Assembly (NCBI GenBank): GCA_021784675.1
Contig: JAJYHR010000148.1
Coordinates: 1 to 37,740, forward strand
DNA from: Actinomycetes bacterium
Lineage (GTDB): Bacteria > Actinomycetota > Acidimicrobiia > Acidimicrobiales > Acidimicrobiaceae
Length of the DNA stretch: 37,740 bases
Reading direction: 5' to 3'
Below the pieces are notes generated by a model. The model worked only from the letters and a program-made list of their open reading frames with translations, did no database searches and was not told the origin of the DNA. How positions within the stretch are numbered: the first letter of the stretch is position 1; each line of letters opens with the position of its first letter. The position numbers and the translations under genes were made by a program. This document shows, in pieces, positions 1 through 37,740 of the stretch.

Positions 1-254
1 TGCCAAACGCTGGTCAAAAGGCCAGAGGAAGGCACACCGCAAGGTGCAGTGCCGAAAGGCGAGAGCCCTGAGTAGCGCCAAGAACCGGGCCTCGTCGAGA
101 GAGATCTCGGCGTGCGAGCAAAGGCAAACCCAATCATCCGCCAGCCCCTCGGGGCCAGACCAGTTGGTCGCGGTGGCGTGAAGACGGTGGTGCCAAGCAA
201 CTCCAACCGCGCGGATGGGTCAGAAGCCCCGTCCGCATGGGCGGGGAGGTTCAC
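1..254 (+). ncRNA. Structured RNA, probably TnpB-type omega-RNA scaffold (5' end outside window)
   Basis: No credible reading frame covers this stretch, but it holds many short stems: CTGGTC/GGCCAG with an AAAA loop (10-25), CACC/GGTG with a GCAA tetraloop (35-46), GCC/GGC with a GAAA loop (51-60), GCCC/GGGC (144-155) and GACC/GGTC with an AGTT loop (158-169). It finishes in an 8-bp stem (227-234 with 239-246) preceded by GAAG and followed by AGGTTCAC, the layout usual at the right end of IS200/IS605-family elements, where the TnpB guide RNA scaffold ends. Omega-RNAs extend 3' of tnpB, so the nuclease gene, if present, would lie left of position 1. Inference from motif form only; another structured RNA is possible. 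Confidence 0.45.
220..254 (+). mobile_element. IS200/IS605-like right-end hairpin
   Basis: The strand reads CAGAAG, then CCCCGTCC, loop GCAT, GGGCGGGG, then AGGTTCAC. The stem is fully paired if one U-G wobble is allowed, and that wobble is allowed only when the plus strand is the RNA. The form matches the right ends of many actinobacterial tnpB-carrying IS200/IS605 elements as I remember them. If so, the transposon ends at about 254, and the bases from about 255 would be the flank that serves as guide sequence. No transposase or tnpB is visible in this window. Confidence 0.5.
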
Positions 255-456
255 CCTTGCCGAGCGGGCCGAGTCACAGGGACCAGCTCCCGCGACACGC
301 CTGCCCCTGGTTCCGTTGCCAAAGCGGCCGGTTCCCGCCCGCGGAAGAAGGCCCATCGCGGAGAGGCGAGAGCCGCTCCTGCGAACAGGGAAAGAGCTCC
401 CCGCAAGGGGCGGCAATCCAGATGATCGCTAGCGAACACTCACTGGGAACGGAATC
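255..456 (+). other. Gene-free stretch with GNRA-type hairpins upstream of cofD
   Basis: No supported gene. GNRA or similar tetraloop hairpins continue here: GGC/GCC with GAGA (365-374), CCTG/CAGG with CGAA (378-389) and CCCC/GGGG with GCAA (399-410). The decamer GGCGAGAGCC at 365-374 also occurs at 58-67, and TGCCAAA at 317-323 also occurs at 1-7, so this part may be a diverged partial copy of the first structured segment. A 10-bp palindrome TCGCTAGCGA lies at 424-433. No convincing promoter for cofD was found. Confidence 0.4.
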
Positions 457-1434
457 GTGAACCAAGCTCGAAACGGTGGCGCCAGGCGGGTATGCGTCCT
501 GAGCGGAGGCGTCGGGGCCGCGAAGTTCCTCTCCGGGGTCGTGGCCGCCGGGGCGGGCGAGGAGACCGCGGCCGTGGTCAACACCGGAGACGACACCTCC
601 CTCTACGGGCTGCGCATCTGCCCCGACCTCGACACCATCACCTACACCCTCTCCGGGCGGGTGAACCAGCAGGCGGGATGGGGGCTTGCCGGCGAGACCT
701 ACGGCGCTCGCCAGGAGCTCCAGCGGCTCGGAGACGAGGCCTGGTTCACCCTCGGCGACCGGGACATCGGCACCCACATGTACCGGACCCGGCGGCTGGC
801 GGAGGGGGCGACGCTGACGCAGGTGACCGCGGAGATCGCGATCGGGATTCCGGTGGCGCTGCTCCCGATGACCGACGGCAGCGTGGCCACCCGGGTCACC
901 GTCGAGCTTCCCAGGGATGGGCAGCCCCACGAGGTGGTGGAGATCGACTTCCAGGAGTACTTCGTCAAGTACCGCCACGCTCCCCGGGTTGTGCGCATCG
1001 GCTACCGCGGCGCCGACCGCGCGGAACCCACGCCCGAGGTGGTCGAGGCGCTCGGCGCCGCCGAGCTGATTGTGATCGCGCCCTCCAACCCGCTGCTCTC
1101 GATCTGGCCGATCCTCTCGCTGCCCGGGCTCGCCGAGCTGGTCGCCTCGCGGCGGGACCGGGTCGTGGCGGTTACCCCGATCATCGCCGGGAAGGCGGTA
1201 AAGGGCCCCCTCGAGGCGATTCTCGACTCGCTAATGCACCAGAGCGACGTCGCCACCATCGCCAGCCTCTACGCACCGTACGCCAGCACCCTGGTGATCG
1301 ACACCGCCGACGCCGGACGGTCTGCCGAGGTCGCCGCGGCCGGCATCGAGCCGCTGGTTACGAGCACCCTGATGACGGGAACCAGGGCCGCGGCCGATCT
1401 GGCCGGGGTAGTCCTGGAGGCGCTGTGGAGCTGA
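457..1434 (+). CDS. cofD: 2-phospho-L-lactate / enolpyruvyl transferase CofD (FbiA)
   Basis: CofD joins a lactyl- or enolpyruvyl-diphosphoguanosine to the deazaflavin FO, giving (dehydro-)F420-0 in the cytoplasm. The 325-residue protein has the usual length. It begins with a glycine-rich nucleotide-binding loop (SGGVGAAKF, residues 16-24), then NTGDDTSLYG, the GDRDIGTHMYRT segment near residue 105, PSNPLLSIWP near residue 210 and TPIIAGKAVKGP near residue 240, all typical of CofD. The GTG start follows a weak GGGAACGG. The end overlaps cofE by 10 bases, so the two are surely co-translated. In actinobacteria the substrate is expected to be the enolpyruvyl form, made by FbiD, which is not in this window. 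Confidence 0.95.
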   Translation: MNQARNGGARRVCVLSGGVGAAKFLSGVVAAGAGEETAAVVNTGDDTSLYGLRICPDLDTITYTLSGRVNQQAGWGLAGETYGARQELQRLGDEAWFTLGDRDIGTHMYRTRRLAEGATLTQVTAEIAIGIPVALLPMTDGSVATRVTVELPRDGQPHEVVEIDFQEYFVKYRHAPRVVRIGYRGADRAEPTPEVVEALGAAELIVIAPSNPLLSIWPILSLPGLAELVASRRDRVVAVTPIIAGKAVKGPLEAILDSLMHQSDVATIASLYAPYASTLVIDTADAGRSAEVAAAGIEPLVTSTLMTGTRAAADLAGVVLEALWS

Positions 1435-2111
1435 TTCCGATCGCGATCGAAGGCGAGATCGGCGAGGGGGCGGACCTTGCCGCCATCGCCGTCGCAGCCT
1501 GCGACCTCCGTGACCTCGACGTCCTGGTCGTCACCCAGAAGGTCGTCTCCAAGGCGGAGGGGCGCGTTGCCAGGCTCGCCGACGGCGACCTTGACGGCTT
1601 CGATGCGCTGGTAGCCGGGGAGACGCGGAGGGTCCTCCGCCGGAGGGGCCGCCTTGCCATCACCGAGACCCATCACGGCTTTGTCTGCGCCAACGCCGGC
1701 ATCGACCGCTCCAACGCCGAACCAGGCACGGTAACCCTGCTTCCTACCGACCCCGACCGGAGCGCCCGGGGCATCGCCGCTCGGATACGCCACCTGGCCG
1801 GTGTCCAGGTGGCGGTAATCGTGACCGACACCTTCGGGAGGGCGTGGCGCCGGGGGCTTGCCGACGTGGCCATCGGGGCGGCGGGCATCCGCCCGATCGT
1901 CGATCTGCGCGGCACCCCCGACCACAACGGCAGGACCCTGGAGGTCACCGAGGTCTGCATCGCCGACGAGATCGCGGCAGCGGCCGACCTCGTGAAGCCC
2001 AAGGCCGGCGGTGTTCCCATGGTGGTTGCGCGGGGACTCCCGGAGGCCTACTTCGGAGCTGGATCGGCGGCTGACATAGTCCGCCCCTACGCCGAGGACC
2101 TATTCCGCTAG
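1425..2111 (+). CDS. cofE: F420-0:gamma-glutamyl ligase CofE, single-domain form
   Basis: CofE adds gamma-linked glutamates to F420-0, using GTP. The 228-residue protein shows TQKVVSKAEGR (about 30-40), ETHHGFVCANAGID (about 78-91), VTDTFGRAWRRG (about 130-141) and LRGTPDHNGR (about 160-169), the core motifs of the family. It starts at a GTG inside cofD after TGGAGG. Mycobacterial FbiB carries an additional C-terminal FMN-binding domain that reduces dehydro-F420; this protein stops after the ligase domain, so that step needs another protein. Its 3' end overlaps the converging epimerase gene by 12 bases. Confidence 0.95.
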   Translation: MELIPIAIEGEIGEGADLAAIAVAACDLRDLDVLVVTQKVVSKAEGRVARLADGDLDGFDALVAGETRRVLRRRGRLAITETHHGFVCANAGIDRSNAEPGTVTLLPTDPDRSARGIAARIRHLAGVQVAVIVTDTFGRAWRRGLADVAIGAAGIRPIVDLRGTPDHNGRTLEVTEVCIADEIAAAADLVKPKAGGVPMVVARGLPEAYFGAGSAADIVRPYAEDLFR

Positions 2112-3068
2112 GTCGCGAGTGGCCTCCATCCAGGAGACGACGCCCCGGAGCCCGTCTTCGATCTTGGTGAATGGGTGCCAGCGCAGGTACCACCCGGCCC
2201 GCCTGGCGTTGAGCGCAGACCGCATGATCTCTCCGGCCACACCCTGGCCGTAGGCTGGTTCGGCGCCCTGGCGGCCGGTCAGAACCGCGAGCGCCGCGTA
2301 GAGCTCGTTGATCGAGATCTCCCTGCCGGTCCCGATGTTGATCTGGGTCCCTCCGCCCGACTCCATCGCCCGGTAGAACGCATCGACCACATCGTCGACG
2401 TAGACGAAATCCCGGGTCTGGGTGCCGTCGCCATAGATGGTGACCGGTGAACCCGCCAGCAGCGACCTGGCAAAGACCGACACCACCCCGGCCTCGCCGC
2501 GGGCGCCCTGGCGGGGGCCGTAGACGTTGGCGAGGATCAGCGCCGTGTACTCGAGATCGTAGGTGGCCCGGTAGATCTCCAGGTACCTGAGGACGGTGTC
2601 CTTGGAGAGGCCGTAGTTGGACTCTGGACGGTGCGCCACGTCCTCGGAGATCGGAATCCTGTCCTCGGGGACCGCTCCGTAGATCCCGGCGCTGGCCGCA
2701 AAGACCACCTTCTGCACGCTCGCCCGCCGGGAGGCGTCGAGGATCCGCAGCGACCCGAGGATGTTCGCGTCTGCGTCCGCAATCGGGTCGACCATCGACA
2801 TCCGGACGTCGGAGCGGGCCGCAAGGTGGAAGACCACCTCCGGCTGGCGCCGCTCGACCAGGGTGGCCACTCCGGCATCCTTGACGTCGATCTGGTGAAA
2901 GTGAAGCTTGCCGCCGCGCAGCGAGCGGGCCGTGCTCAGGTTGGCGAGCGACCCCGACGACAGGTCGTCGACCACGTCTACATCGATGCCGGAGCTGACC
3001 AGCCGCTCGGCAAGGTGCGACCCGATGAAGCCGGCACCGCCGGTGACCATGACCCGCATCGGGGTCAC
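2100..3068 (-). CDS. NAD-dependent sugar-nucleotide epimerase (GalE-like)
   Basis: This is an extended short-chain dehydrogenase/epimerase of 322 residues. It has the NAD-binding loop TGGAGFIGSHL (residues 9-19), a DLSSG segment, AARSDVRMSM near residue 84, the Ser/Tyr/Lys catalytic set (AASAGIYG; YGLSK near residues 151-155), and NVYGPRQG with GTQTRDFVYVDDV later. It is most like UDP-glucose 4-epimerases, but the exact sugar cannot be told. It is the last gene of the nine-gene minus-strand run. The GTG start overlaps the manC stop as GTGA; an ATG at 3059 is the alternative, and neither has a good ribosome binding site, so translation is probably coupled. Confidence 0.85.
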   Translation of the reverse strand: MTPMRVMVTGGAGFIGSHLAERLVSSGIDVDVVDDLSSGSLANLSTARSLRGGKLHFHQIDVKDAGVATLVERRQPEVVFHLAARSDVRMSMVDPIADADANILGSLRILDASRRASVQKVVFAASAGIYGAVPEDRIPISEDVAHRPESNYGLSKDTVLRYLEIYRATYDLEYTALILANVYGPRQGARGEAGVVSVFARSLLAGSPVTIYGDGTQTRDFVYVDDVVDAFYRAMESGGGTQINIGTGREISINELYAALAVLTGRQGAEPAYGQGVAGEIMRSALNARRAGWYLRWHPFTKIEDGLRGVVSWMEATRDLAE

Positions 3069-4111
3069 CGGGTCCGCGCCGACCCTACAAAGGCCGCCCC
3101 GGGTTCCAGCGGGGTGCTTCGCGCTACCACCGACAGCTCGGTCAGGCTCACATTCTCGGGCACCACGGTACCGGCACCGACTATCGAGTCGACAATGCTC
3201 GCGCCCGCGCCGATCCTCGCCCCCTCCAGCACGATTGAGTGCTCGATCATCGCGCCGGGGCCGACCTCCACTCCGTCTTCGATGACTGAGCCGCCGAGAA
3301 CCGCACCCGTGTCGAGCGCCGCCTCCCGGCCGACGTAGCAGCGCGAGCCGCCGCCAAAGGGCTCGACGATGGCCCCCTCCAGCGGGAGCAGCTGCCTCCT
3401 CCGCCGGCCAAACAGGATGTCCAGCGCTGCCCGGCGGAACGTCCGCGGCGTCCCGGCATCCAGCCAGTAGCAGGTGGATGCCTTGGCATAGAGCCTCCCC
3501 TCGGCCACCAGCTTCGGAAAGAGCTCTCGCTCGATCGACATCGGCTCGCCGAAGGCGATCCGGTCGAGGACGCTCGGGTCGAGGACGTAGACCCCGGCGT
3601 TGATCTCGTTGGAGGGGGCCAGCCCTTGCTTGGGCTTCTCGACGAAGCGCAGCGCCCGGCCGGACTCGTCGACCTCCACCACCCCGAAGTTGCTCGGATC
3701 CTCCACCCGGACCAGCCCGATGGTAGCCTCGGCGCCGTGGTCGCCGTGGAAAGCCACCAGCTCTTGCACGTCAAGATCGGTAAGGATATCCCCGTTCACC
3801 ACTACGAAGGTGGAGTCGATCCCGGCGGTCTCAGCGGCGAAGCGGATCGCGCCCGCCGTGTCGAGCGGGCGTTCCTCGACCGCGTACCGGAGCCGCACCC
3901 CGCTCGCCACGCCGTCGGGGTATGCGGCGAGGAACGCCTCCGGCTGGTAACCGAGGGAGAGCACCGCCTCGTCGACGCCGTAGGAGTGAAGGGCGCTAAG
4001 GACCCGCTCCAGCATCGGGAACCCGACCACCCGGAGAAGCTGCTTGGGGGTATGAAGGGTGAGGGGCCTCAGCCTGGTTCCCTCTCCGCCCACTAGAACT
4101 ACTGCCTTCAT
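3065..4111 (-). CDS. manC: Mannose-1-phosphate guanylyltransferase-type nucleotidyltransferase (ManB/ManC)
   Basis: This 348-residue sugar-phosphate nucleotidyltransferase starts with the signature VLVGGEGTRLRPLT (residues 5-18) and TPKQLL, then GD in NGDILTDLD (about 107), FVEKPK (about 156-161) and NAGVYVLDP. The C-terminal third (from about residue 255) is a left-handed beta-helix of hexapeptide repeats (DTGAVLGGSVIEDG and following). It would make GDP-mannose or a related NDP-sugar. In Mycobacterium the gene beside wbbL and the F420 genes is manB, a GDP-mannose pyrophosphorylase, and the order here is the same, which is the main reason for this call. AGGAAG lies before the ATG. Confidence 0.8.
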   Translation of the reverse strand: MKAVVLVGGEGTRLRPLTLHTPKQLLRVVGFPMLERVLSALHSYGVDEAVLSLGYQPEAFLAAYPDGVASGVRLRYAVEERPLDTAGAIRFAAETAGIDSTFVVVNGDILTDLDVQELVAFHGDHGAEATIGLVRVEDPSNFGVVEVDESGRALRFVEKPKQGLAPSNEINAGVYVLDPSVLDRIAFGEPMSIERELFPKLVAEGRLYAKASTCYWLDAGTPRTFRRAALDILFGRRRRQLLPLEGAIVEPFGGGSRCYVGREAALDTGAVLGGSVIEDGVEVGPGAMIEHSIVLEGARIGAGASIVDSIVGAGTVVPENVSLTELSVVARSTPLEPGAAFVGSARTR

Positions 4112-4127
4112 CTCAACTTCCTCAGGA

Positions 4128-4775
4128 TCATCCCGCGCTCACGCTGGCCAGGTTGGCGGCGGTCGGCGGCTGGGGGATGTGTGCGCCCTTGGGAGCTACC
4201 GCGACGGTGATGACCTGATCATTCTTGAGCAATACCTTGGCAGGGTTAGTGTAGATGGTCGGCTGGGTAGAGAGCAAGGATGACCACACGTAAATCCCGA
4301 ATACGGCGCGGGAGCCGTGGCATCTGGCCGCGGCGGAGACGGCGGCCTTGCCGGGAAGCTTGAACCCTCCATTGGTGATGCTCAACCCCTTGTAGCTCCG
4401 GACGAAGGCAGCAAGGTTGGCGTTGCTGCCGGCTTCGGCGGCGCTCGCCGGGTGCACCTTGAGCACGCCTTTGCCGATCGACGAGATGCCCGAAATCTTC
4501 CCGGAGCTTGCCGCAAGCGGCTTCGCGAAGGTCCCGCAGCCGTCGAAGCCGATGGCGGTATACGACGTCGAGCCCACCGCCGGCTGCACCGACGAAGCCG
4601 CGGAGCCGGCCGGGTGGTTCAGCTCGAACTTGGAGTAGCCGATGGTGGCCACCCCCGCCACGACGATGATCGTCAGCGCCGAGTAGAAACCGACCGGAAT
4701 CTGCCGGTGCGACCGGGCGCGGCTCCCGGCCGCCTGCGCGCGGGCGACCCGCTTTGAACTCTCTCTATTTGCCAT
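4128..4775 (-). CDS. Membrane-anchored exported protein of unknown function
   Basis: The 215-residue protein has a strongly basic N-terminus (about residues 1-28), one membrane helix (about 29-46, FYSALTIIVVAGVATIGYS), and an outside part with two cysteines (near residues 80 and 151) that could pair. Features of the outer part are YTAIGFDGCGTFAKPL, KGVLKVHP, NGGFKLPG and KNDQVITVAVAPKGAHIP. I do not know its function. It resembles a membrane-anchored family that I recall from Acidimicrobiia, with a related GDGLIHIHP-type segment. It lies between wbbL and manC with 12- and 16-base gaps and has GGAG before its ATG, so it should be co-expressed with the cell-wall sugar genes. Confidence 0.75.
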   Translation of the reverse strand: MANRESSKRVARAQAAGSRARSHRQIPVGFYSALTIIVVAGVATIGYSKFELNHPAGSAASSVQPAVGSTSYTAIGFDGCGTFAKPLAASSGKISGISSIGKGVLKVHPASAAEAGSNANLAAFVRSYKGLSITNGGFKLPGKAAVSAAARCHGSRAVFGIYVWSSLLSTQPTIYTNPAKVLLKNDQVITVAVAPKGAHIPQPPTAANLASVSAG

Positions 4776-4787
4776 AATCGCTCCAGG

Positions 4788-5663
4788 TTACCAATCGTGC
4801 TCCGCGCCGCCTCCCCGGAAGGGCTCGCGCTCCCTGGTGGCGAGGGCTTTCGCCGACACCGCCGCCAGCCGGACGGCCACCCCGGCCATCACCATCAACC
4901 CACGGGGAAGGCTCCGGTACTCTCTCAAACCGTACCGCAAAAGGGAGCGGTGGTGGTGGAGGAGGGAGCGGAACCGGGCGCCGCCAGAGGAGAGCTGCCC
5001 GTAGTGGGTTATCACCGCCCCCGGGTCGAAAACCACCTGCCCGCCGGCGAGGTGAAACCGCCGGCAGAGATCGACATCCTCCAGGTAGAGGAAGTAGGCG
5101 GGGTCGAATCCGCCGATGCGCCGGAACCACCGCCGGCTCAGCATCATGCAGGCACCGGAGATCCACGGAACCTCGACCGCAGAGGCGGGAGCGGCCGACT
5201 CCAGCCGGTAGCGGCGCGATCCCGGATTCGATGGCCACAGCAGGCCCAAAACCGCGTGCATCCCAGCATCCAGGAGCGTGGGGAATCTCCGGAAGGACGG
5301 GTAGGGCTCTCCGGAGGCGGTGAGGGTGAGCGGGCCGACCGCCGCCGCGCCCTGCGAGGATGCAAGGGTTGCCGCCAGCCTCTCGATGGCCTCCCTGCCG
5401 ATGCTGACATCGGGGTTGAGCAGGAGGATCGAGCCGGAGTTGCACAGGGTTGCCGCCCAGTTGACCGCGGCCCCATACCCAAGGTTCTTCCCGGCCGCTA
5501 TCCGGAGCACCTCCCCCGAGCTGGAGGCTTCCTGGACGTGAGCGGCCTTGGGAGTGGCGTTGTCGACCACGATGATCTGGGGCACTCCCGCCTCGATCAG
5601 CGCGGCGACCAGCCCCTCGATCGTCGGTGTCCGGTAGTCGACGACTACCGCTGTCAGCTCCAC
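4788..5663 (-). CDS. wbbL: Rhamnosyltransferase WbbL-type (GT2 family)
   Basis: The 291-residue GT2 glycosyltransferase has VVDNAT (about 38-43), NLGYGAAVN (about 65-73), the metal-binding NPDVSIG (about 85-91), GMHAVLGLLWPSNP (about 134-147), ISGACMMLSR and the YLEDVDLCRR acid/acceptor segment. The GMHAVLG...WP.NP stretch is very close to mycobacterial WbbL, which transfers rhamnose from dTDP-rhamnose to GlcNAc-PP-decaprenol in the arabinogalactan linker; the position after rmlD also matches. The GTG start overlaps the rmlD stop by 10 bases and has GAGG 7 bases upstream. That the acceptor here is the same linker lipid is inference. Confidence 0.85.
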   Translation of the reverse strand: MELTAVVVDYRTPTIEGLVAALIEAGVPQIIVVDNATPKAAHVQEASSSGEVLRIAAGKNLGYGAAVNWAATLCNSGSILLLNPDVSIGREAIERLAATLASSQGAAAVGPLTLTASGEPYPSFRRFPTLLDAGMHAVLGLLWPSNPGSRRYRLESAAPASAVEVPWISGACMMLSRRWFRRIGGFDPAYFLYLEDVDLCRRFHLAGGQVVFDPGAVITHYGQLSSGGARFRSLLHHHRSLLRYGLREYRSLPRGLMVMAGVAVRLAAVSAKALATREREPFRGGGAEHDW

Positions 5664-6532
5664 GCGCCCGCCTCGAGCGCCTGAGCCGCCGACTCCGCCA
5701 GAGCCTCGTGCCAGTCGCGCAGCGGCTCGAACCCGCCCGCAGCAAGAGCCGCCGGCTCGAGCACCGAGTAGACGGGCCGGGGGGCAGGAAAGCGCTCCCG
5801 CATCTCGGCGGTGGCCGCCGGCTTCACCAGATCCGGATCGGCTCCCACGCAAGCAGCGAGGTGCCTCGCAACCTCGAGCCAGGAGGCAGCGCCGGCGTTG
5901 ACGACGTGGAAGCGGCCCGAGCAGCTGGAGAGGATGAGGCGGATCGTCGCCGCCGCCAGATCGTCCGCGCTGGTCGGCGATCCGAACTGGTCGTCTACAA
6001 AGCGCATCTCCGTCCTGGAGAGCGCCAGCCGGCCCACGGTGGCCGCAATGTTCCCCGCCGATGCGCTCATCACCCACGCCGACCGGAGGCAGAGATCGAG
6101 GCCGGTCCTCAGCTCCATCTCGCCAGCCAGCTTGCTGGCTCCGTAGACCCCGAGCGGGTTGGTCCGGTCCCACTCCCGGTAGGGCCTTCCCAGGGAGCCG
6201 TCGAATACGTAGTCAGTAGAGAAGTGGCAGACCCTCGATCCGGACCGCTCGGCCGCCTCGACCAGCCAGCGCACGGCCATGGCGTTGGCCGCATACGCCC
6301 GCTCCGGCTCGGTCTCGGCCCGGTCCACCGCGGTGTAGGCGGCGCAGTTGATGATCCAATCGGGGCGGAGTGCGGAGACGAACTCGTGAACCTCGTCCCT
6401 CGCGGTGACGTCGAGGCGTGCACGGCCGACGGCGAAGATCTCGACCGGAACGCTCAGCCCGCGGAGGAGAGCGACCACCCGGGATCCAACCTGCCCGCCG
6501 GATCCGGTTACCGCTACCCTCAGGGCGCTCAC
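5654..6532 (-). CDS. rmlD: dTDP-4-dehydrorhamnose reductase RmlD
   Basis: RmlD reduces dTDP-4-keto-L-rhamnose to dTDP-L-rhamnose with NAD(P)H. The protein has 292 residues. It shows the nucleotide-binding loop TGSGGQVGSRV near the N-terminus, NCAAYTAVDRAE (about 60-71), FSTDYVFDG (about 103-111) and the catalytic YGASK, all normal for the family. I chose the GTG at 6532 because it forms a GTGA overlap with the rmlB stop and has GGAG 6 bases before it; a TTG at 6544 would add four residues. Coupled to rmlB upstream and wbbL downstream. Confidence 0.95.
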   Translation of the reverse strand: MSALRVAVTGSGGQVGSRVVALLRGLSVPVEIFAVGRARLDVTARDEVHEFVSALRPDWIINCAAYTAVDRAETEPERAYAANAMAVRWLVEAAERSGSRVCHFSTDYVFDGSLGRPYREWDRTNPLGVYGASKLAGEMELRTGLDLCLRSAWVMSASAGNIAATVGRLALSRTEMRFVDDQFGSPTSADDLAAATIRLILSSCSGRFHVVNAGAASWLEVARHLAACVGADPDLVKPAATAEMRERFPAPRPVYSVLEPAALAAGGFEPLRDWHEALAESAAQALEAGAWS

Positions 6533-7539
6533 CGCGCGCTCCAAGCCTCACCTTCCGAGATCGGCGCCCGCTTGATCAACGGCCGCCACCACTCCTCGTG
6601 CTCACGATACCACTCGACAGTGGCGGCGATCCCCTCGCTGAACTCGACCATCGGCGCCCAGGAGAGCTCCCGCCGGATCTTGCTCGCGTCGAGCAGGTAC
6701 CGGCGATCGTGAGACGGGCGATCCGGGACCGTCGTCTTCAACGACCGCGGCTTGCCCAGAAGATCGAGGATGATGTCGGCGATCTCCTCGACCGACCGCT
6801 CGACGCCCGTACCCGCGTGGTAGGTCTCGCCAGCAGACCCCCTGGCGATGACGGCGTCGATCGCCCGGCAGTGGTCGGCGACGTGGATCCACTCCCGACG
6901 GTTCTCCTTGGAGGCGTAGAGCGGCAGCGGTTTGTCGTCGAGGGCGAGCGCGGTGAAGAGCGGGATCAGCTTCTCCGGGAACTGGAAGGGGCCGTAGTTG
7001 TTGGCGCAGTTGGTGATCGAGATCGGAAGGCCGTAGGTCAGGTGGTAGGCGCGAACGGCGTGGTCACCCCCGGCCTTTGACGCGTTGTAAGGCGTGCGGG
7101 GGCGGTACGGATCGTCCTCGGCGAAGGCTGCGTCGGCATCGAGATCGAGGTCTCCATAGACCTCGCAGGTGGAGATGTGATGGAACCGCTGGAGGTCGCC
7201 GTAGAGGCGGGACGCCTCCAGCAGCCCCACCGTGCCACCGACGTTGGTAGCAAAGAACCGGCCCGGATCGATGACGGCGAGCGAGTTGTGCGACTCGGCC
7301 GCAAAGTTGACGACCACCTCGATCTGATGCCGCCGCAACAGCTCCAGGACCGCCGGGGTGTCGCCGATGTCGCCATGGGCGAAGTCGATCCGGCTCTCCA
7401 GATCCTGCAACGACTCCCGGCATCCGGCGTAGGTCAGCTTGTCGAGCACCACCACCTGGTCGGCCGGATGCTGATCGACCCAGTACCTGACGAAGTTTGA
7501 CCCGATAAAGCCGGCGCCACCGGTAACCAGAACCCTCAA
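6529..7539 (-). CDS. rmlB: dTDP-glucose 4,6-dehydratase RmlB
   Basis: RmlB converts dTDP-glucose to dTDP-4-keto-6-deoxyglucose. The 336-residue protein has TGGAGFIGSNFVRY (residues 6-19), LDKLTYAG (32-39), AAESHN (80-85), Tyr151 and Lys155 of YNASK, NNYGPFQFPEKLIP and REWIHV, all typical of RmlB. One thing is odd: the usual Thr-Asp-Glu of the active site (STDEVYG) reads STCEVYG, so Asp is replaced by Cys125 while Glu126 remains. It lies between rmlA and rmlD, which supports the assignment despite the change. Confidence 0.93.
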   Translation of the reverse strand: MRVLVTGGAGFIGSNFVRYWVDQHPADQVVVLDKLTYAGCRESLQDLESRIDFAHGDIGDTPAVLELLRRHQIEVVVNFAAESHNSLAVIDPGRFFATNVGGTVGLLEASRLYGDLQRFHHISTCEVYGDLDLDADAAFAEDDPYRPRTPYNASKAGGDHAVRAYHLTYGLPISITNCANNYGPFQFPEKLIPLFTALALDDKPLPLYASKENRREWIHVADHCRAIDAVIARGSAGETYHAGTGVERSVEEIADIILDLLGKPRSLKTTVPDRPSHDRRYLLDASKIRRELSWAPMVEFSEGIAATVEWYREHEEWWRPLIKRAPISEGEAWSAR

Positions 7540-7567
7540 CTCACTCCCTTCTCAAGCGAGAGCCAAT

Positions 7568-8635
7568 CTAGATCAGCTCGAGCCGGGAGTGGTCACCAAC
7601 GACTATCGAATTCGAGATCGGGCGGTTGGCGCGCTTGAGCACCTGGGCGTAGCGACCGATGATCGACGCCTCGAGCTCGGCGATCTGGCTCACCACGGCG
7701 TTGTCGAGGACGATGGAGTTGGCCACCTCCGTCTCCTCGATCCGGCAGTACCTCCCGATCGAGGAGAAGGGACCCACGTAGCTGGAGCGGACCACCGTGC
7801 CCGCCCCCACGATCGCCGGGCCCCGGATAACGGAGTCGACCACCAACGCTCCCGCCTCGATCACCACCGTACCCTCGATCTTGGAGTCGGTCACCTTGCC
7901 CGCGATCATCGTCGTCAGCCTCTCCAGCGCCATCCGGTTCCCCTCCAACAGCGCCTCCGGCTCCCCCAGGTCCTTCCAGTAGCCGTCCACCATCGAAGCG
8001 CCCACGTTCTTCCCGGTCTTGATCAAGTGCCCGATGGCGTCGGTGATCTCCAGCTCACCCCGCGCCGACGGCTCGATGGCCCGTACCGCGTCGTGGATCG
8101 TGGGGTCGAACAGGTAAACCCCCACGAGAGCGAGATCGCTCGGGGGCTCGACCGGCTTCTCCAGCAGCCCGGTCACCTTCCCCTCCCCGTCCATGATCGC
8201 GACACCGAACCGGGAGGGATCCGGCACCCGGGCGAGCAGGATGTGGGCGTTCTCGGATGATCCGCGGTTCCTGAATCGCTCGACGACGTCGTTGATCCCT
8301 CCGAGCAGGAAGTTGTCGCCAAGGTACATGACGAAGTCGTCGCCGCCAAGGAACTCCCGAGAGATGAGCACGGTATCGGCTAGCCCTCGCGGATCGCCCT
8401 GGTCGATATAGGTCACCTTGAGGTCGAAGGCGGATCCGTCGCCGACCGCCTCCATCACCTCGTCCTTGGTCCTCCCGACCACCACCCCCACCTCGGCGAT
8501 GCCGGCGGCAGCGAGCGACTCCAGCCCGTAGAAGAGTATCGGCTTGTTCGCGATCGGTACCAGCTGCTTAGCCGCCGTATGCGTAATCGGCCGCAACCGG
8601 GTTCCCGACCCTCCCGACAGCATCAGTGCCTTCAC
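7568..8635 (-). CDS. rmlA: Glucose-1-phosphate thymidylyltransferase RmlA, long form
   Basis: RmlA makes dTDP-glucose from glucose-1-phosphate and dTTP. The 355-residue protein starts with LMLSGGSGTRLRPIT (residues 4-18) and AKQLVPIANKP, followed by YLGDNFLLGG (about 104-113), LEKPVEPPS and the YWKDLGEPE segment. A beta-helix C-terminal domain (from about 240) makes it the long form seen in some actinobacterial and antibiotic clusters, compared with the roughly 290-residue short form. The GTG start has AAGGAG 7 bases upstream. It is the first rml gene, 58 bases after the acyl-CoA dehydrogenase stop. Confidence 0.93.
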   Translation of the reverse strand: MKALMLSGGSGTRLRPITHTAAKQLVPIANKPILFYGLESLAAAGIAEVGVVVGRTKDEVMEAVGDGSAFDLKVTYIDQGDPRGLADTVLISREFLGGDDFVMYLGDNFLLGGINDVVERFRNRGSSENAHILLARVPDPSRFGVAIMDGEGKVTGLLEKPVEPPSDLALVGVYLFDPTIHDAVRAIEPSARGELEITDAIGHLIKTGKNVGASMVDGYWKDLGEPEALLEGNRMALERLTTMIAGKVTDSKIEGTVVIEAGALVVDSVIRGPAIVGAGTVVRSSYVGPFSSIGRYCRIEETEVANSIVLDNAVVSQIAELEASIIGRYAQVLKRANRPISNSIVVGDHSRLELI

Positions 8636-8660
8636 CTAACGTCTCCTTGCTCGCCCTTCG

Positions 8661-8680
8661 ACCCTGCACCAGGAGGGTGC
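8661..8680 (-). other. Two alternative stems in the acyl-CoA dehydrogenase - rmlA gap
   Basis: Two mutually exclusive stems can form: GCACC/GGTGC (8666-8670 with 8676-8680) and ACCCT/AGGGT (8661-8665 with 8674-8678). Read in the minus direction the shared loop holds CCTCC, which could pair with the rmlA ribosome binding site GGAG. There is no T-tract, so a simple terminator is unlikely. This could be a weak attenuator or chance in GC-rich DNA. Confidence 0.25.
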
Positions 8681-8693
8681 GCGCAAACCGAGA

Positions 8694-9830
8694 CTACACC
8701 GGGAGCCCCAGCGAGCGCGCAATCACCATCCGCTGGATCTCCGAGGTTCCTTCCCCGATCTCCAGGATCTTGGAGTCCCGGAAGTAGCGCGCTACCGGTG
8801 ACTCCTCGATGAAACCCGCGCCGCCGAAGATCTGCACCGCCTCCCGGGCCGCGTCCACCGCCGCCTCGGTGGCAAAAAGCTTGGCCACCGCCGCCTCTCT
8901 CTTGAAGGGCTTGCCGCGATCCTTCAAGCTCGCCGCCCGGTAGACCAGGGCGCGCGACGCCTCGATCGCCGTCTCCATGTCGGCAATCTTGAAGGCGACC
9001 GCCTGAAACCTACCGATCGGGCCACCGAAGGCGTTCCGGCTCTTGGCATAGGCGAGAGACTCCCGCAGGCAGGCCTCCGCCTGGCCAAGAGCGAGGGCAG
9101 CGACCGAGATCCTTCCATCGTCGAGGATCGCCAGGAACTGGCGGAAGCCGCGGCCCTCCTCGCCAAGGAGGGACTCCTCCCCGACCTCGACCCCGTCCAG
9201 GGTAAGGCCATGGGTGTCGGAGGCGTGCCAGCCCAGCTTGCGGTAGGCCGGCTCCACGATCAGGCCCGGGGTCCCGGAGGGGACTGCAAATGCCGAGATG
9301 CCCGATCCGGTCCGTGCCGTGACCGTAGTCACCTTGGTCATCTCGGTACCGGAGTTGGTGATATAGGCCTTCGAGCCCGAGATTCGCCACCCCGACTCCG
9401 TCCGCTCGGCACGGGTACGGGTCGCTCCCGCATCCGATCCAGCGTCCGGCTCGGTAAGGCCGAAGGCGGCGAGCGCGTTACCCGCGCACAGCTCCGGGAG
9501 CCAGCGCTGGCGCTGGTCCTCGTTCCCGAACTGGTAGATGGGGTTGGCGCCGAGCCCGACACCGGCGGAGAGGGTGATGGCGATCGAAGCGTCCCCCTTT
9601 GCCAGCTCCTCGACCGCGAGACAGAAGGAGGTGAAGTCACCGGAGGCCCCGCCGTACTCCTCGGGGAAGACGATCCCGAAGAGCCCCAACTCCCCCATCG
9701 CCCTGACCTGCTCGATCGGGAACCGGTTCTCGGCGTCCCACGCGCCTGCGTTCGGAATAACCTCGGAGTTCACGAAGTCCGCCACCGTCGCCGCCAGCTG
9801 GAGTTGGACCTCGGAAAAATCTTGCTGCAC
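8694..9830 (-). CDS. Acyl-CoA dehydrogenase
   Basis: This FAD-dependent dehydrogenase of 378 residues carries out the first oxidation of acyl-CoA. It has the three usual parts: an N-terminal helical domain, a beta-domain with the signature AAFGLTEPDAGSD (about 121-133), and a C-terminal helical domain ending in QIFGGAGFIEE and a catalytic-base region DSKILEIGEGTSEIQR (about 350-365) that has the usual Glu. The substrate chain length cannot be read. The GTG at 9830 was chosen because AAGGAGG stands 6 bases before it and it follows the birA stop at once; a longer reading at 9881 would overlap birA. In Mycobacterium fadE25 has similar neighbours. Confidence 0.93.
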   Translation of the reverse strand: MQQDFSEVQLQLAATVADFVNSEVIPNAGAWDAENRFPIEQVRAMGELGLFGIVFPEEYGGASGDFTSFCLAVEELAKGDASIAITLSAGVGLGANPIYQFGNEDQRQRWLPELCAGNALAAFGLTEPDAGSDAGATRTRAERTESGWRISGSKAYITNSGTEMTKVTTVTARTGSGISAFAVPSGTPGLIVEPAYRKLGWHASDTHGLTLDGVEVGEESLLGEEGRGFRQFLAILDDGRISVAALALGQAEACLRESLAYAKSRNAFGGPIGRFQAVAFKIADMETAIEASRALVYRAASLKDRGKPFKREAAVAKLFATEAAVDAAREAVQIFGGAGFIEESPVARYFRDSKILEIGEGTSEIQRMVIARSLGLPV

Positions 9831-9831
9831 C

Positions 9832-10650
9832 CTATGCCTCCTTCTCCCCTCCCGCGCCGCGAAGGTGGATGACGTCGCCACTAGCCACCACCCGCCTTCC
9901 GGTGGCGGTATCGACGATCAGCCGCCCCTGCCCATCCACCCCGGAGGCCATGCCGGCCAGCGCGCCGTCGCCCATCTCGACGACGACCTCCCGGCCGGTG
10001 GTCGAGAGCAGGCTGCGGTACTCTCCCAGCAGGACCCCTGGCGTGAGAAGCGCCTTCGACTCCGCCTCGTCCAGAGATCCAAGGTAGCCGGAGAGTAGCC
10101 GGGAGCGCAACTCGGAAAACTCCGATTCCGAGCCACTCACAGCCGCCACCGAGGCCAGCTCGCGGTCGGTGACCGACGGCGGGACCCCGATCAGGTTCAC
10201 CCCTACCCCGACCGAGGCCAGGTAACGGCTCCCGCTGTAACCCCCCTCGACCAGGATCCCGCCGAGCTTGGCGCCCCGGATCTGGAGGTCGTTCGGCCAC
10301 TTGATCTCCACCCCCGCGACCCCGACCCCCTCCAACGCCCTGGCCATGGCGACCGCCGCCACCAGCGGGAGGAGCGCGGCCGAAGCAGCGTCAGCGGCAA
10401 GGTGAAGGGTCGAGCAGATGAAGGCCTCTCTCGCGCCCGCCGAGAAGCTCCGCTGCTGCCGGCCCCGCCCGCGCCACTGGTGATCGGCGACCACGGCAAG
10501 ATGGTGAGAGGCGACCGGGGCATAAACTTCGCGGAGGAGGCGATTTGTCGAATCGACTTGGTCAAGTAGGATAACTCGCCAGGGGAAGGTTTGCACCGCT
10601 TCCAACGCTAATCTGGCGCAGTGCCCAAGAGGTGCGCCGCGACCCCTCAT
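9832..10650 (-). CDS. birA: Biotin-[acetyl-CoA-carboxylase] ligase BirA, class I
   Basis: BirA activates biotin with ATP and attaches it to the lysine of biotin carrier proteins. The 272-residue protein has DQVDSTN (about 30-36), QWRGRGRQQR (about 58-67, biotinyl-AMP loop), KWPNDL (about 115-120) and GGILVE, then a C-terminal SH3-like cap. No DNA-binding domain precedes the catalytic part, so it is an enzyme only and not a repressor. Its natural target, the biotin carboxylase/BCCP protein, is encoded just upstream on the other strand. The start is uncertain: ATG 10650 has no clear ribosome binding site, and a GTG at 10596 would still keep all motifs. Confidence 0.9.
   Translation of the reverse strand: MRGRGAPLGHCARLALEAVQTFPWRVILLDQVDSTNRLLREVYAPVASHHLAVVADHQWRGRGRQQRSFSAGAREAFICSTLHLAADAASAALLPLVAAVAMARALEGVGVAGVEIKWPNDLQIRGAKLGGILVEGGYSGSRYLASVGVGVNLIGVPPSVTDRELASVAAVSGSESEFSELRSRLLSGYLGSLDEAESKALLTPGVLLGEYRSLLSTTGREVVVEMGDGALAGMASGVDGQGRLIVDTATGRRVVASGDVIHLRGAGGEKEA
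10545..10572 (+). promoter_or_regulatory. Possible accA promoter inside birA
   Basis: TTGTCG (10545-10550), a 16-base spacer and TAGGAT (10567-10572) repeat almost exactly the hexamers seen before the mutase gene. Transcription would begin near 10579, about 105 bases before the biotin carboxylase GTG and antisense to the start of birA. These bases also encode the conserved VDSTN motif of BirA on the other strand, so chance cannot be excluded. Confidence 0.3.
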
Positions 10651-10685
10651 TTTTGCTTGGACGAGGAACGAAGAAAGGCGGCAAG

Positions 10686-12461
10686 GTGTTCAAACGGCTC
10701 CTCATTACCAACAGGGGCGAGATCGCTGTCCGGATCATGCGGACCGCGAAGGAGATGGGCATAACCACGATCGCCGTCTACTCCGAGGCCGACCGCAACG
10801 CGATGCACGTCCGCCAGGCTGACGAGGCGTACGCCCTCCCCGGCAACTCGGTTCGCGAGAGCTACCTGAACACCGAGAAGATCCTCGAGGTCGTCAAGGC
10901 CTCGGGGGCGGAGGCCGTGCACCCCGGGTACGGCTTCTTCTCCGAGAACGCCGATTTTGCCGCCGCCATCGCCGCTACCGGCTGCGTCTTCGTTGGACCG
11001 CCCCCCGGTGCCATCACCATCATGGGGGACAAGATCTCCTCCCGGATCGCCGCCGCGCAGGCCGGCGTTGCGGGGGTGCCCGGCACCACCGCCCCGATAG
11101 CCGATCCCGCCGAGATCGCCAGCTTTGGCGAGACCCACGGCTGGCCGGTAGCGATCAAGGCGGCCTACGGGGGAGGCGGCCGCGGGATGAGGGTGGTCAC
11201 CGGTTCGGAGAGTGCCGAGGAGATCCTGGGCTCGGCGCAGCGCGAGGCCCTAGCCGCGTTCGGGCGCGACGAGTGCTACCTCGAGCGCTACCTGACCTGG
11301 CCGCGCCACATCGAGATGCAGATCGTCGGCGACACCTTCGGCAACGTCGTTTGGCTCGGAGAGCGCGACTGCTCGGCCCAGCGCCGGCACCAGAAGCTGA
11401 TCGAGGAGTCCCCCGCTCCCAACCTCCCCAGCAGCGTCCGGCAGCAGATGGGCGAGGCGGCGGTCAAGGTCGCCAAGGCTTGCGGCTACTTCAACGCCGG
11501 CACCGTCGAGTTCCTCTACCAGGACAACGACTTCTACTTCCTGGAGATGAACACCAGGCTGCAGGTCGAGCACCCGGTCACCGAGATGGTGACCGGCCTC
11601 GACATGGTGGAGCTCCAGCTGCGGGTGGCAGCCGGAGAGGCACTCCCCTTCTCCCAGGAGGAGATCGTCCGCCGCGGCCACGCGATCGAGATCCGCCTCA
11701 ACGCCGAGGATCCGGCGGGCGGGAAGTTCCTGCCGGCACCGGGTCCAATCTCCCGCTTCGACCGGCCGGACGGCCCAGGCGTGAGGACCGACGCCGGCTA
11801 CGAGGCTGGCGACGAGGTGAGCCAGTACTACGACAACCTGATCGCCAAGCTCACCGTCTTCGCCCCCACCCGGGAGGCTGCCATCCGGAAGGCGCTCCGG
11901 GCGCTGTCGGAGACCCGGATCGAGGGGGTGCCGACCACCATCCCCGCTGATATCGCCATCCTGAGCCACAGCGACTTCCAGAGCGCCGACCACTCCACCA
12001 AGTGGGTGGAGGAGCGCCTGGACCTGTCCCGGCTGGCGCCCGCCACCCCGCCGCCGGCCGCTGATGGCGGCAAGCTCGAGCCGACGGAGGTTCTCGCGGA
12101 GGTGAACGGGAAGCGGGTCGAGGTCAAGCTCTTCCTCCCCGCCGGCCTTCCCCAGGCTCGGCCGGCCAAGCAGGCCCCGGCGTCGAACCCGGGAGCGCCC
12201 CAACCATCCCGCCGGCACGCGCCGGCGGCGGCAAGCGCGGCCGGTGGAAGCGGAACCGTGACGGTGCCCATGCAGGGCACCGTGGTAAAAGTACTGGTAA
12301 CGGTCGGACAGCAGGTAGAGGCGAGCGATCCCGTAGTGGTGCTCGAAGCCATGAAGATGGAGAACTCTATCCTTGCGGGCCGCGCGGGTGTGGTCTCCGA
12401 GCTCCGCGTTCAGGCTGGCGCCACCGTCGGAACCGGCGACGTGGTGGCGGTCATCGAGTAG
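10686..12461 (+). CDS. Acyl-CoA carboxylase alpha subunit (biotin carboxylase + BCCP)
   Basis: The protein of 591 residues carboxylates its own biotin using ATP and bicarbonate and hands the carboxyl group to a separate carboxyltransferase, giving malonyl-CoA or methylmalonyl-CoA. It begins with the biotin carboxylase N-domain (LLITNRGEIAVRI), then HPGYGFFSEN (about 78-87), the ATP-grasp loop YGGGGRGMR (about 160-168), EMNTRLQVEHPVTE (about 287-300) and the biotin-carboxylase C-domain. A Pro/Ala-rich linker (about 460-520) leads to the biotinyl domain with EAMKM near residue 555. The GTG start has AAAGG 8 bases upstream. No carboxyltransferase gene is in the window, so the acyl-CoA specificity is unknown. 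Confidence 0.95.
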   Translation: MFKRLLITNRGEIAVRIMRTAKEMGITTIAVYSEADRNAMHVRQADEAYALPGNSVRESYLNTEKILEVVKASGAEAVHPGYGFFSENADFAAAIAATGCVFVGPPPGAITIMGDKISSRIAAAQAGVAGVPGTTAPIADPAEIASFGETHGWPVAIKAAYGGGGRGMRVVTGSESAEEILGSAQREALAAFGRDECYLERYLTWPRHIEMQIVGDTFGNVVWLGERDCSAQRRHQKLIEESPAPNLPSSVRQQMGEAAVKVAKACGYFNAGTVEFLYQDNDFYFLEMNTRLQVEHPVTEMVTGLDMVELQLRVAAGEALPFSQEEIVRRGHAIEIRLNAEDPAGGKFLPAPGPISRFDRPDGPGVRTDAGYEAGDEVSQYYDNLIAKLTVFAPTREAAIRKALRALSETRIEGVPTTIPADIAILSHSDFQSADHSTKWVEERLDLSRLAPATPPPAADGGKLEPTEVLAEVNGKRVEVKLFLPAGLPQARPAKQAPASNPGAPQPSRRHAPAAASAAGGSGTVTVPMQGTVVKVLVTVGQQVEASDPVVVLEAMKMENSILAGRAGVVSELRVQAGATVGTGDVVAVIE

Positions 12462-12509
12462 CCTCTTCCCCCTCGGGAGCTGGGACGGGAAAGCAGTCAG
12501 GAGTTGTGC

Positions 12510-13673
12510 ATGGGTGGGAATGCGGGCAGCGAAGAGATCCTCAAGCAGCATGCCGAGCTGGCGTACGGGAGGGCTTACGACCTCTCCCACCGGATCCACT
12601 CGAACCCGGAGCTCGGCTTCCAGGAGCACCTCGCCTCGGGGTGGCTTGCAGAGGAGCTGCGCGCCCTGGGGTACGAGACCGAGCGGGGAGTCGGCGGGCT
12701 CGATACCGCGGTGCTGGCTGAGATCGGCTCCGGCGACCTGGTAGCCGTCATCTGCGCCGAGTACGACGCCCTCCCGGAGATCGGTCACGCCTGCGGGCAC
12801 AACGTTATCGCCGGCGCGGCTCTGGTGGCGGCGGCGGCTCTCGCACCGGTCGCCGCCAGCCACGGGATTCGCGTCCGGGTAATCGGGACCCCGGCCGAGG
12901 AGGGCGGCGGGGGGAAGGTCATCCTCCTGGAGAACGGCGTCTTCACCGGCGCCAACCTGGCGATGATGGTGCACCCGGCGCCTGGAGAGGCCGACCGGAT
13001 GCCGGTTAACGCCGCGGTCCACCTCGACATCGCCTACACCGGCAAGGCCGCCCACGCCTCCGCCTTTCCCCAGCTCGGCATCAACGCGCTGGACGCCATG
13101 TCGATAGCCCAGGTGTCCATCGGGCTCCTCCGGCAGCACATCTACCCCTACGACCGGGTCCACGGGATCATCACCAAGGGCGGCGACGCCCCCAACGTGA
13201 TCCCGGCGCGGGTTGAGGGAACCTTCATCGCCAGGTCGAAGACCCTGGCCGAGCTCGGCATCCTCCGGCCGCGCATCGAGCGGTGCTTCGAGGCCGGAGC
13301 CCTGGCGACCGGGGCGACGCTCGCGATCGAGCAGCCTTGGCCGGCCTACTCCGAGTTCGTCTCCGACGAGGACCTGGCCGAGCTCTACGTGAAGGAGGCC
13401 ACCGCCCTCGGCCGGGTCTTCCCCAAGCTCCCACCCCTCTTGGAGGCGTCTACAGACATGGCCAACATCTCGCTGGAGGTCCCGAGTATCCACCCCATGC
13501 TCTCGATCGAGTCGTGGCCGGCGGTGAACCACCAGCCCGAGTTCACCGAGGCCGCGAAGTCCGCCGCCGCCGACCGGGCGATGTACGAGGGGGGCGTGGC
13601 TATGGCGCTCACCATCCTCGACGCCGCCACCTCGCCGCTCAGGGAGCGGCTCCTCACCCACGCCTGCCGGTAG
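12510..13673 (+). CDS. M20-family amidohydrolase/peptidase
   Basis: This is a metal-dependent amidohydrolase of 387 residues in the M20D/AbgB-like group. Metal-site motifs are visible: GHACGHN (about 92-98), PAEEGGGGK (about 129-137) and MMVHPAP (about 151-157), with a dimerisation (lid) domain from about residue 175 to 285 (YTGKAAHASAFPQLGINALD). Such enzymes remove acyl or aminobenzoyl groups or split dipeptides; the natural substrate cannot be told. The ATG at 12510 has AGGAG 6 bases upstream and is preferred over the TTG at 12504. It is followed after 2 bases by the nitroreductase gene. Confidence 0.85.
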   Translation: MGGNAGSEEILKQHAELAYGRAYDLSHRIHSNPELGFQEHLASGWLAEELRALGYETERGVGGLDTAVLAEIGSGDLVAVICAEYDALPEIGHACGHNVIAGAALVAAAALAPVAASHGIRVRVIGTPAEEGGGGKVILLENGVFTGANLAMMVHPAPGEADRMPVNAAVHLDIAYTGKAAHASAFPQLGINALDAMSIAQVSIGLLRQHIYPYDRVHGIITKGGDAPNVIPARVEGTFIARSKTLAELGILRPRIERCFEAGALATGATLAIEQPWPAYSEFVSDEDLAELYVKEATALGRVFPKLPPLLEASTDMANISLEVPSIHPMLSIESWPAVNHQPEFTEAAKSAAADRAMYEGGVAMALTILDAATSPLRERLLTHACR

Positions 13674-13675
13674 CC

Positions 13676-14323
13676 GTGGAGTTCGACCGCGTCCTCGCTT
13701 CGCGGCGGATGCACCGGCGACTTTCGGCCGACCCGCTCCCGCTGGAGAAGCTGGCACCCGTCCTGCTCGCGGCCTTCCGGGCTCCCTCCGCAGGCTATGC
13801 ACAGGGAACCGAGCTGCTGGTTCTCTGCGCCGAGGAGGATCGCCGGCTCGCTATCGACGCGGTAACCACCCCCGGCTGGCTGGAGGCGCATCCGAGCCAC
13901 TCCAGCCTGCTCGGTGCGCCAGTGATCGTCATCCCGATCGCCGACTCAGCCGCCTACGCGGAGCGCTACTCCCTCCCCGACAAGGCGGCCTCCGATCTCG
14001 CCTCCGTCGACCGGTGGCCGCTTCCCTACTGGCTGATCGACGCCGCCTTCTCCACCATGCTCCTCCTCGCCAAGGTCACCGACTCCGGCCTTGGAGCAAG
14101 CTTCATCGGCATCTTCCGCGGGGAAGAGGAGCTTTCCCGCCGCTTCCACCTCCGCGAAGGGCAGCGGCCGATCGGGCTGATCTTCGTCGGAAAGATCGAC
14201 TCCCGCGAGGGTGGCGGATCGCCGGAGCGGGTGGAGAGGCGAGCGCCCGACAGCAGGATTCACCTCGGCCGCCTTGGGGTCAACTCCGATACGGCGCTGC
14301 ACGACTACATCGGTAAGCTTTAG
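13676..14323 (+). CDS. Nitroreductase-family FMN protein
   Basis: The 215-residue protein follows the nitroreductase fold pattern: ASRRMHRRLSADPLP at the N-terminus (FMN phosphate contact), RAPSAGYAQGTELLVL (about 35-50), then PYWLIDAAFSTMLLLA and GLGASFIGIF in the second half, and a final GLIFVGKI strand. The GTG start lies 2 bases after the amidohydrolase stop with no ribosome binding site of its own, so translation is coupled. The substrate is unknown. Because CofE here lacks the FMN domain that reduces dehydro-F420 in FbiB, this protein is one candidate for that step, but nothing in the sequence proves it. Confidence 0.8.
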   Translation: MEFDRVLASRRMHRRLSADPLPLEKLAPVLLAAFRAPSAGYAQGTELLVLCAEEDRRLAIDAVTTPGWLEAHPSHSSLLGAPVIVIPIADSAAYAERYSLPDKAASDLASVDRWPLPYWLIDAAFSTMLLLAKVTDSGLGASFIGIFRGEEELSRRFHLREGQRPIGLIFVGKIDSREGGGSPERVERRAPDSRIHLGRLGVNSDTALHDYIGKL

Positions 14324-14339
14324 TCGAGGTGGTTTTCAG

Positions 14340-15506
14340 GTGCCAAGTTTTCGCGAGTTGCTCGCCGCCGCCAAGTCGGAGGTGAGCGAGGTGAGCACCC
14401 ACGAGGCGGAGAAGCTCGTCCGCGAGGGTTGGCTGCTGCTCGATGTCCGCGAGCCGGACGAGTTCGAGCAGGGAAACATACCCGGATCCGAGTTCATCCC
14501 CCGCGGCAACCTGGAGATCCAGGTCGAGGGGCGGATCCCCTCCAAGGAGACTCCGATCGTGGTCTACTGCGCCGGCGGCATCCGCTCGATCTTTGCCGCG
14601 AAGACCCTGACCGATCTCGGGTACCGGCAGGTGCTGTCGATGGCCGGCGGCTTCAACCGCTGGAAGGACGACGGCCTGCCCTGGGGTGAACCCCGCACGC
14701 TCAGCCACGACCAGCGCCGCCGCTACCACCGGCACCTGCTCCTGCCCGAGGTCGGTGAGAGGGGCCAGCAACGGCTCCTCGACGCGCGAGTGCTCCTGCT
14801 CGGCGCCGGAGGCCTCGGATCGCCGGCCGCCCTCTACCTGGCCGCGGCCGGGGTCGGCACCATCGGCATCGTCGACATGGACGTCGTCGACGACTCCAAC
14901 CTCCAGCGGCAGATCATCCACACCCTCGACCGAGTCGGCCAGCGCAAGGTCGACTCGGCGCGCGCCGCCATCGAAGGCCTGAACCCCGACGTCAAGGTGA
15001 TCACCCACGATCTCCGGCTGGGAGCCGAGAACGTCCTCGATGTCCTCTCCGGCTACGACGTCGTGGTCGACGGAACCGACAACTTTCCCACCCGCTACCT
15101 CGTGAACGACGCCGCGCTGAAACGGGGGATTCCGGTGGTGCACGGCTCCATCTTCCGCTTCGAGGGGCAGGTGACCGTCTTCGCTCCCTTTACCGGCCCC
15201 TGCTACCGCTGCTTCGTTCCCGAGCCCCCGCCGCCCGAGCTGGCACCCTCCTGCGCCGAGGCCGGCGTGGTCGGGGTGCTCCCGGGCATCGTCGGTTCCA
15301 TCCAGGCGATGGAGGCGATCAAGCTGATCCTCGAGATCGGCGAGCCGCTGATCGGGAGGCTGCTCACCTTTGACGCCCTCGAAGAGAGCTTCAGGAGCTT
15401 CAGGCTGCTCCGCGATCCGGAGTGCCCCGCCTGCAGCCTCGACCCCGAGCTGATCCGGATCGCCGAGTACGACGATCTCTGCATGCCGCACGCGGTCATC
15501 GGCTAG
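14340..15506 (+). CDS. Rhodanese-MoeB/ThiF fusion: sulfur-carrier protein adenylyltransferase
   Basis: The protein (388 residues) joins an N-terminal rhodanese domain (about 18-115; active-site Cys in VVYCAGGIRS) to a C-terminal E1-like adenylyltransferase of the MoeB/ThiF type. The latter shows RYHRHLLLPEVG, the ATP loop GAGGLGSPAALYLA, DGTDNFPTRYLVND and two zinc cysteine pairs (CYRC, and CPAC near the C-terminus). It should adenylate the C-terminus of a small sulfur carrier (MoaD, ThiS or CysO type) and pass sulfur from the rhodanese cysteine. The usual MoeZ arrangement has the rhodanese at the C-terminus; here it is reversed. The GTG start has GAGG about 12 bases upstream. No sulfur-carrier gene lies nearby. 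Confidence 0.88.
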   Translation: MPSFRELLAAAKSEVSEVSTHEAEKLVREGWLLLDVREPDEFEQGNIPGSEFIPRGNLEIQVEGRIPSKETPIVVYCAGGIRSIFAAKTLTDLGYRQVLSMAGGFNRWKDDGLPWGEPRTLSHDQRRRYHRHLLLPEVGERGQQRLLDARVLLLGAGGLGSPAALYLAAAGVGTIGIVDMDVVDDSNLQRQIIHTLDRVGQRKVDSARAAIEGLNPDVKVITHDLRLGAENVLDVLSGYDVVVDGTDNFPTRYLVNDAALKRGIPVVHGSIFRFEGQVTVFAPFTGPCYRCFVPEPPPPELAPSCAEAGVVGVLPGIVGSIQAMEAIKLILEIGEPLIGRLLTFDALEESFRSFRLLRDPECPACSLDPELIRIAEYDDLCMPHAVIG

Positions 15507-15541
15507 GCGGGCCCACTACCGGACGTCAAGCAACCCGGCGG

Positions 15542-16003
15542 CTAGAGCTGCACCCTGAACATCCACAGGTGCTTCTCCACCTCGGCAAGGATCCCGATCA
15601 GCAGGTCCTGGCTGACCAGATCGGACTCGCCCAGAGGCTCTAGGCGGCTGCGCACTAGCGCGCCCACCTGGGCAAGGACGCGCACCACGTGCGCGATCGC
15701 CTCGGTTGCCGGCACCGGCCCGGCCGGTACCGCGGGAAGGTCGACCCCGGCGACCGCCGGCGCGCTCCCGTCCGCAGCCCCGCCAACCGCCACGATCCGC
15801 TCGGCCACATCGTCATACCAGCTCCGCGAGGAGTCGGCCAGCGAGTCGAGCTGCTCGTGCAGCGGCTTGAACTCCCGCCCGCCAACGTTCCAGTGGAGCT
15901 GCTTGGCATCGAGCGAGATCCGGACAAACTCCACCAGTGACTCCTGCAGTGCCGCCACCGCGGCCGCCTGCGCCTTCCCCTCAAGAACCCCGTAATTTGA
16001 CAT
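15542..16003 (-). CDS. dps: Dps-family ferritin-like protein
   Basis: Dps proteins form 12-subunit shells that oxidise and store iron and shield DNA from peroxide. The 153-residue protein has the ferroxidase-site segments KQLHWNVGG (about 34-42), PLHEQLDSL (about 47-55) and YDDVAERI (about 63-70), and the normal C-terminus EVEKHLWMFR. It carries no lysine-rich tail, so direct DNA binding is uncertain. The ATG has a near-perfect AGGAGG 5 bases upstream. The promoter is unusually AT-rich for this window and overlaps a palindrome, so control by iron or oxidative stress is likely. Confidence 0.93.
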   Translation of the reverse strand: MSNYGVLEGKAQAAAVAALQESLVEFVRISLDAKQLHWNVGGREFKPLHEQLDSLADSSRSWYDDVAERIVAVGGAADGSAPAVAGVDLPAVPAGPVPATEAIAHVVRVLAQVGALVRSRLEPLGESDLVSQDLLIGILAEVEKHLWMFRVQL

Positions 16004-16023
16004 CAGTACCTCCTAGATTGGAC

Positions 16024-16029
16024 ATTATA
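16024..16029 (-). promoter_or_regulatory. dps -10 box
   Basis: On the minus strand this is a perfect TATAAT, 20 bases before the dps ATG, giving a 5' leader of roughly a dozen bases with AGGAGG in it. No good -35 hexamer is present (AACCAA at the right distance), which suggests that a regulator helps or blocks RNA polymerase here. Confidence 0.65.
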
Positions 16030-16034
16030 TTACC

Positions 16035-16053
16035 TAACAACCATTGTTGGTTA
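16035..16053. promoter_or_regulatory. Imperfect 19-bp palindrome in the dps promoter (likely operator)
   Basis: TAACCAACAATGGTTGTTA on the minus strand: 8-base arms matching at 6 positions around a 3-base centre. It lies just upstream of the -10 box, in the -35/-10 spacer. The 19-bp size is that of DtxR/IdeR-family iron-repressor boxes, but the sequence does not match the IdeR consensus well, so a PerR, MntR or other metal/redox regulator is equally possible. Confidence 0.5.
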
Positions 16054-16080
16054 CTATTTATTTCCGCGTAGTACTCCCAG

Positions 16081-16115
16081 TTGTCGCGTCCCGCCATCCT
16101 GGCTAGGATGTTGAG
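16081..16115 (+). promoter_or_regulatory. Promoter of the mutase gene, leaderless
   Basis: TTGTCG (16081-16086), exactly 17 bases, then TAGGAT (16104-16109). The GTG start codon begins 7 bases after the -10 box, which is where transcription should start, and there is no ribosome binding site. The mRNA should therefore begin at or next to the start codon, as is common in actinobacteria. Confidence 0.65.
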
Positions 16116-17684
<1,569 letters not shown>

Positions 17685-17699
17685 TGGCGCTCCCTGAGG

Positions 17700-18662
17700 T
17701 CACCCGCCGGCCTTCGACCTCCTGAGCAGGAGGAGAAGGTCGCCAGCCTCCAGGATTGGATCGGCTCCGAGGCCCATGTCCACCCTGCCGGAGCGCACCG
17801 CGCCCAGCACCAGGCCCTGCTCCTCGGAGCGCACCGCACTCAGCGGCTTCCCCACCGCCTCCCCGGTGACGGCGAGCTCCTGGAAGAAGAGGTCCGGAGA
17901 GCCGACCATCTCCAGCAGCAGATCCCCGGCGTGAGGGGTCTCGATGCTCTTGGCGAGCGTGTGCCCCAGAAGGTCCTCGACCGAGAGCGTAGTCGAGACA
18001 CCGAGATCCGAGAGGGCCGCCGCAATCCGCGCGGAGCCGGCTACCGCGATGATCGGGACGTCGGGCGCGAGGTGCCGCAGCATCACCGCGATCAGGAGAG
18101 CATCCTTGTCGTCCTCCACCGCGACCAGCAACCGGGAGGCTCGAGCGGGCTCCGACTGGATCAGCACCGGCTCCAGCGTCGGGTCCCCGTGGATCACGCT
18201 CACCCCGGAGGGCAGGTGGCCAAGTTCCCCCTCGGCTACGACCACCACCCGGTCTCCGGCCGCGCAGACCTCCACCACCAGCCTGCGCACCGCGGCGTGC
18301 ATGCCGTATATTGCAACAAAATCACCCTTGGGAGCGCTCTCTCTCACGTGCAAGAGCTTAGCCAGCCGTGCCGAGGTTAACGAGGCGGAGAGAAAGGCGA
18401 AGGCGGAGCCGAAGAGCGGGATCGCCGTGAGCATCACCGCCACCGCCACCACCCGCCCGGCGGTATTGTGCGGGGTGACGTCGCCGTACCCGACCGTGGT
18501 CGCCGTGGTGATCGCCCAGTAGAGAGCGGTCCCGTACCCGACGTGCTGCGTCATCGAGAAGGCCAGCGCGCCGGCGAGCACCATCACCGCCGCCACACCC
18601 ACCAGCGCCCCCGACTGGGAACGCTTCGCCCTCGCCAGCAGGATACCGATTAGCGTCTGCAC
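17700..18662 (-). CDS. Two-helix potassium channel with cytoplasmic RCK/TrkA-like domains
   Basis: The 320-residue protein has a first membrane helix (about 19-38), a pore loop with the K+ filter TVGYGD (about 56-61), a second helix (about 68-93), then a TrkA-N/RCK-like domain and a C-terminal TrkA-C-like domain (about 235-318). This is the plan of MthK-type channels. In the RCK domain the usual GxGxxG nucleotide loop reads AIYGMHAAVRR, so NAD(H) binding is doubtful; another ligand or none may gate it. The GTG start has only GGGG upstream and overlaps a possible 32-residue leader reading frame. Confidence 0.85.
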   Translation of the reverse strand: MQTLIGILLARAKRSQSGALVGVAAVMVLAGALAFSMTQHVGYGTALYWAITTATTVGYGDVTPHNTAGRVVAVAVMLTAIPLFGSAFAFLSASLTSARLAKLLHVRESAPKGDFVAIYGMHAAVRRLVVEVCAAGDRVVVVAEGELGHLPSGVSVIHGDPTLEPVLIQSEPARASRLLVAVEDDKDALLIAVMLRHLAPDVPIIAVAGSARIAAALSDLGVSTTLSVEDLLGHTLAKSIETPHAGDLLLEMVGSPDLFFQELAVTGEAVGKPLSAVRSEEQGLVLGAVRSGRVDMGLGADPILEAGDLLLLLRRSKAGG

Positions 18663-18748
18663 AGCACCGGCCCCCCGAGCTCGGCACGGAGGTGGATCGC
18701 CAGCCGCCCTTCCCGCTCGAAACTACCCAACGCCCCTGAAAGCCGCAT
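18650..18748 (-). CDS. Possible 32-residue leader peptide before the K+ channel
   Basis: A reading frame from an ATG at 18748 to a TAA at 18650-18652 overlaps the first 13 bases of the channel gene in another frame. It begins MRLSGALGSFERE and ends in CRR. A TAGCAT box (18755-18760) stands 6 bases before the ATG, the same spacing as at the mutase gene, so it could be leaderless. There is no homology that I know of, so it may be chance. Confidence 0.25.
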   Translation of the reverse strand: MRLSGALGSFEREGRLAIHLRAELGGPVLCRR

Positions 18749-18860
18749 GCCCCAATGCTAGCTAGCAAGAGCCGGTAACCCCGGCAGCGGCCGCCGGCCA
18801 GGGCACGCTACGGCAAAACGAGGAACCATCTCTCCCGCCGGAAGCGACCTCCGTTTCGCC

Positions 18861-18889
18861 TTGCATTATCGTTCGTGGTATATTATGCT
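18861..18889 (+). promoter_or_regulatory. Promoter upstream of the unknown gene at 18922
   Basis: TTGCAT (18861-18866), 17 bases, TATGCT (18884-18889). An imperfect inverted repeat GTGGTA...TATCAC (18875-18894) covers the -10 region and may be an operator. The region is AT-rich compared with its surroundings. Transcription would start near 18896, followed by AAGGAGGGA before the ATG. Confidence 0.6.
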
Positions 18890-18921
18890 ATCACGTTACA
18901 AACGGTCTCCAAGGAGGGAAG

Positions 18922-19611
18922 ATGACCGATGTGACCCTGCCTCCGATCATCACTGTCGAGCCCTGGCTGGTACCCGACTGCGGGGAGACCCGCTGGCCGA
19001 TCCGGTCGAAGCAGGTAGAGCTGTTCTGGCTGCCGGTCCTAGGGCCATCGGCGATAGCGCTGCTCCGGCGGCTCGATCTGATCGTCACCAGCGCACCGCG
19101 GCCGGTGACTCTGGAGATCGAGGAGCTCGGCTCCTCGCTCGGGCTGCGGCGGGGCTTCGGGCGCTCCGGGCTGCTCGAGCGCACGGTGGAGCGGTGCATC
19201 GCCTTCCGGGCGATCCGCGAGCAGCGGAGCAGCTGTTTCGAAGTCCGGCAGCACCTTCCGGCGTTGAACCAGCGCCAGATCAGGAGGTTGCCGCCGGCGC
19301 TGCGCCGGCTCTACACCGAGAGCCCTGACTTTGCCACCTACCGGCTGCTCGCCGACGCGCACGGGCGCATCCACCAGCTGGTGTCGACGCTGATCGAACT
19401 CGAGGTTCCCTACCCAGGCATCGTGGAGCAGCTGGAGGGGCTCGGCTACCCGGCCGACCAGATCGAGATGGTCTTCACCGCCATGGAGTCTCCCGCCGGC
19501 GCCGCGTCACCGGGCCCGAAGCCGGCCGCCCGCCTACAGGCCGGCCAGCCAGCTGAGAAAGGTCATAACCCCAAAACCGGTACCGCCCTGGCGGATCCAG
19601 CCGCGGTTTGA
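18922..19611 (+). CDS. Conserved hypothetical protein, possibly winged-helix-like
   Basis: The 229-residue soluble protein is of unknown function. It starts with a strong ribosome binding site (AAGGAGGGA). The N-terminal half holds LFWLPVLGPSAIALLRRLD, a predicted helix, then VTLEIEELGSSLGL and GLLERTVERCIAFR, which look like a small helix-turn-helix or winged-helix domain; then comes the segment RQHLPALNQRQIRRLPPALRRLY. I recall similar actinobacterial proteins of this layout, with no known role. The C-terminal 45 residues are Pro/Ala/Gly-rich. The end overlaps the converging leucyl aminopeptidase gene by 78 bases, so the real tail may be shorter or variable. It has its own promoter, with a possible operator. 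Confidence 0.7.
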   Translation: MTDVTLPPIITVEPWLVPDCGETRWPIRSKQVELFWLPVLGPSAIALLRRLDLIVTSAPRPVTLEIEELGSSLGLRRGFGRSGLLERTVERCIAFRAIREQRSSCFEVRQHLPALNQRQIRRLPPALRRLYTESPDFATYRLLADAHGRIHQLVSTLIELEVPYPGIVEQLEGLGYPADQIEMVFTAMESPAGAASPGPKPAARLQAGQPAEKGHNPKTGTALADPAAV

Positions 19612-20904
19612 CTCCGCCCGGGCCGGGCCGGCCACATCCAGGTGCGCCCACCGCGCACCGGAGACGAACCGCTGGAGGAGCAGCCCCGCCGTGATCGCGC
19701 CGGCGCTGCCGGCCTTCCCGATGTTCTTCATGTCCGCGATCTCCGACTTGATGTCGGACTCGTAGCGCTCGGGCAGCGGCAGCGGCCAGCAGGGCTCCGC
19801 GGCTTTCGTACCGGCCTCGCGCAACGCCTCGACCAGCGCCTCGTCGTTGCCCATCACCCCGGCGACCTCGTCACCGAGGGCGACCACGCACGCGCCGGTG
19901 AGGGTGGCGATATCCACCACCGTGCCGCACCCCTCCTCGACGGCGAGGGTGAGGCCGTCGGCTAGGACAAGCCTGCCCTCGGCGTCAGTGTTCAGCACCT
20001 CGATGGTCTTGCCCGACCGGGTGATCAGGACGTCGCCGGGCTTCTGGGCCGAGCCCGAGGGGAGGTTCTCGGTGAGCATCATATAGCCGTGCACCTCGAC
20101 CCCGAGGCCGAGAGCGGGAAGCGCCGAAAGGGCGGCGAGCACCGCGGCAGCCCCGGACATGTCGGTCTTCATGGTCATCATCGACCCGGGCTGCTTGAGC
20201 GACAACCCCCCGGAGTCGAAGGTAATCCCCTTGCCCACCAGCGCAACACGCTCCTTCGCTCCGCCAGGAACGTAGCTGGCCTTCACCACCCGCGGGGGCT
20301 GCACCGAACCGGCGGCAACGCCGAGAAGGCCGCCAAGCCTCTCCCGGCGGCACTCCTCCTCGTCCCAGACCCGGATCTGGAGGCCGGAGCTCGCGGCTAC
20401 CGACCCGGCGATCTCGGCAAAGCGCGAGGGGGTCATCACCGACGGCGGCTCGTTGACGAGGTCGCGGGCGAGCGCCACCGCCGAGGAGATCGCCAGCGCC
20501 CGCGCCAGCGCCCCTGAGGCGTCCACCGCCGTCTCCACGAGAACCGAAGCCGGGCAGGGATGCTCCGGCTTGGAGGCCTGCCGGTACTGATCGAAACGGT
20601 ATCCCGCCAGGTGGAGACCGATGAAAAACTGCTCCAGATCGAGCTCCGCAAGGGGCGGGATGGCCACCGAGACCTGCTCCAGCTCCAGCCGGGATGCCTC
20701 GTCGACTACGCTGGCCGCCGCCGATCGGATCGACTCGGCGTCCCTGGTCGAGATGGTTCCCCTGAAGACCACGCGGCCACCGGCCGCCTCGGCTCGGAAC
20801 TTGGCCTCGCCGGGGGCCGCGCCCTCCGCGAGCGCATCAAGCCGGAAGCTTCCGCCTTCGCCACCAGTTGCCTCCCCGGCCTGGACCGAAACCGCCAACG
20901 GCAT
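19534..20904 (-). CDS. pepA: Leucyl aminopeptidase, M17 family
   Basis: This cytosolic dizinc/manganese enzyme removes N-terminal residues from peptides. The 456-residue protein has a poorly conserved N-terminal domain (to about 150) and the catalytic domain with VGKGITFDSGGLSLK (about 223-237), MKTDMSGAA, and the M17 signature NTDAEGRLVLADGL (about 302-315), which supplies two metal ligands and the catalytic Arg. RDLVNEPPSVMTP is also typical. GGAGG stands 6 bases before the ATG. It follows the adenosyltransferase gene on the same strand after 98 bases and converges with the unknown gene. Confidence 0.95.
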   Translation of the reverse strand: MPLAVSVQAGEATGGEGGSFRLDALAEGAAPGEAKFRAEAAGGRVVFRGTISTRDAESIRSAAASVVDEASRLELEQVSVAIPPLAELDLEQFFIGLHLAGYRFDQYRQASKPEHPCPASVLVETAVDASGALARALAISSAVALARDLVNEPPSVMTPSRFAEIAGSVAASSGLQIRVWDEEECRRERLGGLLGVAAGSVQPPRVVKASYVPGGAKERVALVGKGITFDSGGLSLKQPGSMMTMKTDMSGAAAVLAALSALPALGLGVEVHGYMMLTENLPSGSAQKPGDVLITRSGKTIEVLNTDAEGRLVLADGLTLAVEEGCGTVVDIATLTGACVVALGDEVAGVMGNDEALVEALREAGTKAAEPCWPLPLPERYESDIKSEIADMKNIGKAGSAGAITAGLLLQRFVSGARWAHLDVAGPARAESNRGWIRQGGTGFGVMTFLSWLAGL

Positions 20905-20950
20905 CTGCCACCTCCATCACTACTGCTCCCGCCAACCTAGCCGACGGATG

Positions 20951-21001
20951 CCGGTGGGCATCCTCCCCGCCCTTGCGGACGGGGCTTGCCCTCCCCACCG
21001 G
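20951..21001 (-). repeat. Two-tier hairpin resembling an IS200/IS605 right end
   Basis: An outer perfect 8-bp stem (20951-20958 with 20994-21001) encloses an inner stem (20965-20972 with 20977-20984). On the minus strand the inner part reads AAG, CCCCGTCC, GCAA, GGGCGGGG, AGG; over 26 bases it differs from the hairpin at 224-249 at one position, in the loop. A U-G pair makes the minus strand the better RNA. It begins 1 base after the adenosyltransferase stop and has no T-tract, so it may be a transposon relic, a terminator, or a relic reused as one. Confidence 0.5.
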
Positions 21002-21002
21002 G

Positions 21003-21542
21003 TCATACCTCCTTGAACCTGAGGATGGTCTCGTCCTGCCACCGGGCAAGAGACCAGAGCAGATCGGACAGCCGGTTCAGGTAGATCTGCACCTGCGACC
21101 CCGGGGTCTCCCGGGTGAAGGCCACGCTCAGCCGCTCGGCCCGCCGTGCAACCGTGCGCGCGTGGTCGAGGTGGGCGGAGATGAGGGACTGCCCCGGAAC
21201 CACGAAATCCCTCGGCGTCTCGAACCGCTCCGAGAAGCCGTCGATCAGCCGCTCGAGCTCCTCCACCATAGCCGTGTCCACCAGCGTCTTGCCGGCCTTG
21301 AGCTTTCTCCGGTTCTCCGGCAGCGTCGCTACCTCGGCCATCAGAATCCACAGGTCGCGGGCCAGCCCGGTGCAGACCCCGGCAAGCTCGCCCTCTCCGG
21401 CGGCCGCCCGCACCAGCCCGATCAGCGCCTGGGTCTCGTCGATGGCTCCGTTGAGCATCACCCGCGGGGCGTCCTTGGGAAGCCGCCCCCCAAAAAGCAT
21501 CCCGGTGGTGCCGTCGTCGCCGGTCCTGGTGTAGATCTTCAC
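21003..21542 (-). CDS. Cob(I)alamin adenosyltransferase, PduO type
   Basis: The enzyme moves the adenosyl group of ATP to cob(I)alamin, giving the cofactor used by methylmalonyl-CoA mutase. The 179-residue protein begins with the ATP-binding KIYTRTGDDGTTGMLFGGR, has a DET segment (GAIDETQALIG), and the active-site region FVVPGQSLISAHLDHARTVARRAER (about 115-140), and ends with LNRLSDLLWSLARW, all typical of the PduO family. The GTG at 21542 was preferred because it matches the family N-terminus and has AAGGGG 8 bases upstream; a frame extends to 21575. Divergent from metH, with only 47 bases between. Confidence 0.93.
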   Translation of the reverse strand: MKIYTRTGDDGTTGMLFGGRLPKDAPRVMLNGAIDETQALIGLVRAAAGEGELAGVCTGLARDLWILMAEVATLPENRRKLKAGKTLVDTAMVEELERLIDGFSERFETPRDFVVPGQSLISAHLDHARTVARRAERLSVAFTRETPGSQVQIYLNRLSDLLWSLARWQDETILRFKEV

Positions 21543-21575
21543 TCCCCACCCCTTCGATTGCCAAGAGCGCACCAT

Positions 21576-21589
21576 TAGCCTATTCTCGT
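21576..21589 (+). promoter_or_regulatory. Possible leaderless metH promoter
   Basis: TAGCCT (21576-21581) stands 8 bases before the metH ATG, and TTCGAT (21553-21558) lies 17 bases further up. There is no Shine-Dalgarno sequence before metH. The spacing suggests a transcript that starts at, or one or two bases before, the ATG. There is no room for a cobalamin riboswitch in the 47-base gap. Confidence 0.4.
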
Positions 21590-24500
21590 ATGAAAAGCTA
21601 CCAAGAGCTCCTGTCCGAAAAGGTCGTCGTCTTCGACGGCGCCATGGGGACGAACCTGCAGCTTCTCGGCCTCACCGCCGATGACTTCGGGGGCGCGGAG
21701 TACGAGGGGTGCAACGAGCTCCTGGTCAGGACCAAGCCCAGCGCGGTAGCCGGGATCCACGAAGCCTTCCTCGCCGCCGGGGTAGACGTCATCGAGACCG
21801 ACAGCTTCGGAGCGCTGGCGCCGGTACTCGCCGAGTACGGGCTTGCTGGCGAGTCGTACCAGCTCAACCTGGAGAGCGCCAAGCTTGCCCGCGCGATCGC
21901 CGGCGACTTCTCCACGCCCGGCCGCCCTCGCCTGGTAGCCGGATCGATGGGGCCGGGAACCAAGCTCCCCTCCCTCGGCCAGATCAGCTTCGCCGATCTC
22001 AGCCTCGCCTACCAGGAGCAGGCGGCCGGCCTCATCGACGGCGGGGCCGACCTTCTGCTGGTCGAGACGATCTACGACCTGCTCTCCGCCAAGGCAGCCG
22101 TCGTCGGGGCGCGCCGCGCCATGGCCGCGGCGGGGCGGGAGCTCCCGCTCCAGCTCCAGGTGACCATCGAGCTCACCGGGCGCATGCTCCCCGGGACCGA
22201 GATCGGGGCAGCGCTCTCCTCGCTCGCCCCGTTGAAGCCGGCAGTGCTCGGGATCAACTGCGCCACCGGCCCGGCCGAGATGGGCGAGCACCTCCACTTC
22301 CTCTCCGAGTCAAGCCCATTCCCCATCTCCTGCCTCCCCAACGCCGGCCTCCCGGCCATCGTCGACGGCGCCATGCACTACGACCTCACCCCGGGGCAGC
22401 TGGCCGAATACCACCAGCACTTCGTCTCCGACTTCGGGGTCTCCGTGGTCGGCGGCTGCTGCGGGACCACCCCGGAGCACCTCCGCCAGGTGGTCGAGCG
22501 GGTAGCGGGCCAAGAGCCCGCCACCCGGAGGCCGAAGCTGGAGCCCCAGGTGAGCTCGCTCTATGCCCCGGTCTCGCTACGGCAAGAGCTCGCGGTCACC
22601 GCTATCGGCGAGCGGACCAACGCCAACGGGAGCCGGCGCTTCCGGGAGGCGATGCTGCGCCGTGACTGGGACACCTGCGTCCAGATGGCCCAGGAGCAGG
22701 TGTCCGACGGAGCGCACATGATCGACCTCTGCGTCGACTACACCGGAGAGGACGGCCGGTCGAACGTCTCCGAGCTGGCTTCGCGGCTCGCCACCGCCTC
22801 CACGCTCCCGCTGGTAATCGACTCCACCGAGGCCGAGGTGGTCGAGGAGGCGCTCAAGCACATCGGGGGCAGATCGATCCTCAACTCCGTCAATCTCGAG
22901 GAGGGCTCCGGGCCCGGAACTCGCCTGGAGGGCTTCCTGACGCTGGCGAGCCGCTACGGAGCCGCCGTGGTCGCCACCTGCATCGACGAGGTCGGCCAGG
23001 CGCGCACGGCGCAGTGGAAGCTCGATGCGGCCACTGCGATCTACACCATCGCCACCGAGCGCTTCGGCCTCGCCCCCGGCGACATCATCTTCGATCCGCT
23101 GGTGCTCCCGATCACGACCGGAATGGAGGAGTCCCGCCGCGACGGCCTGGAGACCATCGAGGGGATCCGGCTGATCTCGGAGCGGTTCCCGGAATCGCAG
23201 ACCGTTATCGGCCTCTCCAACGTCTCCTTCGGCCTCGGCGCGGCGGCCAGAGAGGCGCTCAACTCGGTCTTCCTCGAGGAGTGCCGCAACGCCGGCCTCA
23301 CCATGGCCATCCTCCACCCGTCGAGGATCATCCCCCTCGCCAAGATCCCCGCCGAGGTACGCGAGGTCTGCCTGGACCTGATCTACGACCGCCGCGACTC
23401 CTACGACCCCCTTGCCCGATTGATCGAGCTGTTCGCCTCCACGGGCAGCCTCCGCGACGCCGGACCGGTCCTCGCCGATCTTCCGCTCGCCGAGCGCCTC
23501 TACCGCCGCATCGTCGACGGGAACCGCACCGGCCTGATCGAGGATCTCGACGCCGCGCTAGAGGCCGGGCAACAGCCACTCGCAATCATCAACGAGACGC
23601 TGCTTCCGGCGATGGCCGAGGTTGGCGAGCTCTTCGGCTCCGGCAAGATGCAGCTCCCCTTCGTCCTCTCCTCGGCGGAGACCATGAAGCAGGCCGTCGC
23701 CCACCTGGAGCCCCATATGGAGCGGTCGGAGGCCGCGAATCGCGGCACCATCGTGCTGGCCACGGTGAAGGGGGACGTCCACGACATCGGCAAGAATCTG
23801 GTGGACATAATCCTCACCAACAACGGCTACACGGTCCACAACCTGGGCATCAAGGTCTCCATCACCGAGATGGTCCAGGCAGCCCAGGAGAGGGCGGCCG
23901 ACGCCATCGGCATGAGCGGCCTCCTGGTGAAGTCCACCCTGGTGATGCGGGACAACCTGATCGAGCTGAACGAGCGCGACCTCTCCGGCATCCCGGTCAT
24001 CCTCGGGGGGGCCGCGCTCACCCGCACCTTCGTCGAGCGCGACCTCCGCGAAGTGTACCAGGGGCGCCTCTTCTACGGGAAGGACGCCTTCGAAGGGCTG
24101 GCGGTGATGGACAAGCTCGCAAAGATCCGGTCGGGAGATCTAGTCGACGACAGCTTCGGCCGCACGATCCGGGCATCCTCGGTCGCCAAGCCGCGGCTCC
24201 ACCGGGAGCGGTCGGCGGGCACCACCGAGCGCTCCGGAAGCGTAGCTGGCGACAACCCGGTCTTCAGCCCGCCCTTCCTGGGCACCCGCATCGTCAAGGG
24301 CATAGCCCTCGACGATATCGCCGAGTACCTGAACGAGACCGCCCTCTTCAGGCACCAGTGGGGCTACCGCCCCCAACCCAGCGAGCCGGACGCGGAGTTC
24401 AAGGTACGGCTCCGGCTGGAGCTGCGCCGGCAGCTCGACCGGGTCCGAACCGAACAGATCCTCAACCCCCAGATTGCCTACGGCTACTTCCCCGCCCAGT

Positions 24501-25045
24501 CCGAGGGGAACGACCTCGTCATCTACGATCCCGGCGGCTCCGGCGCCGAGACCGCCCGCTTCCGGTTCCCGCGGCAGGCCGGCGGCGACCGTCTCTGCAT
24601 CGCCGACTTCTTCCGGCCGACCGGCTCCGGGGAGATGGACTACGCCGCCTTCCACGTCGCCACCATGGGAAAGGCCGTGTCGGAAGCGGCGGGCGCCTAC
24701 TTTGCCGGCAACCGCTACCAGGACTACCTCCACCTCCACGGCCTCGGCGTGGAGATGACAGAGGCGCTTGCCGAGCTGTGGCACGCCCGGATCAGGAGCG
24801 AGTGGGGCTTCGGGGGTGAGGACGGTCCGACCTTGGCCGGCCTCTTCAAACAGTCCTACCGGGGAGGGCGTTACTCCTGGGGGTACCCCGCCTGCCCGGA
24901 TCTGGAGGACAACTCCACCGTGGTCTCGCTGCTCGGCGCCGAGCGGATCGGCGTCACCGTCTCCGACACCTTCCAGCTCGATCCGGAGCAGACCACCACC
25001 GCGATCATCTGCCACCATCCGCAAGCCAAGTACTTCATCGCCTGA
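21590..25045 (+). CDS. metH: Cobalamin-dependent methionine synthase MetH
   Basis: MetH transfers the methyl group of methyl-tetrahydrofolate through cobalamin to homocysteine. The 1151 residues contain all four modules: the homocysteine domain with zinc cysteines in GINCATGP (about 221-228) and VGGCCGTTP (about 285-293); the pterin domain from about 330 (TAIGERTNANGSRRF); the B12 domain with DVHDIGKNL (about 727-735), whose His is the cobalt ligand; and the C-terminal reactivation domain with RGGRYSWGYPACP (about 1090-1102), which binds S-adenosylmethionine. Full length with no frameshift. Divergent from the adenosyltransferase gene. Confidence 0.97.
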   Translation: MKSYQELLSEKVVVFDGAMGTNLQLLGLTADDFGGAEYEGCNELLVRTKPSAVAGIHEAFLAAGVDVIETDSFGALAPVLAEYGLAGESYQLNLESAKLARAIAGDFSTPGRPRLVAGSMGPGTKLPSLGQISFADLSLAYQEQAAGLIDGGADLLLVETIYDLLSAKAAVVGARRAMAAAGRELPLQLQVTIELTGRMLPGTEIGAALSSLAPLKPAVLGINCATGPAEMGEHLHFLSESSPFPISCLPNAGLPAIVDGAMHYDLTPGQLAEYHQHFVSDFGVSVVGGCCGTTPEHLRQVVERVAGQEPATRRPKLEPQVSSLYAPVSLRQELAVTAIGERTNANGSRRFREAMLRRDWDTCVQMAQEQVSDGAHMIDLCVDYTGEDGRSNVSELASRLATASTLPLVIDSTEAEVVEEALKHIGGRSILNSVNLEEGSGPGTRLEGFLTLASRYGAAVVATCIDEVGQARTAQWKLDAATAIYTIATERFGLAPGDIIFDPLVLPITTGMEESRRDGLETIEGIRLISERFPESQTVIGLSNVSFGLGAAAREALNSVFLEECRNAGLTMAILHPSRIIPLAKIPAEVREVCLDLIYDRRDSYDPLARLIELFASTGSLRDAGPVLADLPLAERLYRRIVDGNRTGLIEDLDAALEAGQQPLAIINETLLPAMAEVGELFGSGKMQLPFVLSSAETMKQAVAHLEPHMERSEAANRGTIVLATVKGDVHDIGKNLVDIILTNNGYTVHNLGIKVSITEMVQAAQERAADAIGMSGLLVKSTLVMRDNLIELNERDLSGIPVILGGAALTRTFVERDLREVYQGRLFYGKDAFEGLAVMDKLAKIRSGDLVDDSFGRTIRASSVAKPRLHRERSAGTTERSGSVAGDNPVFSPPFLGTRIVKGIALDDIAEYLNETALFRHQWGYRPQPSEPDAEFKVRLRLELRRQLDRVRTEQILNPQIAYGYFPAQSEGNDLVIYDPGGSGAETARFRFPRQAGGDRLCIADFFRPTGSGEMDYAAFHVATMGKAVSEAAGAYFAGNRYQDYLHLHGLGVEMTEALAELWHARIRSEWGFGGEDGPTLAGLFKQSYRGGRYSWGYPACPDLEDNSTVVSLLGAERIGVTVSDTFQLDPEQTTTAIICHHPQAKYFIA

Positions 25046-25133
25046 CCCAAAGCGCACCGCCGCTCCAACCTCATGAACGGAACCTTAACGCCATAGACGG
25101 AGTATGAAGCCAAAGCCGCAGGTACTCGCGAAC

Positions 25134-25146
25134 TATGCTCGCATAA
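25134..25146 (+). promoter_or_regulatory. Possible leaderless promoter (-10 only)
   Basis: TATGCT (25134-25139) stands 7 bases before the GTG at 25147, and no ribosome binding site is present. No good -35 hexamer was found at 16-18 bases. Weak evidence by itself, but the same geometry recurs in this window. Confidence 0.3.
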
Positions 25147-26466
25147 GTGAATGCAGAATCCTGGAGTGCCCGGCTCCGAGTGGTGACGGAGCTCGACCCA
25201 CTCCAGCAGGATATCTTGCTCTACCTGGGGGCGGCGGTGCTCGCGGCCTCCAACTTCGTCGCGGCCGCCGGCCTCGACTACCGGCAGTGGGGGCTGATCG
25301 CCACGGTGCCCTACCTCTTCGCCACCCTGATCTCCTTCTTCCTCCGGCGGTCGCGGTCGACGGCCTCGTTCAGGAACTCGGTGCGCCGGGCACTCACGCT
25401 GGCTGTGTTCCTGCTGGCGGTCCTGCTGCCGCTGACACTGCTGGTGGTCCAGCGGGCGCAGGCGATCCCCGGAGTCCACGCCCAAGCCGAGGTGGCCGTC
25501 ATCGAGCGGTGCGGCGACCGTGTCGCCAACAACCAGAACTGCTACCTGTCCAATCCGACCACGGCCGGCTTTGGGGTCAACAGCGCCTCCCGGCTCCTCG
25601 ACTCCAAAGCATTCGTCCCCTACCTGCCGGCGATGGCGATCTTCGGGCTGCCCAACGCTGCGGCCATCCCCACCCCTCTCCGCGACGCCCGCGTATGGAT
25701 GGCCACCTTCTCTCTGGTGGTTGTGGTCGCCGCGATCTCCATCTCCCGGCTCAGCCGGGAGGCGCGCTGGCGGATCTTCCAGATCGCGCTGGTGCTTCCT
25801 ACCGGAGCGCTTCCGATGGTCACCGGCGGAGACGATCTGCCGGTGATCTCGCTTTTGCTCCTCTCAGCTATCCTCCTCCACCGGAAGCGATGGCTTCCAT
25901 CGGGTATTGCCATGGGAGCCGCGGTGGCGATGAAGCTCACCGCCTGGCCGGTGGCGGTGCTTTTCCTGCTGGCGATGCTCCGGGAGCGGCAGGGGTTGCG
26001 CTCGTACGCCTCCGGCATTGGAGCCGTCGCTCTGCCGGTGCTCACTGCGGGCGCTCTGGTCAACCCCAAGGCCTTCCTGACTAACGAGCTCCTCTTCCCG
26101 CTCGGCCTGACCTCGATAAAGTCCCCGGCCCAGAGCCCGCTGCTGGGGCAGGAGATCTTCAACCTCTTCCCGTCGTACCATCTCCTAGTGGACGCCATCC
26201 TCGTCGGAGCGGGCGCTCTGGCGATGCTGCTCATCTACCGCAGGCTCAAGCCTCGTACCCTTGATGCCGTGCTGGCGCTTGCCGCGGCGGGCTTCCTGGT
26301 CGCCACCCTCCTAGCTCCGGCAACCCGCTTCGGCTACCTCATCTACCCGGCCAACCTGGCGCTCTGGGCCGCGATCTTCCACCCGGGCCGCTCTGCGGCC
26401 AAGCCAGTCGCCGATTTCAAGCCCGACCAGGACCTCCAGGCGCTCGAAGCCGCACGGGCCGACTGA
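25147..26466 (+). CDS. Polytopic membrane protein, GT87/mannosyltransferase-like
   Basis: The 439-residue protein is mostly hydrophobic, with about nine or ten membrane helices (for example residues 25-44, 84-104, 187-203, 232-246, 257-275, 287-305, 351-367, 379-395 and 400-415). Between the second helix and the next lies an outside loop with RCGDRV and CYLSNP (two cysteines). The layout resembles DUF2029/GT87 polyprenyl-phosphate-sugar mannosyltransferases, but I do not see a clear early Asp motif, so the function is only suggested. The start may be GTG 25147 or GTG 25180. It converges with pheT and is not clearly in an operon. Confidence 0.65.
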   Translation: MNAESWSARLRVVTELDPLQQDILLYLGAAVLAASNFVAAAGLDYRQWGLIATVPYLFATLISFFLRRSRSTASFRNSVRRALTLAVFLLAVLLPLTLLVVQRAQAIPGVHAQAEVAVIERCGDRVANNQNCYLSNPTTAGFGVNSASRLLDSKAFVPYLPAMAIFGLPNAAAIPTPLRDARVWMATFSLVVVVAAISISRLSREARWRIFQIALVLPTGALPMVTGGDDLPVISLLLLSAILLHRKRWLPSGIAMGAAVAMKLTAWPVAVLFLLAMLRERQGLRSYASGIGAVALPVLTAGALVNPKAFLTNELLFPLGLTSIKSPAQSPLLGQEIFNLFPSYHLLVDAILVGAGALAMLLIYRRLKPRTLDAVLALAAAGFLVATLLAPATRFGYLIYPANLALWAAIFHPGRSAAKPVADFKPDQDLQALEAARAD

Positions 26467-26509
26467 CCGCCTTCGCCGGTACCCGCATGGGCGATGGGAA
26501 GAATCCCCG

Positions 26510-28936
26510 CTAGCCGCGCCGTAGCCGGGAGCCGAGCCTGGCAGCGGCGGCGGCCACCGACTCGATCAGCTCCCGGGTGATCGCATCGTCGATCACGCCC
26601 TCCGGCGACTCCAGCCGCGCCCGGAGGCCGACGTAGCTCTCCCCGCTTGACTCCGGGGTATAGCGGTCAAATACGAACAGGTCCTGGCAGACCAACCCGA
26701 GGGCCTCCCTGACCGCCGAGTGCAGCTCGCAGACGCCGACCCCCGCCGGGACCACGAAGGAGAAGTCGAGATCGGACGAGGTGTAGACCGATGGCGGCGC
26801 GATCCGCCCCGGCTCACCGCCAGAGTCCAGGTACCCGAGGTCGATCTCCAGGTAGCCGTACCTGGGAAGGCTCCCGAGCTCGGCTCCGGGGGACGCGGTA
26901 CCGGTCACCTGGCTTCCCAGCAGCTCGCCGGCCATCCCGACCACCGAGCCAGAGCTGTCGAGAAGCGCCTGCGACCTGGTCGGGTGCAGGGATGGCCACC
27001 ACGAACCGTCGATGGAGCCCGCTTCGGCAAGCTCCAGCACCGGGCAGCGAGAGAAGTCGCGGAGATCGGCAAGGACGGATCCGATGGCCCGCAGGCCGTT
27101 GCCTCCATCCGCCGCTACCAGCACGGCTAGCCGGCGAACCTCTCTCGGAAGCCCCCCGGAGCCCCCAGCACCACTGAACACCGGCCCGATCTCGAAGAGA
27201 TTCACCGCCGGCATCCGCCGCGAGATGTTGTGCCGGAGAGCCCGCAACAGGCCGGAGAGCACGGTCACCCTGAGGGTCGACTCCAGCGCCGAGATCGGAT
27301 CCGAGAGCGTTACCCAGCCGGAGGTGGTGCCGGCATCCGCCTGCTCGGCCGGCGCGACCAGGGTGGCCGGCCAGGTCTCGTGGAAACCCATGCCTCCCAG
27401 CAGCTCGCGCAGTTGCCGCTCGAAGCGCTGCGATGGGGTGAGGCCGGCTCCGGGCCCGCGAAGCATCCGCGAGGTCACCCGGGCGTAACCGAAGTGCCTG
27501 GCTACCTCCTCGATCACGTCATGGGGCCCGGTGATGTCGGGCCGGTAGAGCGGAGGGGTGACGGTGAAACCGCCATCCGTGGGCTCGCAGGAGAGGCCGA
27601 TCGCCTCCAGGGGGCCGGATGGCTCGAGCATGGAGAGGAGCGCCTGCGGGTCGTCGTGCCCGATCGCCGCCACCACCTGCTCGCTCTTGACCAGGATCGG
27701 CTCCGGAAGCGGGTAGGTGGAGGCGTGAACGCAGGCCACCTGGGGCTCAAGCCCAGTCAATTGCGCGAACCTGGCGATCGCCTGCTCCGCGATGCTGGGG
27801 TCGACGCCACGCTCGAAGCGGGCGGAGGCCTCGCTCCTCAGCCCGAGCCGCTTGGAGGTCCGGGCGATCCGTCCCCGGTCGAAGTGGGCGACCTCGAGCA
27901 GCATACGGGTGGTCCCCGCGGTGATCTCGGTGTCGCTGCCGCCCATGACCCCGGCGATCCCGATAGGAGCGCCGTCGCCACCCGCGATGCAGATGTCCTC
28001 GGGGCCGAGGGTACGCTCGGTCCCGTCCAGCGTCGTGATCCGCTCGCCGGGAGCCGCACTGCGGACGGCGATCGCTCCCGCCGCAAGCCGGTCCAGATCG
28101 TAGGCGTGGGTCGGCTGGCCGATCTCGAGCATGACGTAGTTGCTGGCGTCGACGACCGGGGAGATCGACCGCATGCCGCACAGTTGCAGCCTGCGCACCA
28201 GCCTCAACGGGAAGGTGGCGCCCTCCACGCCGCCGAACTCGGCGGTAACCAGCCGGTCGCAGGCCGCGGCGTCCACCGCAAACGGCCGGGAAGGCTCCAC
28301 CAACTTCACCGGCGGGGACTCCGGCTCCGAGAAGGGGGCCCGCAACCAGGCGGCAAGATCCCTGGCCACACCCATCACGCAGTTGGCGTCGGGACGGTTG
28401 GCCTCGATCGCCAGATCGAGCACGACGTCGGTCGCGATCCCCAGGTAGCTGGCGAGCTCCTCGCCCACCGGGGCCGAGCTGTCGAGGATGAGCAGGCCGC
28501 CTGACTCCGGCGAAACCCCTACCTCCACCGGAGAGCAGAGCATCCCCTCCGAGACCATTCCTCTCAGCTTCCGGGAGCCGATCTCGCGGCCGTTCGGGAG
28601 GGTGGAGCCCGGCCGCGCCAGCGGAACCTTATCCCCTACCTGGAAGTTCCACGCGCCGCAGACCACCGGGCGCAGGCGGCCCTCGCCGTCGTCGACGCCG
28701 GTGAGCCGGATCCTGTCCGCCCCCTCGATCTCGCTGATCTCGACGACCTCGGCCACCACCACCCCGTCGAGACTGGCCGGAGCGATCTCGACGCCCTCAA
28801 CCACCATGCCCAGCTGGTTGAGCGCATCCACCAGCGCCGCCACCCGGCGATCCCCGGCGGAGCCGACCGGATCGCCACCAAAACCCAGGGAGGAGAGGTC
28901 GGCAAACTCCTGCAGCCACTGCAGCGTGATCCTCAT
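26510..28936 (-). CDS. pheT: Phenylalanyl-tRNA synthetase beta chain
   Basis: This is the beta subunit of the alpha2-beta2 synthetase. The 808 residues give the full bacterial domain order: an N-terminal segment, an EMAP/OB tRNA-binding domain (about 50-165; GVDDGEGRLRPVVCGAWN and GMVSEGMLCS), the B3/B4 editing region, B5 (about 410-480; TGPHDVIEEVARHFGYARV), a catalytic-like core, and a C-terminal FDX-ACB anticodon-binding domain (from about 715). The ATG overlaps the pheS stop as ATGA. It is the last gene of the translation cluster. Confidence 0.97.
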   Translation of the reverse strand: MRITLQWLQEFADLSSLGFGGDPVGSAGDRRVAALVDALNQLGMVVEGVEIAPASLDGVVVAEVVEISEIEGADRIRLTGVDDGEGRLRPVVCGAWNFQVGDKVPLARPGSTLPNGREIGSRKLRGMVSEGMLCSPVEVGVSPESGGLLILDSSAPVGEELASYLGIATDVVLDLAIEANRPDANCVMGVARDLAAWLRAPFSEPESPPVKLVEPSRPFAVDAAACDRLVTAEFGGVEGATFPLRLVRRLQLCGMRSISPVVDASNYVMLEIGQPTHAYDLDRLAAGAIAVRSAAPGERITTLDGTERTLGPEDICIAGGDGAPIGIAGVMGGSDTEITAGTTRMLLEVAHFDRGRIARTSKRLGLRSEASARFERGVDPSIAEQAIARFAQLTGLEPQVACVHASTYPLPEPILVKSEQVVAAIGHDDPQALLSMLEPSGPLEAIGLSCEPTDGGFTVTPPLYRPDITGPHDVIEEVARHFGYARVTSRMLRGPGAGLTPSQRFERQLRELLGGMGFHETWPATLVAPAEQADAGTTSGWVTLSDPISALESTLRVTVLSGLLRALRHNISRRMPAVNLFEIGPVFSGAGGSGGLPREVRRLAVLVAADGGNGLRAIGSVLADLRDFSRCPVLELAEAGSIDGSWWPSLHPTRSQALLDSSGSVVGMAGELLGSQVTGTASPGAELGSLPRYGYLEIDLGYLDSGGEPGRIAPPSVYTSSDLDFSFVVPAGVGVCELHSAVREALGLVCQDLFVFDRYTPESSGESYVGLRARLESPEGVIDDAITRELIESVAAAAARLGSRLRRG

Positions 28937-30000
28937 CTTCTCCCCCTGAACTGCGCCAGGATCCTGAGATCGTTCTCGGGCAACACCCGCATGTCGGGCA
29001 GGCCGGCTCGCATCTGCGCCAGCCGGTCGATGCCGAAGCCGAAGGCAAAGCCGCTGTAAACCCGGTGATCGATGCCGACCGCCTCGAAGACCTTGGGGTG
29101 GACCATGCCGGCACCGCCGAGCTCGATCCAGCCGGTCCCGGAGCAGGTCCGGCAGCCGGTCCCGGAGCAGATGGTGCAGGTGATCTCGAACTCCGCCGAC
29201 GGCTCGGTGAAGGGGAAGTAGGCGGGCCGGAGCCGCGCCTTGATCGACGGCCCGAAGTACGCCGAGGTAAAGCTCTCGATAGTGGCCTTCAGGTTGGAAA
29301 AGGAGATCCCCCTGTCAACCACCAGCGCCTCGATCTGGTGAAAGGCCGGGGTGTGGCGGGCATCAGGGGTATCGCGCCGGTAGACCCGGCCAGGCGCCAC
29401 CGCGTAGATCGGCGGCTTCTGGGCCTGCATGAGGCGGATCTCGATCGGAGAGGTGTGGGTCCGCAGCAGCGTCGACTCCTCCTCGCCGAAGTCCAGGAAG
29501 AAGGAGTCCTGGGAGGCGCGGGCCGGGTGGAACTTCGGGATGTTCAGGGCCTCGAAGTTGTTCCACTCCGACTCCACCTCCGGCCCCTCGGCGACCGCGT
29601 ATCCGAGGGAGATGAAGATGTCCTCGAGCTCCATGCGGGTCATGGTTATCAGATGGAGCGAGCCGACGCCCTCGTAGCGGCTGCGGCAGAGGTAGGCCCC
29701 GAGATCGTCCCGCTCGGCCCCGAACGTAGCCTCGCGCTCGCGGGCGGAGATCGCCGCCGACGCGGCCTCTAGCGCCTGGTCGAGCCGCAACCTGAGCTCC
29801 TGGAGCCTGCGGCCGAACTCCGGGCGCAGGGCGGGGTCCATCACCTTCATGGATCGGTAGAGCGCGCTAAGAGGTGACCCCCGATCACCGACGGCTTCGC
29901 GAAGCTTGGCCAGCTCCGCACCGCTGGCCGCCCCGGCAGCCCGGCTGGACAGCTCCTCTACCCACCTCGTGGCCTCCTCGAGCCCGGCTCCGCTCTCCAA
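28933..30000 (-). CDS. pheS: Phenylalanyl-tRNA synthetase alpha chain
   Basis: This is the catalytic subunit, of 355 residues. After an N-terminal helical hairpin come class II motifs: motif 2 around RVYRRDTPDARHTPAFHQIE (about 205-224) and motif 3 GFGIDRLAQM (about 324-333). FHPARASQDSFF is also typical. Between them CTICSGTGCRTCSGTGW forms four Cys in a zinc-finger-like loop; such cysteine loops occur in several bacterial PheS proteins. The start is TTG at 30000, supported by AGGAGG 5 bases before it. Coupled to pheT by a 4-base overlap. Confidence 0.97.
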   Translation of the reverse strand: MESGAGLEEATRWVEELSSRAAGAASGAELAKLREAVGDRGSPLSALYRSMKVMDPALRPEFGRRLQELRLRLDQALEAASAAISAREREATFGAERDDLGAYLCRSRYEGVGSLHLITMTRMELEDIFISLGYAVAEGPEVESEWNNFEALNIPKFHPARASQDSFFLDFGEEESTLLRTHTSPIEIRLMQAQKPPIYAVAPGRVYRRDTPDARHTPAFHQIEALVVDRGISFSNLKATIESFTSAYFGPSIKARLRPAYFPFTEPSAEFEITCTICSGTGCRTCSGTGWIELGGAGMVHPKVFEAVGIDHRVYSGFAFGFGIDRLAQMRAGLPDMRVLPENDLRILAQFRGRR

Positions 30001-30025
30001 ATCTCCTCCTAATCGCGCCTGCAGC

Positions 30026-30811
30026 CTAGGCTAGCAATCCGGCCTTCCGGCTCAAGACCGCGAGCGCCACCGACGCGGCCGCCGCCGCGTTCAGCGACTC
30101 GACCTGTGGCTGCTGCGGGATCCGTACCTCGTGATCGAGGAGGCTGCGGACCTCCGGGCTGATCCCCGAGCCCTCGGACCCCACCACCAGGCACAGCCGC
30201 TCAACTGCGGGCAACTCCCAGATCGACTCCCCGGACATCTCCAGTCCCAGGAGCGCGAACCCCCCTTCGCGCAGCTGCCGGAGCCCTTCGGAGAGGTCGC
30301 CAACCTCGGCGATCATGATGGCCGAGAGCGAGCCGGCCGCCGCCCTCACCACCTTGGGCGAAAACGGATCTACGGCCCCCGGCCCCGCCACCAGCAACGG
30401 GCAAGGGAAGAACGCGGCCGCCGCCCTGATCATCGCGCCCAAATTTCCCGGATCCTGGATCCTGGCGGGAACCAGCGCGCAGCTCCCCCGGTAGCTCTCG
30501 AGCGCGACCACGCGTCGCTCGCAAAGGGCCAAGAAGCCGTCTGGCGCGGAGAGGGTCGAAACGCTGGCGAAGGCGGAAGGAGAGAGGACGAAGGCATCCG
30601 CCGCCATCCCTTCCAGCCAGGCCGCCACCTCCGGATCCGATGCCGCCGACTCGCTCAGGTACAGCTCCGCCGCCCGGTCCGCGGCTTCGACCACGAACCG
30701 CCTGCCCTCGACGATGTAGAGCCCAACAACGCGCCGGGCCGAGCGCTTCGCCGCCAGCTCCCGGAGCGTGGCCAGCCGCGGGTTCCGCGGGGAATCGATC
30801 CGTCGAATCAG
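30026..30811 (-). CDS. TrmH/SpoU-family RNA 2'-O-methyltransferase with a non-standard start
   Basis: The enzyme moves a methyl group from S-adenosylmethionine to a ribose 2'-OH in rRNA or tRNA. SpoU motifs are clear: DPGNLGAMIRAAAAF, VVGSEGSGIS, and IPQQPQVESLNAAAAASVAL. The N-terminal substrate-binding part (RIDSPRNPRL, then YIVEGRRFV) is clearly coding, but it lies before the first ATG/GTG/TTG, a GTG at 30694. Upstream of it the frame is open back to the rplT stop codon, and the only possible starts there are CTG (30811) or ATT (30808), 5 or 8 bases after GGAG. I give the longer form (261 residues); a standard start would cut 39 residues of conserved sequence. Confidence 0.85.
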   Translation of the reverse strand: MIRRIDSPRNPRLATLRELAAKRSARRVVGLYIVEGRRFVVEAADRAAELYLSESAASDPEVAAWLEGMAADAFVLSPSAFASVSTLSAPDGFLALCERRVVALESYRGSCALVPARIQDPGNLGAMIRAAAAFFPCPLLVAGPGAVDPFSPKVVRAAAGSLSAIMIAEVGDLSEGLRQLREGGFALLGLEMSGESIWELPAVERLCLVVGSEGSGISPEVRSLLDHEVRIPQQPQVESLNAAAAASVALAVLSRKAGLLA

Positions 30812-31168
30812 CTAGGCTCCGGGCTTCCTCGACTCCTCGACGAGCTGGGCGAAGGCGCCCGGATCGCTCACCGCCAGCTCCGCCAGGATCTTGCGGTCCA
30901 CCTCGATGCCGGCCAGCCTCAGCCCGTGCATCATCTGCGAGTAGGTGGAGCCGTTTAGGCGGGCGGCCGCATTGATCCTCTGGATCCACAGGCGACGGAA
31001 CTCCCCCTTGCGCGCCCGCCGGTCACGGTAGGCGTACATGAGCGAGTGCATGACCTGCTCGTGCGCGGCACGGTAGCTCCTGCTCTTGTTCCCGTAGTAA
31101 CCGCTAGCGAGCTCAAGAATCTTCCGGCGGTGCTTCTTCGAGTTGATCGACCGCTTTACCCTTGCCAC
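30812..31168 (-). CDS. rplT: Large-subunit ribosomal protein bL20
   Basis: bL20 is needed early in 50S assembly. The 118 residues begin [16 protein letters not shown] and contain [13 protein letters not shown] and [12 protein letters not shown], the standard sequence of the family. Third gene of the infC-rpmI-rplT operon. Its TAG stop is followed directly, in the same frame, by the methyltransferase coding sequence. Confidence 0.98.
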
Positions 31169-31228
31169 TTTAAATCTCTCTCCTTACCAAAACTGCGGCG
31201 GGAGACGCCCGCCTTGCTCAACCCGAAA

Positions 31229-31423
31229 CTAAATCCCCAGCATCTTGCGGACGCGCCGTGCGTCCCCGCTGGAGACCTCCGCCATCGAGTGAAGCCTGCG
31301 CATCCGCTTGGACGGCTTCTTCTCCAGAAGGTGCGAGATGAACGCCTGGCGCCGGCGCAGCTTCCCGGACCCCGAGACCTTGAAACGCGCCTTGGCTCCC
31401 TTGTCAGTCTTCATCTTCGGCAT
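31229..31423 (-). CDS. rpmI: Large-subunit ribosomal protein bL35
   Basis: This small basic 50S protein has 64 residues and starts MPKMKTDKGAKARFKVSGSG; it carries the RRRQAFISHLLEKK segment of the family. It lies between infC and rplT with short gaps, the normal order in bacteria. The spaces before and after it hold no other feature that I can see. Confidence 0.98.
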   Translation of the reverse strand: MPKMKTDKGAKARFKVSGSGKLRRRQAFISHLLEKKPSKRMRRLHSMAEVSSGDARRVRKMLGI

Positions 31424-31463
31424 CTACCCAACTCCTTTGCCCTCTAATCGCGGCGAGCCGCCG

Positions 31464-32027
31464 CTAGACCTCGGCCGGACGCGCCGTTACCGGCGCCGCC
31501 GGTGCCCGCTTCTCCGGTGCAAGCACCATCAACATGTTCCGTCCATCCAGCTTCGGAAAGACCTCGACGTGCCCGGAGCTCTTCACCCCGTCGATCACCC
31601 GGGCCAGGATCTCCTGCCCGAGCTCGGGGTGAAAGATCTCCCGGCCCCGGAACATGATCGTCACCTTGACCTTGTGCCCCTCCTGGAGAAACTTGAGCAC
31701 CTGCCTGGTCTTGGTATCGAAGTCTCCGCTCCCGATCTTGGGACGGTACTTCATCTCCTTCAGCTGCGCTGCCGACGCCTTCCGCTTCGACTCCTTCGAC
31801 TTCTGCGCCTGGTCGAACTTGTACTTCCCGTAGTCCATGATCTTCGCCACCGGAGGCTGCGCCATCGGCGCTACCTCGACGAGATCGAGATCCATAGCCC
31901 TAGCAATGCTCAACGCATCCGGGACCGGCTTGATGCCGAGCTGATTACCGTCTGGGCCAACCAGGCGGACCTCTTTCGTCCGAATCTGCTCGTTGATCCG
32001 CACGCTGGACTCTTGTGGTGTTGCTAT
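31464..32027 (-). CDS. infC: Translation initiation factor IF-3, probably starting at ATA
   Basis: IF-3 keeps the 30S subunit free and checks the start codon. The protein (187 residues as given) shows RINEQIRTKEVRLVG, LDLVEVAP, KIMDYGKYKF, RPKIGSGDFDTK, KVKVTIMFRGRE and NMLMVLAP, the complete two-domain factor. There is no ATG/GTG/TTG at the expected place. ATA at 32027 has AAGGGAG 7 bases upstream and gives nine residues before RINEQIR, as with the ATC start I recall in Streptomyces. GTG at 32003 is the fallback, with a weaker site. IF-3 rejects such codons, so a rare start would give self-control as in E. coli (ATT). Confidence 0.93.
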   Translation of the reverse strand: MATPQESSVRINEQIRTKEVRLVGPDGNQLGIKPVPDALSIARAMDLDLVEVAPMAQPPVAKIMDYGKYKFDQAQKSKESKRKASAAQLKEMKYRPKIGSGDFDTKTRQVLKFLQEGHKVKVTIMFRGREIFHPELGQEILARVIDGVKSSGHVEVFPKLDGRNMLMVLAPEKRAPAAPVTARPAEV

Positions 32028-32154
32028 CTGGTGGCTCCCTTCTCGCACATCACGGACCCGGGCAAGAGAAGGCCATCCGACCCGACCGCCATGCTTAGCG
32101 GGCAGGTGGGGGCGGCGCCCCTCTTTACCACTCCACCACTCTAGCGCAAAGAAC

Positions 32155-32168
32155 GGCGCTTCGGCGCC
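32155..32168. other. UUCG hairpin between infC and the DUF1844 gene
   Basis: A perfect GGCGC - TTCG - GCGCC hairpin lies in the 160-base divergent gap between infC and the DUF1844 gene. On the plus strand it sits just before the TAGATT box. No T-tract follows on either strand, so it is probably not a terminator. The rest of the gap has no other clear feature. Confidence 0.35.
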
Positions 32169-32174
32169 AGCCGC

Positions 32175-32187
32175 TAGATTGACGCTG
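32175..32187 (+). promoter_or_regulatory. Possible leaderless -10 box of the DUF1844 gene
   Basis: TAGATT (32175-32180) stands 7 bases before the GTG, and no ribosome binding site is present. The -35 region is not recognisable; the hairpin at 32155-32168 occupies that place. Confidence 0.35.
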
Positions 32188-32478
32188 GTGAACGACGACG
32201 CGCGGGAGATCCCCCGGCTCCAGCAGGAGCTGCTTGACACCGATCCGGCCGGCATCGTAGCCAACCACGCCTACGGCCTGTTCGAGCTGGCGGCCCTCTA
32301 CCTCTCCACCACGCCACCCCGGCTCGATGACGCCACCCTTGCCATCGACTCGCTGGCCGGGCTGATGGCCGCCGTCGAGGAGCGCCTCGGGGAGAGGTCG
32401 TCCGACCTGAAGGAGGGCCTGCGCCAGCTCCAGCTCGCCTACATCCAGGTTGCCCAGCTCGACCAGACGGATGACTAG
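32188..32478 (+). CDS. DUF1844-family protein
   Basis: This small acidic helical protein has 96 residues. The segment HAYGLFELAALYLS, then LDDATLAIDSLAGLMAAVEERLG and DLKEGLRQLQLAYIQV, matches the DUF1844 family, which in actinobacteria lies beside infC, as here. Function unknown. The GTG at 32188 was chosen since the frame upstream of it is not conserved in character. The stop codon TAG shares the palindrome CTAG with the stop of the converging cold-shock-like gene. Confidence 0.8.
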   Translation: MNDDAREIPRLQQELLDTDPAGIVANHAYGLFELAALYLSTTPPRLDDATLAIDSLAGLMAAVEERLGERSSDLKEGLRQLQLAYIQVAQLDQTDD

Positions 32479-32765
32479 AGCTTTCTGAGGGTCACCACCT
32501 CCACCTCGCCGCCGTAGCTGGCCCCGAGGCGGCAGGCCACCCGCCTCCCGACTCCCACGGCCCGCGAGCCGTCGTCGACGGCGATGCAGTGGAAGCGGAC
32601 CGGGGTACTCCCGAAGCCCTCCAGCACCACCGCGCCAAGGCCACTATCCGGGTCGAAGGCGGTCACCTCCCCGATCAGGATCCGGCCTCCCGGAAAGACC
32701 TGTTCCCCAGCGCTCGCCTGCGAGCCCCCGGCAGCTCCCCCGGGGCGCCGCCACCGGATCCTCAC
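32475..32765 (-). CDS. Cold-shock-domain-like small protein
   Basis: The last two thirds of this 96-residue protein look like a cold-shock OB fold: GEVTAFDPDSGLGAVV followed by VRFHCIAVDDGSR and VGRRVACRL. The aromatic RNA-binding residues of true cold-shock proteins (KGFGFI, VFVHF) are replaced by GLGAVV and VRFHCI, so nucleic-acid binding is uncertain. I recall such variants in actinobacteria. The first 25 residues are Gly/Arg-rich and may be disordered. The GTG overlaps the hisG stop as GTGA, making it the end of the riboflavin-hisG operon. Confidence 0.65.
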   Translation of the reverse strand: MRIRWRRPGGAAGGSQASAGEQVFPGGRILIGEVTAFDPDSGLGAVVLEGFGSTPVRFHCIAVDDGSRAVGVGRRVACRLGASYGGEVEVVTLRKL

Positions 32766-33649
32766 GGCACGATCTTGGAGAGCGGGATCTCCAGGATGTC
32801 AGTCGCTCCGTGATCCTTCAGCGAGGGGATCAGCCGGTTGATCACCGAGCGCGGAACCACCGCCTCGATGGCGAAACCCGCCTTGCCGTACAGCTGCGAG
32901 ATGGTGGGGGACTTCATCGCCGGCATCTCGGCGATCACCTTCTCCAGGTTGGCCTCGTCCACGTTAAGCTTGACCAGCACCCGGTCCCGCGCCGAAAGCG
33001 CGCCGGTGAGCAGGGTCATGATCTGCCCCATGGCATGGGCCTTCTCCGCATCGGCCACCGAAACCGGATTCGCGATCAACTCGGTGTAGGAGGTGAGAAT
33101 GGTGTCGATCACTCGCAAGCCGGCCGCCCTCAGCGCCCTGCCGGTCTCGGTGATCTCGACGACGGCGTCGGCGATCTCGGGAATCTTGGCCTCGGTCGCC
33201 CCGTAGGAGAGCAGCACCTCCCCGGACACTCCATGCTCGAGCAGGTAGCGGCGGGTGAGGTTTGGGTACTCGGTCGCCACCCTAACCCCGTCGGAGAGGT
33301 CCTCGCCGCGCACCCAGTCCGAGTCGCCTCCGACCGCGAGCACCACTTTGATCGGGTGGGAGGTTGCCTTGGAGTAGTGGAGCACCCCCAGCGAGGTGAC
33401 GTTCGCCCCCGTCTCCTCCACCCAGTCCCTGCCGGTGATCCCGAAGTCGAAGAGGCCCTCGGCCACGTAGGTCGGGATCTCCTGGGGCCTCAGGATCCGC
33501 ACCTCGGTGATCCGGTGATCGTCGATGACCGCCCGGTAGTCGACCTCGCTCGAGCGCTCGATCGCGAGATCGGCCGCCCTGAACAGCTCGAAGGTCGCCC
33601 GCTCCAGCGAGCCCTTGGGAATCACCAAGCGCAGCATCTCACGCCCCAT
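32762..33649 (-). CDS. hisG: ATP phosphoribosyltransferase HisG, long form
   Basis: HisG starts histidine synthesis by joining ATP and PRPP. The 295-residue protein is the long form with its own C-terminal regulatory domain (from about 220), so it needs no HisZ and should be inhibited by histidine. Motifs: LRLVIPKGSLE at the start, GLFDFGITGRDWVEE (about 65-79), VATEYPNLTRRYL and the PRPP-loop-like region DAVVEITETGRALR (about 164-177). Two starts are possible: ATG 33649, overlapping ribH by 11 bases, and ATG 33637, which fits the family N-terminus equally well. No other his gene is near. Confidence 0.95.
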   Translation of the reverse strand: MGREMLRLVIPKGSLERATFELFRAADLAIERSSEVDYRAVIDDHRITEVRILRPQEIPTYVAEGLFDFGITGRDWVEETGANVTSLGVLHYSKATSHPIKVVLAVGGDSDWVRGEDLSDGVRVATEYPNLTRRYLLEHGVSGEVLLSYGATEAKIPEIADAVVEITETGRALRAAGLRVIDTILTSYTELIANPVSVADAEKAHAMGQIMTLLTGALSARDRVLVKLNVDEANLEKVIAEMPAMKSPTISQLYGKAGFAIEAVVPRSVINRLIPSLKDHGATDILEIPLSKIVP

Positions 33650-34124
33650 CCTTCCTGTCGAGGTCCCGGTAGAGGGAGGCCAGCTTCACCACCGAGATCG
33701 CCGCGTCGTATCCCTTGTTGCCCGCCTTCCCGCCAGCCCGGTCCAGGGCCTGATCCATGCTGTCAACGGTGAGGACGCCGTTCGCCACCGGTATGCCCGT
33801 GGTCCGCTGCAGCCAGGAGATGCCAGCCGCGCTCTCCCTGACAACGACATCGAAGTGGCTGGTCTCCCCCCTGATCACCGCTCCGAGCACGGCGATCCCG
33901 CTCGGAGCGAGAGCGGTGGCCGACCGAGCCGCCGCCTGGGCCAGCTCCAGCGCGCCCGGCACCCAGACCAGGGAGACCAGGTCGCTGCCGGCCCCGGCGT
34001 CGCGAAAGCCGGCTACCGCCCCTTCGACCAGCCGCTTCACGATCAGATCGTTGAAGCGCGACGCCACCAGGAGGAAGCTCTGGCCGACGCCTACCTCGAT
34101 CTTCCCCTCGTACTCTTCGATCAT
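33639..34124 (-). CDS. ribH: 6,7-dimethyl-8-ribityllumazine synthase
   Basis: RibH condenses the pyrimidine intermediate with dihydroxybutanone phosphate. The 161-residue protein has [26 protein letters not shown] (about 56-66), the catalytic [12 protein letters not shown] (about 80-91, His present) and PVANGVLT. I chose the ATG at 34124 because it makes an ATGA overlap with the ribBA stop and has AAGGA 5 bases before it; the ATG at 34130 has none at a fitting distance. Confidence 0.96.
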
Positions 34125-35356
34125 GACCATCCTTCTCGCGCCTCCGACATATTGAGAATGTGGCCGAGCTTGTCAGCCTTGGTCTGCAGGTAGCGGGCGT
34201 TCTCCGCCTGCGGCTCGACCTCGAGGGGTACGCGTTCCAGGATCTCGAGGCCGAAGCCGGAGAGCCCCCCGTACTTGGCGGGGTTGTTGGTGAGGAGGCG
34301 CATCCTGCTCACCCCCAGATCGACCAGGATCTGGGCTCCGATCCCGTACTCCCGGGAGTCGACCGGCAGCCCGAGCGCCTCGTTGGCCTCGACCGTGTCC
34401 AGCCCCTGCTCCTGGAGCGAGTACGCCCTCAGCTTGTGTCCGAGACCGATGCCCCGCCCCTCGTGGCCGCGCAGGTAGACGACCACCCCGCGCCCCTCCT
34501 TGGCGATCATCGACATGGCAAGGTGGAGCTGCGGCCCGCAGTCGCAGCGCAGCGAGCCGAAGGCGTCGCCGGTCAGGCACTCCGAGTGCACCCGAACCAG
34601 TAGCGGCTCGTCCCCGGAGATGTCGCCGCAGGTCAGCGCGACGTGGCTGTGGCCATCGAACACCGATTCGTAGCCGATACCGGTGAACTCCCCGTAGGCG
34701 GTCGGGATCCGAGCCGTCGCGCCGTCGATCCGGCGGACCAGCCGGTCGAAGCGGGCGCGGTACCTGATCAGATCGGCGATGGAGATCAGGGGCAGGGAGT
34801 GCGCCTTGGAGAACTCCTCCAGCTCCTCCAGCCGCGCCATCCCCCGCTTGTCGGCGGTGACGATCTCGCAGAGAACGCCGGCCTCCTTCAGGCCGGCAAG
34901 GTGGGCAAGGTCCACCGCCGCCTCGGTGTGCCCGCCCCGCTTGAGCACGCCCCCCTCGCGGGCCCGCAGGGGGAAGATGTGGCCCGGCCGGGAGAGGTCG
35001 GCGGGAAGGCTCGCCGGATCGGCCAGCGTCCTGATCGTCTTCGCCCGGTCGGAGGCCGAGATCCCGGTGGTGACCCCGTCCACCGCGTCGACCGTGACCG
35101 TGAACGCGGTACGCTGCGACTCGGTATTGTTGGCCACCATCAGCGGGAGCTCCAGCCGATCGAGCATGTGGCCCTTCATCGCGACGCAGATCAGCCCCGA
35201 GGTGTGCTCAAGGAAGAAGGAGATCGCCTCCGGCGTCGCGAACTCGGCCGCCATGATCAGGTCGCCCTCGTTCTCGCGCTCCTCATCGTCGACCACGACG
35301 ATCATCCCGCCGGAGCGAAGCGCCTCGACTGCGGTTTCAACGGTATCAAAAGCCAC
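34121..35356 (-). CDS. ribBA: Bifunctional DHBP synthase / GTP cyclohydrolase II
   Basis: The two domains feed riboflavin synthesis from both sides. The N-terminal DHBP synthase (to about 205) has [12 protein letters not shown] (acid loop) and [22 protein letters not shown]; the C-terminal GTP cyclohydrolase II has the zinc cysteines in [27 protein letters not shown] and [15 protein letters not shown]. The GTG at 35356 has a good GGGGAG 5 bases upstream and leaves a 16-base gap to ribE; a GTG at 35392 overlapping ribE is less likely. 411 residues, complete. Confidence 0.97.
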
Positions 35357-35372
35357 CCGAGCTCCCCTGCTA

Positions 35373-35951
35373 CTATCCGAAGGCCCGGCCACGGACCTCG
35401 ATCATCCTGGCCAGGTACTTTCCAACCAGATCAAACTCCACGTTCACCCGGTCGCCTAACGCGAGGGCCCCCAGGTTGGTCCTCCGCAGGGTCTCCGGGA
35501 TCAGCGCGACCTCGAAGAAGCCCTCGCCGAGAGCCGAGATCGTCAGCGCGACCCCGTTGACGGTGATCGCCCCCTTCTCCACCACCAGGCCCTCAAAACC
35601 GGGAGGGAGCGAGAGCCGGAGCACGGGCGGCGCCACCAGCACCTCGGCGGTGGCGTCGACGTGGCCCTGGACCAGATTGCCGTCGAGGAGGGTCGCCAGC
35701 GTTATCGACTGCTCCACATTCACCCGGTCACCCGGAACGAGCGCTCCCAGGTTCGATCGCCGGAAGGTCTCGGGAACGATCTCGACGGCGAAGTACTCCG
35801 GATCGACCTCGACTGCAGTGAGGCATACCCCGTTGACCGCTACCGAGGAGCCGAGCTCGATCGCCACCGGCCACGAGGCTATCGAGAAACGGTGCTTCGA
35901 TCCCTGCTCCCCCAGATAGGGAAGGGTCGTGGCCACGATTCCCGAGAACAT
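35373..35951 (-). CDS. ribE: Riboflavin synthase alpha chain
   Basis: The enzyme dismutates two lumazine molecules to riboflavin. The 192 residues form two similar lumazine-binding halves: [14 protein letters not shown] with [11 protein letters not shown] in the first, and [10 protein letters not shown] with [13 protein letters not shown] in the second. The start MFSGIV is the family start and has AAAGGA 7 bases before it; a reading 30 bases longer is less likely. Lies 48 bases after ribD. Confidence 0.96.
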
Positions 35952-35999
35952 CGAGCGATCCTTTCCCAAGCTTCCTGGCAAAACAGCCTACCCTGCCGC

Positions 36000-37031
36000 T
36001 CAGGCAAACCGCCGGACCTGGGCTCCGCTCCACTCCTCGATCCCCGAGAGCGTCTCGATGCCCGCCGCGGTCCTGAGCCCGATCCACAGGTCATCCCCCA
36101 CCCTCCGCAGCGACTCGAAGCGGCCGCAGGAGAGGTCGATCTCGCCGGCGGCCGCCGGGAAGGCAGGCCGCCCGGTCCCGAAGACCTTGGGAGCCACGAA
36201 GATGGCGAGCTCGTCGAGGGCGTTCTCAGCAAGAAAGCTCCCCACCAGGGTGGGGCCGCCCTCGACGAGTACCGAGATCACCCCCTCCCCGGCCAGTTTG
36301 GCCAGGAACGCCCCCGGCTCATCGCTGGCGACCCGGAAGCCGGGCGGGGCGGGGTCGAGACCGGCGCGCGACAGCACCCATCGCTCCGGTTGCCGCCCGT
36401 ACGGCCGCCCTCCACGCCGGGCGGTCAGCTCGGGGGCGTCGGCGATCAGCGTCCCGGAGCCGACCACGACCGCCTGCGCCTCCCGGCGCAGGCGGTGAGA
36501 GGCAGAGCGAGCAGCAGGGCCGGTAACCCACTTCGACCGGCCACTCCCGTCGGAGACCCTCCCGTCGAGGCTCATGGCGATCTTTCCGATCGCGTACGGC
36601 CGCCCGTACAGCCGCTGCTTCAGGTAGGGAAGGAGGTCGTAGACCGGCTCCATGGTCGGCCAGCCCACCGTCACCTCTACCCCGGCGGCCCGGAGCCGCT
36701 CGACCCCTTTCCCCAGCACCCGGCCGTCCGGGTCGATGGTGCCGACCACCACGCGGGCGACGCCGGCTTCGACGATGGCATCGGCGCACGGCGGGGTGCG
36801 GCCGTAGTGGACGCAGGGCTCGAGCGTCACGTACAAGGTCGCCCCGCGCGCCCGGTCCCCGGCCCGTTGCAGCGCCTGCACTTCGGCGTGCGCACCCCCC
36901 GGCTTGCTGGTCCGCCCCTCCCCCACCACAGTGTCCCCGGCGACCACAGTCGCGCCCACCCACGGGTTCGGCGGGGCCGTCGTCCGGGATCTGCGCCCGA
37001 GAGCGAGCGCCCGCCGCATCGCCGCCTCCAC
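36000..37031 (-). CDS. ribD: Riboflavin biosynthesis deaminase/reductase RibD
   Basis: The 343-residue enzyme deaminates and then reduces the pyrimidine intermediate. The N-terminal deaminase has the zinc set HAE (GGAHAEVQAL, about 50-59) and PCVHYGRTPPC (about 74-84). The C-terminal reductase begins near residue 145 (IAMSLDGRVSDGSG) and has VLVEGGPTLVGSFL. The GTG at 37031 (GGAG 5 bases upstream) lies 2 bases after the mog stop; ATG 37019 also has a good site (GGAGG), so the N-terminus may differ by four residues. A longer open frame upstream is only the other frame of mog. Confidence 0.95.
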   Translation of the reverse strand: MEAAMRRALALGRRSRTTAPPNPWVGATVVAGDTVVGEGRTSKPGGAHAEVQALQRAGDRARGATLYVTLEPCVHYGRTPPCADAIVEAGVARVVVGTIDPDGRVLGKGVERLRAAGVEVTVGWPTMEPVYDLLPYLKQRLYGRPYAIGKIAMSLDGRVSDGSGRSKWVTGPAARSASHRLRREAQAVVVGSGTLIADAPELTARRGGRPYGRQPERWVLSRAGLDPAPPGFRVASDEPGAFLAKLAGEGVISVLVEGGPTLVGSFLAENALDELAIFVAPKVFGTGRPAFPAAAGEIDLSCGRFESLRRVGDDLWIGLRTAAGIETLSGIEEWSGAQVRRFA

Positions 37032-37033
37032 GG

Positions 37034-37516
37034 CTACTCCGCCGAGGTCTTGGGGTGGGGGGCGTCCTCGCCGGCGAGGAGCGACAGCGCGTGCCCGAGG
37101 AGGTCGGCAACCGCGTCGAGCGACTCGATTGCGCCCCTTGGCGAGCCGGGAAGGTTGAGGATGAGGGTCTTGCCAAGGGTGCCCGCCACCCCCCTGGAGA
37201 GCCCACCGAGCGGGCTGGCCGACCGGGAGCGCTCGGCAAGGCCGGGCGCCTCGCGCTCGATCACGGCGCGGGTCCCCTCGGGGGTCAGATCGCGCGGGCC
37301 AAAGCCGGTTCCCCCGGTGGTGACGACGAGACCGGAAAAGCCCTCGGCGGCACTCCGGAGCGCGGCCGCCACCTCCTCCGCGCCGTCGGCGATAGCACTC
37401 CGGCCCGCAAGGCCGAAGCCGAGCTCCAAGAGCCTGGCGGCCAGCGCCTCGCCGGACCGATCCTCGCGGTAGCCCCCGATGACGCCGTCGGAGACCGTGA
37501 TCACCTTGGCTAGCAC
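37034..37516 (-). CDS. mog: MogA/MoaB-family molybdenum cofactor protein
   Basis: Such proteins adenylate molybdopterin before metal insertion. The 160-residue protein opens with VITVSDGVIGGYREDRSG and carries the family signature TTGGTGFGPRDLTPEGTR near residues 68-85, then LILNLPGSPRGA, which is also typical. The GTG at 37516 fits the family N-terminus, with AGGAACGG about 10 bases upstream; another GTG lies at 37537. It is the first gene of the mog-rib-hisG operon. Molybdenum cofactor and riboflavin genes have no direct link, so this may be only positional. Confidence 0.92.
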   Translation of the reverse strand: MLAKVITVSDGVIGGYREDRSGEALAARLLELGFGLAGRSAIADGAEEVAAALRSAAEGFSGLVVTTGGTGFGPRDLTPEGTRAVIEREAPGLAERSRSASPLGGLSRGVAGTLGKTLILNLPGSPRGAIESLDAVADLLGHALSLLAGEDAPHPKTSAE

Positions 37517-37563
37517 GCCCCAACCGTTCCTAAACACTGAGCAGAAGTGAGTCCTGCTCGGCG

Positions 37564-37736
37564 GGCGCACCCGAACGGTCTTGGTGCGCCTGGACCGCTG
37601 GCGGTGGCCGTCTGGCCGGTTGAGTCTCAGGACCCTGGTGGGTCTGCTCTTGGGCCTTTAGGTCGCCTGCTTCCCTGGTCGCTGGCTTGGACAGACCAAC
37701 TCGCCGCAAAGCGGGTGGTGTGGACCGCCTGGCGGT
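37564..37736. repeat. Hairpin chain with a direct repeat at the right edge
   Basis: The 224 bases upstream of mog have no supported gene. Stems in order: GGCGCACC/GGTGCGCC, perfect 8 bp (37564-37571 with 37583-37590); ACCG/CGGT (37594-37605); GACCC/GGGTC with loop TGGT (37631-37644); ACCGC/GCGGT (37724-37736). A direct repeat TGGACCGC(C)TGGCGGTG occurs at 37591-37606 and 37721-37737. No riboswitch or promoter could be recognised. It could be a repeat family, a noncoding RNA or a leader of the mog operon; it continues past the window. Confidence 0.45.
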
Positions 37737-37740
37737 GCCC

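What the first reader, a model, noticed from the sequence alone, without database searches (positions are those of the whole stretch)
1..254. Structured RNA ending in a TnpB-type right-end hairpin at the left edge
A gene-free stretch holds at least five small hairpins, two with GNRA loops, and ends in a fully paired CCCCGTCC/GGGCGGGG stem flanked by GAAG and AGGTTCAC. That end is the usual form of IS200/IS605 right ends, where omega-RNA scaffolds of TnpB nucleases stop. If right, bases from about 255 act as guide and a programmable nuclease or its relic lies just left of the window. A standalone RNA kept without the nuclease would be more unusual.
Basis: partly seen in the sequence, partly recalled or inferred. 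Interest (0 to 1): 0.7.

Follow-up and report, generated by a model that had tools for sequence, protein, structure and literature searches.

The report
Right end of a TnpB transposon
The first 254 bases are the right-hand end of a small bacterial jumping gene (IS605 type), where the end of a TnpB RNA-guided nuclease gene overlaps the RNA that guides it; it is a new copy of a known kind of element, cut off by the edge of the assembled contig.

Summary
Window 1-254 is the right end (RE) of an IS200/IS605-family transposon. Its last base is 254; 72 distinct copies in this genome and relatives end with the same GGTTCAC-type terminus, followed by unrelated bases. The stretch is not gene-free: bases 2-181 are the in-frame 3' end of a tnpB gene, cut by the contig edge. 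A complete 2,009-bp homologue (L175) has a left end 90% identical to left-end contigs of this genome, an antisense Y1 transposase tnpA, tnpB, and a right end 95% identical to the window. Insertions follow a TTGAA-like target motif (the likely TnpB TAM; ISDra2 uses TTGAT). The RNA reading is supported by compensatory changes in one hairpin inside the coding tail (144-155) and by a conserved terminal hairpin and pseudoknot partners. TnpB carries the known 'alternative glutamate' active site, so a nuclease is expected, but no activity or RNA was measured. The guide would be the flank from 255, next to cofD. The body of this tnpB is not in the genome bin; the break at the same base in several copies is what a collapsed repeat would give. 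New member of a known kind, in acidophilic Acidimicrobiia.

The parts
1..254 (+). Right end of an IS200/IS605-family element (IS605 type, Y1 tnpA + tnpB); left part lost at the contig edge
   Evidence: Multicopy, at contig ends in this genome; 72 distinct copies share the end; 95% identical to the RE of the complete element L175
2..181 (+). 3' end of tnpB: 59 codons + TGA, frame open to the contig edge (AKRWSKGQRKAHRK...DQLVAVA*)
   Evidence: 66% identity to residues 411-470 of a relative's full-length TnpB, no stop inside, E 2.4e-13; alignments A2/A3
142..254 (+). Probable core of the omega-RNA (reRNA) scaffold; its 5' end is not determined
   Evidence: Alignment A1 and pair counts
144..155 (+). 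Hairpin H1 GCCC-CUCG-GGGC inside the tnpB tail, kept by compensatory changes in relatives
   Evidence: 4 of 5 pairs (columns 2-6/11-15) changed on both sides; the structure exceeds all 500 shuffles on covariation score
158..169 (+). Hairpin H2 GACC-AGUU-GGUC
   Evidence: 95.5% of cells paired, one-sided (wobble) changes only
174..195 (+). Stem-loop UGGC...GCCA with the GUGA motif (178-181, includes the tnpB stop codon) in its loop
   Evidence: 85.7% of cells paired, 2 of 4 pairs with a change on both sides
178..181 (+). GUGA, proposed pseudoknot partner of UCAC at 251-254
   Evidence: 94.6% of cells paired but nearly invariant, so weak evidence; analogous pseudoknot in ISDra2 (PMC10097598)
223..246 (+). 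GAAG plus terminal RE hairpin CCCCGTCC-GCAT-GGGCGGGG (expected TnpA recognition hairpin and part of the omega-RNA)
   Evidence: 92.9% of cells paired; present in 8 places of this genome
250..254 (+). TTCAC, right cleavage site and last bases of the element
   Evidence: Shared end in the RE copies, random flank after it
255..270 (+). Flanking host DNA; would be the first ~16 nt of the guide
   Evidence: Boundary; 16-nt guide by analogy with ISDra2 (PMC8612924). No other match to TGAR + C + this sequence in the genome

Best explanation
Window 1-254 is the right end of a ~2.0-kb IS605-type transposon of acidophilic Acidimicrobiia. Shown: the tnpB reading frame enters from the left and stops at 181; the element ends at 254; complete homologues carry a Y1 (HUH) transposase antisense next to a left-end hairpin, then tnpB, then this right end; insertions lie 3' of a TTGAA-like motif. 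Inferred: TnpA excises and inserts the element as a single strand, recognising the two end hairpins; the 3' part of the tnpB transcript is the omega-RNA scaffold, and the ~16 nt after base 254 act as the guide, so that TnpB cuts the empty donor site TTGAA + flank and the element is copied back by repair.
For: RE copies with one shared end and random flanks. TnpB tail in frame; family TnpB matches PF07282 and PF01385 over cut-off for both proteins tested, NF040570 guided_TnpB at 77-103 bits against a cut-off of 100, and a predicted fold like Cas12f/TnpB (ISFba1 TnpB 2.8e-13, ISDra2 TnpB 1.7e-11). RuvC-I D213, alternative E361 six residues before the first CxxC, and RuvC-III D396 are invariant in 13 proteins. 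Left ends in this genome with Y1 tnpA fragments and a TTGAA-like flank in nearly all copies. Complete element L175, 2,009 bp, ends 90%/95% identical to this genome's ends. Site without the element in related genomes. Covarying hairpin.
Against: The body of this tnpB is not in the bin, so intactness in this genome is unproven. TnpB models score near or below the curated NCBIfam cut-off. No Rfam match. Base-pair support rests mainly on one hairpin; the terminal hairpin and pseudoknot vary too little to test, and the single-strand fold of the window prefers a rival helix (210-218 with 228-236) that shows no covariation beyond chance. No transcript or cleavage data.
Confidence: 0.93

Rival explanations
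1. It is the right end of an IS607-type element (serine recombinase tnpA) rather than IS200/IS605.
For: C22 of this genome joins an IS607-type tnpA N-terminus (MerR helix-turn-helix) to the same tnpB tail; the TnpB has the alternative-glutamate site that also occurs in IS607 TnpBs (PMC10711439).
Against: The base after the right end is random, whereas it is fixed in IS607 (PMC10711439). Y1 tnpA, not a serine recombinase, lies between matching ends in L175 and L086/L190. L084 shows a separate IS607 element inserted into this tnpB, which explains such junctions.
Confidence: 0.03
2. It is a decayed or nonautonomous copy: a tnpB tail plus right end whose RNA, if made, is used in trans by another copy's TnpB or not at all.
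For: Some copies in this genome are clearly broken (C149 lost the terminal hairpin; C99 is an internal deletion), several relatives carry broken tnpB, and no tnpB body is in the bin.
Against: Contigs C37, C135, C35 and C149 all start at the same base with >=99% identity, the pattern expected from an assembly break in a collapsed repeat; the frame has no stop in any of the four copies.
Confidence: 0.2
3. The hairpins are only a coding-sequence accident; the selected things are the protein tail and the DNA hairpin for TnpA, with no functional RNA.
For: The terminal hairpin is needed as DNA by the transposase in this family (established for IS608/ISDra2, own knowledge); the pseudoknot pairs overlap the stop codon.
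Against: H1 keeps pairing through changes on both sides within codons. Differences do not concentrate at third codon positions (54:25:46 over five comparisons), so the nucleotides themselves seem constrained. The tail is predicted disordered (pLDDT <50 for residues 452-489).
Confidence: 0.06

Closest known systems
ISDra2 (IS200/IS605) of Deinococcus radiodurans, TnpB + reRNA/omega-RNA
   Same: Y1 tnpA and tnpB between hairpin ends; omega-RNA overlaps the 3' end of tnpB and the RE; the last bases of the RE pair in a pseudoknot; target/TAM TTGAT beside the left end (PMC8612924, PMC10097598)
   Different: Here tnpA is antisense to tnpB, the target motif is mostly TTGAA (with variants, including TTGAT), TnpB has the alternative glutamate and a DEG RuvC-I motif, and a disordered C-terminal tail runs through the RNA region
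Alternative-glutamate (Ealt) TnpBs and Fanzors
   Same: E six residues before the first CxxC of the zinc finger, canonical glutamate missing (PMC10711439)
   Different: RuvC-I motif is DEG, neither D-hydrophobic-G nor DPG; linked to a Y1 transposase; not the cyanobacterial IS607 pro-Fanzor clade
IS607 TnpB / reRNA (for example ISXfa1)
   Same: TnpB-type nuclease with reRNA at the right end
   Different: Serine recombinase and a fixed right-flanking base in IS607; here Y1 transposase and a random right-flanking base

Membership tests
IS200/IS605 insertion sequences | Y1 (HUH) transposase tnpA within the element | tested here: met
   PF01797 3.9e-37 in L086 and 3.6e-15 for the fragment at own left end C29; antisense Y1-like ORF in L175. 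Not seen on the window contig itself, which starts inside tnpB
IS200/IS605 insertion sequences | Subterminal imperfect hairpins at both ends | tested here: met
   RE hairpin 227-246 and LE hairpin in C29/C180/C15/C55/C60/C140
IS200/IS605 insertion sequences | Insertion 3' of a short fixed motif, right-flanking base variable, no target duplication | tested here: met
   TTGAA-like motif left of nearly all LEs; random right flank; element-free site in related genomes at the L169 position, one base from exact. The window's own left junction could not be seen
TnpB RNA-guided nucleases | RuvC domain with D-E-D residues and zinc finger | tested here: met
   PF07282 and PF01385 over cut-off; D213, E361 (alternative position) and D396 invariant; Cas12f/TnpB folds in PDB (model mean pLDDT 70.5). 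Tested on relatives, since the window holds only the tail
TnpB RNA-guided nucleases | Curated model NF040570 guided_TnpB | tested here: inconclusive
   103.2 bits for one member, 77-93 for four others; cut-off 100
omega-RNA / reRNA | Structured RNA ending at the RE, with conserved pairing | tested here: met
   H1 covariation, whole structure 0/500 shuffles on score; boundary at 254. Only one hairpin gives strong covariation
omega-RNA / reRNA | Transcribed, bound by TnpB, directs cleavage through the flank-derived guide | not testable with these tools
   No RNA-seq or biochemistry available
IS607 | Serine recombinase tnpA and fixed right-flanking base | tested here: not met

The most novel reading that the evidence does not exclude
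The many right ends in this genome, each with a different flank, form a set of guide RNAs that one or few intact TnpB copies use in trans, including right ends whose own tnpB is gone, so that standalone scaffolds persist as guides with a host-level or element-level role.
Probability: 0.06. Interest if true: 0.6.

Novelty: new member of a known kind. Interest (0 to 1): 0.3.

Why it matters
It shows that a reader of raw sequence can spot a TnpB guide-RNA end from a hairpin and its flanks at a contig edge. The family itself is a well-sampled set of alternative-glutamate TnpBs carried by Y1 transposons in acidophilic actinobacteria, including a cultured species (Acidithrix ferrooxidans), with the target motif and RNA boundary read from sequence, so the nuclease, its TAM and its guide could be tested directly.

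Tried and rejected
Rfam at gathering score and permissive thresholds: nothing relevant (a sub-threshold DUF3800-XI match of 14 bits over the terminal hairpin was dismissed). Plasmid records: no match. IS607 origin, suggested by C22, rejected (see rivals). Partner left-end contig of this particular insertion sought by synteny with the same-genus genome G001: cofD is there, but its upstream region matches none of the left-end contigs, so the window's own TAM could not be read. Empty copy of the window's target in the genome: none. A second, decayed tnpB tail at window 334-400 (SRPRKKAHRGEARAAPANRERA): weak (E 0.008 in a tiny database) and not found by a profile of the RE.

Full report
What the window is. 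The window is the whole of contig C37 of a 1.95-Mb, 195-contig, 86%-complete genome bin. Its left edge is therefore a contig end. Relatives that carry the same element are acidophilic Acidimicrobiia: Acidithrix ferrooxidans, Ferrimicrobium and Acidimicrobiaceae MAGs among others.

The observation. The stretch 1-254 is repeated: 99-100% identical copies lie at the ends of contigs C135 and C35, a 1-206 copy in C149, and 87-98% copies of the last 105-126 bases in C83, C89, C56 and C79. Contigs C37, C135, C35 and C149 all break at the same base, as expected when an assembler collapses a multicopy element. In 72 distinct copies from this genome and relatives the sequence ends with the GGTTCAC-type terminus and the bases that follow are random. 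Base 254 is thus the end of a mobile element.

It is not gene-free. Bases 2-181 are an open frame ending in TGA whose 59 residues align to residues 411-470 of a relative's full-length TnpB (alignments). The ORF list missed it because the start lies off the contig. The matching tnpB body is not in the bin: a search with a family TnpB finds only the four tails and the C99 fragment, so the eight other PF07282 hits of this genome belong to other TnpBs.

The whole element. Left ends were found in six contigs of this genome (C29, C180, C15, C55, C60, C140) by the hairpin CAATCCCCGTCCGT(A/G)AGGGC; Y1 transposase C-termini lie next to them in C29, C180 and C15. One contig, L175 (JAJYVN010000100.1, a MAG labelled Bacillota, possibly a misbinned contig), holds a complete 2,009-bp element: left end 90% identical to C29/C180, antisense Y1-like TnpA of about 150 residues, TnpB, and a right end 95% identical to window 1-254. 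L086/L190 has the same layout; L079, L080 and L091 have tnpB alone between the ends. This makes it an IS605-type member of IS200/IS605.

Target motif. The bases left of the left end are TTGAA followed by C in most copies; variants are ATGAA, ATGAG, TTGAG, TTGAC, TTGAT and TTAAA. For the insertion in L169, which lies in the 3' end of a toxin-like reading frame resembling YoeB (my reading of the frame, not tested by profile), related genomes have the same site without the element: CTTGGA|GAATTAC and CCTGTA|GAATCAC (also G012). The comparison suggests that the C after TTGAA came with the element, but the relatives differ in the motif itself, so this single base is unsettled. By analogy with ISDra2, whose TTGAT target is also its TAM (PMC8612924), TTGAA is the likely TAM. 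The left junction of the window's own insertion could not be found.

The RNA. In 28 copies with the short form of hairpin H1 (window 144-155), pairs change on both sides while pairing is kept: G-C to A-U, C-G to U-A, U-A to C-G. The five-helix structure tested beats all 500 shuffles on covariation score, on percentage paired and on cells with double changes, and beats every slid version. Copies with a longer hairpin fold likewise. The hairpin lies inside codons of the TnpB tail, most of which is predicted disordered, and differences between the window and five relatives do not concentrate at third codon positions (54:25:46). The terminal hairpin (227-246) and the pseudoknot candidate GUGA(178-181)/UCAC(251-254) are conserved but vary too little to test. 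The latter resembles the ISDra2 pseudoknot formed by the last bases of the right end (PMC10097598). RNA folding of the window alone prefers a helix 210-218 with 228-236 that has no covariation beyond shuffles. The 5' end of the RNA is unknown; the two GNRA-loop hairpins may lie upstream of it, and their loops vary in relatives.

The nuclease. Thirteen TnpBs of the family share D213 in RuvC-I (motif DEG), a glycine at 313 where the canonical RuvC-II glutamate is expected, E361 six residues before the first zinc-finger CxxC, and D396. This is the known alternative-glutamate arrangement (ExxxxxxCxxC; PMC10711439). The DEG motif fits neither the D-hydrophobic-G nor the DPG class of that paper. Pfam PF07282 and PF01385 are over cut-off; NF040570 scores fall on both sides of its cut-off. 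A model of moderate confidence (mean pLDDT 70.5) finds Cas12f and TnpB structures.

Mechanism. Shown: element boundaries, gene order in homologues, insertion 3' of a TTGAA-like motif, TnpB family and intact catalytic residues in relatives, a covarying hairpin. Inferred: single-strand transposition by TnpA; production of an omega-RNA ending after ~16 nt of flank; cutting of the empty site by TnpB so that repair restores the element. Guide of this copy: CCTTGCCGAGCGGGCC (255-270), upstream of cofD (PF01933).

Verdict. The element is a new member of a known kind. What is mildly unusual is the combination of an alternative-glutamate, DEG-type TnpB with a Y1 transposase and a disordered coding tail that doubles as guide RNA.

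Noticed in passing
C149:16386-16591 (L042): A right-end copy that has lost its terminal hairpin, apparently by deletion between two GGCGGGG repeats, while keeping GGGAGGTTCAC.
   Followed up: partly
C22:1-457 (L028): The N-terminus of an IS607-type tnpA (MerR-like helix-turn-helix) is fused to the tail of this tnpB.
   Followed up: partly
L084 (G079:C16:50700-54800): This family's tnpB is interrupted at its zinc finger by an IS607 element with its own tnpA and tnpB.
   Followed up: partly
C99:1444-1770 (L049/L116): Internal-deletion derivative: tnpB N-terminus joined directly to the right-end hairpin.
   Followed up: no
window 20959-20988 (-): A lone hairpin CAAGCCCCGTCCGCAAGGGCGGGGAGGATG, nearly the same as at C6:3422-3451; looks like the end of another IS605-type element.
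   Followed up: partly
window 334-420: Upstream of cofD, a stretch that weakly resembles a second decayed TnpB tail and matches C33:6620-6659 at 85%.
   Followed up: partly
L169 (G015:C186), site around 458/2052: The element is inserted in the 3' end of a YoeB-like toxin reading frame that lacks the insertion in related genomes.
   Followed up: partly
L175 (JAJYVN010000100.1): The closest complete copy lies in a MAG labelled Bacillota, although nearly all other carriers are labelled actinobacteria: misbinning or transfer.
   Followed up: no
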